DNA of 64,000 nt from Methanomassiliicoccales archaeon (GCA_004377185.1 SOIM01000037.1:1-64000); one strand, 5' to 3'; counted from the stretch's first letter, positions 1-64,000 are shown. The notes: generated by a model from the letters alone, not told the origin. Numbers and translations are program-made.

Positions 1-123
1 AAAATAGTTCATGGTAGAGCAACATAGCTAGCCACAGAATTTTGGGATGACGCTGCAGTTGGCGGGATTTGTGTCAAAACCAAATGGAGCGTTCACTTCT
101 TAGCAACAGAATCACTCTTCAAT

Positions 124-516
124 CTAGAAGATGCCCACCAGGATTCCGATATCTGGGAAGAGTGCCTTCGCAATGAAGTTGATGATGTAGATGGCCACAA
201 CGGTTATTATGGCAATCAGGATGGATTCCACTATCTCATCTCCAAGGCTGGTTTCGGAGACGATTACGAACCTTATGATTAATACCAGTAGAAAGAAGGC
301 TATTATTACGCCCACCAGCCCGAGGTGAAACTGGCTTTCGAGCATTCCCTCGAAGAGCGGGACCAAGACCACCGCCAGAAACGCGGTTGCGAAAAGCCTG
401 AGGAGGTAGGAAGCAGTGATGACCTCTTCCTTGCAGACCAGCCTGGTCGCGATGTAGAGGACTATCATCACTATGAGGATCTCAATGAAGAAGAAAGCCC
501 AGTTCATAAGCTCCAT
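124..516 (-). CDS. Small multi-pass membrane protein, unknown function
   Basis: ORF with several hydrophobic helices; likely start at MELMNWAFF rather than the longer ORF start. Confidence 0.5.
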   Translation of the reverse strand: MELMNWAFFFIEILIVMIVLYIATRLVCKEEVITASYLLRLFATAFLAVVLVPLFEGMLESQFHLGLVGVIIAFFLLVLIIRFVIVSETSLGDEIVESILIAIITVVAIYIINFIAKALFPDIGILVGIF

Positions 517-599
517 GGTTGCATGTATGAGAAGAATATCCTTAAAACTAACGTTTCGGCAGGCAAACATTATTGGGGGCATCTGACGATACACTGTAC

Positions 600-1604
600 A
601 TGATTATCTATCATCCGAAGTACCTGGAACACATGCAGGATCCCTATCATCCTGAGTCTCCTCAAAGGTTGGATGCCATTCTGAAGAAGCTGGAAAGCAG
701 CGAACTGATGGGCGGTTGTCTCGTCCCTGAAGCGGCCACCAAAGAGGATATCCTCAGCGTTCATACTCCAGAGTATGTGGATTACGTCCAGAACTCCGGG
801 GAAGGGGTCATAGATTCCGATACTACTCTGCATACCGAGACGTACGAGATTGCTGTCCTGTCCGCTGGAGGAGGGTTACTGGCGGCGCGGAAGTCCGTGG
901 AGGAGAAGAAGCCCTACTTCGCCTTGATAAGGCCTCCGGGTCATCACGCGACCCCTGGTAGCGGAGGAGGGTTCTGCTATTTCAACAACATAGCCATTGC
1001 CGCGAAGGAGCTTCTCAAAGAGATGGAGAGGATCGCGATCATCGATTTTGACGGTCACCACGGGAACGGGTCCAGCGACATCTTCCAGAACAGCAAGGAG
1101 GTCGTGTACATGTCCACCCATCAGTGGGGGATATATCCCGGAACTGGTCCTGCCAACTTCGTGGGTGAGGGCGATGGAGAGGGACACATCATCAATGTTC
1201 CATTTCCAGGTGGGTCGGGGGACTTCTCCTTCTACAAGGCCTTTGACGAACTCTTCCGACCCGTCCTGAACCAGTTCAAGCCCGAGATGATCTTGGTGAG
1301 CTTTGGAGGGGATGCCCATTACAAGGATCCGCTCACGGGTCTGGCTCTGTCATCTTTCGGATACATGGATTTCATGAAGAAGATCTTCGATGCTGCCAAG
1401 GAACTGTGTGAGGGAAGACTGGCGGTGTATTTGGAAGGAGGATACCATCTCCAGGCGCAGGCCGAGGTCGTTGCGGGATCTATTGCCGTTTTCCAGGGCA
1501 AGGAACTTCACATGCAGTTCACGGACATATCAGATCAACTTGGCAGGGGAAAAGATGCCGTGGAAGAAGCAAAAGAAGTGCACAGTTCCTACTGGAAGTT
1601 ATGA
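600..1604 (+). CDS. Histone deacetylase / acetylpolyamine amidohydrolase family protein
   Basis: RPPGHHA, FCYFNNIAIAA, DFDGHHGNG, STHQWGIYPGTG, LEGGY motifs of the class II HDAC fold. Confidence 0.93.
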   Translation: MIIYHPKYLEHMQDPYHPESPQRLDAILKKLESSELMGGCLVPEAATKEDILSVHTPEYVDYVQNSGEGVIDSDTTLHTETYEIAVLSAGGGLLAARKSVEEKKPYFALIRPPGHHATPGSGGGFCYFNNIAIAAKELLKEMERIAIIDFDGHHGNGSSDIFQNSKEVVYMSTHQWGIYPGTGPANFVGEGDGEGHIINVPFPGGSGDFSFYKAFDELFRPVLNQFKPEMILVSFGGDAHYKDPLTGLALSSFGYMDFMKKIFDAAKELCEGRLAVYLEGGYHLQAQAEVVAGSIAVFQGKELHMQFTDISDQLGRGKDAVEEAKEVHSSYWKL

Positions 1605-2738
1605 CCTTTTCCTGCGCTTTCTCTTGTCCAGTCGCCTCTCCTTCTCTCTCTTGACGTTCCTCTCCAATTGGTCCAGCATTTCTTCCAAGGCGCTGAAGAG
1701 ATCCCAATCGTGACTTCTCGCGTAGTACATTTCGTTCTCAGTGGTCATCCTGGCCCGGATGGAGTGTTTGAAACTGTCTCCCTTGGTGTGGTACTTGGTC
1801 ATGTGTACGTTGAACACTTTGGGAGTTACGATCTTGCCGATCCTCCTGAGGGTCTTGCCCATCATCTCGTACATGGCATCGTAGACCTCTGGTCCCTCTT
1901 CCAGTCCGGATATCTGGACGTAGACCTCATCACCTTTTCTGAACCTCACCAACAGTTCCACCAGGTCTATCTGCGTGACAATGCCAACGGGGATATCCTT
2001 CTCCACGACGGCGATGTTGGAGACGTCGTGCTTTGCCATGAGTTTGATGACCTTGGAAATACTGGCGTCCTTAGTCACCGAGATCGGTGGAGACGACATT
2101 ATGCTCTTTACTTCCACATCAAGTGGACCAGTCTCCAGGCCTGCATCCTCGCCTCTCTTGACGGGTTGAATCACCAAGGGAGCGATGTCCTTCAGGCCCA
2201 CCACACCTACCAGGTGTTCAAACTCATCGATGACCGGGATGGACCTTGCCTCCAATTCCTGTATCAGGTGTCTCGCTCTTGAGACCATGTCATTTTCGTA
2301 CACGCACTGGACCGAGTGTGACATTACAGAATCCGTGGCCAACTCCGCAAGTTCCTCAAACTTCAGAATGGACCTGACCAGATCGGTCCTGGAAACCACC
2401 CCAATGAGCTTCTCTTTCTTCTTCACGGGAAGGGCCCGGACTCCTGTGGAAAGTACCGTCTCGGCGATCTGGGGCAAGGTGGTCTGGTCCTCAACATGTG
2501 TAACATGGGTCAGAACATGCTCAACCTTTGTGCTCGGTGGCAGTCCCCGCCTTCTGATCAAGAAATCGTAACTGACAAGCCCAAGGAACTCTCCGTCTCG
2601 GACGACCAAGACCTCGTGGACATCTTTTCTCTTCATCCTGCCTATGACTACCGAGAGAGTCTCATCGGGGGACGCAATGACTGGCTTGGCTGTCATCAGG
2701 TCTATGGCCTTGACCTTTTCGATATCCTTGAGTTCCAT
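1599..2738 (-). CDS. Four-CBS-domain protein with C-terminal HPF/S30AE-like ribosome-associated domain
   Basis: Four CBS repeats (DLMTAKPVIAS..., VLTHVTHVEDQ..., SVMSHSVQCV..., SIMSSPPISV...) followed by a basic C-terminal region resembling hibernation factors; start placed at MELKDIEK. Confidence 0.8.
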   Translation of the reverse strand: MELKDIEKVKAIDLMTAKPVIASPDETLSVVIGRMKRKDVHEVLVVRDGEFLGLVSYDFLIRRRGLPPSTKVEHVLTHVTHVEDQTTLPQIAETVLSTGVRALPVKKKEKLIGVVSRTDLVRSILKFEELAELATDSVMSHSVQCVYENDMVSRARHLIQELEARSIPVIDEFEHLVGVVGLKDIAPLVIQPVKRGEDAGLETGPLDVEVKSIMSSPPISVTKDASISKVIKLMAKHDVSNIAVVEKDIPVGIVTQIDLVELLVRFRKGDEVYVQISGLEEGPEVYDAMYEMMGKTLRRIGKIVTPKVFNVHMTKYHTKGDSFKHSIRARMTTENEMYYARSHDWDLFSALEEMLDQLERNVKREKERRLDKRKRRKRS

Positions 2739-2866
2739 TGTATCACTAGTCGTTCGTGTAATGGAAGTTCGATATTTAACCTTTCCAATGGTGGAAAATA
2801 CGCTCCGGCTCGTGGCATTAATCAACCACCGCAAACCTTTTTATGAACTAGACAGGTTTCCAAATC

Positions 2867-3142
2867 GTGAAGGTAAGAGCCCACGCTATTTTCAGAGGAC
2901 GGGTCCAAGGTGTCTTTTTCAGGGCCAATACCGAAAGGAAGGCAAGGGAGCTGGGTCTCGTTGGATGGGTAAGGAATCTCGCGGACGGAACTGTGGAAGC
3001 CGTCTTCGAGGGCAACAAGGAAGGTGTTTCCGAAGCAATAGAATGGTGCCGGGAGAACCAACCCTACGCAAAAGTATCCAGTGTTGATGTGGCGTGGGAC
3101 GACCCGACTGGCCAACACACAAGCTTCGAAGTGAGAAGATAG
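2867..3142 (+). CDS. acyP: Acylphosphatase
   Basis: GRVQGVFFRANTERKARELGLVGWVRNLADGTVEAVFEG; GTG start. Confidence 0.95.
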   Translation: MKVRAHAIFRGRVQGVFFRANTERKARELGLVGWVRNLADGTVEAVFEGNKEGVSEAIEWCRENQPYAKVSSVDVAWDDPTGQHTSFEVRR

Positions 3143-3143
3143 C

Positions 3144-3977
3144 CTAGTCTATGGAGATCTGGTAAATCTCTTCGGGATGGGTCTTGTGAACTGCGAGGAC
3201 ATCCTCCTCCGTGAAAAGTCCGTCCCTCAGCATGGCCATTGTCGTTCTGGGAACGGTTGCTGGACCCAGGACCGCACCCGGTCTTCTCGGATCGTCTATG
3301 TAGTCCGTTTCCATCAGGAACCGATTGCCTTGGGATATTGCTGACCGTATGTTCTGCTTGCTGGCCAGTACGCTTGGGAACAGTCCGTGATTCTTGTCCA
3401 AGTCCACGATGGGCGGGCAGAAATGTTTCACAACCCTTTCCCGTGAGAGACCGACAGAGTCAGCCATTTCAGCCAGTTCCTTGAACGTACCCAGGGTCGC
3501 GGATTCGGTGTGAAGGACCACCGGACAATCAGTGTCTTTTGCGAGCTCCATGCCGTATTTGAGAATCTCATTTGAAACCTGCATTATCTCCTCGGAAACG
3601 GGGAAGTGCGGTCTCCCTATCTCACCCACAGCTATGGCCAGACCCTTCTCAACAAACCCTGCCGCCAAGTCCATTCCTTTCATCATGATCTCCTTTGCAG
3701 GCCCGATGGGAATCCTTTCAACCATGTGTACGAGGTCGACTGGGTACGGACCGACAGTGACGAAGACCTTTGCATCCGTTTCCTTCCTGACCTTCTCAGC
3801 CATATCCACCGTTCTCTGAAAAGCCTCTTGATAGCTCTTCTCTCCTGTGATGGGGATGTCTCGGTAAGGAATGTGTGCAAGAACCAGGTGGGTGCCCCCC
3901 GCTCTGCAGAATTTCTTGACGGCTTGGACGTTCTCTCCGTCCGGGCGGAGATGCATGTGGTTGTCTAGAATGAACAT
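3144..3977 (-). CDS. TatD-related metal-dependent hydrolase
   Basis: DNHMHLRP N-terminus, VVLHTES, VKHFCPP, METDYIDDPRRPGAVLGP. Confidence 0.85.
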   Translation of the reverse strand: MFILDNHMHLRPDGENVQAVKKFCRAGGTHLVLAHIPYRDIPITGEKSYQEAFQRTVDMAEKVRKETDAKVFVTVGPYPVDLVHMVERIPIGPAKEIMMKGMDLAAGFVEKGLAIAVGEIGRPHFPVSEEIMQVSNEILKYGMELAKDTDCPVVLHTESATLGTFKELAEMADSVGLSRERVVKHFCPPIVDLDKNHGLFPSVLASKQNIRSAISQGNRFLMETDYIDDPRRPGAVLGPATVPRTTMAMLRDGLFTEEDVLAVHKTHPEEIYQISID

Positions 3978-4019
3978 ATCAATCGAAAATGGTCTTTCGA
4001 GTATATATAGGTCGGAACA

Positions 4020-4571
4020 CTAACGACGAAGCAGACCAGCTCGGGTCAGTTCCTCTGTGATTTTCTCGACAGCCCTCTCTACGTCCTCTGGCTTCTTTGC
4101 GCCGGTGCAGACCAACTTCCCTGAGCCAAAGAGAAGAACCACCACCTTCGGGTCATCTATCCTGTAGACCAGTCCGGGAAACTGCTCGGGTTCGTACTCC
4201 ACCTTCTCCAGACCCAGGCTGATGGCTATCGCATTCAGGTTTATTCCTGACTCCAGGTCAGAAGAAGCAACTATGTTCTGAACCTCAATCTTAGGTTCCT
4301 TATCTATCTTGATTCCAGCCTTTTCGATCTGCTCTGCAACTTTGCTGATTGCCAGTTTCACTTGCTCCAAGCTTTTTGCTCCTGTGCACACGACCTTTCC
4401 ACTTCGGAAAAGAAGAGTGGCCGTCTTCGGATCTTTCAATCTATAGATCAGGCCGGGAAACTGCTCTGGCTCGTATTCTGCTCCCCCCAAGGCCAGGGCT
4501 ATTGCTTGAAGGTCAAGCTCACTCCCGAGAGAAGTCGAAGCAACAACATTTTCTATCTTTATTTTGGCCAC
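4020..4571 (-). CDS. tbp: TATA-box-binding protein
   Basis: Two direct repeats: IENVVASTSLGSELDLQAIALALGGAEYEPEQFPGLIYRLKDPK.../VQNIVASSDLESGINLNAIAISLG...YEPEQFPGLVYR. Confidence 0.97.
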   Translation of the reverse strand: MAKIKIENVVASTSLGSELDLQAIALALGGAEYEPEQFPGLIYRLKDPKTATLLFRSGKVVCTGAKSLEQVKLAISKVAEQIEKAGIKIDKEPKIEVQNIVASSDLESGINLNAIAISLGLEKVEYEPEQFPGLVYRIDDPKVVVLLFGSGKLVCTGAKKPEDVERAVEKITEELTRAGLLRR

Positions 4572-4738
4572 CTCAATACCTCCAACAAAGTGATTTATCG
4601 CCCACTTGGCTCAGAGTCATTTAAATACCCCTTTAAAAAGATATCGGATTGAATTCTCCGAATCCAGTGTAGTCTGACCGTCTTATTATCGGGAAATGCT
4701 CCCAAACTCTCAAAAAAGCAGGTTGCGAATGCATTATC

Positions 4739-5635
4739 TCACTCCGACCGATTTTCCAACTCTTTGACAATGGCCACCAATGTTGAATTCACTGGTGTGG
4801 GAATCCCTCTCTCTTCCCCAAGCTTGGAGATCGCTCCGCATATCGAGTCTATCTCCGTTCTCTTGCCATTCTCGATGTCTTGCAGCATGCTAGATTTGTT
4901 CCCCGCAGTCAGTCTGGCTACCTCTTTCGTCATGGATATGGCGTCTTCTATGTCGATTTCAATTCCATGCGCATTTGCGACCAAGACTCCTTCCCTGCAG
5001 ACTTCCTCGAGGTCCTGCTCGAGTTTTTCATCTTCCAGAAGAACCCCGTTCTTGCACCTAGCAATGGCCGTGATGGGGTTTATCCCTGCGTTCACGATCA
5101 CCTTCTTCCAGATCTCTTTTCTTATGTCATCCGAGGCCTGTGTTTCTATTCCAGATTCGTTGAACATCTTGACAATATCCGATACTCTATCTTCGGCTCC
5201 AGTGTAGTTCCCCAGAATGGTATCTCCGACTCCCGCGTGATATATCCTCCCCGGTCCTTCAAGGGTGACCCCATGGCTGGTGACACCTCCGATAACCTTG
5301 GACGCGAAACCAGAGATTATCTCCTCATTGCCCAAACCGTTCTGCAAGGTGAGAAAGACTGACTTGTCATAGAAAGCGTCCAGCGCTCTCATCGCTTCTT
5401 CGGTGTTGTAGGACTTCGTAGTTACTATTATGAGCTCGGGGTCTTCACTGCCATCCAGTTCTTCCTTTGTGTGTGGATGCACCACCACCTCCGTCACTCC
5501 TGTTATTCTCAGTCCTGCTTCCCGTACCGCTTTCAAATGTTGCTCCCTGCCCACCAAGGTCACATCATTCTTCTGCGACAGCAGGCCACCCACCAAGCTT
5601 CCCAACGCCCCTGCTCCGAATACGATTACTCTCAC
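4739..5635 (-). CDS. panE: 2-dehydropantoate 2-reductase
   Basis: MRVIVFGAGALGSLVGG Rossmann start, LTLQNGLGNEE, KVIVNAGINPITAI. Confidence 0.93.
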   Translation of the reverse strand: MRVIVFGAGALGSLVGGLLSQKNDVTLVGREQHLKAVREAGLRITGVTEVVVHPHTKEELDGSEDPELIIVTTKSYNTEEAMRALDAFYDKSVFLTLQNGLGNEEIISGFASKVIGGVTSHGVTLEGPGRIYHAGVGDTILGNYTGAEDRVSDIVKMFNESGIETQASDDIRKEIWKKVIVNAGINPITAIARCKNGVLLEDEKLEQDLEEVCREGVLVANAHGIEIDIEDAISMTKEVARLTAGNKSSMLQDIENGKRTEIDSICGAISKLGEERGIPTPVNSTLVAIVKELENRSE

Positions 5636-5679
5636 AGCCAGAAGATTGGGTATGTCATATAAAAAGTTCCTTTTCGGGT

Positions 5680-6612
5680 CTATCCCGTGCGTTTGTTCCT
5701 GAGCTCGGTCGCCATTCTGTGCGCTCTTCTCGTAGGTTCAGGAATCCGATGGAAACAAAGTTTCCTGGACAAATCAAGCGCGCTCTTCATCGAAATCATG
5801 TGTCCAGGGGAAACAAACACGTACCGATCCGATTTGGAGGACTTGAGAGCCATTCCCAGGACACAACCCTCATGGATGATACTGGAAAAATCGCCTATCT
5901 TCTTCGGGGTCTTCCCCAACTTGCCCAATAGAAGTCTCTTTGTCACGCCGATCGTGGGTACATTGAGCTCCAGGCCAGCGTGGGACGCAATCCCTATCCT
6001 CCTCGGATGCAGAATACCGTTCCCGTCAATCATCAGTACGTCCGGTTTTGTCTTAAGTCTCTTGAATATCTTCTTTATCATGGGGAGCTCTCTGTAAGAG
6101 AGGTATGTGCTCACATAGGGGAAGGTCACCTTCCCGCTCAACCTCCTCTCCTCCACGAGCTTCATTTTCTCAACATCTAGAATCACGCAAGCAGCAAAAG
6201 CAGAGTCACCCTTGTAGGCAACGTCTATTCCACCGACCGTCCTGACCCTCTTGAAACCATCCTCCAAAGACACCTTGGAAGCAAGCTCCTCCTGCTTTTC
6301 TCTCAACTTCGCCAGGATGCGTTCTGATTTGAAGTCCTTGAATAGGTGATCCTTGAGATTCCTCACCTTTCTGTTCTCTACCGGCACACCTTCCTCTTTC
6401 AGCATCTGGAGGTATCTGGACAATGCGGCCTCGCCTCTCGAAGTGACAACGCGATGTATGGGTAGCCCTCCGTCCCATTCTTCTTGGAGAAGGCTGTAGA
6501 TGGTTCTTGAGGCGACCACATCGCCTATCGCCCTCGCGATATCACCGTAGGTTGAGACCATCCCCTCCGGGATTTGTTCCACCATAGCGGAAAGCTCTTT
6601 CCTGAATCTCAC
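5680..6612 (-). CDS. nfi: Fusion of O6-alkylguanine transferase-like (ATL) domain and endonuclease V
   Basis: N-terminal VEQIPEGMVSTYGDIARAIG...LPIHRVVTSRGE (AGT fold, PCHR replaced by PIHR); C-terminal VGGIDVAYKGD, DVLMIDGNGILHPRRIGIASHAGLELNVPTIGVTK (Endo V). Confidence 0.93.
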   Translation of the reverse strand: MRFRKELSAMVEQIPEGMVSTYGDIARAIGDVVASRTIYSLLQEEWDGGLPIHRVVTSRGEAALSRYLQMLKEEGVPVENRKVRNLKDHLFKDFKSERILAKLREKQEELASKVSLEDGFKRVRTVGGIDVAYKGDSAFAACVILDVEKMKLVEERRLSGKVTFPYVSTYLSYRELPMIKKIFKRLKTKPDVLMIDGNGILHPRRIGIASHAGLELNVPTIGVTKRLLLGKLGKTPKKIGDFSSIIHEGCVLGMALKSSKSDRYVFVSPGHMISMKSALDLSRKLCFHRIPEPTRRAHRMATELRNKRTG

Positions 6613-6722
6613 GAGAGAATCAAATGGCTACGAGCACAAAAACTTTTCCAATCGTTTATCAAACCCCAGAATGGGTCAGGTTGAACAGTTTGAAATACCT
6701 ACAACCAATTTCCGCAGGGAAC

Positions 6723-8012
6723 ATGTCAATTCTGCTGAAGAACGGAATCGTAGTCACCCAGAACCCCAAGAGAGAGGTCCTTGAAGGGGACGTCTACGTG
6801 GAGGACGGGAGGATAGTCGAGCTGGGAAAGGTCAGGACGGAGGCGGAACGTGTAGTCGACTGTTCAGGCAAGGTGGTGATTCCCGGTCTCATCAACACAC
6901 ACAACCACGTGGCTAACACCCTGATTCGTGGTTGCGCGGACGATGTTCACCTGCACGAGATGATGGAAAGGAGCTTTGATTTTGACGCAAAGGTCACCCG
7001 TCGGGACGTACAGGTCGGAGCTCTTCTGGGTTGCCTGGAGATGATGAAGTCCGGGACGACAACCTTCCTGGACGCTTTCTATTGGGAGGACGAGGTTGCG
7101 CGGGCCGTTCGGGAAGCGGGGATGAGGGCCTTTCTCGGTTGGGCGGTCCTCGATGAGGAACTCTCCACGCAAAGGGGCGATCCCTTGGACAACTGCGCTT
7201 CCTTCATTGGTAAACACAAGCAGGAGGAACTAATAACCCCGCTGGTCTTTCTGATGGGCGCCTATGTGTGTTCCGAGGAGACCTTCAGCGAAGGCAAGCA
7301 TCTGGCCGAGGATGAGGATGTCCTGCTTCATATGCACCTTTCTGAAACCAGGAAGGAGGTCTATGACCACCAGAAGAAGACCGGCATGAGGCCGATAGAG
7401 TGGTTGGACAAGATAGGTTTCCTTTGTGACAGACTTACGGCCGCACATACCGGATGGGTCACGATCGGTGAAGTGAGAATGCTGGCAAGGAATGGTACCA
7501 AGGTCTCTCACTGTCCCGTTTCGAATATGAAGTTGGCAACTGGAGGTGTTGCGCCTCTGCCGGAGATGTTCGAGAACGATGTTACTGTCACACTGGGTAC
7601 GGACAGCCCCATCTCAAACAACGGTCTGGACATGTTTGAGACCATGAAGTTCTGTGCCCTTCTTCACAAAGCGGACAGATGGGATGCAAGGGTCTTTGAT
7701 GCCCAGAAGGTGTTTGATCTTGCTACCATAGAAGGTGCCAGGGCGTTGAGAATGGAAGACCGGATTGGGTCAATAGAGGAAGGAAAAAGGGCCGACCTCG
7801 CTGTTCTGGATTTCAATGTCCCGAGGACCACACCCTGCGGCAAATCAAGAGTGGTTTCCCATCTCGTCTATTCATGCAACGGCTCTAACACCTCAACCAC
7901 AATAATAGATGGCAAGATAGTTGTGAACGAAGGGAGGTCAGAGCACCTCAAGGAAGATGTGATTCTGGAAAGGGCCAATGAGATAGCTGTGGAACTGTTC
8001 GAGGAGGAATAG
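6723..8012 (+). CDS. Amidohydrolase, SAH/MTA/5'-deoxyadenosine deaminase-like
   Basis: VIPGLINTHNHVANTLIRG, HMHLSET, AAHTGWV, SHCPVSNMKLATG, LGTDSPISNNGLDMFE. Confidence 0.88.
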   Translation: MSILLKNGIVVTQNPKREVLEGDVYVEDGRIVELGKVRTEAERVVDCSGKVVIPGLINTHNHVANTLIRGCADDVHLHEMMERSFDFDAKVTRRDVQVGALLGCLEMMKSGTTTFLDAFYWEDEVARAVREAGMRAFLGWAVLDEELSTQRGDPLDNCASFIGKHKQEELITPLVFLMGAYVCSEETFSEGKHLAEDEDVLLHMHLSETRKEVYDHQKKTGMRPIEWLDKIGFLCDRLTAAHTGWVTIGEVRMLARNGTKVSHCPVSNMKLATGGVAPLPEMFENDVTVTLGTDSPISNNGLDMFETMKFCALLHKADRWDARVFDAQKVFDLATIEGARALRMEDRIGSIEEGKRADLAVLDFNVPRTTPCGKSRVVSHLVYSCNGSNTSTTIIDGKIVVNEGRSEHLKEDVILERANEIAVELFEEE

Positions 8013-8669
8013 ATGAAAGGAAGAATATGCGGAGTGGATGAAGCGGGCAGAGGTCCCGTTCTGGGACCGATGGTGGTATCTGGCGTATGTGTTGATGACG
8101 AATCTCAACTCGCAACGCTCGGCGTACGAGATTCCAAGAAGCTCAGGCCTGTAAGAAGGGAACAACTCGCTCGTGAGATTACATCCATTGCTGAGGTTGA
8201 GACGGTTGTGGTCCCGGCCGAGGAGATCGATCTGCTCCGAATGGAAATGACACTGAACGAGCTCGAAGTCAACATCTTCGGTTCCGTGCTGAGCAAGCTC
8301 AGACCCGAAATCGCATATCTCGATTCGGCCGATGTGAATGCCGAGAGGTTTGGTGTTAACGTTGCAGGCACGCTCGACTTCGAAGTTGAGATAATCTCCA
8401 AGCACGGTGCGGATGACATCTATCCCGTCGTGTCGGCCGCATCCATAATCGCCAAGACTACCAGGGACAGAGAGATTGCGAAGATCGAGAATGAAATCGG
8501 CGAAAGGATAGGAAGCGGATATCCTTCTGACCCCAATACGATTCAGTTCTTGGAAAAGTGGATAAGGGAGAAAGGCAATCTGCCCCCTCACACGAGGAAA
8601 TCATGGAAGACAGCAAAGAGGATTCTGCAAGGAACCAAGGTGAAGAAACTGAACGAGTTCGAGAGGTAG
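8013..8669 (+). CDS. rnhB: Ribonuclease HII
   Basis: MKGRICGVDEAGRGPVLGPMVVSGV, DSKKL, AASIIAKTTRDREI, GSGYPSDPNT. Confidence 0.97.
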   Translation: MKGRICGVDEAGRGPVLGPMVVSGVCVDDESQLATLGVRDSKKLRPVRREQLAREITSIAEVETVVVPAEEIDLLRMEMTLNELEVNIFGSVLSKLRPEIAYLDSADVNAERFGVNVAGTLDFEVEIISKHGADDIYPVVSAASIIAKTTRDREIAKIENEIGERIGSGYPSDPNTIQFLEKWIREKGNLPPHTRKSWKTAKRILQGTKVKKLNEFER

Positions 8670-9007
8670 GTGATGGTTTGGAAGAACTACTGACCGGAGC
8701 GATTGACAAGTTCAACAAGAAGATCGAGAAGGACGAGAAACTGCAGAAAGAATTCGAAGGTCTGACGAGGAAGATATTCATCGAAGTAACGGACGGAAAG
8801 GATTACCATCTCATTCTAGACAATAAAAGGATCACTGATTTTGGTGAGGGCGACATCGAGTCTCCGGACATCACGATAATCTCGGACACAAACACGATAG
8901 TAGGTCTCTTCAGCAAGGAGATTGGACCCATGAAGGCCCTTGCCACGAAGAAGTTGAAGCTCAAAGGATCGTTGCACGACATGCTAAGAATCAGGAAACT
9001 GTTCTAG
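8603..9007 (+). CDS. SCP2 sterol-transfer-like domain protein
   Basis: Pattern ...GKDYHLILDNKRITDFGEGDIESPDITIISDTNTIVGLF...LKLKGSLHDMLRIRKLF; start uncertain, overlaps rnhB 3' end. Confidence 0.7.
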   Translation: MEDSKEDSARNQGEETERVREVGDGLEELLTGAIDKFNKKIEKDEKLQKEFEGLTRKIFIEVTDGKDYHLILDNKRITDFGEGDIESPDITIISDTNTIVGLFSKEIGPMKALATKKLKLKGSLHDMLRIRKLF

Positions 9008-9108
9008 TCCTGCAGATCGCTCATCTTTCGTCAGATTAGGGGTCTTGCCATATAAAACAAACGATATCTTTATATTGAGTCCTCATGATTGGCTTGGTAT
9101 TATCGGAC

Positions 9109-9219
9109 AGCGGGGTGGGGTAGCTAGGAAACCTTGGTCGGTGAGTTCCAACCGATGAGGCTTCAAATCCCATCGGGCTCATAACCCGAAGATCCCTGGT
9201 TCAAATCCAGGCCCCGCTA
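9109..9219 (+). tRNA. Initiator tRNA-Met(CAU) with ~36-nt insertion in the D-loop
   Basis: AGCGGGG/CCCCGCT acceptor + A73, UCGGG-CUCAUAA-CCCGA anticodon arm (CAT at 9180-9182), CCTGG-TTCAAAT-CCAGG T-arm; 111 nt instead of ~75; TATA box (ctttatatt ~9067-9075) upstream. Confidence 0.88.
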
Positions 9220-9455
9220 TCATCCATTTTCAGATGTGGCTCCCTCTTGCTACTGTTGCCAGATGATAACAGAAATGCTAAGTGAGTTGTTTCAAACCGG
9301 AAGAAGAGTCCCGATTCTTCATGCTTTTGTGTACCCCCGAACATTATCATAAATTCCTAGAGATAAAAATATCCACATTTTCCAGTCTAGAATACTTTTA
9401 TATACTGAAAATGCCATTCAGTGGCATCCCGTTGGGATGACAGGATGGGATGACC

Positions 9456-10580
9456 ATGAAGTCAATAATAAACGAAGCTCTAGCTCGACATGAGGAAGAG
9501 AAAAGACAGCAAGAAGTTATGGAAACACAGCCACCTACTGAGCTAACCGGAGACGACAAGAACCTAGAAGAGGTAGTCAAGTCGCTACACGTGAGCATCA
9601 AGATAGTGGGTGCTGGCGGTGGTGGATGTAACACCATCAACCGCTTGACTCAAGCTGGTGTCACAGGAGCCCAGCTCTGCGCACTGAACACTGATGCGAA
9701 GCATTTGTTGTCCATCCATTCGCCCAGGAAACTGCTTATTGGAAAGAGGGCGACCAAAGGATTGGGAGCAGGTGCCTTGCCCGAAGTGGGTGAGCAGGCG
9801 GCTCATGAGAACGAAGAAGAGATCCGGAACTTCATCAAAGGCGCACACGTGGTCTTCATCACTGCCGGATTAGGCGGTGGGACCGGAACAGGTGCAGCCC
9901 AATATACCGGACGATTGGCAAAGGAAGAAGGCGCCCTCACAATGGCCATTGTCACGATGCCTTTCAAGGCCGAGGGTCGAATAAGGATGGAAAATGCCGA
10001 AGCGGGTCTCGAGAAGCTGAGGAAGTTCTGCGACACCACCATTGTCATATTCAATGACAAGTTGCTTGAGCTGGTGCCAAGGCTGCCGATAGACGCTGCC
10101 TTCAAGGTGGCGGACGAGGTCTTGATGCAGTGCATAAAGGGAATGACCGAGATAATCACCAAGCCTGGATTGGTCAACCTGGACTATAGCGATCTCATGA
10201 CCATCATGAAGGGTGGCGGAGTCGCTATGATCGGAATGGGTGAGAGCGATGAGGCCAGGGACCGAGTGGACTTCGCCCTGAACGAGGCACTTGAATCTCC
10301 GTTGCTGGGTGAGGTGGACCTCACACATGCAAGAGGAGCTCTTGTGAGGATCGTGGGCGGTCCGGACTTGACGGTATCCGAGGCGGAGAGGGCTGCCGCA
10401 TTGGTCAGCGAGAAGGTGAATCCTTCCGCGAGGATCATTTGGGGCTGTTCGATCGACCCCGAAATGGAGAGAACCGTTAGGGTCTTGCTGGTGATTACCG
10501 GAGTCAAAGCGAAATCTCTGCTTGGCAAGGACGGAACTTCAATAATCGCACCGACAGAAGACGTTGATGTTGTCCATTAA
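9456..10580 (+). CDS. ftsZ: Cell division protein FtsZ
   Basis: IKIVGAGGGGCNTINRL, AGLGGGTGTGAA tubulin signature, RIRMENAEAGLEKLR. Confidence 0.96.
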   Translation: MKSIINEALARHEEEKRQQEVMETQPPTELTGDDKNLEEVVKSLHVSIKIVGAGGGGCNTINRLTQAGVTGAQLCALNTDAKHLLSIHSPRKLLIGKRATKGLGAGALPEVGEQAAHENEEEIRNFIKGAHVVFITAGLGGGTGTGAAQYTGRLAKEEGALTMAIVTMPFKAEGRIRMENAEAGLEKLRKFCDTTIVIFNDKLLELVPRLPIDAAFKVADEVLMQCIKGMTEIITKPGLVNLDYSDLMTIMKGGGVAMIGMGESDEARDRVDFALNEALESPLLGEVDLTHARGALVRIVGGPDLTVSEAERAAALVSEKVNPSARIIWGCSIDPEMERTVRVLLVITGVKAKSLLGKDGTSIIAPTEDVDVVH

Positions 10581-10621
10581 CCCTCAAAACTCTTTTCTAT
10601 TTGGGGGACAATGAACCTTCC

Positions 10622-10954
10622 ATGGTAGTCAAGGATAGAGTAGGTAGAAGCAGGTATATTGCTTTTGAGATTACGTCCGAGAAGGAACTGAGGACAGGGG
10701 ACCTCATCACAAGCTTCAAGAAGGCGGCTGACAAGTATGATGACGCGGAGAAGATAAGGCCTTGGCTCATCATGTTCAAGAAGGGAAAGGGAATCGCCAG
10801 GTGCTCCCATACCGCAAGGGATGAGTGCATCAATCTTCTGCAGTCCATCAAGAGCGTGGGAGGGACCGCGGTCAAGACGGAGACCTTGGGCACTTCAGGG
10901 ACGGTGAGGGGGGCTAGGCGCAAATATTTGGAAGGAAGAGAGCATGAGAAATAA
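10622..10954 (+). CDS. rnp2: Ribonuclease P protein component 2 (Pop5 family)
   Basis: VVKDRVGRSRYIAFEI...; immediately upstream of psmA, as in the conserved archaeal superoperon. Confidence 0.8.
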   Translation: MVVKDRVGRSRYIAFEITSEKELRTGDLITSFKKAADKYDDAEKIRPWLIMFKKGKGIARCSHTARDECINLLQSIKSVGGTAVKTETLGTSGTVRGARRKYLEGREHEK

Positions 10955-11004
10955 GAACAAAGCTTTATATTCGAACCCTTCATTATCTCGGAAAAGGTGA
11001 GAAA

Positions 11005-11721
11005 GTGCAACCAGGTCAAATGGCATATGACAGGGCTATCACCGTCTTTTCACCTGACGGTAGGCTGTTTCAGGTAGAGTACGCAAGAGTGGCAGTGACC
11101 AGAGGCACGACGACCGCTGGGATCAAATTCGAAGATGGAACCGTCCTGATGGCTGACAAGAATATCGCAAGTAGGCTGATGGAACCGGAATCCATCGAGA
11201 AGATCTTCAAGATTGACGAGCATGTTGGCTGTGCAACTTCGGGCCTGGTCGCTGATGCGAGGGTTCTGGTGGACTATGCTCGAATCGTGGCTCAGATCAA
11301 CAAGGTCACCTATGATGAGAAGATCTCTGTGGACCTGTTGGTGAAGAAAATCTGCGATTACAAGCAGAACTACACCCAGTATGGTGGAGTGAGGCCCTTT
11401 GGTACCGCACTTCTGGTCGGTGGATGGGACGACACTGGACCACACCTGTTCGAGACGGACCCAAGTGGTGCGCTGGTTTCCTACAAGGCGGGGAGTATCG
11501 GTGCAGGAAGGAACACCGTTCTGGAGATGTTCGAGGATAAGTACGTGGATGACATTTCATTGGATGATGCGATTTTGCTTGGCTTGGAAGGTCTCCAGAA
11601 GTCCAAGGAAGATAAGCTGGATGTGGCAATGATAGAAATAGGATATGCGAGGAAAGGGGAAATCTTCCATATGTTGGATAGGGACGAAGCGACGAAGTAT
11701 CTGGACAAGCTCGAGTCCTGA
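11005..11721 (+). CDS. psmA: Proteasome subunit alpha
   Basis: QMAYDRAITVFSPDGRLFQVEYARVAVTRGTTTAGIKF. Confidence 0.98.
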   Translation: MQPGQMAYDRAITVFSPDGRLFQVEYARVAVTRGTTTAGIKFEDGTVLMADKNIASRLMEPESIEKIFKIDEHVGCATSGLVADARVLVDYARIVAQINKVTYDEKISVDLLVKKICDYKQNYTQYGGVRPFGTALLVGGWDDTGPHLFETDPSGALVSYKAGSIGAGRNTVLEMFEDKYVDDISLDDAILLGLEGLQKSKEDKLDVAMIEIGYARKGEIFHMLDRDEATKYLDKLES

Positions 11722-11734
11722 TAGGAGAAAAGGG

Positions 11735-12460
11735 ATGGTTAAGGAACTCAGGAAGGAACGTGGGTTAGGGATTTTTGAGAACAAGGTGATCGCAAGGCTT
11801 GAGAAGGGAGGCGAATCCTTTGAGGTTGTCGTTGAGCCAGATGTTGTCCAAGCCATAAGGGACGGAGAAGAGGCGGACTTGGAGAAAGGAATGGCCATCG
11901 ATACGATATTCCGGGATGCAAAGAAGGGTACCCGGTCCTCCGAGGAGAAGATGGAAGAGGTCTTTGGAACGACTGACCCGATCGCGGTTGCCAGAATACT
12001 GATAGAAGAAGGCGATATCCAGGTCACAACAGAACAGCGGAGAAAGATGCTGGAGGCAAAGAGAAGGTCCATTATCGACACAATAGCCAGGAACGCGATC
12101 AACCCACAGAGCGGCACACCTCACCCCCCGCAGAGGATAGAGAACGCGATGGCCGAGGCCAAGGTCAACGTGGACCCCTTCAAGTCTGTGGACGAACAGG
12201 TCCAGGACGTTCTTGCGGCCCTGCAACCCCTGCTTCCCATCAGGTTCGAGAAAGTGAAAATCGCTGTCAAATTATCGGCCGAGGATTGTGCGAAGTGCTA
12301 TGGTGACATGAAGGCATTTGGAAGAATTCTGCAGGAAGAATGGCAGAAGAGCGGCTTTTGGATAGGTGTAATAGAGATGCCAGCAGGTATGCAGACCGAC
12401 TTTTTCGACAAGCTAAATGAGAAAACGAAGGGTATGGTTGAAACCAAAATAGTTAAATGA
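11735..12460 (+). CDS. Ribosome maturation protein SDO1/SBDS homologue
   Basis: FEVVVEPD...GTTDPIAVARILIEEGDIQVTTEQRRKMLEAKRRSIIDTIARNAINPQSGTPHPPQRIENAM. Confidence 0.96.
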   Translation: MVKELRKERGLGIFENKVIARLEKGGESFEVVVEPDVVQAIRDGEEADLEKGMAIDTIFRDAKKGTRSSEEKMEEVFGTTDPIAVARILIEEGDIQVTTEQRRKMLEAKRRSIIDTIARNAINPQSGTPHPPQRIENAMAEAKVNVDPFKSVDEQVQDVLAALQPLLPIRFEKVKIAVKLSAEDCAKCYGDMKAFGRILQEEWQKSGFWIGVIEMPAGMQTDFFDKLNEKTKGMVETKIVK

Positions 12461-12499
12461 TTAATCCTCCTTATTGACGCCCTGCGCGAGAGGTAATGA

Positions 12500-13189
12500 A
12501 TGGTTGAAGAGATTGTGAAACGTGAGCTTGTAGTACCTGGAGACCTTTTGGATGCACCGGATTTGAAAGCCGGTGTTGGTACATTTCGTGAAGACGGGAA
12601 GATATACGCGGCCTTGCTGGGCATAAAAAGCGAAAGAGCTGGCTATGTCAATATCGTGCCACTGGGAGGGAAGTACATACCCCGACCGGGGGATGCGGTC
12701 ATAGGAAACATAGTTGATATTGGCCCCTCTCACTGGTTGTTGGAAATCAATTCGCCTTATCCAGCACCACTTCACACCAACGAGGTCCCTTGGCGGGTGG
12801 AGTATGGAGACACTGCCCACTATCTTGATGTGAAAGATGTTTGCCTTACAAAGGTTCTGTCCGTGGACGAGACCAAGAGGGTTCAGCTGACTATGAAGGA
12901 ACATGGTCTTAGGAAGTTGAATGGTGGGCAGATTGTTGAGATATCCCATTCCAAGGTCCCCAGAGTGATTGGAAAGAAAGGTAGCATGATATCCTTGATT
13001 AAGGGCTTCACGAAGTGCAGGATGTTCGTTGGCCAGAACGGTAGGATTTGGATAGACGGTGAAGTTGACGATATTTTCAATGCCATTCGTGTCATCAAGA
13101 AAATTGAGGATGAAGCACAGGTAATGGGTTTGACGGAATCAGTTGCATCTATGTTAGAAGAAATATACGGACCTTCACGTGTTGAGTGA
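12500..13189 (+). CDS. rrp4: Exosome complex RNA-binding protein Rrp4
   Basis: S1 and KH domains ([34 protein letters not shown]); followed by rrp41. Confidence 0.95.
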
Positions 13190-13211
13190 GTCTGTTTTAG
13201 AGGGAATTTAC

Positions 13212-13982
13212 ATGGAGTTAGAGAAACCTTTGTTAGATGAAAACAAAAGAAGAATTGATGGAAGAGCTGTTGATGAGTTGCGGCCAATCAAGATCGAGGC
13301 CGGAGTTTTGAATAGAGCGGACGGGAGTGCTTATCTTGAGTGGGGCGAGAACAAGGTTCTCGCTGCGGTGTATGGTCCTAGGGAAGCACATCCCAGGCAC
13401 AGACAAGATCCTACCAGAGCCTTGGTTCAATGCAGATACAACATGGCAGCTTTCTCAGTGAGCGATAGAAAGAGACCTGGACCGGACAGGAGGTCGGTGG
13501 AGATCTCCAAGGTCATATCGGAAGCGTTCTCATTCGTTGTGTTCAGGGAACAGTTTCCGAGGACGAGCGTGGACATTTTCATAGAAGTCCTTCAAGCCGA
13601 GGCTGGTACTCGTTGTGCCGGGCTTACCGCCGCCTCTGTTGCCTTGGCAGATGCCGGGATTCCCATGAGGGATCTGGTTGTTTCTTGTGCGACCGGGAAA
13701 GCAGATGGTGAATTGATCTTGGACCCAGGAAAAGAAGAGGACAATCGGGGTCAGGCGGACATGCCGCTTGCCGTAGTGCCCAGGACCGAAGACATCGTTC
13801 TTTTGCAGATGGACGGACATCTCACGCAAGAGGAGCTCAAGAAGGCGATGAGAATGTCAATTGACGCTTGCAAGGAAATATATGTTATTCAGAAGGACGC
13901 TCTCAGAAAGAGATATGCGGTTACGACAGAGGAGCCTGTCGAGGTCCAGGAGACGATCGATACGCAAATCAAGGAGGAATGA
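13212..13982 (+). CDS. rrp41: Exosome complex exonuclease Rrp41
   Basis: [51 protein letters not shown]. Confidence 0.97.
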
Positions 13983-13984
13983 GA

Positions 13985-14755
13985 ATGGGAGGAGTAATTC
14001 CCGAGTTGACCAGGAATCACATACACCGTCTTGCATCCGCTGGGAAAAGAGCGGACAGCAGGGCTCCCGATGAGTTCAGACCGTTGAAGATCGAGAAGGA
14101 CTTCGTCAAGTCCGCAGAGGGTTCTGCCAGGGTTCACCTGGGGAAGACGGATGTTCTCGTTGGTATCAAAATGAATCAGGGTGAACCTTATCCGGATACC
14201 CCAAACAAAGGTGTCCTTATAACAAGCGCGGAACTCATACCTATGGCAAGCCCGAAATTTGAGTCAGGTCCTCCCAGAGAGAACGCCATCGAACTTGCGC
14301 GTGTCGTGGATAGAGGAATAAGAGAGACCGAGACAGTTGATATGGAGAAACTCTGCGTAGAACCGGGGGAAAAGGTCTGGCTCATGTTTCTGGACCTTCA
14401 TATCCTGGACTATGACGGGAATCTCTTCGACGCTTGTTCCTTCGGAGCTCTTGGCGCTCTGACCAACACGGTCGTTCCCGCTTCCCGTTTCAACGGGGAG
14501 GATTTCAAGCTCGAGGTGGAACATTACCCGGTGTCCATCACTTCGGTAAAGATTGGGAGTTCCATATTCCAGGACCCCTCACTTGACGAGGAGATGGTCG
14601 CGGACGCCCGCCTGACGGTAGCCATTGATGAGAACGGGAACATCACAGCTATGCAGAAAGGTTTAAGCGGAAGCTTCACCTTTGACGAGGTGGAAAGAGT
14701 CATTGAACTCGCCAGAATCCGAGGAAACGAGATCAGGGAGACAATCAAGGGATAG
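13985..14755 (+). CDS. rrp42: Exosome complex component Rrp42
   Basis: ADSRAPDEFRPLKIEKDFVKSAEGSARVHLGKTDVLVGIK; follows rrp41. Confidence 0.96.
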   Translation: MGGVIPELTRNHIHRLASAGKRADSRAPDEFRPLKIEKDFVKSAEGSARVHLGKTDVLVGIKMNQGEPYPDTPNKGVLITSAELIPMASPKFESGPPRENAIELARVVDRGIRETETVDMEKLCVEPGEKVWLMFLDLHILDYDGNLFDACSFGALGALTNTVVPASRFNGEDFKLEVEHYPVSITSVKIGSSIFQDPSLDEEMVADARLTVAIDENGNITAMQKGLSGSFTFDEVERVIELARIRGNEIRETIKG

Positions 14756-14756
14756 A

Positions 14757-15056
14757 ATGGCAAAGAGGACCAAGAAGGTCGGACCAGCGGGCAAATACGG
14801 ACCCCGGTACGGTGTCAAGATTCGTAAGAGACTGAAGGAGGTCATGATAGCCAAAGCAAAGAAGTACACCTGCCCCAACTGCAACCATCAGTCGGTCAAG
14901 AGGGTGGGTACAGGGATCTGGAAATGCAGGAGATGTGATCTCGTGTTTGCTGGCGGTGCCTACAGGCCATTCGTTTCCGCAAGCTTCCGAAAAGAAGCGG
15001 TAAGGAGTCCTCAAGCTGTTGAGGAAGAACCCACGGAGGAAGAAGAGAATGTATAA
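14757..15056 (+). CDS. rpl37ae: Ribosomal protein eL43 (L37Ae)
   Basis: MAKRTKKVGPAGKYGPRYGVKIRKR, CPNC...CRRC zinc ribbon. Confidence 0.97.
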   Translation: MAKRTKKVGPAGKYGPRYGVKIRKRLKEVMIAKAKKYTCPNCNHQSVKRVGTGIWKCRRCDLVFAGGAYRPFVSASFRKEAVRSPQAVEEEPTEEEENV

Positions 15057-15183
15057 ATGTGCAAGATGCAGGGAGCCCATCCTCACCAATATCAATACCG
15101 TTGGGATTCAGTGCAAGAACTGCGGCTCCAAGGTGTTCTATAAGGAAAGACCGAACGTCAAGAAGGTCGTGAAGGCGAGATAG
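15049..15183 (+). CDS. rpoP: DNA-directed RNA polymerase subunit P
   Basis: Hand translation MYKCARCREPILTNINTVGIQCKNCGSKVFYKERPNVKKVVKAR*; Zn-ribbon, position after L37Ae; absent from the supplied ORF track because it is short. Confidence 0.93.
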   Translation: MYKCARCREPILTNINTVGIQCKNCGSKVFYKERPNVKKVVKAR

Positions 15184-15184
15184 G

Positions 15185-15427
15185 ATGAGGAGGGCGGAGA
15201 TAGTCCTGACCGGTGGGAACGCAGAGCTTGTGCAGAAGGCTCTGGCCCCCGAGACCGGGCGGGAGATTCCAAGAACAAAGGTCTCCGTCTTGAAGGATGG
15301 CGAGAGGACCACGTTGACGATCGAGGCCGAGGACACAAGTGCGCTGAGGGCCGCGTTGAACTCATATGTCCGCTGGGCAGCGCTTGCATCAGCCGTTGAT
15401 GATGAGGTGAAGTCAAATGAGCGGTGA
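15185..15427 (+). CDS. pcc1: KEOPS complex subunit Pcc1
   Basis: Small protein with ...LTIEAEDTSALRAALNSYVRWAALA; location between rpoP and prefoldin beta. Confidence 0.85.
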   Translation: MRRAEIVLTGGNAELVQKALAPETGREIPRTKVSVLKDGERTTLTIEAEDTSALRAALNSYVRWAALASAVDDEVKSNER

Positions 15428-15779
15428 GCTACCCCCACAGATGCAGAATCAGATTGCCCAACTCCAGCAGTTGCAGCAGCAGCTTCAGGTGATCGCGACC
15501 CAGAGGAGCCAGTTGGAGCTCAAGGAAAAGGAGATCGAGACCACCCTGGTGGAGCTGGAGAAGACCAACAAGGATACTCCCATCTACAAGAGCATCGGAA
15601 CGCTTTTGATAAAGACCGAGAACAGAAAGGACCTGAAGAAGGAACTGGACGAGCACAAGGAGGCAATCGGCATAAGGGTCAAGACCCTCAAGAGACAGGA
15701 GAAGACGCTAAGCGAGAGATATCAGAGCCTGGGGGAGAAGCTCAGTAACGTCTTGAAGGATACGGGAACCGCTGGATAG
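15417..15779 (+). CDS. pfdB: Prefoldin subunit beta
   Basis: QNQIAQLQQLQQQLQVIATQRSQLELKEKEIETTLVELEK...YKSIGTLLIK coiled coils. Confidence 0.95.
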   Translation: MSGELPPQMQNQIAQLQQLQQQLQVIATQRSQLELKEKEIETTLVELEKTNKDTPIYKSIGTLLIKTENRKDLKKELDEHKEAIGIRVKTLKRQEKTLSERYQSLGEKLSNVLKDTGTAG

Positions 15780-15845
15780 CCTTTTCCTTGAGCAGCTCAT
15801 CCCAAATCAAAAACCTTTTATCGAACACTTCCCTTTTCCAGTTGA

Positions 15846-16502
15846 ATGGCAGAGACATCGAAGCCACCACCTGCAAAAGCTGGTATGTCAAGATTCATCA
15901 TGTTCTTCATGATAATCCTGACGGTTTTCGTTCTCTTTGATCCAACCCTGAGGTCAGCTCTGGGAGGTGCCATGTCCTTCGTCATGAACCCCATCATCGG
16001 CTTTGGAGGCGCATACCCCATCCTGACCCTTCTCTTCGCGGGAATGATCACAAGCACGGTATCGATAGCAGGAAGGCATTTCTTCGTGGACTGGGTGGCA
16101 CAGGCAAAGACCCAAAAGATAATGTCCGCGTTCAACAAGGAGAGACGGGACGCGATGATGAAGCAGAACCTTGCGAAATTGAAGAGACTGAACGAGATGT
16201 CCTCGGAAATCATGCAGGACAGCATGAAACAGACCATGAACCAGATGAAGCCCCTGGCCTTCACCATGCTGATAATAATGATACTCTTCGCCTGGCTCTA
16301 CAGTTTCATTGGATACGAAGCGGTCGATACGGCATATTCTGTGCCCTGGGCCTTCAACTCGAACTTGGTACACTCTACTCTCCTTCCGAACTGGCTGTTG
16401 GTCTACATTCTCATTTCCATACCCTTCGGTCAGGTTGTAGGGAGGCTTCTGAAATACTTCACCTTCAAGAAAACGCTTCGGGAGAGGGGAATCCTGGACT
16501 AG
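15846..16502 (+). CDS. DUF106 family membrane protein (EMC3/TMCO1-like, Oxa1 superfamily)
   Basis: TM topology plus long cytosolic coiled coil (QKIMSAFNKERRDAMMKQNLAKLKRLNE); upstream of cmk/cbf5. Confidence 0.85.
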   Translation: MAETSKPPPAKAGMSRFIMFFMIILTVFVLFDPTLRSALGGAMSFVMNPIIGFGGAYPILTLLFAGMITSTVSIAGRHFFVDWVAQAKTQKIMSAFNKERRDAMMKQNLAKLKRLNEMSSEIMQDSMKQTMNQMKPLAFTMLIIMILFAWLYSFIGYEAVDTAYSVPWAFNSNLVHSTLLPNWLLVYILISIPFGQVVGRLLKYFTFKKTLRERGILD

Positions 16503-16514
16503 GGTGCTGGTTCT

Positions 16515-17066
16515 ATGATGATCACTATTAGCGGTCCTCCCGGAAGTGGAAAATCCACTGCCGCAGAACTTCTGGCCGAAAGAACCAGTTTCGATTTGAT
16601 ATCCGCGGGGAAGAGATTTCGGGAAATGGCCTCCAGAAGGAACCTTACGCTCTCACAGTTCGGTCTGCTTGCGAAAGAGGATTTCTCGATTGACAGGGAA
16701 TTGGATGAGTATGTGGTGCGGACTGTCAAGGACCTGGTTCAAGATGGGAAGAGCGCGGTCGTGGATGGAAGGCTCACTGGCATAATGCTGAAGAAGGAAG
16801 GTGTCAAATCTTTGAGGGTCTGGATTGATTGTCCTTTGGAGGTCAGGGCCGAGAGGGTGGCCGACAGGGACGAGAAGGAACTGTCACAGGCAAGGAGGGA
16901 CATAGTCGAGAGGGAGGCCCTTGAGGCTGAGAGATATCAGTCCATTTACCAGGTGAACCTGAGGGACCCGCACGTATATGACCTGGTTGTCGACTCTTCC
17001 AGTGAAAGCCCGGATGAGATCGTTGACATCATTCTCGAAAAGATGGAAGAATTTGGTGACTGGTGA
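16515..17066 (+). CDS. cmk: Cytidylate kinase
   Basis: MITISGPPGSGKSTAAELLAERTSFDLISAGKRFREMA. Confidence 0.95.
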   Translation: MMITISGPPGSGKSTAAELLAERTSFDLISAGKRFREMASRRNLTLSQFGLLAKEDFSIDRELDEYVVRTVKDLVQDGKSAVVDGRLTGIMLKKEGVKSLRVWIDCPLEVRAERVADRDEKELSQARRDIVEREALEAERYQSIYQVNLRDPHVYDLVVDSSSESPDEIVDIILEKMEEFGDW

Positions 17067-17076
17067 GTGCTGGATC

Positions 17077-18009
17077 ATGGGCAAGAGGCCTGAGGAAAGA
17101 ACTGTTGACGAGTTGCTTCGACTTGGTATGATCAATCTGGACAAGCCATCTGGTCCAACCTCGCATCAGGTCTCTGCGTGGGTGAAGAAGATACTCAACG
17201 TGGAAAGGGCTGGGCACGGAGGTACGTTGGACCCAAGGGTCACGGGGGTCCTACCAGTTGCATTGATGGAGTCCACTCGAGCTTTGCAGGCGTTGCTTGC
17301 TGGCGATAAGGACTACGTGGGCGTCTTGCGATTACATCAGGATGTCGAGCGGAGGAGGGTCGAAGAGATTTTCTCGGATTTCAAAGGGGAGATTTACCAA
17401 CTGCCCCCTGTTCGGTCTGCCGTGAAGAGGGAAATAAGAAAGCGAACGGTGTACGAACTCGATCTTCTGGAGATGGACGGAAGAGATGGTCTTTTTTCGG
17501 TAAGATGCGAGTCTGGCACCTACATCCGAACGCTGTGCAACGACATCGGTGAGGCCCTTGGTATCGGGGGCCATATGGCAGACTTGAGACGAACACGCAC
17601 AGCTTCCCTGACCGAGAAAGAATCTCACACCCTTCAGGAGCTAAAGGATGCTTGGGTGGCTTGGGAATCGGAGGAGGATGACGCACCTATCAGGGAGGTC
17701 ATTCAACCCATGGAGAGACTTCTGGACCATCTTCCGAAAGTTCAGATCAAGGATACCGCTGTTGATGCAATCTGTCACGGTGCCAATCTGGCTGTGAATG
17801 GCATATCCAGGATTGAAGGTTCATTTATCAAAGGACAGTTGGTGGCGATTCTCTCTGGGAAAGGAGAAGGCGTTGCGATCGGTAAGACTTTACTAACCTC
17901 AAAGGAAGCGGTATCCGAGGAAGGCGGACTCGCAGTGGACACCAAGCGGGTTCTCATGGAACCTGGGACCTATCCTCGGCATTGGAAAGGATCCAAGAGA
18001 AGTGATTGA
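17077..18009 (+). CDS. truB: tRNA/rRNA pseudouridine synthase Cbf5 (dyskerin-like)
   Basis: GMINLDKPSGPTSHQVSAWVK, HGGTLDPRVTGVLPVAL, GTYIRTLCNDIGEALGIGGHMADLRRT, PUA C-terminus. Confidence 0.96.
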   Translation: MGKRPEERTVDELLRLGMINLDKPSGPTSHQVSAWVKKILNVERAGHGGTLDPRVTGVLPVALMESTRALQALLAGDKDYVGVLRLHQDVERRRVEEIFSDFKGEIYQLPPVRSAVKREIRKRTVYELDLLEMDGRDGLFSVRCESGTYIRTLCNDIGEALGIGGHMADLRRTRTASLTEKESHTLQELKDAWVAWESEEDDAPIREVIQPMERLLDHLPKVQIKDTAVDAICHGANLAVNGISRIEGSFIKGQLVAILSGKGEGVAIGKTLLTSKEAVSEEGGLAVDTKRVLMEPGTYPRHWKGSKRSD

Positions 18010-18082
18010 TCTCTCGTACGAGCAAGATAGTTTTTTATGCCGAACCTTGATTGTGTTCTCTCTCATCCCTGACAAGCAAAAT

Positions 18083-18168
18083 GCCGAGGTGGCCCAGACC
18101 GGTACGGCGCGAGCCTGGAAAGCTCGTGAGGTTTTTACCTCTCGGGAGTTCAAATCTCCCCCTCGGCG
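18083..18168 (+). tRNA. tRNA-Ser(GGA)
   Basis: GCCGAGG/CCTCGGC acceptor, CGAGC-CTGGAAA-GCTCG anticodon arm, long variable arm (GAGGTTTTTACCTC), GGGAG-TTCAAAT-CTCCC T-arm. Confidence 0.96.
18149..18166 (+). repeat. attL-like direct repeat copy 1 (inside tRNA-Ser 3' end): TTCAAATCTCCCCCTCGG
   Basis: Exact 18-bp match to 18825-18842. Confidence 0.95.
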
Positions 18169-18222
18169 TGAATCTCATCAACGCTCGACCTTCCATCCAG
18201 GAAATCGAAACCTAGACATGAC

Positions 18223-18492
18223 TCAGAACAACTTCGAAAAGTCATCATAGACGTTCTTTCTGTGTCCGATGAACAATACGATCACTCTGTTCTCCACCTC
18301 GTCTATCTCATATATCGCTCTGTGGTCTCCGATCCTCAAGATCCAGAAATTGGAATATCTTAACCTTTTACCCCTTCTCTCAGGACGATTCTCCAATTCC
18401 TTCAATTTGCTCTTTATCCTCTCTTTTGTACCCTTCTCCAATCTCGACAGAAATCTAGCAGATTTTGGATGAAGAAGTACCCTAAAACTCAT
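18223..18492 (-). CDS. RelE/ParE-superfamily toxin
   Basis: VLLHPKSARFLSRLEKGTKERIKSKLKELENRPERRGKRLRYSNFWILRIGDHRAIYEIDEVENRVIVLFIGHRKNVYDDF. Confidence 0.93.
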   Translation of the reverse strand: MSFRVLLHPKSARFLSRLEKGTKERIKSKLKELENRPERRGKRLRYSNFWILRIGDHRAIYEIDEVENRVIVLFIGHRKNVYDDFSKLF

Positions 18493-18710
18493 TCGATTTC
18501 CTCAAGAGGCACCAGAATCTCGGGCTTCTCCCTCGCCTCTCTACTCCTTCCGACTAGCATCTTGTAGAACTCGCGTGTCTTCTCACGCTCTTCATACAGG
18601 GCGATGATTGTCTTGATCGCATCACTTCTGCTTCTGAACCTACCTTTGGATACCCATCGGTCGATTTCCTTGACAACATCTTCTGGCACTCTCAGTTGGA
18701 CTTGAACCAT
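18489..18710 (-). CDS. Ribbon-helix-helix (CopG/MetJ-type) antitoxin
   Basis: VQVQLRVPEDVVKEIDRWVSKGRFRSRSDAIKTII; overlaps the downstream toxin start. Confidence 0.9.
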   Translation of the reverse strand: MVQVQLRVPEDVVKEIDRWVSKGRFRSRSDAIKTIIALYEEREKTREFYKMLVGRSREAREKPEILVPLEEIE

Positions 18711-18720
18711 AGTCCATCAC

Positions 18721-18740
18721 TGTAAACATTATTGTTTACA
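18721..18740. promoter_or_regulatory. Palindromic operator candidate for the TA module (TGTAAACA-ttat-TGTTTACA)
   Basis: Perfect 8-bp inverted repeat with 4-nt spacer, 10 bp upstream of the antitoxin start. Confidence 0.7.
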
Positions 18741-18824
18741 AAATACTTTAACTTTTCTTTTGAGTCTTCGTTTCAGACTCCCCTTCAGAATCCGGAGGTA
18801 TAAGCCTTTACTGGCAAAGTGGCA

Positions 18825-18842
18825 TTCAAATCTCCCCCTCGG
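18825..18842 (+). repeat. attR-like direct repeat copy 2: TTCAAATCTCCCCCTCGG
   Basis: Exact 18-bp copy of the tRNA-Ser 3' segment. Confidence 0.95.
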
Positions 18843-18936
18843 TATCCAGTCAAAGGCTCAAAAACCTAAGAGTTGAACCATAGGGTCTATTCCAGGATTT
18901 GTACGGACATCACCCTGGCCGTCACAAAATCAGCCG

Positions 18937-19458
18937 TTGGAGCCTCTCACCGAAATCGTATTAGCGTATCAGGTTGTTTCCCCCAATATGTGGCGGGGAA
19001 AGGTAATCCACAACAAGTTTCTGGACACCAATTACGCGTGGATCATTATTTCTGTCGTATTGGTGATAGTTGCCATCGCCTTCCATTTCCTGGCGATTCA
19101 CTTCGATCTCTACGGCCATCCCCCTGACCCTGATATCAGGATAGATGTATACACCCACACGGTGAGCTCCATCGCTTTTATCGCCGTATTTCTCAACTTC
19201 AACTTTGGGAAAAAGAGACGATATTATTGGGGTATCCCGATCCTACTGGCAATGATCATAGGGGTCCTCTGGGAACTGTTCGAGGAAGGAGTCATCAGGC
19301 TGGGGCTCATCGCTTTCTACAACTCCTTCTGGAATGCGGTGCAGGACATCTTCATGGACATATTGGGAGGAATCACTGCGGGATACTTCGTTGACATCGT
19401 GGTGGAAGAGGTGCCTGATACGCTCGAATGCCCTTCACACAAAACGTCTGCTGGGTAG
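18937..19458 (+). CDS. Membrane protein, unknown function
   Basis: Four probable TM segments; start uncertain (possibly MWRGKV at 18991). Confidence 0.6.
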   Translation: MEPLTEIVLAYQVVSPNMWRGKVIHNKFLDTNYAWIIISVVLVIVAIAFHFLAIHFDLYGHPPDPDIRIDVYTHTVSSIAFIAVFLNFNFGKKRRYYWGIPILLAMIIGVLWELFEEGVIRLGLIAFYNSFWNAVQDIFMDILGGITAGYFVDIVVEEVPDTLECPSHKTSAG

Positions 19459-19584
19459 TTTTGACAGAGAAGCACTAGTTTCTGAGATAATAGAGATTTG
19501 CGTGCAAGCTCTTTTGAGGGTCAAAATCCCGCAAGCCAGCACATCCGCTGGGAAGCGCTCTATTATTGAAAACAACCCTCCGAC

Positions 19585-20625
19585 CTAGGACGAATACACC
19601 TTCTTCTTCACTTCCATTATCGCCCTGACCGGAGTGGGGTCAACGCCTTTCAGAACAGCAAGATAGAAGCTGACGTAATCCCCGAGATACATGTTGTGAA
19701 GCATCCTGGATAAGACTGTCCGGCCTTGGGCCCACACCTCTTGCGTCTTTGATTTCTTGCCCAATATCTCCATTGTAGCCTCCACTTGATTCCTCGTCTC
19801 GGAATTCTCATGCCTATCTCTGAGAAAGATCGAGAGGAACTTCTTCCCCCTCGAATCAACCGCCCACGCCTCTATCTCATTGTGGTCCATTTCGGGAAGC
19901 TCGCTGCTCCAGGCCATCGTCTTTGCATTCTCGTTGATCTGGGTTTGCCATCTTCGGGCGACCCCGTTGTAGAAGGTATGACCGTAGATTATGGGTGTTC
20001 GTTTTTCCATCAGTTTTGCAACTCTCTTGGCAGTGTTCTCCTTGGTGTGTATGTTCACGGTCCATCCTTTCTGGGCCTCTTCAAGGACGCTCTTTGCCTC
20101 CTGAAGATCCTCTTCCACTCGCATCAAGCCCATCTCCTGAAGGACGTACGCGACCGAAGAGAAGAGATAGCCAATGGCCCCGCGGGGAGGCATGCCCGGC
20201 GGAAGAAGAACGAAAGGGAAGTCATTTGATTTACAGAACTTCTCCAACCTACCACCAGATGTTATTCCTATCATCTGGCACCCCTTCCTCAGCGCATGTT
20301 GCGCGCAGGACAGGGTCTCATTCGTATTCCCCGAATAGCTGACCGTTACGGCCAATGTGTCCCGGTCTGCGAATCTTGGCAGTCCCGAAGTTCTGTTCAC
20401 GAGTACGGGGATGTTTATCTGATTACTGAGCCAGTCTCTGACAAGTTCTCCGCCCACCGAGGATCCACCCATACCAGAGATGACAATACTGGAAGGAATT
20501 CTACGGGGGACGTCCAACCCGGTAACCAGCATCTTGCTTCTCTCTATCTGAGAAGGCAGGGATGATATTACCCCTAGCATGTTGGATTTGTCCACCGAAT
20601 GGATTTTCTCCGGATTGTCAAGCAT
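19585..20625 (-). CDS. Bifunctional phosphoglucose/phosphomannose isomerase
   Basis: VISGMGGSSVGGELV, TVSYSGNTNETLS, ITSGGRL, NENAKTMAWSSELPEMDHNEIEAW. Confidence 0.93.
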   Translation of the reverse strand: MLDNPEKIHSVDKSNMLGVISSLPSQIERSKMLVTGLDVPRRIPSSIVISGMGGSSVGGELVRDWLSNQINIPVLVNRTSGLPRFADRDTLAVTVSYSGNTNETLSCAQHALRKGCQMIGITSGGRLEKFCKSNDFPFVLLPPGMPPRGAIGYLFSSVAYVLQEMGLMRVEEDLQEAKSVLEEAQKGWTVNIHTKENTAKRVAKLMEKRTPIIYGHTFYNGVARRWQTQINENAKTMAWSSELPEMDHNEIEAWAVDSRGKKFLSIFLRDRHENSETRNQVEATMEILGKKSKTQEVWAQGRTVLSRMLHNMYLGDYVSFYLAVLKGVDPTPVRAIMEVKKKVYSS

Positions 20626-20676
20626 TCAGTCAACAATAGCCCTTCCGATTTTATATCTTTCCTTTTTGGTTGGTTC

Positions 20677-20692
20677 TACCATTTTTTTGGTA
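20677..20692. promoter_or_regulatory. Inverted repeat TACCA-TTTTTT-TGGTA in the PGI/ribB divergent promoter region
   Basis: 5-bp arms at 20677-20681 and 20688-20692, downstream of a TATA-like ttttatatct. Confidence 0.35.
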
Positions 20693-20722
20693 ATTACAAA
20701 AAAGTTAATATCTACAACAAGC

Positions 20723-21423
20723 ATGAGGAATCGTATGGAATCTCGAATCCGGGAAGCGATTGAAGACCTGAGGAATGGGAATATCGTCCTGATCTATGAC
20801 GCGGACGGCAGGGAAGAGGAGACTGACCTGGTGGTTGCTTCCCAGTTCACCACCCCGGATGTTGTCAGGACCCTGAGAAAGGATGGAGGCGGACTGATTT
20901 TCTTGATGGTTCATCCAGTTGTCACGGAGAAGTTCAAACTCCCATTTCTGACTGATGTCTACGAGGACAACTCCGACAGATACCCAGTGTTCAAGGCGCT
21001 CGTACCCAATGACATCCCGTACGATACGAAATCATCCTTCTCTCTCACCATAAATCACAGAAAGACGTTCACCGGCATCACGGATGTGGACAGGGCAATG
21101 ACCATGAGCGAATTCGCCAAACTGGCTGGATTGGTCGGTAAGCTCCATGACGGTTATGCCATGGACCTGTTCGGAAAGAGCTTCCGTTCGCCCGGACATA
21201 TACCCATATGTGCAGCTTCCCAGGATATTCTGAAGGAGAGGTTCGGACACACAGAGCTCAGCGTCGCGCTGTTGACGATGGCAGACCTAATACCGGTCGC
21301 CACTGGTTGCGAAATGATGGGTGATGACGGAAATTCCCTCTCAAAGGAAAAGGCGATGGCCTATGCAAAGGAGGTCGGACACGTTTTCCTGGAGGGTAGC
21401 GAGATAATCGAGGCTTGGAAAGA

Positions 21424-21436
<13 letters not shown>
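20723..21436 (+). CDS. ribB: 3,4-dihydroxy-2-butanone-4-phosphate synthase
   Basis: LIYDADGREEETDLVVASQF, DVYEDNSDRYPVFKAL, GHTELSVALLTMADL, CEMMGDDG. Confidence 0.95.
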
Positions 21437-22346
<910 letters not shown>

Positions 22347-22349
22347 AGG

Positions 22350-22754
22350 ATGAAGATAGGAATAGTGGTGAGCGAGTTCAACTACGACATAACCGGCGTT
22401 ATGCTGGAACGGGCAAAGCAGCACGCGGAATTCCTGGGACTGGAAGTGGCGGATGTCATCACTGTCCCCGGGGTCTACGACATACCGATCGCTCTGAAGA
22501 GTCTGCTCAAGAGAGAAGAGATAGATGCTGCGGTAGCACTGGGCGCTGTTCTTGAAGGCGAGACGGAGCACGATGAAGTGGTCATGGGTCAGACCACCAG
22601 GAAGATGGTCGATCTATCTGTTGAATACGAGAAACCAGTGGGTCTTGGAATCACGGGTCCTGGGATGACAAGGCTGCAGGCAGAGCAGAGAATCGACAGG
22701 GCGAAACAAGCTGTGGAAGCAGTTGCAAAGCTTCACAAAAGGTTGAAAGAGTAA
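22350..22754 (+). CDS. ribH: 6,7-dimethyl-8-ribityllumazine synthase
   Basis: [29 protein letters not shown]...[15 protein letters not shown]...[16 protein letters not shown]. Confidence 0.95.
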
Positions 22755-22887
22755 CGTATATATTCCTCTGCAAGAACCTCATTTTCAATTCCGAAATTGA
22801 TAACCAAAGGTTTATAGTCTGGAGAAAACTTCTTCTGGCTTGGCAACCGGGAAAGCAACATTCCAAGGTCGTCAGCAGGGGATCAAT

Positions 22888-23247
22888 ATGGCAGACGTTG
22901 CGTCTATTGAAGAGGTCTTGACCGGATTGGAAGAATACCCAGGAGTTAGCGAGGCCGTTCTCGTATCGAGAAGTGGCATGCATATCGCGGGAAATGTTCC
23001 CAAGGGGGCCCACGCTGAAACCTATGTCGCTATGTTTGCGATTCTTCTGGGCGCAGCGGAGACAGCCATATCCGAGCTCAAGGAAAAGCTGGACACTGTC
23101 GTAATCAACCTTGAACGCTCCAGGGTGATGATCGTGAACAACGGTCCCAAGGCATTGTTCGTGCTCAGGGTCACTCCAGACATCGACTTCAATGGGCTGG
23201 GCGACAAACTCGGAGAGATATCACAAAAGCTCGAGGGATTCCTCTAG
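22888..23247 (+). CDS. Roadblock/LC7 domain protein
   Basis: SIEEVLTGLEEYPGVSEAVLVSRSGMHIAGNVPKGAHAETYVAMFAILLGAAE. Confidence 0.85.
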   Translation: MADVASIEEVLTGLEEYPGVSEAVLVSRSGMHIAGNVPKGAHAETYVAMFAILLGAAETAISELKEKLDTVVINLERSRVMIVNNGPKALFVLRVTPDIDFNGLGDKLGEISQKLEGFL

Positions 23248-23909
23248 ATCCTTTTCATCCCTCTTCCAATCCATTCCGATACTGTTTTTGCAACATATTT
23301 TGGAGATCCAATGGGCCTGCTCTTCCCGTATACTTTCGTCCTTCTCTTGAGGATCTCTTCCAGCACTTCTTCCTCGGTTTCCACATCCCTCTCAAAGATG
23401 GTCACTCCAGTGCCGATTTCACTGATCTCATGCGAATCGCTTCCGCCGGTCACCCCCAGTTCAAGCTTCTCTGCCAGGGCAATTGCTTTGCTGTTGCTAC
23501 CCTTGGGTGAGCGTGCGTTCAGCCCTTCTATGGCCGAGAATTTGGTGTTAAGGACAACCTTCTCACCAACTCCAGACCAGAACCTGTAGGGATGAGGAAC
23601 AATAGGAACACCACCCGCCCTCCGAATCGCTTCGACCGTTTCTTGCGGCGACAGATCCCTCTTGATCGTCTTGTCCAATCCGTATCCCAGGATGTGTCCT
23701 TCTGAAGAGGATATCTCCACGGCCCTCACAACCACGAATCCCTCCATCTCCTTTGCCAGCTCACAAGCTTCCAAAGAACCAGCGATCTCATTGTGGTCCG
23801 TAATCGCTATTCCTCTCAGGTTTCTTTTCTTCGCCATTTTCAAAATGTCCCTGACCTGGATGTCCGTGTCCGTCGAATAGGCGGAATGAATGTGCAAGTC
23901 CATCATCAT
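23244..23909 (-). CDS. PHP-domain metal-dependent phosphoesterase
   Basis: MDLHIHSAYSTD, ITDHNEIAG, GSDSHEISEIG. Confidence 0.93.
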   Translation of the reverse strand: MMMDLHIHSAYSTDTDIQVRDILKMAKKRNLRGIAITDHNEIAGSLEACELAKEMEGFVVVRAVEISSSEGHILGYGLDKTIKRDLSPQETVEAIRRAGGVPIVPHPYRFWSGVGEKVVLNTKFSAIEGLNARSPKGSNSKAIALAEKLELGVTGGSDSHEISEIGTGVTIFERDVETEEEVLEEILKRRTKVYGKSRPIGSPKYVAKTVSEWIGRGMKRI

Positions 23910-23913
23910 CGAA

Positions 23914-26109
23914 TCACGAAACCCTCGACCCGGGAGATACGTCCTTGTCCAGTGATACGAACGCTTCCCCTACCTTGAACGGCAGGAACCCTCTGTCCTC
24001 CTCTCCGAAGAACAGAATGATATTTGAGCCTGGTGGCGCTTCGAGTTCCATAAGATCCTCCTTTCCTACCTGTACGCCTTTTTCGGTCGCCAGGCCTGCC
24101 ACGATTCTAATTTTCTTGAAATCTTCAAACGTGATTGTTGGAGCTTTCTCGGTGCCCAAAACTCGCTCTCCCGCCCCTGCGCCAGTACTATCGATCAGCA
24201 GGGAAACTATCTCTCCATCCTCTGCCGCCAGGAGCATACCATTGGACCCGATTCCCCTGAGCTTTGCTGGTTGAAGATTGCACAGGACAATGATGCTCTT
24301 CCCCTCGATGTCCTCCTTTGTGTAATACGGCTTGAGGCCAGCCACGATTGTTCTCTTCTCGGTCCCTATGTCAATCTCCATCACAATTAGCTTCTCCGCG
24401 TTCGGGTGATCGGTCACATTCAGAACCTTGGCGACCCTTATGTCGAGCTTGTCCGCCTCATCCTCGATGCTGGCTTTCTCCGGGGATTCCAGCTTCTGGA
24501 AAAGCGGAGCAGGTTTGGTCAGCTTCCTGCCGACCGGGATGTCCTCGAGAGCGTAATCCCATCCTTGTTTTCCCACCTCTCCTTCGTGTCCGAGCATTTC
24601 CCAGAGCCTCTGAGAGGAGTGAGGAATGAAGGGTGAGGCCATTACGCAAAGTGATTGAACGATCCTCAGACAAACGTAGAGCGTAGTCGCGCAAGCTTCC
24701 CTATCCACCTTTATCTGGGACCACGGTGCCTTGGTGTCCACGTATTGGTTGCCGAACTTGGCCAGTTCCATGACCTTCTTCAAAGCTGCCTTGAACTCAC
24801 AAACCTCCAGATGGTCGCCCACAACCTTCCATTGCCTCTCGATCATTTCCAGGGCTTTTGTATCGATTTCCTCCAATTCTCCCGGTTGCGGCATCTCTCC
24901 ATAGTTCTTACCAGTAAATGTCAGCACTCTGTGAACGAAATTTCCGTATGTTGCCAAGAGCTCCCCGTTGTTCTTTGCCACGAAATCCTTCCAGCTGAAG
25001 TCCACGTCCCTGTTCTCCGGCATGTTCATGGCCAGATAATACCTGAGGGAATCGACCGGATAGGTGTCCAGAAAATAGTCCAAGCCAAGTGAAACCCCTT
25101 TGGATTTGGAGAACTTCTCCCCCGCGAATCTCATGAACTGGTTTGCTGGCACGTCGTAGGGAAGGTTCAGGGTTCCGTCAGCCATCAGAACGGCAGGCCA
25201 GAAGATCGTGTGGAAGAGGATGTTGTCCTTGCCCAGGAAGTAATAGTGCCTCACATCTGGGTCCTGCCAGTATTCCTTCCATTTGTCCGGTTCACCCTGC
25301 AATCGGGCCCACTCGACCGCCATGGAGAAATAGCCCATGAAAGCCTCGAACCATACGTAGATCTTCTTATCTTCATGCCCTTCGATGGGAATGTCAATTC
25401 CCCATTCTATGTCCCTGCTGACAGGTCTATCCTCCAAGCCTCCTTCCAGCCAGCTCCTGGTGAACTTGAGAACGGAAGCTCTCCAGTGGTCCTTGTCCTT
25501 CACGTATTCCTTCAATGGCTCTTCGAATGCGGACAGTTTGAAGAACAGATGGTTCCTCCTCTGCATGATGGGCTCTCCACTGCAGTTCTTGCACCTGGGG
25601 TCCACAAGTTGTTCCGGGTCCAGCAGTTTGCCGCATTCGTCACAGTTGTCCCCCCTTGCCGATTCATATCCACAATGGGGGCAGGTGCCCTCCACGTACC
25701 TATCGGGCAGGAACCGTCCGCAACTCTCACAGTATGGGAGCACCATCTCCTTCTCGTAGATGTATCCCTTCTCGTATAACCTCTTGAAGAAGTCTTGAGC
25801 CACCTCTTTGTGGGTTGGATTCTCGGTGCTCAGAAAAACGTCATAGGAAGAGCCCAGTTTTTGCAGGTAATTCCAGTTGATCTCGTGGTAGCGGTTGGCA
25901 ATCTCTTCTGGACTGACGCCTTCTGCTTCTGCACAGATTGTGGTGGGGGTCCCGTGCATGTCCGACCCAGAGACCATCAGGACCTCGTTGCCTCTCATTC
26001 TCTGAAACCGGGCAAAGATGTCTGGCGGAAGATAGCATCCCGCGACTCCTCCGATGTGGATCACGCCGTTCGCATATGGCCACGCGACACCGATGAATAT
26101 CTTAGCCAT
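23914..26109 (-). CDS. metG: Methionyl-tRNA synthetase with C-terminal tRNA-binding (EMAP/OB) domain
   Basis: MAKIFIGVAWPYANGVIHIGG, KFSKSKG, zinc-binding CxxC motifs, C-terminal LDIRVAKVLNVTDHPNAEKLIVMEID. Confidence 0.97.
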   Translation of the reverse strand: MAKIFIGVAWPYANGVIHIGGVAGCYLPPDIFARFQRMRGNEVLMVSGSDMHGTPTTICAEAEGVSPEEIANRYHEINWNYLQKLGSSYDVFLSTENPTHKEVAQDFFKRLYEKGYIYEKEMVLPYCESCGRFLPDRYVEGTCPHCGYESARGDNCDECGKLLDPEQLVDPRCKNCSGEPIMQRRNHLFFKLSAFEEPLKEYVKDKDHWRASVLKFTRSWLEGGLEDRPVSRDIEWGIDIPIEGHEDKKIYVWFEAFMGYFSMAVEWARLQGEPDKWKEYWQDPDVRHYYFLGKDNILFHTIFWPAVLMADGTLNLPYDVPANQFMRFAGEKFSKSKGVSLGLDYFLDTYPVDSLRYYLAMNMPENRDVDFSWKDFVAKNNGELLATYGNFVHRVLTFTGKNYGEMPQPGELEEIDTKALEMIERQWKVVGDHLEVCEFKAALKKVMELAKFGNQYVDTKAPWSQIKVDREACATTLYVCLRIVQSLCVMASPFIPHSSQRLWEMLGHEGEVGKQGWDYALEDIPVGRKLTKPAPLFQKLESPEKASIEDEADKLDIRVAKVLNVTDHPNAEKLIVMEIDIGTEKRTIVAGLKPYYTKEDIEGKSIIVLCNLQPAKLRGIGSNGMLLAAEDGEIVSLLIDSTGAGAGERVLGTEKAPTITFEDFKKIRIVAGLATEKGVQVGKEDLMELEAPPGSNIILFFGEEDRGFLPFKVGEAFVSLDKDVSPGSRVS

Positions 26110-26171
26110 TGGTGGTGAGAAAAGTCTCAAAGGATTTAAACTTGAGGTCTTGACCGCTCATCTGGGGAGAA

Positions 26172-26699
26172 TCAGTCCTTCCTCTTCAACGTCTTTGGAT
26201 AGACGTCCCTCGCTAGGTCCTTGTACAAGCTCTTGTAGTCCGTCCATTTCTTGATATATTCGTCCTTCACGTCCGAAACCACTTTCGCTGGGACCCCTAT
26301 CGCGATCTTTCTACCAGGGATCATCTTCCTCTGCGGCACAACGGCACCTTCCCCAATGACCGCCCACTCTCCAATCTCGGCACCCTGGCCAATGACCGCT
26401 CCCATACCTATCAAAGCCCAATCTTGGACCGTGCATCCGTGGAGGATGGCTCCATGGCCGACCGTAACATGGTCTCCTATTCTGCAATCTCCGTCCGGCT
26501 TGGCATGGATCACGCAGTTGTCCTCTATGCAGCTCTCGTCACCTATGAATATGGCACCGTAATCTCCTCTGATGCTGGCACCTGGACCGACCCAGGAGTA
26601 ATCCCCGATGACCACCTCTCCTATCACACTCGCAGTCTCATGAATGAATGTATCCTTCCCTATCTTTGGGGCTTTTTCATCCAGCTCGTAGACAGCCAT
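26172..26699 (-). CDS. Gamma-carbonic anhydrase family hexapeptide-repeat protein
   Basis: FIHETASVIGEVVIGDYSWVGPGASIRGD, HVTVGHGAILHGCTV left-handed beta-helix repeats. Confidence 0.9.
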   Translation of the reverse strand: MAVYELDEKAPKIGKDTFIHETASVIGEVVIGDYSWVGPGASIRGDYGAIFIGDESCIEDNCVIHAKPDGDCRIGDHVTVGHGAILHGCTVQDWALIGMGAVIGQGAEIGEWAVIGEGAVVPQRKMIPGRKIAIGVPAKVVSDVKDEYIKKWTDYKSLYKDLARDVYPKTLKRKD

Positions 26700-26772
26700 A
26701 GAATTCCCGTCCTCCCATCTCTAATGACTTTCTCCTCTTAAATGTGAATGATGGGTCTGAATGTGCTGGTTC

Positions 26773-28299
26773 ATGGGTAAGGTTAAAGACTTTCAACATC
26801 TTCTCGGTGATGGTCATTCCATGATCGACATAGAGAAGGTCCGAAAGGACATCGAGATGTGCGAAAGGGGACTCAACGAGGAATACTACCTCAACTGGTC
26901 CGGATTGAAAGAGGAATTGAACACAGCCTCGATAATGGAGAAATACTCCAGCCTGTACGAAAGGGAGGTTGTCGATCATGTTGCGGCGTTGAGGGAGATA
27001 TCTGAGCCAGAAGAGGAGAGACGGCTTCGGTATTTGCACCATGTGGTCACTCATTACTATATACTGGATAGAGTCAAGGACCTGACCGATGCAAAAGAAA
27101 CGGAAGAGGCAAAACTGAAGATCACGGTCGAAGGGGAGGAGATGCCATACCGGATTTCCGGCGTGACGATGATCAACGAGGACGACAGATTGAAGAGGCA
27201 GGCGATCCACAACGCCCGCCTTGGCGCGATCGATGGTCTGAACCAGATCTTGGAAGAGAGAATGAAGAGAATGCAGGCGCTGGCCAAAGAGCTGGGGTAT
27301 ACCAATTATGCAAAACTGTACGGGACACTGAAAGGTATCAACTTCACATCCTTGCTGAGCGAGATCAAGGAGCTCACGAGAAGAACGGACAAGCTTTACA
27401 GGGAGAAGATGTCGGAACTGACCGAAGGAATTGAACTCAAGCTGGAGGAAGCTGAGAAGCACGACGTCGCATACCTCCTGAGGGCGAAGCAGTTCGATCC
27501 TCACTTCACGAAGGGTGGCTCACTTCCCGCTCTTCGGGAAACCCTCAAGGGGTTGGGAATAGATTTGGACGCCCAGAAAAACATCGTCGTGGACGTGGAG
27601 GAGAGGGAGAAGAAAACACCCAGGGCTTTCTGCGCCCCCATCGAAATCCCGGACAAGGTGATGTTGGTGACAATGCCCCAGGGTGGATATTCGGACTATT
27701 CCTCGCTCTTTCACGAGGCTGGTCACGCAGAACACTTTGCAAACACCTCTCCAAAGGAACCTATGGAATTCAAGTACCTGGGGGATAACTCGGTCACGGA
27801 ATCCTTTGCTTTCGTGTTCGACTATCTTCTCACGGATCGAAACTGGGTGGACGAATACGTCAAGATGCCGGATACTGATGCCTACATCGAGCACTCATAC
27901 CTCGAGAAGCTGTTCTTCCTGAGGAGATACGGGGCGAAACTGGAGTACGAGATGAAGCTCCACACCGAAGGAGTGGCAGGTATGGACTCGGTTTACAAGT
28001 CCGTCCTGGAGGATGCCCTTATTTTCGATCATCCCGAGAAGCACTACCTGCTGGATCACGATGATGGGTTCTACTGTTCCCAGTATCTCAGGGCCTGGAT
28101 ATTCGAAGCGCAAATGAGGGACCTTCTGAAGGAGAAGTTCGGGGAGAAATGGTTCTTGAACGCTGATTCCGGGGTCTATCTGACAGATCTCTGGTCCGTG
28201 GGCCAGAAGTTCGACGTTGTCGAGCTTGCACAGAACGAAGGATTTCAGGGTCTGGATGTGGACCCGCTGTTGGAAGAGATAATGACCAACCTCGAATGA
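26773..28299 (+). CDS. M3-family oligoendopeptidase-like metallopeptidase
   Basis: LFHEAGHAEHF zinc motif; helical architecture; start uncertain (26761/26773/26824). Confidence 0.85.
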   Translation: MGKVKDFQHLLGDGHSMIDIEKVRKDIEMCERGLNEEYYLNWSGLKEELNTASIMEKYSSLYEREVVDHVAALREISEPEEERRLRYLHHVVTHYYILDRVKDLTDAKETEEAKLKITVEGEEMPYRISGVTMINEDDRLKRQAIHNARLGAIDGLNQILEERMKRMQALAKELGYTNYAKLYGTLKGINFTSLLSEIKELTRRTDKLYREKMSELTEGIELKLEEAEKHDVAYLLRAKQFDPHFTKGGSLPALRETLKGLGIDLDAQKNIVVDVEEREKKTPRAFCAPIEIPDKVMLVTMPQGGYSDYSSLFHEAGHAEHFANTSPKEPMEFKYLGDNSVTESFAFVFDYLLTDRNWVDEYVKMPDTDAYIEHSYLEKLFFLRRYGAKLEYEMKLHTEGVAGMDSVYKSVLEDALIFDHPEKHYLLDHDDGFYCSQYLRAWIFEAQMRDLLKEKFGEKWFLNADSGVYLTDLWSVGQKFDVVELAQNEGFQGLDVDPLLEEIMTNLE

Positions 28300-28351
28300 T
28301 TCCCTTCTCTGAGAGTGTAACAGAAAGGGTTATTATGGGGAAGTTTGATAC

Positions 28352-28828
28352 TTGCGAAAGGTGATTTCCGTCTTTAAGAGAAAGAAGGATGAAGAACCTG
28401 AAGCCACTGGCGAGATGGGCGAGTGCCCTTCCTGCGGTTCGACCATTGCTTTGGATGCGGATGAGTGTCCGGAATGTGGAGAGTTCTTTGCTCTTGAGGA
28501 CGTGGAGATAGAACCTGCTGGCACTGTTGTGGAGAAGGCAGGGAGAAAGGAGAAGGTCCTGTTCTACTTGGGTCTCATTCTAATCCTTGTCGGAGGTCCT
28601 GGGGTTTCTCTGGGTTCCTGGATGCACGATTGGTTCAAAATCCCGATCCCTGGCCCTGAGTACGATTCCTACAACGTGTTCGGACCTGTCAACGTGCTCG
28701 TGGCGACTCTTGGGCTCATCATCCTCATAATCGGGATAGTCTTCCTCATAATCTCCCTGAGGATGAGCCAGGTCGTGACCGAAGAGGACTACGAAGTGGG
28801 TATCGAGAGGGTCGAAGCTCAACGCTAG
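28352..28828 (+). CDS. Zinc-ribbon membrane protein
   Basis: CPSCGSTIALDADECPECGEFF followed by two TM helices. Confidence 0.75.
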   Translation: MRKVISVFKRKKDEEPEATGEMGECPSCGSTIALDADECPECGEFFALEDVEIEPAGTVVEKAGRKEKVLFYLGLILILVGGPGVSLGSWMHDWFKIPIPGPEYDSYNVFGPVNVLVATLGLIILIIGIVFLIISLRMSQVVTEEDYEVGIERVEAQR

Positions 28829-28874
28829 TTGTTTTTGCATAAAGGTAATATTCTACCATTCAATAGCTCCAGCC

Positions 28875-29873
28875 ATGAAACCCGAGGTTGCTGCTGAGAA
28901 CGCGCTCACGTACGTTTTGGAGGCCGTTGCGGGGGAAAGAATCGTGGTGATTTATGATGATGTCCTCTCCGAGGTGGGGGAAGCCTTTGCCCATGGTGCC
29001 CTTGACATGGGTCTTTGGACAAGATCGGTGGTCCTTGAAACACGCAAGACGAGGAAGGCCATCCCGCCCGAGTTGAGGGAAATAATTGTGAACGAGCGTC
29101 CGGACATATACGTGAACGTGTTGCGGGGGCCGAGTGAGGAAACACCATTCCGAATAGCAGTCACCAAACTCCAGACAAGGAAAAAACTCAGACTCGGCCA
29201 CTGTCCTGGTATTGCGTTGGATATGTTGACCGAGGGAGCGATGGCCCTGACCGGCAGACAATATGAGAAGATGCAGGATTTTTCGAGAAAGCTGTTACGT
29301 TCTCTCTCCTCAGCCAATGAGATATGTGTCACGAGCCCTAGAGGTACGGATCTGACAATGAGCGTTAAAGACCGGCAGTTCTTTGCTGACACCTTCTTCA
29401 ACTGGAGAACGATGAAGTGGATCAATCTGCCCGTGGGCGAGGTTGCCGTTGGACCCGTTGAGAACTCTCTGGAAGGGACCCTGGTCTCGGAAGGGGCTAT
29501 TGGCGGAGTAGGGCTGATCAAGCACCCTGTCATCATTCCAGTCACGGCCGGGAAGGCTGGCAGTCCGAAGACCGATGAAGCAAAGGTCCGTAAGAAGGTC
29601 AGTCAGGCCCTCAAGACCGATGGTTGGTCTGGCATTGTTGGGGAATTGGGAATTGGTCTCAACCCGAAGGCCCGGTTCTCTGATGAGTTCCTTGAGATCG
29701 AGAAGATAGCCGGCACGTGTCACATCGCATTTGGGAACAACCTCGACTTCCCCGGAGGTCAGAACCCTTCCGCAAACCACATGGATTTCTTGATAACCGA
29801 CCCCACGATAGAGGTTGAAGGCCGGGCGGGCAGTGAGGAGATAATGAGGAAGGGAGAGTTCTTACTGGACTGA
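28875..29873 (+). CDS. Aminopeptidase (M29-like/thermophilic leucyl aminopeptidase-related)
   Basis: DLTMSVKDRQFFADT, NLPVGEVAVGPVENSLEGTLV, GELGIGLNPKAR, HIAFGNNLDFPGG. Confidence 0.75.
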   Translation: MKPEVAAENALTYVLEAVAGERIVVIYDDVLSEVGEAFAHGALDMGLWTRSVVLETRKTRKAIPPELREIIVNERPDIYVNVLRGPSEETPFRIAVTKLQTRKKLRLGHCPGIALDMLTEGAMALTGRQYEKMQDFSRKLLRSLSSANEICVTSPRGTDLTMSVKDRQFFADTFFNWRTMKWINLPVGEVAVGPVENSLEGTLVSEGAIGGVGLIKHPVIIPVTAGKAGSPKTDEAKVRKKVSQALKTDGWSGIVGELGIGLNPKARFSDEFLEIEKIAGTCHIAFGNNLDFPGGQNPSANHMDFLITDPTIEVEGRAGSEEIMRKGEFLLD

Positions 29874-29905
29874 GCGGATATCATTATATAATCTGCAGTC
29901 AATCG

Positions 29906-30148
29906 GTGACGATGTCCCAGGGAGAGAGAGACTTGGTTGACAAGGAAAGGACAAAGAATGACGCTCTCTTGGAAGTAGGAGAGATTTACCAAGCTCGGAT
30001 CGAGGAGACGGGAGAAGGTGGCAGCGGGATTGCGAATCTGGATGGGTGCATCGTTTTTGTTCCTGGTGCGGAACCTGGGATGGAAGTGCAGATCAGAATA
30101 ACGAAAGTGCTCGGCAGGATCGCCTTCGGTAAGATTGTCAAGCAATGA
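29906..30148 (+). CDS. TRAM-domain protein (archaeal small RNA-binding TRAM type)
   Basis: LEVGEIYQARIEETGEGGSGIANLDGCIVFVPGAEPGMEVQIRITKVLGRIAFGKIV. Confidence 0.9.
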   Translation: MTMSQGERDLVDKERTKNDALLEVGEIYQARIEETGEGGSGIANLDGCIVFVPGAEPGMEVQIRITKVLGRIAFGKIVKQ

Positions 30149-30189
30149 TTTATGGTTCGAACTTTATAATTGCCCCCGATTGTGAAGTG

Positions 30190-30260
30190 TGGTTTTCTTT
30201 CAATCAACCGTCACAATACTTGGCTTTAACATCACTGGGAACATCCAGTCTTGTTTTTTT
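30190..30260 (+). ncRNA. Small RNA candidate 1 (TATA + ACTGG/CCAGT hairpin + U7)
   Basis: TTTATAAT at 30163-30170; hairpin 30234-30238/30245-30249; T7 at 30254-30260; no ORF. 5' end is an estimate. Confidence 0.35.
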
Positions 30261-30324
30261 GGCATCTCTCTCCATCGGTTTCTTTGTGGAAAAGTTTATA
30301 TTCACCGTCGCTTATTATCTTTTA

Positions 30325-30394
30325 GTTATCTAAGCATCCCTCCACAACGAGGCCGTTCGGCTTGTTTTACCATCTGAACGGCCACCTTTTTTTT
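30325..30394 (+). ncRNA. Small RNA candidate 2 with strong 3' hairpin-polyU terminator
   Basis: TTTATATT at 30295-30302; perfect 8-bp stem GGCCGTTC (30351-30358)/GAACGGCC (30376-30383) followed by ACC-T8; upstream CCTC-cacaac-GAGG hairpin. 5' end is an estimate. Confidence 0.5.
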
Positions 30395-30470
30395 GGAGTC
30401 GTTTTGGGTTCGTGTGCGTAGCTACTTCTGTACCAAGAACTTGTTCAAATGGACGAACGAGTATTGCCAG

Positions 30471-30650
30471 TTACTCCTCAAAAAGGGTCCCCGATTTGGC
30501 CCAGTTCTCCTTCTCGATGTCCTCAAAGATCACGTAGGTCTCATCTGGAGGCGCCTTTGCGATTCTTACGATGGCATCTGTTATCGCTTTTGCAAGCTCT
30601 CTCTTCTGCTCGATAGGTCTCGGCCACATGGTCACTCTTACGACAGGCAT
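30471..30650 (-). CDS. 4-oxalocrotonate tautomerase family protein
   Basis: MPVVRVTMWPRPIEQKRELAKAITDAIVRIAKAPPDETYVIFEDIEKENWAKSG, Pro-1 catalytic. Confidence 0.93.
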   Translation of the reverse strand: MPVVRVTMWPRPIEQKRELAKAITDAIVRIAKAPPDETYVIFEDIEKENWAKSGTLFEE

Positions 30651-30913
30651 TCTACAACTCTCCTCTTCTTTCCCTATGCGTACCTGCGATTTATATACAA
30701 CTATCGAAAACACACTGGGACGCCTGGCATCGAAACTTCTCGGCCGTGTGATCGGTATTTCCTTTTTTTCCCACCAACCGCATTTATGCCGATTTCATCT
30801 CTCCCTTCCTTTCTGAACTTGCCTCCTTTTCTTGCTTACGGGATACCCCTAAAACGAGCAACTCTTAAGATGTCAAAGAAAGGTTTAAATAGAATCGCCA
30901 GTAATAGGATATT

Positions 30914-30975
30914 GGGTGTTTGAATGGGCAATCTCCCCCCTCCTAGAAGATTTTCCCGTTCAACACCACTTTTTT
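30914..30975 (+). ncRNA. Small RNA candidate 3: hairpin with C-rich loop and U6 terminator
   Basis: aaaggTTTAAATag TATA/BRE at ~30880-30892; stem GGTGTTTGAATGGG (30915-30928)/CCCGTTCAACACC (30955-30967), loop CAATCTCCCCCCTCCTAGAAGATTTT, then T6 at 30970-30975. Confidence 0.5.
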
Positions 30976-31098
30976 CTCGGTGAGTCATTGTTTTCCTCTG
31001 TTTGCCCTGATCCGACTCTAATGCAAACGCGGTTTCCGTTCAGGCGTAGAAACCAAAATCTATAACAGTTTCCAAGCATATTAACCCCGAGTGATACA

Positions 31099-32430
31099 AT
31101 GAAGGTTCTCAATGTGGGAGGAGGGGCAAGGGAGCACTCGATCGTAGAGGCGCTGAGTAAGAGCGGTGCCGAGATATACTCGGTGATGAAGAACAAGAAC
31201 CCCGGAATCGCGAAGGCTTCCAAGGATTATGTCCTCATGGACGAGTGTGAGATTGAGAAAGTTGCGGAATGGGCCATTTCCAAGGGTGTAGAGCTGGCCA
31301 TCATCGGGCCTGAGTCACCTTTGGGAGAAGGCATCGTCGATCTGCTCGAGAGCAAAGGAATCCCTTGCGTAGGGCCCTCGAAGGCGGCAGCTCAGATCGA
31401 GATCTCCAAGGAGTACGCCAGAGACCTGATGAAAAGGAACAATATACCAGGATACGTTGAGCACCGGGCCTTTGACAATCTGGAGGACATCAGGCAGTTC
31501 TTGGAGGAGTTCGGTCGGGACGTGGTGGTGAAACCGATCGGCCTGACTGGCGGAAAAGGCGTGAAGATAATGGGGGAACAACTGAAGGACTATGACGACG
31601 TTCTGGCCTATTGTAGCGAAATACTCGAGAACGAGATCGGCGGTCAGTCCCGATTGATAATCGAGGAAAGATGTATCGGGGAGGAGTTCACCCTTCAGGC
31701 ATTCTGTGATGGCAAGACACTGGCTCCAATGCCGGCCGTGCAGGACCATAAGAGAGCTTACGAAGGGGATGAGGGGCCCAACACTGGCGGTATGGGCTCC
31801 TATTCCGAGTCAAACTGGCTTTTACCCTTCCTCACCAAAGAGGAATACGACCAAGCGGTGGACATAATGAAACAGACCATCGAAGCGATGGCTGCGGAAG
31901 GGACTCCCTACAAAGGCGTTCTTTATGGCCAGTTCATGTTGACCGCGGACGGTCTGAAGCTTATCGAATACAATGCAAGATTCGGGGACCCAGAATCAAT
32001 GAACGTCCTTCCCACGCTCCAGGATGATTTCCTGACCATATGCAAAGGGATAGTGGACGGCAACTTGAGCGCTGCCATCACGTTCGACCCGAAGGCAACT
32101 GTCTGCAAATATGTGGTCCCCATCGGCTACGGTGTGAAGTCTCTCGTAGGGGAGAAAATCTACCTGGATGAGGGAGCCATAAAGAAGACCGGAGCTGAGC
32201 TCTACTACGCTTCGGTCAACGAAGAGGGGGGACAGATATACACAACCTCATCGCGGTCGCTGGGCATCGTGGGGGTTGCCAATACGATTTCCGAGGCCGA
32301 GTTCATTTCCGAGGAAGCGCTCAGATACATCAGCGGAAAGGCATACATGAGGCATGACATAGGAAAGCCAGAGAGCATCCGAAGGAAGATTGAAAGGATG
32401 GAAGAGATACGGGGGAGTCGATCAGCATAG
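31099..32430 (+). CDS. purD: Phosphoribosylamine-glycine ligase
   Basis: MKVLNVGGGAREHSIVEAL, IIGPESPLGEGIVD, GPNTGGMGSYSES, YNARFGDPESMNVLP. Confidence 0.96.
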   Translation: MKVLNVGGGAREHSIVEALSKSGAEIYSVMKNKNPGIAKASKDYVLMDECEIEKVAEWAISKGVELAIIGPESPLGEGIVDLLESKGIPCVGPSKAAAQIEISKEYARDLMKRNNIPGYVEHRAFDNLEDIRQFLEEFGRDVVVKPIGLTGGKGVKIMGEQLKDYDDVLAYCSEILENEIGGQSRLIIEERCIGEEFTLQAFCDGKTLAPMPAVQDHKRAYEGDEGPNTGGMGSYSESNWLLPFLTKEEYDQAVDIMKQTIEAMAAEGTPYKGVLYGQFMLTADGLKLIEYNARFGDPESMNVLPTLQDDFLTICKGIVDGNLSAAITFDPKATVCKYVVPIGYGVKSLVGEKIYLDEGAIKKTGAELYYASVNEEGGQIYTTSSRSLGIVGVANTISEAEFISEEALRYISGKAYMRHDIGKPESIRRKIERMEEIRGSRSA

Positions 32431-33509
32431 ATGTCCTTGACCTTACTAAGAAGCTCATCGGAATACCGAGTGCTTTCGGCAATGAGGGTGAGATGGGGGA
32501 ATACGTAGCAACCCTCCTGGACAAGCAAGAGGTCGTTCTCCAAAAAGTGCCTGGATATCCGCCCAATGTCGTTGCGAGAAGGATTTTGAGTGGAGATGCG
32601 CCTACCATCATTCTGAACGGACATCTTGACACAATCGAGCCCCTGTCCAGCTGGCAGGAAGATCCATTCACCCCCAGGTTGAAGGGAAACATGCTCTATG
32701 GTCTGGGAGCGTCCGACATGAAGGGCGGGCTGGCCGTTCTCATCAACGTTTTCAGGAAGGTCAGGAATAGCAGGATCAATCTGATGTTCGTTGGGACGGT
32801 GGACGAGGAAGGAGAATCCACTGGTGCCCATTCTTTTGTCAGAGAGTATGAGGGTGACTTCTGTCTGGTTGGTGAACCTTCAAGAGAAAGGATTGGACTT
32901 GGGGGAAGGGGAAGGTATGTTGTAGAGATTATTGCCAAGGGTAAGGCAGCCCAAGGTGCCAGACCTCACTGGGGCATTAATGCGATTGAAGACATGGCTG
33001 AAGTGGTTGGATCATTGAAAAGGGTCAGGATACGAAAGCACAGGGTGTTGGGAGAGGGATCCATCACCCCTCTGGGAATAGAAGGAGGGGAGGAATCGCT
33101 CACCATTCCTGAGACATGCAAGCTGAAGGTTGACCGGCACACGGTCAAGGGCGAAACAAGGGATATGATAAAGAGGGATTTTGAGATGGTCGTGGGCAAA
33201 CTGGACGTCGGTTCTCGAATTCGAGTTTCGTTCGCCAAGAGAGGAACCCCCTTCCTGAAGCCATATATTGTCGATAGAAGGAACAAGTACGTTCATGGGT
33301 TCATCCAGTCCTTCAAGTCCCGATATCGAAGGGAGCCGGTGATTACTTATGCGAAGTCGGTCGGGGACTACAATGTCTTCGGATCCCGAATGCCCACAGT
33401 GGTTTTCGGACCAATCGGCAGGGGCTCGCACACCTCAAAGGAAAGGGTGGACGTCCGATCCCTGTACCGATGCGAGAAGTTCCTGACTGAATGCCTGGAG
33501 GCTTTCTAA
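32427..33509 (+). CDS. M20-family metallopeptidase (ArgE/DapE/LysK-like)
   Basis: Reading frame extends upstream of the ATG as SIDVLDLTKKLIGIPSAFGNEGEMGEY; LNGHLDTIEP, GLGASDMKGGLAVLI, GTVDEEGESTGA; exact start unresolved. Confidence 0.85.
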   Translation: MDVLDLTKKLIGIPSAFGNEGEMGEYVATLLDKQEVVLQKVPGYPPNVVARRILSGDAPTIILNGHLDTIEPLSSWQEDPFTPRLKGNMLYGLGASDMKGGLAVLINVFRKVRNSRINLMFVGTVDEEGESTGAHSFVREYEGDFCLVGEPSRERIGLGGRGRYVVEIIAKGKAAQGARPHWGINAIEDMAEVVGSLKRVRIRKHRVLGEGSITPLGIEGGEESLTIPETCKLKVDRHTVKGETRDMIKRDFEMVVGKLDVGSRIRVSFAKRGTPFLKPYIVDRRNKYVHGFIQSFKSRYRREPVITYAKSVGDYNVFGSRMPTVVFGPIGRGSHTSKERVDVRSLYRCEKFLTECLEAF

Positions 33510-33547
33510 CCCAAAGAATCTTATAAGCATTGGAGAATCAGCACTAC

Positions 33548-34165
33548 ATGGACAATCTCGAAGAAATCGCAAAGGAAATCCAGGCCAATCTTGATGAGAA
33601 GGATGAAATAAGAGAGGTTGCGCTGAAGTCTTCGAGAGCAATTCTGAGGCTATCTGGATCGGCACTCAGACAAATGCAGAAGGGAGAAGACGAGTCGGAG
33701 AACCTCCAGGCCGCCAGGAACGAAGCCCATCGACTGACCGGGGTCTTGGAAGGACATCCTGATATCTACTATTCAGGTTTTGTCGAGAATGCCTTCCAGG
33801 AGCTCACCGAGGCACACGTCCTTCGAAATATCCTGAGGGGAGAACGGATCCGGGACCCGAAGGAGGTCGGCGTTCATCCAATTGCGTACCTCTTGGGTCT
33901 GGGTGATGTCGTTGGAGAACTGAGGAGGCTCGCCCTGAATTCTCTCATTAACGGCGGGGTGAAGAAGGCCAAGGACTGCCTGGAGAAGATGGAGACGATC
34001 TACGATATTCTCATCCGTTTCGACTATCCAAGTGCATTGGTGCCCATCAGGAGAAAACAGGACATTGCCAGGAGTCTGATAGAGAAAACCCGTGGCGAGA
34101 TTGCCGTTGCTTCCACAAGCAGTGCCCTTGAGGCGAAAATAGGAAACCTGGAGAAGAAGATCTGA
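33548..34165 (+). CDS. Translin family protein
   Basis: DEIREVALKSSRAILRLSGSALRQ...YLLGLGDVVGELRRLALNSLINGGVKKAKDCLEKMETIYDILIRFDYPSALVP. Confidence 0.85.
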   Translation: MDNLEEIAKEIQANLDEKDEIREVALKSSRAILRLSGSALRQMQKGEDESENLQAARNEAHRLTGVLEGHPDIYYSGFVENAFQELTEAHVLRNILRGERIRDPKEVGVHPIAYLLGLGDVVGELRRLALNSLINGGVKKAKDCLEKMETIYDILIRFDYPSALVPIRRKQDIARSLIEKTRGEIAVASTSSALEAKIGNLEKKI

Positions 34166-34166
34166 A

Positions 34167-34610
34167 CTATCTGCGGAAAGTAACCTTCATGGTCTCTACT
34201 TGCGAGACTGGCTTCTTGTCTTTCCCCCTTCTTGAAAGGGTCACCAATCCCCATTTCTGAAGTGCGCTCAAATCGTCGTACACGTTCTTGTAGTTCCTGT
34301 TCAGTTGCCCTGCAAGGTCTGTTATTGATTTCACATCGTGCATTCTCACATATTCCAGAAGCTCCAGTCTTCTGGGGGAGAGGTCCGCGAATATCTCTGG
34401 CGTATCAATCTCTATCTTCTCGATGTACTCACAGCCCTCGGTTCTTAACGCTCTCCACAAAATGTAGTCGTCCACGAAGAAGGGGCTACCACACTTGTCA
34501 ACAGAAACCCTCTGATGCAGAGCCTCTATCGAACCGTAGCCTCTACCCAGCTCCTCCAGTTCGTTTTGGATGTCCTTCTGTCTGTGAATCTTCTCGGTTT
34601 CTATGATCAC
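34167..34610 (-). CDS. HVO_A0114-type wHTH protein, putative TumA-like antitoxin
   Basis: LSPRRLELLEYVRMHDVKSITDLAGQLNRNYKNVYDDLSALQKWGLVTL wHTH; partner of the upstream TumE-like ORF. Confidence 0.75.
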   Translation of the reverse strand: MIIETEKIHRQKDIQNELEELGRGYGSIEALHQRVSVDKCGSPFFVDDYILWRALRTEGCEYIEKIEIDTPEIFADLSPRRLELLEYVRMHDVKSITDLAGQLNRNYKNVYDDLSALQKWGLVTLSRRGKDKKPVSQVETMKVTFRR

Positions 34611-34619
34611 TCTCTCCCC

Positions 34620-34919
34620 TCACAAAGCGGAAATGTCCATAGTCAACAGATTCTTTCTGAATTCTTTTACCAGTCCAGCCACTTGTTTCAATGACTTCTT
34701 TGGGCAAGGTTTCTGTTCAAGGAGGGAACCGTTCTCATCATATTTGTCGAAGTGTGGGCCTATCTCCCAATTGTCGAATCTGACCAGAGGAACCCACGAA
34801 CCCTCCGAAAGAACCTTGTACGTGTAGCTGAAGAACTGGATCTTGTTTCCCTCCAAAACCTCAATCGAGTCCAAGACCTCGTTCTTATGAACCCAAATCC
34901 GTTCTTTTGTAATTCTCAC
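34620..34919 (-). CDS. TumE/DUF6516-like toxin
   Basis: WVPLVRFDNWEIGPHFDKYDENGSLLEQKPCPKKSLKQVAGLVKEFRKNL resembles the RYDN...H.H core; 9-nt gap to the antitoxin. Confidence 0.65.
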   Translation of the reverse strand: MRITKERIWVHKNEVLDSIEVLEGNKIQFFSYTYKVLSEGSWVPLVRFDNWEIGPHFDKYDENGSLLEQKPCPKKSLKQVAGLVKEFRKNLLTMDISAL

Positions 34920-35189
34920 CTAATCACCGGCAAAAACGAGACAAACAAAATAAAACTATCTTTAGAAACTGAGAACTGCTTTCAATTCTGATAATATCCG
35001 TTTATTCGATTTCGTGAGAGCCAGTAATACATTTACCAAATACACCATAGTTTTTTCCTTTCTACTCTGGACGGTTCCTTTACCAATCAGACCATATTAT
35101 CATTTTTCTGTTCCATTTTTGATATTCAGGTCGAAATCTAGTTAAATCAAATCAGGAAATCAATTCCGTTAAATTCACGAGGATTTCAC

Positions 35190-36131
35190 ATGGCAAATCG
35201 AGGTTCTGTTGGCGGGAGGAATGAACAAGACTCGTCCTCTTCGAGCGAATTCCCGAAGGACGAGAACGCGTACGGAGGTTTTGCCGAAGCCATATCCGCC
35301 CTCGAGAAGCTGAACCGTCTGGAATCCGACATCGCCACCATAATATCTGCGTGCAAGGTCCCCATCAAGGAAATCAAGAAGTTCTTCAGATGTACGACCC
35401 CTGACCAGGCTTCCAACGTCTCCATGTTCCAATACATGAGAGCGCTTTTCATGCAATTCGGCATAGATTTGGAGATATCGAGCATCGAACCATATTGCTA
35501 TTCTTTTACTGTGAGGAGTTCGGCAGTGTCTGACCTATACTCGGGCACCCGAGGTCGCACGTGCGATATAGTCGGTGAGGCAATATCCAGGTTCTTCCAG
35601 CGAGAGCTCAACCTTGACTGTCATGTCAAAGAGATTAGATGTGTGAATGCGGAGAATGGATGTTGTGAGTTTGAGGCAACGATAGACAGGGAAGACTTCT
35701 GTAGGGTGACTCTGGGAGATGCAGAAAGGGAGATACTGAGAACATTGATGCAATCCCACGGTCAGGATGATCTTCAAGGTGTCTCTTCCGACAGGATGGA
35801 CGAAGAACTGGAATTTCGAATAGCACTGCTCAAGAAGTGGGACCTCGTTGGTGAGGATGGGAAGGTGACCGAGCTTGGCATCAAGTGCACCACCCAGAGC
35901 CTGGAAGAGAACGATTTCGAACCACCATGGAGGGGGATGAGCGAACTGTCATCGGCCATTTCGAGCGCTCTGTCATTCGCCGAGGCCGGTCGAGTCTCGC
36001 TCTCCGATGATTCCCCCAATGACGATCAAACCGGCAAGATCTCTGACCTGAAAGAGGTCAGGGAGTGCAGAAGCTTTGCCGAGTTGCTGGCAAAGCAAGT
36101 CAACAAAGAATCCAAAAAGGAGGGATTCTGA
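35190..36131 (+). CDS. V4R-like sensor domain with C-terminal winged helix
   Basis: CDIVGEAISRFFQRELNLDCHVKEIRCVNAENGCCEFEA (V4R-like) then LGDAEREILRTLMQ...LLKKWDLVGEDGKVTELG (wHTH-like). Confidence 0.6.
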   Translation: MANRGSVGGRNEQDSSSSSEFPKDENAYGGFAEAISALEKLNRLESDIATIISACKVPIKEIKKFFRCTTPDQASNVSMFQYMRALFMQFGIDLEISSIEPYCYSFTVRSSAVSDLYSGTRGRTCDIVGEAISRFFQRELNLDCHVKEIRCVNAENGCCEFEATIDREDFCRVTLGDAEREILRTLMQSHGQDDLQGVSSDRMDEELEFRIALLKKWDLVGEDGKVTELGIKCTTQSLEENDFEPPWRGMSELSSAISSALSFAEAGRVSLSDDSPNDDQTGKISDLKEVRECRSFAELLAKQVNKESKKEGF

Positions 36132-36132
36132 A

Positions 36133-37005
36133 ATGAACAGGATAGAAACCGGAATATTTGGGCTCGATCAATTGATCGAGGGCGGATTGAACGAAAAGAG
36201 CACCATTGTGATAGTGGGCTCTAGCGGAACAGGAAAAACCACATTCGGAGTACAGTTCCTCTTGCATGGCATTGAGAACGGTGAGCAAGGTCTCTTCGTA
36301 ACACTCGAAGAATCGCCAGAACAAATAATGCGCCAAGCGGAGACAATTGGTTTGGACATGAGGAAGCACTATGAGAAGAACCTGTTCTTCATACATCTAA
36401 AAGGGAAGAACTTCAAGAAGATGATCGAAGAGCAGCTTCCACAGCTAGTCAAGGCCAGAAGCGACTACGACATCAGCACCAGGGTGGTAATCGATCCAAT
36501 AACCCCCGTCCTTTGGGCGACCGAGGACAAACTTGAGCAGAGGGAGCTCATCGGAAGGCTCTTCTACACGTTGAGGGAACTCGGAGTTGTCGTTTCGACC
36601 GTGGAGGAGCACACCAAGCCTGGCGAGGCGGTGGGAGAAGACGTGCTTCTTCCGATATACCTTGCGGACGGAGCTCTGCATCTGGAGTACTACCCCATCG
36701 GAGGAGCCTTCAACCGAACTCTCAAGGTTGTGAAGATGAGAGGGACCCACCACGGCGAGGGCGTGTATCCATACATGTTCATCCGAGGCTTGGGAGTGGT
36801 TGTTAGGGCATCCGCTACCGAAGTCACCCGCGAGCAGGGCGGGGACTACAGCGAAGTCTTTGACAAGGCAATAAAGACGGCCGAATCGAGCCAAGCACCC
36901 AAGCAGTTGTGCGGGAAGATAAAGAAGATGAAGGAATCCTGGGACTACGACTATTCCCCTGAAGAGGCTCTGCACATAGTCTTCGATTCATGCAAAATCA
37001 AGTAG
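36133..37005 (+). CDS. KaiC-like RecA-superfamily ATPase
   Basis: ETGIFGLDQLIEGGLNEKSTIVIVGSSGTGKTTFGVQFLLHG, LFVTLEESPEQI, RVVIDPITPV. Confidence 0.92.
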   Translation: MNRIETGIFGLDQLIEGGLNEKSTIVIVGSSGTGKTTFGVQFLLHGIENGEQGLFVTLEESPEQIMRQAETIGLDMRKHYEKNLFFIHLKGKNFKKMIEEQLPQLVKARSDYDISTRVVIDPITPVLWATEDKLEQRELIGRLFYTLRELGVVVSTVEEHTKPGEAVGEDVLLPIYLADGALHLEYYPIGGAFNRTLKVVKMRGTHHGEGVYPYMFIRGLGVVVRASATEVTREQGGDYSEVFDKAIKTAESSQAPKQLCGKIKKMKESWDYDYSPEEALHIVFDSCKIK

Positions 37006-37016
37006 AGTGTGCACCC

Positions 37017-37808
37017 ATGACAGACCCGAAGAAGGATATCGACAAGCGGATGGAAGCCGGAACGGCCACCATGCTCAAGCACATGCTGGACCTGGAACTT
37101 AGGAAGGTCAAGGATGAGAATGGCATTGACGCGGTCATGTTCATGGGTGTGGACGGCCGGATGTTCTCCTCGGATATCCCTGTTGACCTTACTCCTCCGC
37201 AGTACAGGCTCTTGAACTTGGTGAAGTCACATCTTCCTCACATCTGCGGCCAGTTGAGCGCGGAGAACCTGCAGATATCCGTCCAGTACTACGAGGGTGG
37301 TACAATCATCATTTCAGGGGTGGGTCCGAACGCGTTTCTCATCTTCTTACTGACCAAGAAGATAGAGTTCAATGATATGGAGAAGATGCTCGCCAACGTG
37401 GAGGATGCCAGTGTCGTCATGAGGCATCTCTTCGAGCTGAGACCTCACTCCCCTGAAATCCTGTCAACCTACAGCGAGAAGGTCGCTGCAGAGCTCACTG
37501 ACCTATCAAGGCGACTGTTCGTGGAACGGTTCGAGGAAACACCGGGGTACAAGAAGAACATGGAGATACTGAACTTCGTCAAGAAGAAGATAAAACAAAC
37601 AGTGGGTGTGGGAGCCGTTGATGAAGTTGTGACCTTCTCTTTTAACGAGCTTGGTACATCCGCGGCCTATATGAATGACGACCTCTGGCTGAAGTTTATG
37701 GAGAACGTGATACACCACATTGAGGAAATGAGCGGAGACATGGTCGCCCAGGATTTCGCATCCACTTCGTTGCCTGAGATTCAGAAGAAGCTCAAATCAT
37801 TTGTGTGA
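37017..37808 (+). CDS. Roadblock/LC7-like domain protein with helical C-terminus
   Basis: LELRKVKDENGIDAVMFMGVDGRMFSSDIP...ISVQYYEGGTIIISGVGPNAFLIFLL pattern; weak family match. Confidence 0.5.
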   Translation: MTDPKKDIDKRMEAGTATMLKHMLDLELRKVKDENGIDAVMFMGVDGRMFSSDIPVDLTPPQYRLLNLVKSHLPHICGQLSAENLQISVQYYEGGTIIISGVGPNAFLIFLLTKKIEFNDMEKMLANVEDASVVMRHLFELRPHSPEILSTYSEKVAAELTDLSRRLFVERFEETPGYKKNMEILNFVKKKIKQTVGVGAVDEVVTFSFNELGTSAAYMNDDLWLKFMENVIHHIEEMSGDMVAQDFASTSLPEIQKKLKSFV

Positions 37809-37817
37809 GGCTCGGTG

Positions 37818-39548
37818 ATGGTTGATGAGAAACGGGTTGTGGAAGATCGGAGGGATGTAGCTCAAGCTCGCTGTCAGTATTGTGGCCGGACGTTCAAATC
37901 TCCCCGAGGAAGAAGCATTCATGAACGGGCTTGCAAGAAGAGAGAGTCGACCACTTCCCGTGAGGATGTCGTGGGAGAAGGCGTTCCAGAGCATGTATCA
38001 TCGGCAGTGACTTCTGCGTCGGGGGCCGAGGTCGTGGACATCGTCGAGGAGCTCACGGTCCCCATTCCTGCTGATCAAGAAGGGGGCCTCAAGGTTGACT
38101 TCCGGATGCCTGAAGCAAGCTATGTGTCTGATGCTTCAGCCGAGATAAAGCAACTCATCTCTCAGATGGAAAAGGAGAGGAAGAAGTGGGAAGAAGAGCG
38201 AAAGAGATTCATGGAACAGACCGAAGCCCTTGTGGTTGAAGAGGAACGCTATCCGACCACCGAGATTTCCGAGCCCCGGTCTCTGAGGGAACTGGACGTT
38301 GAGGATGTCAAGCTCTTTGAGATGAAAGTAGCAGGGGAATTGGATGAGATGAGGGCCCAGCTCCGGAAGAAAGCGGACGCGGAAATGACGAGGGAACTGC
38401 TCGAAATGAAGGAGGACGTGGCGACACAACTCGATTACCTGGATGATAATGTTGCCACGCTGACCACGGTACTGAGCGAATTCAGTGCACGTACTCTGGA
38501 CGACCTAGCGGTCTTGAGGAAGAACCTCAAGGTGAAAGCAGACGAGGGTGATTTGGATTCTGTGAAGAAAAAGATCCGAAGGATGAATACGAAACTTGAA
38601 GGGGTCTTGGAAGAGGTTGGCTACCGAGAAAGTCTAGATATATCAAAGATTCCTCCCGGAATACTGGAGCTTGTGTACCAGACTACTCTGGATGATATTG
38701 CCAGGGCCTTGAACAAGACGCTTGGACATTCGGATGCTGAGAAGACGATTTTGGGTGTGTTAGAGGAGGTTAGGCTGAAGACCAGTGGTAGCGAACTCTT
38801 CCGGTATCAGTCTCCTAGGTTCGAAATCAAAGGTATGGCTTCCTCAATGGAAAAGGGTTTGATATCGGCCAAGCAGGTGCAAATGACCTACGAAGAACTT
38901 GTCAAGAAGATGTTGGAACACATACCTAGACACACGCCCAAGAACTTCCGGGCGCTGATCAAGGTCAAGAGCCAGGAATTTGCAGTTGACAGAAGCAACA
39001 GGCTGGGAAAAGAACTGAGAAACATAAGCCAGGATGTTCAGTCTCTTCAGGGGTCACTGTCAGAAGTCTCTCAGAATGTGTCGGTAGAGGTATCGCGGTT
39101 GAGTTCACAGCTGAAGGACATCAGAAGGGAACTGGAGAAGGCAATCTCAGATAGCAAGGTCGAGGTTTCCGTCGGCGCATCGGAACCCAAGGATGAGGGT
39201 CAGTCACTGAGTAGGGAGGAAAGGATCGTTCAGGCGAGATTCCAACATGACGTGAATGGACATGAGGCGGATCCCACAAGCCAGTTGCAAGAGGAGGATG
39301 ACTCTGGGGCAATATCTTACAATGAAATCGAAGGTGTCGTTCTTTCTTCAATCCCAGAAGAGGGTGTCAGCTTCACCAAACTGAAGAAGAAATTGAGTCC
39401 CGCCTTTCCTGGAATGGACGTTCAGTCCGTTCTTGATTCGTTATTCCAAAGAGGCCTGACTGAGAAGAGGCCAAGAGGAAAAGGATTCATCTATTACGCC
39501 AAAGAAGAGGCAGAAAAAGAAGAAGGGAGTGGCCCCGAAAATGAGTGA
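37818..39548 (+). CDS. C2H2-type Zn-finger / long coiled-coil protein with C-terminal wHTH-like region
   Basis: CQYCGRTFKSPRGRSIHERACKKR at N-terminus; long heptad-rich centre; C-terminal VLSSIPEEGVSFTKLKKKLSPAFPGMDVQSVLDSLFQRGLTEKRPRGKGFIYY. Confidence 0.7.
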   Translation: MVDEKRVVEDRRDVAQARCQYCGRTFKSPRGRSIHERACKKRESTTSREDVVGEGVPEHVSSAVTSASGAEVVDIVEELTVPIPADQEGGLKVDFRMPEASYVSDASAEIKQLISQMEKERKKWEEERKRFMEQTEALVVEEERYPTTEISEPRSLRELDVEDVKLFEMKVAGELDEMRAQLRKKADAEMTRELLEMKEDVATQLDYLDDNVATLTTVLSEFSARTLDDLAVLRKNLKVKADEGDLDSVKKKIRRMNTKLEGVLEEVGYRESLDISKIPPGILELVYQTTLDDIARALNKTLGHSDAEKTILGVLEEVRLKTSGSELFRYQSPRFEIKGMASSMEKGLISAKQVQMTYEELVKKMLEHIPRHTPKNFRALIKVKSQEFAVDRSNRLGKELRNISQDVQSLQGSLSEVSQNVSVEVSRLSSQLKDIRRELEKAISDSKVEVSVGASEPKDEGQSLSREERIVQARFQHDVNGHEADPTSQLQEEDDSGAISYNEIEGVVLSSIPEEGVSFTKLKKKLSPAFPGMDVQSVLDSLFQRGLTEKRPRGKGFIYYAKEEAEKEEGSGPENE

Positions 39549-39789
39549 AGAAGAATCAGGGAGAGGTTCCGAGAAGAAAGGCATAGAGGACCTCTCCCGG
39601 ACCGAATTGCTGGTCTACGGAATCCTAACAGAGGAAGGATTCACCTTGGAGAGAATAGGAAAGGAGGTTGGGGACAAGGCCAGCTACACTGAGGTTCTGG
39701 ACGCGCTCAAGGTGCTGCTTGACAGTGAACTCGTGTCCGTCACCATGCATGGTAGACACACGATTTACCAAAGGGTTGAAGAATACTAG
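39541..39789 (+). CDS. Small winged-helix protein
   Basis: LSRTELLVYGILTEEGFTLERIGKEVGDKASYTEVLDALKVLLDSELVSVTMHGRHTIYQRV; overlaps preceding stop. Confidence 0.65.
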   Translation: MSEEESGRGSEKKGIEDLSRTELLVYGILTEEGFTLERIGKEVGDKASYTEVLDALKVLLDSELVSVTMHGRHTIYQRVEEY

Positions 39790-39801
39790 GAGGTGAAAGA
39801 A

Positions 39802-40422
39802 ATGCTTGACGTAGCATTGGTGTCGCTCATCCAAGACATGAGCGACAAGGCTGGAGTGGAAGGCACAATAGAGTATTGGACGCGTGTCGGAGAGAACATG
39901 GCCAAAAGGTTAGGAAAAGAGGCGTACGTGGGCTGGCCGTCCTTTAATGTTGCCCTGCGAGAAGGGAGAACTGGATTCTCCATCGAGGGCGATGTCACTG
40001 CCCTGACCGATCTAGCAATAACGGACGTGGACGGGGACGTGGTTGGCTATCTGTACGCGCTCAAGCAGTGTTGCTTCGTGCCGACGATCATGAGAACGAG
40101 GCTGAGCGTTGGGGCCCTTCCGAGCGCAGACAGGGCGGTCGCGGAGGAGTACAACAACAGTGTCCACGATATCGCAGTGTGCAACTTCTGCGTTATCCAC
40201 GAGAAATTCAGGCAAGAGGCCTCGAAGAACATCACTGTCGGAGGCCAGGTACTGGACTGTCTAATGCTCGCAACAAGGGGCTTCACGGGAGAGACGAAGA
40301 TCTCCGAGGACAATCTCAAGAAGATTGGAATGAACCCCGAGTACGTGAGAAGCCTTCTGAGAAACTACGACTGCGTGTACGCGGTCCTTATGAAAGGCGC
40401 GAGACTTGTGAAGGAGGATTGA
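39802..40422 (+). CDS. Uncharacterised Cys-containing protein, paralogue A
   Basis: AEEYNNSVHDIAVCNFCVIHEKFRQEASKNITVGG; SD aggaggtg upstream. Confidence 0.75.
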   Translation: MLDVALVSLIQDMSDKAGVEGTIEYWTRVGENMAKRLGKEAYVGWPSFNVALREGRTGFSIEGDVTALTDLAITDVDGDVVGYLYALKQCCFVPTIMRTRLSVGALPSADRAVAEEYNNSVHDIAVCNFCVIHEKFRQEASKNITVGGQVLDCLMLATRGFTGETKISEDNLKKIGMNPEYVRSLLRNYDCVYAVLMKGARLVKED

Positions 40423-40424
40423 AA

Positions 40425-41039
40425 ATGTCCGAAGTAAGAGAAGAATTGACGGAAAGCAATCCATTCGTTGATGTGGCGACCCATCTGTTCCTGGAGGACA
40501 TAGCGGACAAGCAGGGCGCGGCCGGTCTCAACAACTACCTGATGAGCCTGGCTACATCGCTGGCAAAAAGCATGCCGGCGGAGGAGTATGATACCTGGGA
40601 AGATTTCCTGGATGCCCTTAGAAACCGCCAGTCCATACTGTCGGCGTTCGAAGTGGTCACCACACCCACCGATAACTGCGTGGTCAATCCGGTCTGCCCC
40701 TTCGCTCGAGGCTGGCTGGAATACACAAAGAGAATAGGCACTTTCTCCAAGATACATAGCGAGGTCGCGGAGTACTACAACTCGACCGTGAAGGCGGGTG
40801 CAATCAACTCCATGTGCATAATCCATCAGACCTTCAGAAGAGCTGCTGCCGATCGCATTTGTATCGCAGGAAAACAATTGCGTGTGGCACAGACGGCAGC
40901 CATCTGGAGCGACGGTGAGAAGAAGGTAGTGCCAGCAGAATGGCAGCCTATAATTCTGGAGAGGGCGGGCATCACCGAAACGGACCTCAATATGATTATG
41001 AGGAACAACGCCTGCGTTTGGGTTGTCTATACCGACTAA
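40425..41039 (+). CDS. Uncharacterised Cys-containing protein, paralogue B
   Basis: AEYYNSTVKAGAINSMCIIHQTFRRAAADRICIAGK aligns with paralogue A; extra NPVCPFARGW. Confidence 0.75.
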   Translation: MSEVREELTESNPFVDVATHLFLEDIADKQGAAGLNNYLMSLATSLAKSMPAEEYDTWEDFLDALRNRQSILSAFEVVTTPTDNCVVNPVCPFARGWLEYTKRIGTFSKIHSEVAEYYNSTVKAGAINSMCIIHQTFRRAAADRICIAGKQLRVAQTAAIWSDGEKKVVPAEWQPIILERAGITETDLNMIMRNNACVWVVYTD

Positions 41040-41085
41040 GGCCTAACAACAGCTGGTTTGCCGGTTCAAAGGCAGATGTGATTCA

Positions 41086-41631
41086 TTGAGAGAACTGTGG
41101 AAAGACAACAACTATTCCTATTTGAAGCTGGAGGAGGCCAAAGAGGTCGACAACTTCCTGATAGAAGGGATCGAGGACGAGGAGAGCGGGTTCGACTTCT
41201 TCAAGGGACTTGGAATTGTCGGATACTCTTCCACGTTCAAGGCGTGGCTCAGGAAATTCCCAAGACCGATCTTTCTTGTTGCTGTCAAAGACAAGAGGCT
41301 CGTGTCATGGATGTATGTGGAGGAATGGGAAGAACCGGCGAATGACGGATTCCCAGTCTATGTTCTCCGGGCTGTTGAGACCCTTCCTGGGTTAAGGGGG
41401 AAGAGGATCGGGCTCAGACTGTTTCTGCTGATGTTGAAGCAGACTGCTGGTTATGTGATTACCAAACCTATCACACCCGAAGCAAGGCGTTTCTTCGAAA
41501 AACTCGGCTTCAAGGACGAAACTGAGATGCATAATCCACCTATCGACTTGTCCCACAGGTCCAGCTATCTCGTGTTTCCGGTATACAAAAGACGGGAGGT
41601 CCTCGAGGATTTTGAGGGATACTTGTCCTGA
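41086..41631 (+). CDS. GNAT-like N-acetyltransferase
   Basis: ETLPGLRGKRIGLRLFLLMLKQTAGYVITKPITPEARRFFEKLGFKDE. Confidence 0.8.
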   Translation: MRELWKDNNYSYLKLEEAKEVDNFLIEGIEDEESGFDFFKGLGIVGYSSTFKAWLRKFPRPIFLVAVKDKRLVSWMYVEEWEEPANDGFPVYVLRAVETLPGLRGKRIGLRLFLLMLKQTAGYVITKPITPEARRFFEKLGFKDETEMHNPPIDLSHRSSYLVFPVYKRREVLEDFEGYLS

Positions 41632-41634
41632 ACA

Positions 41635-42414
41635 CTATCTCCTTCTTCTTTTCCTTCGGATGGTGGAGGGAAGCAATATCAGAATCACCAATATAAGAAT
41701 GACAACAATGGCGATGACTAGTATGCCTGGGTCGCCTCTTGGGCTGTAGAAATCCCCGATCACCAAAGTATCACCCATAGTCTTCTCAATCTTTCCGTCG
41801 CCATCGAGATCTATCTCAATTGTAATAGTGTGTCTTCCGGGCGATACGTCTTTGGTAATCCACTTCAGGCTGGCCGTTCCCTCGCTGAAGGGAGATATCT
41901 CATCTATGGTTGAGCCTCCTACGAACTCGCCATCCACAAGGAAACTGACCAAGACGTTCTTGAGGGTCGAGTTTGACGGATTGGATACCGTCGCCCTCAA
42001 GTTTATGGGGTTCACTACATAGATGTCGAAGGTTTCAACGGTCATTACTGTCTCGTTCCCTTTGTGGGAGAATGCCTCGATGTTCAACACCATACGCTGG
42101 GCGATCGGAGGGGCCGAGACATTGATCTGGAATATGTTACTATCTTGGGTTTCGTTAAATCTGTCCGCAAGTATCGGACTGGCTTCGGACACGTTCGCCC
42201 CCGTCAGATGCGCTCCCACCTGCCATTTACCACTATCCTCGGCTGGTCCGCCGACCACCGTCACGTTGTAGGCAGCCTTCTTCCCGACCTCCAAGGCCTC
42301 AGGTCCGATTACGAAGACCCTCACTTCAGAATCCTGTGCGACCGCCTCCTGGAAAAGTGGGACTGCGGAGATGAGCATCAGAACAGCAACTAGTGGGGCC
42401 AGTAACTTCCTCAT
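41635..42414 (-). CDS. Secreted/membrane-anchored CARDB-like domain protein
   Basis: N-terminal signal peptide, INLRATVSNPSNSTLKNVLVSFLVDGEFVGGSTIDEISPFSEGTASLKW (CARDB-like), C-terminal TM + RRKRRRR. Confidence 0.8.
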   Translation of the reverse strand: MRKLLAPLVAVLMLISAVPLFQEAVAQDSEVRVFVIGPEALEVGKKAAYNVTVVGGPAEDSGKWQVGAHLTGANVSEASPILADRFNETQDSNIFQINVSAPPIAQRMVLNIEAFSHKGNETVMTVETFDIYVVNPINLRATVSNPSNSTLKNVLVSFLVDGEFVGGSTIDEISPFSEGTASLKWITKDVSPGRHTITIEIDLDGDGKIEKTMGDTLVIGDFYSPRGDPGILVIAIVVILILVILILLPSTIRRKRRRR

Positions 42415-45400
42415 CGTCCTCTCCTCTCTCTCCTGCCTCTGAGCACCCTGTACGCTATCATCAGCAACAGGACCAACCCAAGGGCCACAATCACATACAA
42501 GTACGCATCCACTTCCTCCGTCAGGGACATGTCCCTTCCTGAAACGACTATATTGGGCACTTCCAGACTGAAAGTCGGCAGAAAGGCCGGTACACCCAGT
42601 ATGTCATCCACAGTTCTGTCATCGTTCTCGTAGCACAGTATAATCGCCCGACTCGATGGTGCTGTTCCCACGATGGTGAACCTGAGCGTCATCTTCAGAG
42701 TGGAGTTTCCATCCACCTCGACCGCCTCGAGGGTGTCCGAATACGTCTTGCGCACGGGATCCTGCATGTCAGCCATCCATCCATCTGACGACAGCTCATC
42801 GCCGTTGACTATGCTTAGGTAGAATTCCTCCTTGCTGTTCCCTAGGTTCTTCAGTTCAATCTCATACACGATATGAGTGCCATCGTATGTGGCTGGCAAG
42901 GTGGTCAGCACTAGATCCATTCCCCTGATCTTCTCTATGTCCACTTGAAGAACAACACTGTCTGTGGTCGCACTGCTATTCTCTGAGCGGACCACTGCAT
43001 GGAGGGGGCCATGGTCGACGGAAGCGTTTGCTGGAGTGTTTATCCTCACCTGCACTGAGGCGGTGTCTCCTACCGTCCCGTAGTCCAAGACGACCTTCGA
43101 TGGTGTGAAAGTATATTCCCAGTCATCGGACGGACCCGTCCCTTCCAGTGTGAAGGCATCTTCGACGTTTCCCTCATTCGTGACCGTTATTGTGTATACC
43201 ACGGATTGGCCCTGAGCGATCTCCTCCTTCTGGCCTGAATCCCATTCAACGGATACCAGCCTCTTCAATGTCTTTGTGAGCTGAAGATTCACCGCGGACA
43301 CGTCCTCAATCAGAACAGTCTTCGAGGCTTCGTACATGACCCCCGCACCCTTCTCCTCAACGGACGTGCTAGCCTCCACAAGGTACCCACCTGGTGGGAG
43401 ATAGAGCTCGTAGCGCCCCAACTCGTCCGTCTTCAACTCCACCGATCCGTTGGCGGTGAATTTCACGTCCGAGACCTGTCTCTCGTTGTCTCTGAAGGTG
43501 ACAACTCCCGAGACTCGGTGCCCCGCCAGCAGTGGTATGTCGTATTCATTCTCGCTGTAGGGTGCAATTGTGGTCTCACCCAGGAAGGTGTAATGTCCCA
43601 ACATCCTGTGGACGTAGATTGTATAATCGCCTGGCATGACCTCCACCGAGTAGTTACCTGTGGAATCTGAATAGACCGTCACGTTCTGCGCGGACAGGCT
43701 TCTCGCTATGAACTGGACCTGGACAGATGTTCCCACTCCACCTATGGAGACCCATCCAGAGATTGTGGAGTTCTCGAACGTCTTCTCGATCTGAATGTCG
43801 AAGACAACCGTAGATTCTCCTTGGTCTATGTGAAGGTTTGAATCGTGCGTGTATCTCACATATCTTGTGGTGCCTGCTTCCGATTCGGTCGTGCTGTGGT
43901 CCACATGCACCACATAATCTCCCCAAAGCAGATGTCCCTCGTATCTACCTGAGGATTCCGTCCTGAAGGTGACGGAACCGCCAACAGTCCTTTGGAATGT
44001 TATGTCCAGAGACTCCCGGACTATGGAGCCCTTGTATCTCAGAAGGCCTGTTACCCTTGTTGATTCTTCGAACTGCAAGTCGAGAATGGTGCCGCCCGCC
44101 ACCTGGAAACCCTCAATGAACGAATACTCATCCCCATCGAATTCCTCGGTCGAGGAAGCGGTATATTCACCTAGAGCCAGGAAGACCTCGAATTCACCGT
44201 CAGAGACGTTCAAGGTCAATACATCGGGTCCCACGATATCCACCAGTGCGCTTGCGGCTTCGCCCTCCAATTCGACCGTTCCTTGGACAAGCCCTCTCTT
44301 CACCACATCCAAATCATGGGCCAGGTCGTCCTGATCAATTATCAGTTGAATCTCATCTACCGTTCTGTTCTGGTATCTCAGGTCCCCCGAGAGCGATATG
44401 TTCTGATCGATCACTACGCGATAGCCTCCCGGCCTCAGGTTAACTGAGTAGGCGCCATTGGAGCTCCTCGTCCTGGTGCTGATGGACCCGTTGCTAATTG
44501 ACCGGAACTCAATATCCACATTATCTTCAATCAGGGGCATTTCATCCAATATGAGTGTTCCTGAAACTGTGATGTTTTTTGGTGTGACAGAGAAGTTGAG
44601 TTCTTCCCTCAAATCTTCAATCGGGGATAAGGGCCTGCTTACATCCTCGAAACCTCTGGCACTCACCAAGAGAGAATATTCACCGTCTGGTAGAAGTTGT
44701 GCCTGGTACGCTCCCTCAAAACCCGTCAGGAAGACGAGTGTCCTCCCTTCCTCATCTGTGTAGCTGAGAACAACATCCGCTAGACCCTCCTCCACATCTC
44801 TTTCGCCAGAATCGTCCATGTCATAATAGACAAAGCCAGCCATCTTCTCTGCCTCTTCGAGTGTTATTTCATGTTCCATGTTAACGTTCAAAACCACAAG
44901 AGATGCGTACACCTCGCCCTCACTGAACGCGCTAATCTTGTAGCTTCCGATGGGTAGCACAGCACTATACTCGCCGTACTTGTTCGTCTCAGCGTTGAAG
45001 GTCCCACTCTCACCCTCGAAGTACACTCTGACTCTTGCGAGAGGCTGTCCCCTGCTCAACGCAGTCCCACTCAACACCGCTGAGGGCGTCATGAGGATGT
45101 CCAAGGGCGTGTCTTTGCCTTGTTTCACATATCTGGACCCGACATATGCAGACCTTTGTCCATCCGAATCGTAGACCGAGTAGACGTTGTAGATCCCTTC
45201 TTTGAGCGATACCGAGAACCTACCTGAACCATCAGAATAGACCAATCTATCTTTCGGGTCCAGCGACTGCGATTTGAACTCGATGAGGGTGTAGGGGGCA
45301 ATCTTGGCACCAACCACTGTTCGGCCTGAGACAGTTCCAGTGGGGACCAGTGTGATGTTTAGAGTTTCGTTCTTGCCCATGGAAAGTACCACTCTCATGG

Positions 45401-48400
45401 GGAGGCTCGATTCGTCCCCTGTCTTGATTTCCAACGTCATTTCGCCAGAAAGCAGATTCTCAAGAGCGAAGCTCCCATTTGAATCGGAATTGGATGTGAT
45501 CGTGGTGTCATTTGTGCTGTCATACAACTGAACGCTCGCGTTCTGTGCTGACTCGCCCTTGTGGGTGCGGACGGTGCCTGTTATGGATGTTGCCGTGACG
45601 TTGATATCTCTCTCAAGGACCTCATCCCTTTCCACCGTCTGTGCCTCCAGTCCTATCAGTCTCTCTTCAGTTTCAAGAGTCACTTCGTAATCACCCGGAA
45701 AAGCACCTTCCAGATTGTAGCTGCCGTTCTCATCCGTGGTGACCTGCCAGATCTCGTCCACATCTGTGTGGTTGAATGTCAATTGCGCATTCGGGAAGAC
45801 AATCTCATCTTCGTCATATACGGTGTTGTAGTTCCTGTCAAGATACACAGTGCCCGTCAGGGAACCGCCCGAGACGTCTATGTCCTTCGTTATGATGTAA
45901 TCCAAGATTCCATCCCTGTCCGCGTCGATGTTCCTTCTCATTGCCTGGTCCTCGGTCACGTTGAATTTCACAATATCAAGTTCGGTTGCGCCAAGATTGG
46001 TGAGGTCCTGCAACTTTCCTACTGAGACCTGAAGTTCGATTTCTCCCCATGGAGCCAGAGCGCTGTATCTTCCCTCGGAATCCGTTCTTGTGAGATAATG
46101 GACCGTCTGTAGTTCGTCCCTTATCGTGATCCAAGCGCCCGAAAGTGGTGAAACACCATCCACAAGCACAGTGCCGTTGACGTAGGCCCCATCATAGTAT
46201 TTCAGTATCACGACTCCGTTGTACAAAGTCGACCTGGCGCTGGCGTCCACCACGCCTTCCATCTCCCCCGCGTTTATCTTCTGTTGTATGTCAATCGCGT
46301 CCTCAAAGTTGATGGCTGTCCAAGCTTCCGTATGATTTGCCAGCTCGTTCTGCGGATATGGGTTGAAATAGGCTGTCCTGTAGGCAACTCTGAAGTGGGT
46401 CATGTTCCAGCTCTGTATAGGTTGGTACTGCTCATATTCGCCGCTCAGGCCCGGAATCCACACGTTATCCTTCCCCAGGTCCTCTCCGCTGTAGCCCACG
46501 AACGCCTCGTATAGCATGCTTTTCCAGAACATGTCCTGATACTCGATCCTCACGTTACTGGTCGTTGCACCTATTGGAACCTCGTGTGGGGCGAACTCAC
46601 CCATGTTGGTCTCGGCAACGAGCTTGAAGAAGTCTATGGGCTGGTTCTGGACCATTCGATGGTCCGACAGCTTGGCAGGGGCATAGAAGATCCCGGTCTG
46701 TTGTCCCGAGAAGGGGAACAGTCGCGAATCGATCGCAAAATAAAGGATGCTCTTGCCTGTGACCTGCCTTATGTCGTGGTAGAAGTCCGCCATCTTGTTT
46801 ACGTCCAGATGGCTGATGAAGTGAACCCGCAGGGCGATGTACATGGCATTCTGAATATCCATCTGGCTGTCGCGGGGGCTGTATTTGTCTGGATCTGCAA
46901 GTATGGCCGGGATGTAGTTCCCCGGGTTCTTGAGTATGTCCTCAACCTTCTCGTACTCCATTCCATATCTGGTGATGATGTCTCTCACACCATCGCTCAG
47001 CCTTTTGCTTCCTCCGTTCGTGATGTAATCGCCTTCAATCAGCCTCGATATCAGAAGCGCTATGGCATCGTTCTCACCTTGCGCCATGATGAAGTTTCCA
47101 GCCAGCTGGTATCCGTTCAGGAAGTTGTCGGCAACGGTCGGATGCTTGCCCGCATTCACCGCCTCGAAACCGTAGTCCCACCAACTGAGGAAGGCTGGTC
47201 TGTCGGCCACGGGCAGTGTGTCCGCATCCTGTTCAGCAAGCCAATCCCAAGCGGCAGGCCAGTACCGTGTCTTCAGAGGTAGCGAGTATCCGAACGCCCC
47301 AAGGAAGAAGTTCCTTCCTTCCACGAGCCCAGCAGGTTCCAAAAAGTCTGGGAGCATGTCCGCGATGGCTTGGTCGTACTTCCTCTTCTCTTCGAAAGGC
47401 ATTCCCGCATCAACACCGTACCAGATGTTGGGAAGCAGGATCAGCCCAGTGATGAAGAGAGCCCCAACCACATGCCTCAGTTTTATGCTCTTCCTTATTG
47501 CATAGAGTTTGTTGCCCCTCCGTTCATCATACGACTTCTTAATACTCCGGAAGTCGAGCTTGTCAACTATGATTATGAGTGCCCATCCAGCCGTCATGGC
47601 GATGGCCGGAGCCGCATTGAACATGAACCTAGCGGCGGACAGGGCCATGAATATCGAGGCGCCGCTCCAAATGACCAGGAACAGATAGAAAGGCTCCAGT
47701 CTCTTCGGGATTTGAATGAAGAAATACGCTAAGGCGGCTAATGATAAATAGAAAGAGACGGCTCCGAACGCGAGAGCCATCTGGCTGAAGTTCGGGGCCT
47801 GCGCTTCCGCGATTGTTTCATATGTTTTGGTTCTCACGAAATAGCCAGCACCGCTTATGAAGCTCTGGGCGACCGCGGGATTGATGATGGCCAGTATTGC
47901 GAAGGATATCCCAAACGTCACGAACACAGCCGGGATCACCAATGCCCACGGAAGGTCCCTCGTGAAGGTGAAGATTGCGCCCAGGGCCACTGCAGCAAGA
48001 AACAGTATCATTGGCGCGTCAAACCAGGTCCGCACAAACCCGTAAGAATGGTACCACGGGAAGGAAACAAGAAGAGCAACGCCCACCGTTATTGTGAAGC
48101 AGATCAGGATGCCCATCGGGTCTTTGTTCCTGAGCCTGCCTACCAGAAGCTGGAAGCCGAAGTACACCAGGATGATGATAATTATGTAGGCAAAACCCTT
48201 CCAGGCCAGGGCTATCGCTGCAATGGAGAACGCTGACATCATCGAATAGAGAACTGATTTCTTGTTGTTGGCGAAGAAGTCCCTTAAACCGCCCTTGATG
48301 CTGCCCCATTTCTTCCAGCGGGTGACCCATTTCTTGTCCTCCAGCAGTTGGAGAGCTCTCAGAAAGAAGAAGAAGGCCGTGACTGCGAAGAACAGGGCGT

Positions 48401-48926
48401 ACGCGTCATGGTCCGCGTTCGAGAACGGACTACGTTGTATGTGTGCCGGCATTATTGCCAGGAGGAATGCGGCCGCCATTCCTGCCCTTCGTCCAAATGC
48501 CTCCTTGGTCAGGAAGAAGAGGGGGAATATGGTCAGGCTGCCCCAAACCGCAGTTGAGAACAGGAAGGAGAGCCAAACGGAAACATCAACGCTGGGTGCC
48601 AGTGGGGAGAAGACTATGCCTATCACCGCGACCGACCAGTCATACAATGGCGGTCTGCCCGCCCTCAATCCTATCGGATATCCCAGAAGCGGATCATGGA
48701 CCAGGTGTTTGCCGTTCTCCACAACATAATCGATTATCCTCTTGTGATAGTACGAGTCCGAACCGCCAGATACCAGAAAAGCAGGGTCCGTTGCAAGAGC
48801 GTATCCGAAGTAGGTCCTGAGAAACATGGCAACTGCGAAAATCCCAATGAGAATACTCAGAGTAGTCCAGTTCTTGCTGAACCATGCTCTTGCCTCATCT
48901 ATCGTACTAGATGCCATGTTTCGCAC
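42411..48926 (-). CDS. aglB: STT3/AglB-like oligosaccharyltransferase with giant carboxypeptidase-regulatory-like/NEW3-like repeat extension and C-terminal TM
   Basis: N-terminal multi-TM STT3 core, SNADHDAY and SWWDYGFEAVNAG motifs; then many GxVxxxGxPLxxAxVxxxxxxGSYxxxLxPGxYxV-type repeats; VTNEGNVEDAFTLEG domain; terminal TM. Confidence 0.9.
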   Translation of the reverse strand: MRNMASSTIDEARAWFSKNWTTLSILIGIFAVAMFLRTYFGYALATDPAFLVSGGSDSYYHKRIIDYVVENGKHLVHDPLLGYPIGLRAGRPPLYDWSVAVIGIVFSPLAPSVDVSVWLSFLFSTAVWGSLTIFPLFFLTKEAFGRRAGMAAAFLLAIMPAHIQRSPFSNADHDAYALFFAVTAFFFFLRALQLLEDKKWVTRWKKWGSIKGGLRDFFANNKKSVLYSMMSAFSIAAIALAWKGFAYIIIIILVYFGFQLLVGRLRNKDPMGILICFTITVGVALLVSFPWYHSYGFVRTWFDAPMILFLAAVALGAIFTFTRDLPWALVIPAVFVTFGISFAILAIINPAVAQSFISGAGYFVRTKTYETIAEAQAPNFSQMALAFGAVSFYLSLAALAYFFIQIPKRLEPFYLFLVIWSGASIFMALSAARFMFNAAPAIAMTAGWALIIIVDKLDFRSIKKSYDERRGNKLYAIRKSIKLRHVVGALFITGLILLPNIWYGVDAGMPFEEKRKYDQAIADMLPDFLEPAGLVEGRNFFLGAFGYSLPLKTRYWPAAWDWLAEQDADTLPVADRPAFLSWWDYGFEAVNAGKHPTVADNFLNGYQLAGNFIMAQGENDAIALLISRLIEGDYITNGGSKRLSDGVRDIITRYGMEYEKVEDILKNPGNYIPAILADPDKYSPRDSQMDIQNAMYIALRVHFISHLDVNKMADFYHDIRQVTGKSILYFAIDSRLFPFSGQQTGIFYAPAKLSDHRMVQNQPIDFFKLVAETNMGEFAPHEVPIGATTSNVRIEYQDMFWKSMLYEAFVGYSGEDLGKDNVWIPGLSGEYEQYQPIQSWNMTHFRVAYRTAYFNPYPQNELANHTEAWTAINFEDAIDIQQKINAGEMEGVVDASARSTLYNGVVILKYYDGAYVNGTVLVDGVSPLSGAWITIRDELQTVHYLTRTDSEGRYSALAPWGEIELQVSVGKLQDLTNLGATELDIVKFNVTEDQAMRRNIDADRDGILDYIITKDIDVSGGSLTGTVYLDRNYNTVYDEDEIVFPNAQLTFNHTDVDEIWQVTTDENGSYNLEGAFPGDYEVTLETEERLIGLEAQTVERDEVLERDINVTATSITGTVRTHKGESAQNASVQLYDSTNDTTITSNSDSNGSFALENLLSGEMTLEIKTGDESSLPMRVVLSMGKNETLNITLVPTGTVSGRTVVGAKIAPYTLIEFKSQSLDPKDRLVYSDGSGRFSVSLKEGIYNVYSVYDSDGQRSAYVGSRYVKQGKDTPLDILMTPSAVLSGTALSRGQPLARVRVYFEGESGTFNAETNKYGEYSAVLPIGSYKISAFSEGEVYASLVVLNVNMEHEITLEEAEKMAGFVYYDMDDSGERDVEEGLADVVLSYTDEEGRTLVFLTGFEGAYQAQLLPDGEYSLLVSARGFEDVSRPLSPIEDLREELNFSVTPKNITVSGTLILDEMPLIEDNVDIEFRSISNGSISTRTRSSNGAYSVNLRPGGYRVVIDQNISLSGDLRYQNRTVDEIQLIIDQDDLAHDLDVVKRGLVQGTVELEGEAASALVDIVGPDVLTLNVSDGEFEVFLALGEYTASSTEEFDGDEYSFIEGFQVAGGTILDLQFEESTRVTGLLRYKGSIVRESLDITFQRTVGGSVTFRTESSGRYEGHLLWGDYVVHVDHSTTESEAGTTRYVRYTHDSNLHIDQGESTVVFDIQIEKTFENSTISGWVSIGGVGTSVQVQFIARSLSAQNVTVYSDSTGNYSVEVMPGDYTIYVHRMLGHYTFLGETTIAPYSENEYDIPLLAGHRVSGVVTFRDNERQVSDVKFTANGSVELKTDELGRYELYLPPGGYLVEASTSVEEKGAGVMYEASKTVLIEDVSAVNLQLTKTLKRLVSVEWDSGQKEEIAQGQSVVYTITVTNEGNVEDAFTLEGTGPSDDWEYTFTPSKVVLDYGTVGDTASVQVRINTPANASVDHGPLHAVVRSENSSATTDSVVLQVDIEKIRGMDLVLTTLPATYDGTHIVYEIELKNLGNSKEEFYLSIVNGDELSSDGWMADMQDPVRKTYSDTLEAVEVDGNSTLKMTLRFTIVGTAPSSRAIILCYENDDRTVDDILGVPAFLPTFSLEVPNIVVSGRDMSLTEEVDAYLYVIVALGLVLLLMIAYRVLRGRRERRGR

Positions 48927-49109
48927 CGCAGAAGGTGAAAAGCACCATATACTGACCGGCTATTTATTGATTATTCCCCAGTTACGTCCGTCTGGATGCT
49001 CACAATCCAATCCAGTTCTAGGCTTAATGGTTTGCTATTTGGTCATTTGGAACGAGCTGTCCGGTTTCTGCAGTCAGAATCCGAAATGGCCGTTCCCCAT
49101 GTTCTGAAG

Positions 49110-49829
49110 CTATTTGCCAGGTAAGCCTGAGGCCTTCCTGCCCAGTATAGTCATGTAGGCCGAGTATCTCCGCAGTCCTGGCATTGTTCCCAGAAGGGCC
49201 TCATCCAATCTGGTAGCAAATCTGCTGAATCTCCTTGCCATGCCTTTGAGGGTACCTGGCACTCTGTACGTTATGTGTGGGAGAAGATAGGACAGGAGGA
49301 AATGGTGCTCCTTCCATTCGGGTGAGAACTGATCATTCACAGCTTCATACAAATGGGCTGGATCCAGAGGTTGCTCCCCCGCCTCGTGTCTCTCGGTCGA
49401 GAAGTATCGTCTTGCCATATTGGCGAAGAAGTTGTGCGCAAGGGGTTCCTGAACCAGGAAGAGTCCTTCGTCCCTGAGGACCCTCTTCACCTCCGCCAGA
49501 CATTCATCCATTCTCCCTGGGAAGTGGTGGAGAATCGCCCTGGCCGTTACACCGTCCATTGAGGAGTCCTTGAACGGAAGGTTTGTCGCATCACCAAGAA
49601 CTGCCTGAACGCCCTCCACTCTGTTCTTGAGCACCTCCAGATCCGTGTCCAGTGAAATCACCGTGGTACGGCCGCCTTCCATTAGTGGGCTTGCGAAATC
49701 CCCCGACCCTCCTCCCAGATCCAGGACGAAATCTGGATGGATTCTTGCCATGGTTTCCTTTGGTCGGAGGGACAGTCTCTCCCACAGCATTCTGTTCACC
49801 ACTGGGTCAACTTTCCACTCAACTCTCAA
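49110..49829 (-). CDS. Class I SAM-dependent methyltransferase
   Basis: VLDLGGGSGDFASPLMEGG, VTARAILHHFPGRMDECLAEVKRVLRDEGLFLVQEP. Confidence 0.9.
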   Translation of the reverse strand: MRVEWKVDPVVNRMLWERLSLRPKETMARIHPDFVLDLGGGSGDFASPLMEGGRTTVISLDTDLEVLKNRVEGVQAVLGDATNLPFKDSSMDGVTARAILHHFPGRMDECLAEVKRVLRDEGLFLVQEPLAHNFFANMARRYFSTERHEAGEQPLDPAHLYEAVNDQFSPEWKEHHFLLSYLLPHITYRVPGTLKGMARRFSRFATRLDEALLGTMPGLRRYSAYMTILGRKASGLPGK

Positions 49830-50541
49830 GTGACGACCTCTTCTTGCCTACTACCTGGAAGGCGTTCGAGAAATTCCAGAAGAAGGGTGAAGTCTTGACC
49901 AACTGGGACCCTATCTTGTACATCAACTTTCCAGGATTCCTTGGCGGTTTGAACTCGAAATCGATCGGATATTTGGAAAGGAGTCTCCTTAACATACTAT
50001 ATGATAATGGATAGACATTGTAGACTTTCCCCCTCCCGGTTCGTCTCACCTCCTTCTCGGCCTTGTCTCTGGGAAGATAGGAAAGGAAGAGCAGACCGAA
50101 GTGACCCTCCATTGGCCAGAATTTATTGTTCGTAGTGAGATAGAAGACGCCCCCATCATTCAAGGAGAGCACGATCCTCTGAAGGAGCCCATCCTGGTCT
50201 TCCACATGTTCCAGAACATCGCTGCAGAGAACTATGTCGTACTGCTCTTCTCCATCAAGATCGAAGAGGGATTTCACTTCAAAGGTCGCATTCACGATGC
50301 CCTCTCGTTCGGCCCTAGCCTTGCATCTGGTGATGTAAGATTCATTTAGGTCTATGCCCTTGATTCTCTTCACCCTCGCGGCCGCTGGAAGTGAGAGAGC
50401 TCCAAGCCCGCAGCCCATATCCAGGACACTGCATTCCTCCAGCGGTTTCGTCAGCTGTGGATAGAGAAGGGACAGAATGTCATCGATGTGTTCCTCCCTG
50501 TACCGCATTCGTTCGTAGCACTTCTCTTCCAATCTGGACAA
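49819..50541 (-). CDS. Class I SAM-dependent methyltransferase
   Basis: VLDMGCGLGALSLPAAARVKRIKGIDLNESYI, DIVLCSDVLEHVEDQDGLL. Confidence 0.9.
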   Translation of the reverse strand: MSRLEEKCYERMRYREEHIDDILSLLYPQLTKPLEECSVLDMGCGLGALSLPAAARVKRIKGIDLNESYITRCKARAEREGIVNATFEVKSLFDLDGEEQYDIVLCSDVLEHVEDQDGLLQRIVLSLNDGGVFYLTTNNKFWPMEGHFGLLFLSYLPRDKAEKEVRRTGRGKVYNVYPLSYSMLRRLLSKYPIDFEFKPPRNPGKLMYKIGSQLVKTSPFFWNFSNAFQVVGKKRSSLES

Positions 50542-50648
50542 GAATCAAACCTCTACGGAATTGGCATTACGGTATATTTACTCTTAATATTAATGTCGCT
50601 GAGGCGAATTTATATTAGAACCTTCTCTGTTCTAGGCTTGGTGCTCCT

Positions 50649-50828
50649 TTGAAGAGGTCTTTGATGGAAATCATCTGCTGTCCTGTCTGTAAGGCTGATC
50701 TGGAGTTGAAGGTGGACAAAGAAGAAGGGGAGGAGATCATAGAAGGGTCGCTCACATGCGTGAAATGCAGACATCCATACCCAATAGAGGACGGGATACC
50801 GAACCTTCTGCCGCCAGAGACTAAATGA
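50649..50828 (+). CDS. Trm112-like zinc protein
   Basis: Hand translation (TTG start) MKRSLMEIICCPVCKADLELKVDKEEGEEIIEGSLTCVKCRHPYPIEDGIPNLLPPETK*; not in the supplied ORF track. Confidence 0.85.
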   Translation: MKRSLMEIICCPVCKADLELKVDKEEGEEIIEGSLTCVKCRHPYPIEDGIPNLLPPETK

Positions 50829-51321
50829 ACTCTTCTTGGGCCTTTACGACTTCTCTGCTTGTTCTTGCCTTTGCGTATTCCTCCAAGGGTTCTCTGTTGA
50901 GCTTGAGAAACTGTTCCCCCCATGAGAATTTGCCCAGGACAGTTTCTGCTTGATTGACCTCCCCCAGGATGTACAGAGCTGCTGCCAGTGCCTCAACGCT
51001 GGAGAGCTTGAAAGGTTTCCCGTAGTTCACCGGGTTTGCTGCAAGGAGATAGGGTAGAGCCCTTTCGTGGATTCCGGGTATTTTTGGGAACACTGCTGCC
51101 TTCCAAGAGACGTCAAGAACGACAATTCCCCTCCTCTCTGCCCTTGGTTTGTCTTCGACAGATAGGGCCTTCTCCCCCTCCGGTGTGAGCAGTATCGAAC
51201 CCAATGGGATGATCCTTGTTGAGTGCAGAAGTCTTAGCAGTCCAAATCTAGCCAGCTTCCTGGAAGTGCATTTCTTGGGGTCGCATTGCTTTGCGTCATA
51301 GGCGAAGAGGTTCACTGTCAC
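50821..51321 (-). CDS. tsr3: Tsr3-like (DUF367) rRNA aminocarboxypropyltransferase
   Basis: DAKQCDPKKCTSRKLARFGL, VLDVSWKAAVFPKIPGIHERALPYLLAANPVNYGKPFKLSSVEALAAALYILG; likely GTG start near VTVNLFAYDAKQ. Confidence 0.88.
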   Translation of the reverse strand: MTVNLFAYDAKQCDPKKCTSRKLARFGLLRLLHSTRIIPLGSILLTPEGEKALSVEDKPRAERRGIVVLDVSWKAAVFPKIPGIHERALPYLLAANPVNYGKPFKLSSVEALAAALYILGEVNQAETVLGKFSWGEQFLKLNREPLEEYAKARTSREVVKAQEEFI

Positions 51322-51385
51322 GTCAACCGAATTGTGATTGAGGTTTAAAGGATTCGGGATAATAACAAATAATAGCCTTGACAGA

Positions 51386-51553
51386 ATGGTCGGAGGCACT
51401 CTTGCGGGAGCAAATTACCAGACGGCTGAGACCTTCGACCCAGCAAACACTCCTTGGTTGCTCATAAGAATAGGCGATACCGACATCACGCAAAGCGGAG
51501 AAGGCTATTGGATTCACCTCTCCGATCCCTTCGATTGGGTCGTGACGAACTAG
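51386..51553 (+). pseudogene. C-terminal remnant of a secreted-protein repeat module
   Basis: FDPANTPWLLIRIGDTDITQSGEGYWIHLSDPFDWVVTN resembles the 'GYWVHV' ends of archaeal surface proteins, with no N-terminal part. Confidence 0.4.
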
Positions 51554-51689
51554 CCTCTCACCCTTCCACGATTTGAAGACCAAACCACAAAATGTATATT
51601 GCCCAGTATTCTCTAAAGATAGCTAACACCAGCGAAGAAAAGAGAATGTATAAATATTGGTTAAATGATGACCAAAGACAACTCCTAAG

Positions 51690-54600
51690 GTGTTATGTAT
51701 GAAAGATGAGAATAGTTTAGAGAGAAACAAAGTGGGCAAGGAACGCAGGAGGATGGGGCTTAAGAGGATTCTAGCAATCGCGGTTCTATTGACACTCCTA
51801 GCGGGTATTCCTGCTGTTTCTTTTACGGGAATAGCCTACTCGGATGTTAGAGTGGAGACCAAGATGATTGTGACAGAGGAAAGCGTTGATGTCCCCGAAG
51901 ACGTCATGGCCAAGTCAGCTCGACTTCTGGGTTTGGATCCGGTCACAAATAGGTTCCAATTCCCAGAGCAGCAAGGTAAGGAAGTGACCACCACAACTAT
52001 CGGGAGACTGCAAGCTACCACATTACCATATGCTGGTCAGAAGGCGACCGGCGACGGTGGGGTTAACCCTTCTCCGCAAGGTAACCCAAACCCTGAACCG
52101 ACGGACGCACCCTTCCAGGACCCTGACATTCTGGTCTACAATGATGCTGTGAACAGTCAGAAGAATACTAGCATTACTTCACTCTCGAACGGTGAATTGT
52201 ATATAGCATACGATCACGACCCAGGCGTGGGTCTTAGAGATGTATATGTAGCAAAATCAATTGATGGTGGCCTCACCTGGATGCAGAGGGATATTGCAAC
52301 CGACTTTGCTGAGGACGAATCCTGTCCTACCATAGCATCGACATACGTTCCTAGCGCCTCCTCAGAGATGATGACCGTTTGGTACAATGGAGACCAGCTC
52401 GAATTTGCGTGGTCGACTGACGGCGATACGTGGACTATTGAGAGTGGAGGCACTTGGTGGGCCGATGTCAACTGTCCATACGTAGACATGGAGGGTGATT
52501 TCTGGGTCATCGTCGCGGAGTACTATAACTCTGGCGGCCCTACTATAGACACATGGCTAGTTGGCTGGACATCGGACGGAGGAGCCAATTGGATTTTCAG
52601 ATACTTTGGTAATATGTGGGCTGACGCATGGGTGTACCGACCTCGCGTGGCGATACAGGACGATGATGAAGTTGTTGTTGCGCTTGATATCCAGGATCAA
52701 AGTGATCCGATTCCTGCAAACTGGGTTTTTAACACCATGGTAGTACACGGATTTCTGGATGATACAGGTGTGAGCGTCGGGACCTTCATCTATTGGCCAG
52801 GGAGAGAATCGTATAGACCGACCAATCCAGCCATAGAGGCGAATAATCGGGATGTGATATGGATAACGGAAGTATACAATCCTGCTGCGCGTAACACTGC
52901 CTATCTCTACTGCGCTAATGCCACCAATGTGTGGGATATCATTAACGCCTCCTGGTGGGCATGTGGAGGCACAGGATTTCTTGCCTACGACCCCCTTGAC
53001 ATACTTGACCAGAAATATCCGATGTTCCACAGAGAAGGGGACAGTGTTTACGCTGTTTGGCTGAACGGAACGGACATAAACTACTATTACTCACCAAATG
53101 GTGGAGGCAATCTTGAAGGGGATCCCGCAGGGGGACCATATAAGGTAAATCAACCAGGAGTTGGCACTGCTTTGGACGCCTGGCATTCTCCGGATGTCGT
53201 TTTCGCCAATGGCAAGCCTGGGGTGGCTTGGCATGATGCCCGGGGTGGCGACTCGATCTACTTCAATACGTGGGTAGGTGTCGTACAGTATAGTTTGGAC
53301 ACCAATCCATATCATCCGTTTCTCGGAACCCGCGAAGTGGGAGAACCCCTCTTCACATATGGTCTGCACATCTATCTGTGGGTCGATGGGTCTTCCCATA
53401 GTATCCAAGCTGTCGACCAGTATGACGACGGACAGACGCGCTACAACTTCAGTCACTGGGAGTTCGATGATAGCGTTAACAATCCTGAGACATATGTGGT
53501 TGGTGGAGCCGTTACCTGGAACACAGCGAACTATAGCTGGGAATTCATGCTGACCATGATCGGTGGCGGGGGTAACACCATTCCGCCCCCTGGATGGCAA
53601 GCCAGAGGCGCCAACGTAACCATAGAATGTCTCCCACCGCCGCCACCCGGCCCGGGCTCAAGCTGGAGCTTCCAAGGATGGACTGGAATAGGCGATGGAA
53701 GCTACACAGGGACCAACAATCCTTGGTATGTGATCATGAATGAACCGATCATACAGATGTGCACGTGGATAAAATCACACGAAGTCAACATCTACACTAT
53801 TCCATCCGGTCTGCAGTTCTCAGTGACCGGTGGAGTGTACGTAGGAAACCCCAAAACCGAAGCCGACAACCCGTTCACATTCGTTGATTCCGAAGTGTAT
53901 AGGCTGGATACACCTTCACCGCAATCGGTGTTGCCGGATGAACGCCTCGTGTGGTGGAATTGGTCAGACCTCGGACCGAAGATGCACAACGTGGCTGTGA
54001 CAGAACCTACGAACTTCACTGCTACCTTCAAGTACGAATACTCGATTACACTGATTACCAACCCGGGAGGCTTGGACGTCATAGTGAACTCGCTGCCCCA
54101 TAACACCCCGTATTCCTGGTGGTGTCCCGATGGCACCTTCGTCTTCCTCGACGTACCCGAGCCCCAAGACTTTGGGGTCCCGGGTGAGCGTTACGTGTGG
54201 GCCAATTGGAGCGATGGTCTAGCGAAGGACCATCAATACACCTGCAACGGACCAGAAGTGGTCACCGCAAACTTCACCAAGCAGTTCGAGATTACGATAA
54301 CTACAGACCCACTTCTACCTATGCCTGCGGCTTTGATTATTGATGGAAGCCCCCAGACTCCACCTCACATGGTTTGGTGGGACGAGGGCTCAATCCACAC
54401 CTTGGAGGCGCCTCAGAGCGTATCAATCAGTGTAGGCGAACAGCTGAACTTCTCATACTGGGACGACTTGGGTGCCAGGATTCATAATTACACACCTACT
54501 CAGCCTGAGACAGTGACCGCGTACTACGAGGAGCAGTGGTTGATATCTCTTCGAGCGAGCCATGCGAACCTCCAAATCAGGCTGGACGGTTCTACAGTCG

Positions 54601-56270
54601 CTTTGGACTATGACTACTGGTGTGATAAGGGTACAAGTCACTTCCTGGAAGCCGACCCCCTACAGTTCTTGGGCAGTCACACGCAATATGTGTATTTGAG
54701 TTGGGATGACGGTGGAAATCAGAACCACTGGTTCACTTGTACTGAAGCAAAAGCCATCACAGTCATGTACAGAGAAGAGTTCAGGGTATACATCAACTCT
54801 ACTGTAACAGGCAGTGCGACTATTCTGCCAGAGGTTTCAGTGGGTGTGGGAGTACCCAACCCGACTCCAATAATGGTTTGGTGGCCATCAAACACATCAA
54901 TGTCACTGGACACAGAAGAATTCCAGCCAGGCACCGATCCCGCGACCGGAACGAGAATCAAGTTTGTCGATTGGGGGGACGGTTTCGGCTTGAGGACGAG
55001 AGATGTGAATATCATCTCAGCTCCGACGGAATTTGTGGTCAACTTCAAGACCCAGCACAAATTGTCGTTCGTCTATTCGCACGGAACTCCCCAAATGATC
55101 CCGACCGGAGAAGCGGTCACAGATGGATGGTACTATGACGAGGGAACGGTTGTAACGATCTCCATTGACGATGTGGTTCCCGATACTGCTGACCATAGGT
55201 ACAGATTCTACGGATGGACAGGGAATGGGTATACTGGTTCGGACAACCCGACCCAGATCACTATGGACGCACCGATCACACAGACAGTAGCCTATCGGAG
55301 CCAGTATCTGCTGACACTTGACTCAGTTTATGGAACGCTGGTCGCTTCTGGATATAACGAAACACACGCCACAGTACCCAATGCCTATTGGTATGTCGAG
55401 GGTGACCTGGCAGTATTCGAGGTCGAGCGCTTAGTCCAGATAGCCGTTGACGAGAAGGCGGAGTTCAAGATTTGGACAGGCGTCACTCCCGGAACCAGTA
55501 ATGCAACCAGCGCAACGATGAGCGAGGCTAAGGTGGTCACAGCTAACTGGGATCTCTACTACCTGGTCACGGTTGTTAGCCTGCACGGCACTGTGCAAGC
55601 TCCCGCATGGGTCATACATGACGGGTCACTGTCCATAACCATCGAGGCCATGGTCTACGATGGTGACGATACCAGATACGTCTTCAAAGATTGGTCGAGC
55701 CTAAATGCCAGTAAAGGAGGCTACAGTGGCGATGAAAGAGAACATACACTGACGCTTGTGACCGGACCTATCATGGAGACGGCCAGTTGGATTACTGAGT
55801 ACAGGGTTTCATTTACGCACTACGTGAACAACGACCAGGCAACAGCCCCGACTGGTGCCAACCCGAAGGGCGACGGCTGGTTTGAGGATGGAACCCTGTT
55901 CCATGAGATCGAAGTGGCCGGGAGCACCACCGAGGGCGATTGGATCTACACATTCGACAAGTTCACAGGACCGGGAGTAGACGATACCAACAACAAGACG
56001 ATGATTGACATTAACGAACCCATGCCTCTGGACGTCTACTGGTTAAAGGAGAAGAAGGAAGAAGCGAACATATTTGCCGAGCTGTGGTGGCTCTGGGTGG
56101 TAATAATTATCGTCATCGTGGTGGTTGTTGTGGCTGCTCTCATGATGAGAAAGAAGCCCGCGGCACCCGCTGAGGAAGTTCCACCCCCGGTTGAGGAAGA
56201 GGTTCCGGCAGAAGAATCTACGGAAGCACCAGAGGAAGCGCCTTCCGAAGCGCCCCCTCCACCGGCCTGA
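51690..56270 (+). CDS. Large secreted, membrane-anchored repeat protein: BNR-like N-terminal region plus tandem InlB/beta-sandwich-type repeats
   Basis: Signal peptide RILAIAVLLTLLAGIPAVSFTGIAYS; SIDGGLTW; ~8-9 degenerate repeats (W..WDDG...TEP..VTA.F..QY.ITI); C-terminal TM then Pro/Glu-rich tail. Confidence 0.88.
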   Translation: MLCMKDENSLERNKVGKERRRMGLKRILAIAVLLTLLAGIPAVSFTGIAYSDVRVETKMIVTEESVDVPEDVMAKSARLLGLDPVTNRFQFPEQQGKEVTTTTIGRLQATTLPYAGQKATGDGGVNPSPQGNPNPEPTDAPFQDPDILVYNDAVNSQKNTSITSLSNGELYIAYDHDPGVGLRDVYVAKSIDGGLTWMQRDIATDFAEDESCPTIASTYVPSASSEMMTVWYNGDQLEFAWSTDGDTWTIESGGTWWADVNCPYVDMEGDFWVIVAEYYNSGGPTIDTWLVGWTSDGGANWIFRYFGNMWADAWVYRPRVAIQDDDEVVVALDIQDQSDPIPANWVFNTMVVHGFLDDTGVSVGTFIYWPGRESYRPTNPAIEANNRDVIWITEVYNPAARNTAYLYCANATNVWDIINASWWACGGTGFLAYDPLDILDQKYPMFHREGDSVYAVWLNGTDINYYYSPNGGGNLEGDPAGGPYKVNQPGVGTALDAWHSPDVVFANGKPGVAWHDARGGDSIYFNTWVGVVQYSLDTNPYHPFLGTREVGEPLFTYGLHIYLWVDGSSHSIQAVDQYDDGQTRYNFSHWEFDDSVNNPETYVVGGAVTWNTANYSWEFMLTMIGGGGNTIPPPGWQARGANVTIECLPPPPPGPGSSWSFQGWTGIGDGSYTGTNNPWYVIMNEPIIQMCTWIKSHEVNIYTIPSGLQFSVTGGVYVGNPKTEADNPFTFVDSEVYRLDTPSPQSVLPDERLVWWNWSDLGPKMHNVAVTEPTNFTATFKYEYSITLITNPGGLDVIVNSLPHNTPYSWWCPDGTFVFLDVPEPQDFGVPGERYVWANWSDGLAKDHQYTCNGPEVVTANFTKQFEITITTDPLLPMPAALIIDGSPQTPPHMVWWDEGSIHTLEAPQSVSISVGEQLNFSYWDDLGARIHNYTPTQPETVTAYYEEQWLISLRASHANLQIRLDGSTVALDYDYWCDKGTSHFLEADPLQFLGSHTQYVYLSWDDGGNQNHWFTCTEAKAITVMYREEFRVYINSTVTGSATILPEVSVGVGVPNPTPIMVWWPSNTSMSLDTEEFQPGTDPATGTRIKFVDWGDGFGLRTRDVNIISAPTEFVVNFKTQHKLSFVYSHGTPQMIPTGEAVTDGWYYDEGTVVTISIDDVVPDTADHRYRFYGWTGNGYTGSDNPTQITMDAPITQTVAYRSQYLLTLDSVYGTLVASGYNETHATVPNAYWYVEGDLAVFEVERLVQIAVDEKAEFKIWTGVTPGTSNATSATMSEAKVVTANWDLYYLVTVVSLHGTVQAPAWVIHDGSLSITIEAMVYDGDDTRYVFKDWSSLNASKGGYSGDEREHTLTLVTGPIMETASWITEYRVSFTHYVNNDQATAPTGANPKGDGWFEDGTLFHEIEVAGSTTEGDWIYTFDKFTGPGVDDTNNKTMIDINEPMPLDVYWLKEKKEEANIFAELWWLWVVIIIVIVVVVVAALMMRKKPAAPAEEVPPPVEEEVPAEESTEAPEEAPSEAPPPPA

Positions 56271-56369
56271 TACCGTTCTACAGCTGAATCAACGTTGGAA
56301 TACCTAAGCAGCGTAAGCTCTCCCACCAACCACCGCAACACATATTTCCAACCAACACAATCCCTGTGC

Positions 56370-56430
56370 TGCCACTGTGATGACAGATACGACTCTGAAC
56401 TGTGATGAGTGATGGGCGAACTGAGTGGCA
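56370..56430 (+). ncRNA. C/D box sRNA (2'-O-methylation guide)
   Basis: Stem TGCCAC/GTGGCA; C box GTGATGA (56377-56383), D' CTGA (56395-56398), C' GTGATGA (56402-56408), D CTGA (56421-56424); guides CAGATACGACT and GTGATGGGCGAA. Confidence 0.88.
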
Positions 56431-56485
56431 TCATTTCACCCAATCAACATTTTTATACTAGGATGCCGATACAGCCTCAGAAGGG

Positions 56486-56980
56486 ATGGGTGATACATTG
56501 GTCAGTGGACTAGACATCATAGGACATAATCGACCTCTTCAACGGCATTGGATGAGACGAACGGCAGCTTTTTTCGTGGACGCGGTTCTGGTGTTGTTTC
56601 CATTGTGGATTGCTTTGGAAGTACTGCGGATAGGATCCATCCACGTCTTTGGAGTGGCCTCCGGACTGCTGTTCTTTCTCTATTCGTCCATATCCGAGGC
56701 CCTATGGGGTCGAACACCGGGCAAGGAAATGATGGGTCTGAAAGTTTACTCGCTCATGGGAAAGATGGACCTGCACAAGGCAATGGTCAGGAGCGCCGCC
56801 AAGTTCTTCTGGTACGTTCTTCCTCCACTCGATGCTGTCCTTGGGCTGGCATCAAGCGGGGATCCAAGGCAGAGACTATCCGACAGGATAAGCAATACCA
56901 CGATCGTGAAAGCCACCATTTCGGCCCCATTGCCAAGGAAATCCCAGGACAGATGGATCAGGGTGGTCAGGAAGTCCTAG
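56486..56980 (+). CDS. RDD-family membrane protein
   Basis: RRTAAFFVDAVLV...ISEALWGRTPGKEMMGLKVYS. Confidence 0.88.
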   Translation: MGDTLVSGLDIIGHNRPLQRHWMRRTAAFFVDAVLVLFPLWIALEVLRIGSIHVFGVASGLLFFLYSSISEALWGRTPGKEMMGLKVYSLMGKMDLHKAMVRSAAKFFWYVLPPLDAVLGLASSGDPRQRLSDRISNTTIVKATISAPLPRKSQDRWIRVVRKS

Positions 56981-57041
56981 AGGTCAGATTTCTCTTCGGA
57001 TCGAGATATCCTTTATATATTCCCAGCCAAATAGCTGCGCC

Positions 57042-57446
57042 GTGGGAAAGATTCTCGTTGGCTATGACGGCTCGGAGGGGGCCAAGAAGGCCATTGACAG
57101 AGCGGTCTCCATGATGAAGGAAGGGGACCAGATGATGGTCGTGTTCGTTCTACCACCCACCAAAATCGAGGAATTCGAGGGATTTGACACGAATCTGACC
57201 GAAGAAAGGGCAAGAGGGCTCTTGGACGAGATTGTGGAATCCCTGGACAGAAAGGGCGTTCCCGTCACTGCTAGCATAAAGGAGGGGGATGTCGCGGACG
57301 AGATCATAAAGCTCGGGGCCGAGCTGGAATGTGATTTGATCGTCGTGGGCTCGTACGGCTTGTCCAAGGTGGGGGCGTTCGCCCTCGGAAACGTCGCGGA
57401 AAAGGTGGCCAAGAAATCCACCAGACCAGTGCTTCTGGTAAGGTGA
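57042..57446 (+). CDS. Universal stress protein UspA family
   Basis: KILVGYDGSEGAKKAIDRAVSM, DLIVVGSYGLSKVGAFALGNVAEKVAKKSTRPVLLVR; GTG start. Confidence 0.96.
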   Translation: MGKILVGYDGSEGAKKAIDRAVSMMKEGDQMMVVFVLPPTKIEEFEGFDTNLTEERARGLLDEIVESLDRKGVPVTASIKEGDVADEIIKLGAELECDLIVVGSYGLSKVGAFALGNVAEKVAKKSTRPVLLVR

Positions 57447-57495
57447 TGACTACCTTAAAATACTACATCCACCTTATTATAGACTCGGTGTAAGA

Positions 57496-57750
57496 ATGCT
57501 TTTTGTGACGATTCTAAAGGCGCTTCCGGGGAAGTATGAAGAGGCAACCAGACTGTGCAGACATCCTAAGATTCCCGAGGGTGTTGAAGTCAAGATGTTT
57601 CTAGGGCTATTTGGAAAACCTGATTCCATCGTGATATTCGAAGCTCCAGATGCGAGCACTGCGGGTGACTTTGCTATGCAGTTCGGACGAGTGGCAGATT
57701 CCTCTACATTGCTGGCCTTGCCGATAGAAGAATTCAAGTGGACCTGGTGA
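57496..57750 (+). CDS. Small ferredoxin-fold-like (GYD/DUF3303-like) protein
   Basis: MLFVTILKALPGKYEEATRL...MFLGLFGKPDSIVIFEAPDASTAGDFAMQFGRVADSSTLLALPIEEF. Confidence 0.6.
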   Translation: MLFVTILKALPGKYEEATRLCRHPKIPEGVEVKMFLGLFGKPDSIVIFEAPDASTAGDFAMQFGRVADSSTLLALPIEEFKWTW

Positions 57751-57768
57751 TCAACCTTCGGAAGATTC

Positions 57769-57960
57769 CTAAGTCTCTTTCTCTTCTTCCTCGATTTTCT
57801 GCGCGGGCTCTTCTTCTGGCGGCGGAGATTCCTCTATTGGCGCTTCTCCCCGTCTTTTCTGCCTTCGGAACATGAGGTACACCAACAGCGCCATCGAGAA
57901 TCCCTCCACGATGACCGCCACTAACAGGGCCCAAATCAGAAGATCTGGTATATCAGACAT
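57769..57960 (-). CDS. Small single-TM protein with acidic C-terminal tail
   Basis: MSDIPDLLIWALLVAVIVEGFSMALLVYLMFRRQKRRG...EEEKET. Confidence 0.5.
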   Translation of the reverse strand: MSDIPDLLIWALLVAVIVEGFSMALLVYLMFRRQKRRGEAPIEESPPPEEEPAQKIEEEEKET

Positions 57961-58197
57961 CTGTTTTCCTCCAGACTAACCCTCTGGTCTTCTGGTTTCC
58001 AACTCCCTTGGCCGCTTCTTCTCCAGCGTGGACTCCACACATTTACCAGGAAAGAAGTCACCAAGCGGAGATAGACTTAACGTTTATTAAATCATCGTTC
58101 GAGCGGTTCTTGTTCGATGTTCAGCAACAACCTCAGGAAAAGAAGTCAAAGTGAATAGAAGAGAACAACATCAAACGTTTTCTGTCAAGATTCAATC

Positions 58198-58217
58198 CAA
58201 AAAAAAGAAAAAGAAAG
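58198..58217 (-). terminator. U-rich transcription terminator for the pilin gene
   Basis: Minus strand reads tttctttttcttttttttgg shortly after the pilin stop codon. Confidence 0.6.
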
Positions 58218-58230
58218 GGGTTGGGTGTCT

Positions 58231-58728
58231 CTAGGCCTGGGTAGTGAAGTCATCTGTGTCCAGTGTTGAACCGTCCTTCCACAGCATCCTGATGTCGTAG
58301 TTCGTATTCTTGGCGAGGCTAGTTATCAACAGCTGGTCCCCACGGTCGACCAGACCGTTTTTCCCATAGTCTCGGTACGTGAGGGTTCCCATATTGTCTC
58401 CATCCGCCAGAGTCATAACAGTCCCGTCTGCGTTGGCACCGAAGGTGTACGTACCTGAGGAGGTGCTCGTTGACAGCACTATCTTCAGGCTCACTGGAGG
58501 CGGGGTCACGCTAAACGCAGCAAACTCCACTGTGGCGGTCGTGTTGCTAGTCGGGGTCGCATAGGCGAATTGACCAGTCGGCGGCACATCACCGGGCGTC
58601 GGGGTAAGCCCGATCACCATTATGTACAACACAGCTGCCAAAACCACGGTGATCGCTACCATCAGAATGGTAGCAATAACCGGAGACACAGCTTTCTCAT
58701 CCTCTCGGATGAAACTTCGTTTCTTCAT
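58231..58728 (-). CDS. Type IV pilin-like protein (archaeal N-terminal domain)
   Basis: REDEKAVSPVIATILMVAITVVLAAVLYIMV class III signal/hydrophobic helix. Confidence 0.92.
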   Translation of the reverse strand: MKKRSFIREDEKAVSPVIATILMVAITVVLAAVLYIMVIGLTPTPGDVPPTGQFAYATPTSNTTATVEFAAFSVTPPPVSLKIVLSTSTSSGTYTFGANADGTVMTLADGDNMGTLTYRDYGKNGLVDRGDQLLITSLAKNTNYDIRMLWKDGSTLDTDDFTTQA

Positions 58729-58860
58729 GTGTTATGTCACTCCTGTAGGTTTCCCTACAATCCATAAACTTAGGTGTGCTCGAATATAAAAGTTTTGGTC
58801 ATAATGTCGTTAGATGACACTCGATTTGCGAATTTCAGGTATCTGGGTGCGAAAACTGTC

Positions 58861-59592
58861 CTATAACGGTGTGATGCCCTCTTTTGAGATCGTATAGGGG
58901 AGTATACCAGTCTTTTCCGGGTGGTTTCTGACCTTTCTTATTAACAGATACCTCTTGAACTCGTCTCCGGTTCTCTGCCGCTCGAGCTCGATTATCACAT
59001 CCACGATCTCTTCCACTCCGCTTTCCGTTCGAGTGTCGTGAACGTCTGTCAGCATCGTCAGGAGGGCCACACTCCTATTGTGCTGGACGTGGGACTTTAT
59101 CGTACGCAGTGCGGACAGAACATTTCGGTCCTGATAGTACTCCAGGAAGAAGTCCATTGAATCGATTACGATCCTGAAGGGGGGTTTGAGTTTGGATATT
59201 TCGTACGTGAGCGAGGTGAGGAAGTTCACCTGTTTTCTCATCTCCTCTTCGCCCATCTCATACCTTCTGATGTCCTTCGTCTTCAGGCCTTCTTGCCTGT
59301 ACCTGCTGATCTCCAGTTCCCTCGCGAGGACCCGGTCATAGTACCGCTCCCCGATGTTCACTATCTGTATGTCTGACTTCCAGCCGAAGTGCTCCATCGT
59401 CGATGTCACGTCCTCGTCTCTCTCGGTTGTGGTGAAATAGACCATGTTCTCCTTGCCCGTCGCTGCACTGGCAAACTGCTTTGCGAAGAGCTCAGATCCC
59501 GACCCTGGTGAGCCTGTAACCAGAATGACCAATCCCTCAGGCAGTTCTTCCATCAGACTCTTGTCCAGAGCTGGTATCCCGATTGATATCAT
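58861..59592 (-). CDS. KaiC/RAD55-like protein with degenerate Walker A
   Basis: SIGIPALDKSLMEELPEGLVILVTGSPGSGSELFAKQF (no GKT); FRIVIDSMDFFLEYY Walker B-like. Confidence 0.85.
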   Translation of the reverse strand: MISIGIPALDKSLMEELPEGLVILVTGSPGSGSELFAKQFASAATGKENMVYFTTTERDEDVTSTMEHFGWKSDIQIVNIGERYYDRVLARELEISRYRQEGLKTKDIRRYEMGEEEMRKQVNFLTSLTYEISKLKPPFRIVIDSMDFFLEYYQDRNVLSALRTIKSHVQHNRSVALLTMLTDVHDTRTESGVEEIVDVIIELERQRTGDEFKRYLLIRKVRNHPEKTGILPYTISKEGITPL

Positions 59593-59593
59593 C

Positions 59594-60163
59594 TCAGACC
59601 TCCGCTGCCGATATCGTCTCATCACATACGAGGTTCAGTATGTTCCTTATATCGTCGGATTCGTACTCTTCCATGGAGAAGATGATCGCGTACGCGTTCT
59701 TGGACCTCAGGTTGTTCACAAACATATGAAGGAATTCGGACAGGATACTGGTGCTATTATGAATTGCAAGTGAATTGATGGAATCCAATATCACAAGGTC
59801 GTTATGGTCAATGGTCTTTCGTATGAGGTACTCCACTTTCAGCATGACGTTCTCGAGCATTGTGGGGCTCTCGACATAGATGGCATTCTTGTGCTTGGAG
59901 GATGCGCCCATCATGAACTGCGACACGCAGTCCACGAAGTATATCCTCTCCAGGTCAACCTCCAAGACCTCCAGCGCGTTCACTATGGACTGCGAAGGTA
60001 TCGTTGAGGTCACGTAAATCGAATCCAGATTCTTGCTCGGGGCGAAGGAATCCAGAATACCCCTGATGGTATCGAAGTAGTTGTCCGCTCTTATCCTCAA
60101 GGCAATGGCAGAGGATTCGGGCAGGCTCTCCAATCTCTGGGCAACTCTCACCGAAACGCTCAT
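59594..60163 (-). CDS. RecA/KaiC-like protein lacking Walker A
   Basis: HNDLVILDSINSLAIHNSTSILSEFLHMFVNNLRSKNAYAIIFSMEE C-terminal half of the RecA fold; no P-loop. Confidence 0.65.
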   Translation of the reverse strand: MSVSVRVAQRLESLPESSAIALRIRADNYFDTIRGILDSFAPSKNLDSIYVTSTIPSQSIVNALEVLEVDLERIYFVDCVSQFMMGASSKHKNAIYVESPTMLENVMLKVEYLIRKTIDHNDLVILDSINSLAIHNSTSILSEFLHMFVNNLRSKNAYAIIFSMEEYESDDIRNILNLVCDETISAAEV

Positions 60164-60934
60164 CTATGCACCTCCAGCCACGCTTCCGCCTTTGAGAAGG
60201 GGAACCAGCAATACCCCGCAGTGGGTCAGATCCAGCACGTACTTGGCCCTGGAATGCATCGTCCCTCTCATCTTGACCACCTGGAGCGTTCTGAGGAGAT
60301 CTCCTCTCCTCTCCAGGTTTCCCATGAAGATTATTCCATCTGCGATGGCTTCTTCCACGCCAAATAGAGAATACCGTTCCTCGGCGGGCGATATCTCCGA
60401 GACCAACAGACTGGTGCAGCCCTGTGCAGATAGAACAGCACCCAGCTTGAGGATGAATTCTCTGATCTTCTCCTGCGTTCGGAGCCTATAGCAAACGGAT
60501 GTGATCGAGTCAATGACCAGGCGCTTGGTCTGGAGCTCGGTGACTATGTCGCTCAATGCATCGATAAGCACGTCCACCTCCTCCATCTCAAACTCAAGCT
60601 CCTCCAGTCCAAGCTGTGCATAGATGACTGGCATATCTACGAAGACCAGTTTGCCCTCCTTGATCAGCTTCTCGTCAAAGAACTCGTACGGGATGATGTT
60701 GTCCATCAGCCTATCACAGCTTTCTGTCACGGATATGAAAAGGCAGTTCTCCCCTCCGAGTGCCCCGTGAACCAGGAACTCCATACAGAGGGTGGTCTTA
60801 CCTGTTCCAACACTCCCCGTGACCAGCACAGTGTTTCCCCTCGGAATTCCACCATCTAGGATGTTGTCCAAGGCATCTATCCCAGTGACACAGCGGTCTT
60901 TCTTCCTTCCCCCTGTGAGAACTTCCTCAGCCAT
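60164..60934 (-). CDS. KaiC-like RecA-superfamily ATPase
   Basis: VTGIDALDNILDGGIPRGNTVLVTGSVGTGKTTLCMEFLVHGA, KRLVIDSITSV, VVKMRGTMHS. Confidence 0.92.
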   Translation of the reverse strand: MAEEVLTGGRKKDRCVTGIDALDNILDGGIPRGNTVLVTGSVGTGKTTLCMEFLVHGALGGENCLFISVTESCDRLMDNIIPYEFFDEKLIKEGKLVFVDMPVIYAQLGLEELEFEMEEVDVLIDALSDIVTELQTKRLVIDSITSVCYRLRTQEKIREFILKLGAVLSAQGCTSLLVSEISPAEERYSLFGVEEAIADGIIFMGNLERRGDLLRTLQVVKMRGTMHSRAKYVLDLTHCGVLLVPLLKGGSVAGGA

Positions 60935-61037
60935 TTCAACCCCTTTATGCCGACCACTCTTATATCTATTTTCATGTCATTATCTTGAACGTCCGAAATC
61001 GATACGTTTTTAAGTAGCCTCTCCACTTTTGCCCTGC

Positions 61038-62336
61038 ATGCCAGAGAAACCTATATTGCAGGTTGCACTGGATTTGATGAACTTGCACCGCATTCTCAAG
61101 ATTGCCGAGGAGGCGGTTGAGGGTGGCGTGGACTGGTTGGAGGCCGGCACTCCCCTCATAAAGAGCGAAGGGATGGATTCGGTCCGCGAGCTCAAGAAGA
61201 GATTCCCTGGCAAGAAGATCGTGGCCGACATGAAGACCATGGATACGGGTGCGTACGAAGTGGAGATGGCTTCCAAGGCCGGAGCGGATGTGGTCATCGT
61301 GATGGCCCAGGCGGACGACAGCACCATAAGAGAGTCGGTCCGGGCGGCCGAGCGCTATGGCACTGAGATAATGGCAGACCTGATCGGTGTCGAGAAGAAG
61401 GCTGAGAGAGCAAAGCAGGTCCAGGATCTCGGCGTTCATTACCTTTGCGTCCATGTCAGCATAGACGAGCAGATGTTGGGGAAGGATCCTCTGGCTGAGC
61501 TGAGAGAGGTTTCGGACGTGTCCCAGGTCCCCGTCGCAGTTGCTGGAGGACTGAACTCAGAGACTGCGGTCCCCGCTCTCGAGGCTGGAGCTTCCATAAT
61601 CATCGTTGGTGGAGCGATAGTCAAAGCGCCTAATGTCACCGAAGCAACCTCGAACATAAGGAAGGCCATTGACCAGAAGGAGATAGTCAAGTCGGAGTTG
61701 TACAAGAAGTACAAGGAAGAGGAGCTGTACGAGGTCTTTTCCAAGGTTTCGACGCCTAACATAGCGGACGCGATGCAGAAGATGGGTACGATGGAAGGTA
61801 TTGTGCCCAGAATAAACCATGGAACGAAGATGGTGGGCCAGGCCCTGACGGTCAAGACCGCGGACGGTGATTGGGCAAAGCCTGTGGAGGCCATTGAGAA
61901 GGCCAAGAAGGGGGATGTCGTTGTTGTGGATGTTGGAGGCGGAAGAATCGCGATCTGGGGTGAACTGGCATCCTGGAGTTGCAGGCAAAAGGGGATTTCC
62001 GGCGTTGTGATAGATGGTGCTGCAAGGGATATCGACACAATACTCGATATCGACTTCCCCGTGTTTTCGAGACACATTGCTCCCAGGGCGGGCGAGCCCA
62101 AGGGTCACGGAGAGATCGGCTGTGAGATTGAGGTCGGAGGCCAGAGAGTAAGGACCGGTGACTGGATCGTCGGCGATGAAAGTGGGGTGGTCGTCATACC
62201 CAAGGGGATGGCGGTTGAGATGGCGAACCGCGCCATGGATGTTTTTGAAAGAGAGAACAGGATTCGAGAGGAAATCCAGAGGGGGAAGACGCTCTCAAGC
62301 GTTCTGGAACTCGAGAAATGGGAGACTGTGGACTGA
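61038..62336 (+). CDS. hps: Bifunctional 3-hexulose-6-phosphate synthase / RraA-like protein
   Basis: ILQVALDLMNLHRILKIAEEAVEGGVDWLEAGTPLIKSEGMDSVRELKKRFPGKKIVADMKTMDTG + C-terminal RraA: TPNIADAMQKMGTM, GAARDIDTILDIDFPVFSRHIAP. Confidence 0.95.
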   Translation: MPEKPILQVALDLMNLHRILKIAEEAVEGGVDWLEAGTPLIKSEGMDSVRELKKRFPGKKIVADMKTMDTGAYEVEMASKAGADVVIVMAQADDSTIRESVRAAERYGTEIMADLIGVEKKAERAKQVQDLGVHYLCVHVSIDEQMLGKDPLAELREVSDVSQVPVAVAGGLNSETAVPALEAGASIIIVGGAIVKAPNVTEATSNIRKAIDQKEIVKSELYKKYKEEELYEVFSKVSTPNIADAMQKMGTMEGIVPRINHGTKMVGQALTVKTADGDWAKPVEAIEKAKKGDVVVVDVGGGRIAIWGELASWSCRQKGISGVVIDGAARDIDTILDIDFPVFSRHIAPRAGEPKGHGEIGCEIEVGGQRVRTGDWIVGDESGVVVIPKGMAVEMANRAMDVFERENRIREEIQRGKTLSSVLELEKWETVD

Positions 62337-62345
62337 GATTTCGGT

Positions 62346-63011
62346 CTAAAGAAGATACAGAGCTGCAAGCAGCCCCACGGCCGCAACCACTAGGAGCACG
62401 TAGACGGCCACGCTCCATCTGTATATCTTTGACCCATCAAGTGGCGGAAATGGAATGAGATTGAACCCACCCAGCACCACATTTATCCATGCTAGCAGGT
62501 AGAATATCCCTGCCAGGTCAAACCCGAAAGGAAAGACCGGGACCGGGAAGGCTCTTGCAGTAAAGTAGATGGCCACGAACATCGCTCCGATCGATAGGTT
62601 GGTCACGGGTCCGGCCGCGCTGATCTTTCCGTTTTCCTCTACCGTGATTGGGCCACCGATGATGACCGCACCAGGTGCTGCGAAGATTATTCCGAACAAG
62701 GAGGTGACGATCGCGAAAAGGAGTCCCGTCACGTAGTAGCTGTACTCCGCCCAGCAACCGTATCTCTGCGCGAGGAACTTATGGGCCATCTCGTGGAAGA
62801 AGAACGCTGTCAGGACGGCCAGGAAAGATATCACGAACACATACGCGAACTTCGAACTTCCCAGTTCTCTGGCTAGTCCATCTATCCCTCCAGAGAAGAA
62901 TATGGCAAACGCCAAGGTGAGAACCAGTACGGATATTGCTATCTCCCTGAGCTCTCTCCTGCTGAAACGAAAACCACCGGCCTGGGGATACTGGTATTGT
63001 GGCCAAGCCAT
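62346..63011 (-). CDS. Site-2 protease family (M50) membrane metalloprotease
   Basis: AFFFHEMAHKFLAQRYG (HExxH), multi-TM, NLIPFPPLDGSKIYRW. Confidence 0.92.
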   Translation of the reverse strand: MAWPQYQYPQAGGFRFSRRELREIAISVLVLTLAFAIFFSGGIDGLARELGSSKFAYVFVISFLAVLTAFFFHEMAHKFLAQRYGCWAEYSYYVTGLLFAIVTSLFGIIFAAPGAVIIGGPITVEENGKISAAGPVTNLSIGAMFVAIYFTARAFPVPVFPFGFDLAGIFYLLAWINVVLGGFNLIPFPPLDGSKIYRWSVAVYVLLVVAAVGLLAALYLL

Positions 63012-63041
63012 ACTTCTGCTATTCTCCCTGGATATTTATTT

Positions 63042-63953
63042 CTATCCTCTCTTGAACTTGGCCCCGCAGTTGTCGCAGGAAGGTGAGCCTGGGTCCAATC
63101 CTGACTGGCAGAGCGGGCAACTCACCCTTCCTTTCTCAGGTTTGGGAGACTCTTTCTTGGGGGTCTGGGGCTTGTTCTTTCCTCTGGTGACAAAATCCGA
63201 TTTCAACATCCGTTCGAGCTCGTCCACGTCAAACCCACCTTCCTCCCACGATTGGAGCTGATCCTCGCAGTCTCGAGTAATAGAATAACTGACCTCATTT
63301 TCCCGCAACATCTCTGTGATCTCCCTTTGCATGGAAACTGGCATCTCTCTGAACCCTTTGTCTTGATGTATCTTGTTGTAAGCTTCCCCTATGCACTTCC
63401 CAAGGTTCTTCTCGAGCTTCTGAACATTCTCATCCAGACCAATCATTGTACAGTACCCGCAAACCACACATTTCTTCGAAGAAGCGTCCACTAGGCTCTT
63501 GCATGTGGGACATTCCACCACTTCGGACGCCACCTTCTTTTTCTTCGTTCCCAGAACGTCCATAAGCATTATTCTCCGAGCTATGATATGATGAAGGCCC
63601 TTCTCCTTCTGCCTCTTGGTCAGGGTCAAAGCGATCAAGGAGGCAAAGTCGGTGACTCCCTCCTCGAACAGGTTGGAGGCCATTTCCTCTGTCACACCGG
63701 GAACCAGCTGGAACCTCTTCACGGCTTCCTCCCTCTGGAGACTCGTCTCTTCCGCCTCTTCTTTCTCCCTCTTGGCCTCGTTGACGCTCTTGCCACAGTA
63801 TTCGCAGACGAATGAGAAAGCAGGAAAGGGATTTCCGCAGGACTGGCATAGAACCTTCTTGCCGGTTATGACTGTTCCGCATCTCTCACAAAGCCCATCC
63901 TCTCCTACGAAAAAACCGCAGACAGTGCATTTCGGCTGGCTCGCTTGTGACAT
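63042..63953 (-). CDS. Multi-zinc-ribbon protein with HhH-like segment
   Basis: CTVCGFFVGEDGLCERCG, CQSCGNPFPAFSFVCEYCG, CPTCKSLVDASSKKCVVCG, CPLCQSGLDPGSPSCDNCG; FQLVPGVTEEMASNLFEEGVTDFASL. Confidence 0.8.
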   Translation of the reverse strand: MSQASQPKCTVCGFFVGEDGLCERCGTVITGKKVLCQSCGNPFPAFSFVCEYCGKSVNEAKREKEEAEETSLQREEAVKRFQLVPGVTEEMASNLFEEGVTDFASLIALTLTKRQKEKGLHHIIARRIMLMDVLGTKKKKVASEVVECPTCKSLVDASSKKCVVCGYCTMIGLDENVQKLEKNLGKCIGEAYNKIHQDKGFREMPVSMQREITEMLRENEVSYSITRDCEDQLQSWEEGGFDVDELERMLKSDFVTRGKNKPQTPKKESPKPEKGRVSCPLCQSGLDPGSPSCDNCGAKFKRG

Positions 63954-64000
63954 GTTGCATCCCTGCTGATGGATGGAGTGGAAGGTGATTTACTAGCACA

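Follow-up and report, generated by a model that had tools for sequence, protein, structure and literature searches.

The window analysed here, a 64,000-nucleotide stretch of DNA from a Methanomassiliicoccales archaeon, contains eight closely packed genes that raise the question of whether they work as one system, and of what kind. The original prediction read them as a circuit leading from ligand or redox sensing through an ATPase to transcription, and proposed that the system was undescribed. Our analysis indicates that the operon is genuine and is conserved widely as a signalling module, at whose centre are a KaiC-type ATPase switch, a roadblock adaptor and a pair of strongly conserved proteins that belong to no known family.

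Gene order and the minimal core

The eight predicted co-directional ORFs (A to H) were present on the + strand at 35190-41631, and every gap between them was 46 bp or less. Start codons were corrected using ribosome-binding sites and conservation, giving revised starts for B (36133), C (37017), D (37818), E (39541) and G (ATG 40425). The start of F is most likely the ATG at 39802, with GGAGGTG six bases upstream. The gaps are 1 bp for A/B, 11 bp for B/C, 6-9 bp for C/D, 3-12 bp for E/F, 2 bp for F/G and 46 bp for G/H, and D overlaps E. The presumed promoter region is an AT-rich intergenic stretch (34992-35189, no strand assigned) between divergent neighbours, with no ORF of at least 60 aa lying wholly inside it. 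One of the divergent genes upstream is of the HVO_A0114 type. Downstream of H, after 3 bp, lies the end of a convergent secreted-protein gene, and a giant AglB-like gene comes next.

Synteny in related genomes had been named beforehand as one of the tests on which the cluster could fail, and the order A-B-C-D-(E)-F-G-H was found on one strand at 19 other loci. Four further loci, in families f4 and f6, carry B-C-F-G alone at the same site, between a translin-family gene and the AglB region (both counts refer to loci with enough sequence). The recurrence of the full order at 19 loci and of B-C-F-G at four places this arrangement far beyond chance. In these two families the core is not accompanied by A, D or H. 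Among the six genomes with the bare core, D was found elsewhere in none, and searches for A elsewhere gave only short matches to the V4R region, in two of the six. Because the other genes are missing around it and D was not found elsewhere, the irreducible core is B-C-F-G. The absence of A, D and H around the core also implies that transcriptional output is not universal.

Within the class Thermoplasmata, F was found in 65 of 300 genomes, nearly always with G, and in the phylum-wide sample it also occurred in one genome beyond the class (G629). In the class samples, 62 genomes had both C and F. Only one genome, which is 61% complete (G095), had C without F, and the F-side matches without a listed C came from a 1.8-kb contig (G123), an F cut at a contig end (G187) and a fragment (G051).

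Identities of the encoded proteins

Core gene B (36133-37005, + strand) encodes a single-domain KaiC-like ATPase that matches PF06745 above the cut-off (3.9e-47). The intact P-loop that had been predicted is borne out by the catalytic motifs: a Walker A motif of the GSSGTGK[T/S]T type, E59-E60 and the Walker B residue D121 are invariant in 18 sequences from two phyla. A circadian KaiC of the cyanobacterial type was rejected for B, which has one domain rather than two and scores 86-129 bits against NCBIfam equivalog cut-offs of 408 and 546. We also rejected an anti-phage defence system, as no PADLOC family matched beyond the P-loop-region similarity of B, and a phage origin of C, D, F and G, which had no PHROG match.

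The product of core gene C (37017-37808, + strand) has no consistent Pfam match, and the Pfam roadblock domain was found in none of 22 members. However, its AlphaFold model (pLDDT 83) shows the alpha-beta-beta-alpha-beta-beta-beta-alpha order of roadblock domains. The best Foldseek match was MK-D1 Roadblock3 (1.5e-5, probability 1.0, target-normalised TM about 0.7), followed by MglB (2e-5) and, more weakly, a Thor roadblock protein. It is thus the structure, and not Pfam, that supports the roadblock-like assignment. The roadblock part is followed by a helical domain of about 110 residues. At one related locus (L037), the C gene contains an internal stop codon.

Protein A (35190-36131, + strand) combines a V4R domain (residues ~110-164) with a C-terminal winged helix, as had been proposed. 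Pfam V4R matched 17 of 17 relatives at E<=0.1, the best at 1.1e-9 and the window copy by itself weakly (0.012), and four relatives matched HTH_24/AsnC-type winged-helix families. Across 19 sequences from two phyla, C125, E148, C151 and C159 do not vary. The zinc ligands of DmpR are Cys151, Cys177 and Cys185 (PMC7264223), and the cysteines of A have the same spacings, 26 and 8; the conserved Glu lies three residues before the middle Cys in A versus five in DmpR (PMC7264223). When the PDB was searched by sequence with A and F, the only V4R chain returned was MJ1460, which A matched weakly. The last gene, H (41086-41631, + strand), encodes a GNAT acetyltransferase, again as predicted (PF00583, 1.5e-4, above the cut-off). 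It adjoins G, and this position is conserved in Thermoplasmata.

Protein D (37818-39548, + strand) consists of coiled coils, a central domain and a C-terminal winged helix, to which a zinc finger may be added. In an alignment of 18 sequences the central domain of ~140 aa is conserved (KIPPxILE..TSGSELF..PKNFRAMIKxKSQE), whereas the coiled coils are variable. Relatives match the Penicillinase_R winged helix (5e-7). The coiled coil and winged helix predicted for D therefore stand, but the predicted C2H2 finger does not, being C2HC-like and absent from many relatives. E (39541-39789, + strand) is the small winged-helix protein that had been anticipated; in several relatives its matches lie inside the D frame, fused to the end of D.

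F (39802-40422, + strand), which also belongs to the core and fits no known family, is the most conserved component of the module, with 83% identity to L037 compared with 70% in B and 47% in C. Intact copies share 64-97% identity across the class, and the 38 relatives span 49-96%, with about 49-56% to Methanosarcinaceae. Many polar residues are invariant, as are C93, C133, H136 and C194 (numbered from GTG 39793). G (40425-41039, + strand), which adjoins F and is likewise a core gene, is a divergent F paralogue, as shown by profile comparison (99.8%, 5e-28; 37 G relatives). The two genes had been described as divergent Cys-containing paralogues; the paralogy is confirmed, and the cysteines are invariant in F, but strict cysteine conservation is lost in G. 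No Pfam family matched above noise for F (39 members) or G (38 members), and judged by sequence the pair appears to be a new protein family with no annotation.

The strong conservation of F, with its invariant polar residues, three Cys and one His, could also point to an enzyme. F, with G, might be a thiol-dependent hydrolase or transferase, for example, with A-B-C-D merely regulating the enzyme or its pathway. In addition, MetOD1, of the related V4R/ATC-hydrolase/MetOD1 group, may have ATC-hydrolase-like activity, as suggested in PMC5847659. However, the 39 F sequences match no enzyme family, the operon holds no conserved metabolic gene, and F-G lies within a chemotaxis operon in Methanosarcinaceae (see below), and we therefore consider an enzyme unlikely. 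A MetOD1 or ATC-hydrolase identity for F or G was itself rejected, since Pfam gave 0 of 39 F members and the F-MetOD1 profile comparison was negative.

The AlphaFold model of F has low confidence (pLDDT 60). Its top Foldseek match was TRAPPC3/Bet3, followed by the sensor domains of PoxR, MopR and DmpR, all at E>=4.5e-3 and TM about 0.3; these leading matches fall into a single superfamily (V4R/TRAPP/H-NOX). V4R and Bet3 are homologous (PMC2253512). A V4R/Bet3-type fold for F is suggested by the model as a lead rather than a result. Profile comparison of F with A was negative, but this test likewise failed to recover the published relation between V4R and MetOD1 and is hence underpowered.

A second phylum and its chemotaxis loci

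When GTDB species genomes were scanned with F, in a search that reaches close relatives only, the matches came from genomes of the Thermoplasmatota type, from Methanosarcinaceae and from a single contig filed under a cyanobacterium MAG. C is present once in each of the 18 F-bearing Methanosarcinaceae genomes tested. Among 249 Halobacteriota genomes, full-length C and full-length F were found in exactly the same 15, which appear to be one family, and the two loci are mostly unlinked; where they share a contig, they lie about 0.14 to 1 Mb apart (for example in G339 and G307). This co-occurrence despite separate loci is the strongest evidence that C and F are functionally linked, although all these genomes apparently come from one family. 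It also bears on the possibility that functionally unrelated genes are simply co-inherited at the purD-translin-AglB locus. The position of that locus is conserved between families, as such co-inheritance would predict, but it would not account for perfect C-F co-occurrence in Methanosarcinaceae where the genes are mostly unlinked, and we regard this explanation as very improbable.

In Methanosarcinaceae, and in that family only, F is linked to chemotaxis genes: F-G closes the che operon in all 23 loci, after genes identified by Pfam as CheY, CheB, CheA, CheC, CheR and CheD. At a second locus, CheF-like, A, Lsm-like, B, C and D genes occur together in nine loci, each with an H-type GNAT near A and D; the CheF-like assignment is weak (E=0.003). 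Upstream of the A-B-C-D locus, archaellin-like ORFs were recognised by sequence inspection (locus L138, genome G303). Several Methanosarcinaceae have a histone-deacetylase-family gene upstream of the A-B-C-D locus. In Methanosalsum natronophilum (Methanosalsum L039), B-C-D, the che genes and F-G form one run. Between them, the two Methanosarcinaceae loci show that all of A, B, C, D, F, G and H are present in a second phylum as well.

This gene context suggests what the module controls in Methanosarcinaceae, namely swimming and chemotaxis. It could further be proposed that the operon is an archaellum/chemotaxis regulatory module throughout, kept in Thermoplasmata for swimming or for related type IV pili. 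The che and archaellin-like linkage is in line with this proposal, as is the finding that other KaiC families are linked to loci for archaella and type IV pili (PMC4858521). However, the window genome has neither a CheW nor an archaellin match, and most F-bearing Thermoplasmata lack both. CheW is present in 36 of 300 class genomes, and three of these 36 carry F, compared with about 8 expected by chance; archaellin, above the cut-off, is present in 53 of 300, of which six carry F, compared with about 11. These censuses led us to reject archaellum/chemotaxis as the general function in Thermoplasmata, and a motility module retained there in some form seems to us doubtful. Since most Thermoplasmata carriers are without CheW and archaellin, the module is not motility-specific, and because neither is associated with F in Thermoplasmata, the motility link is lineage-specific. 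Different lineages have probably coupled the hub to different outputs.

Proposed circuit and relation to known systems

We put at about even the chance that the operon is a KaiC-centred signal-transduction hub with transcriptional output. What the sequences themselves establish is which genes are present and in what order, how far they are conserved and co-occur, the identities of the domains in A, B, C and H, and the integrity of the catalytic motifs. In the circuit that we infer, including its direction of signalling, its physical complexes, its DNA binding and its ligand, the V4R domain of A would sense a small hydrophobic, metal or redox signal, and an F:G heterodimer would probably co-sense a signal of the same kind. 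The sensed signal would alter B, the KaiC-like ATPase that acts as the switch, in its nucleotide or oligomer state, and the roadblock protein C would be the adaptor joining B and F:G. The output would come from DNA binding by D and by the winged helices of A and E, and the GNAT H may modify one of the components. In Methanosarcinaceae the hub would be plumbed into archaellum and chemotaxis genes, and in most Thermoplasmata into another output. The circuit from ligand or redox sensing to ATPase to transcription that was originally suggested is strengthened by the near-perfect co-occurrence of C and F, which holds for unlinked loci too. The original prediction did not anticipate that four genes suffice as the core, that Methanosarcinaceae carry the module as well, or that it is tied there to chemotaxis and archaellum loci.

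The description of the system as undescribed was half right, because KaiC-centred archaeal hubs are already a published proposal. In a full-text literature search no description of the system turned up, PMC5847659 included, and the composition and the F/G family thus appear undescribed in the searchable literature; the kind of system is not new. KaiC-like ATPases are a main proposed signalling hub of archaea, yet few have known partners. B, C, F and G provide a defined minimal set with strong evidence for joint working. Because the module is also tied to chemotaxis and archaella in methanogens that are in culture (Methanolobus, Methanosalsum), the role of a KaiC hub becomes testable both genetically and biochemically.

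The closest known systems include the archaeal KaiC-like ATPases proposed as signal-transduction hubs by Makarova, Galperin and Koonin in 2017, as cited in PMC5847659. Like these, the operon combines a KaiC-family ATPase whose motifs are intact with domains for sensing and for adaptor functions. In the literature accessible to us we found no description of three features, namely protein C with its roadblock and helical parts, the central domain of D, and the F/G pair, although the 2017 work may already mention some of them. According to the citing paper, KaiC-REC fusions are restricted to six Methanosarcinaceae genera (PMC5847659), five of which, Methanolobus, Methanosalsum, Methanococcoides, Methanohalobium and Methanomethylovorans, also have F-G. 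B of Methanosalsum L039, the one locus read, differs from these fusions in having only a low-complexity tail and no REC domain. The aromatic-sensing regulators PoxR, MopR and DmpR (PMC7264223) share with A a V4R domain and the Cys spacing of the zinc site, but A is fused to a winged helix instead of an AAA+ activator and is encoded in a KaiC operon.

The N-terminal half of C has the fold of the MglB, Ragulator and Asgard roadblock proteins (PMC10933270). Unlike them, C carries an extra helical domain and its operon is without a small GTPase, so that the P-loop partner would be the KaiC ATPase. Another comparison is with TRAPP, in which Bet3/V4R-fold and longin-fold subunits act on Rab (PMC2253512, PMC10933270). 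The operon resembles it in encoding a paralogous pair, F and G, with TRAPPC3 and V4R sensors as the leading fold matches, alongside a roadblock protein and a P-loop NTPase. On the other hand, the operon has a roadblock rather than a longin protein and no Rab-type GTPase, and the fold prediction for F is of low confidence. That the operon encodes a prokaryotic TRAPP-like regulator, in which a Bet3/V4R-fold F:G heterodimer and the roadblock protein C act on the RecA-fold KaiC protein B as TRAPP acts on Rab, is a speculation to which we give little credence. If it were true, the V4R-plus-roadblock platform of eukaryotic trafficking would have a counterpart in archaeal signalling outside the Asgard lineage.

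Variants of module genes in other genomes

The roadblock half of C, the roadblock-fold protein with a helical domain, was the sole part matched by stand-alone proteins of ~120-180 aa in other Halobacteriota (L126, L127 and L128). An in-frame stop inside the aligned stretch indicates that the C gene of locus L037 (5392-6129) is broken, frameshifted or mis-assembled. An archaeal F-G-H set (the paralogous pair and the GNAT gene; F identity 77%) was found on a contig assigned to a Leptolyngbyaceae cyanobacterium MAG (L038, JAIMBL010000099.1), most likely as contamination of that MAG.

Genes flanking the operon

A translin-family gene (window 33530-34165, + strand) lies just upstream of the operon. 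Together with purD, it keeps its position beside the module even in families with only B-C-F-G (L086, L089). A very large protein of 2171 aa (window 42411-48926, - strand) was read from its sequence as an AglB-like oligosaccharyltransferase, with repeated domains forming a long tail.

Additional genes in Methanosarcinaceae

The Methanolobus chemotaxis operon has an FtsA-like 706-aa protein (L042 2963-5083; assigned by reading, with no profile) between CheC and CheR, which was found again in many related loci. A small Lsm14/Scd6-like Sm-domain protein (L108 7892-8299, E=2.6e-4) stands between A (V4R and winged helix) and B (KaiC-like ATPase) in Methanosarcinaceae, but is absent from the Thermoplasmata operon.

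A histone-deacetylase-family region (651-1529, + strand) lies in the window, and 34 kb separate it from the operon. Several loci of Methanosarcinaceae carry a homologue (in L108 at 4205-5281) that directly adjoins the H-type GNAT next to A-B-C-D, which suggests an acetylase/deacetylase pair.
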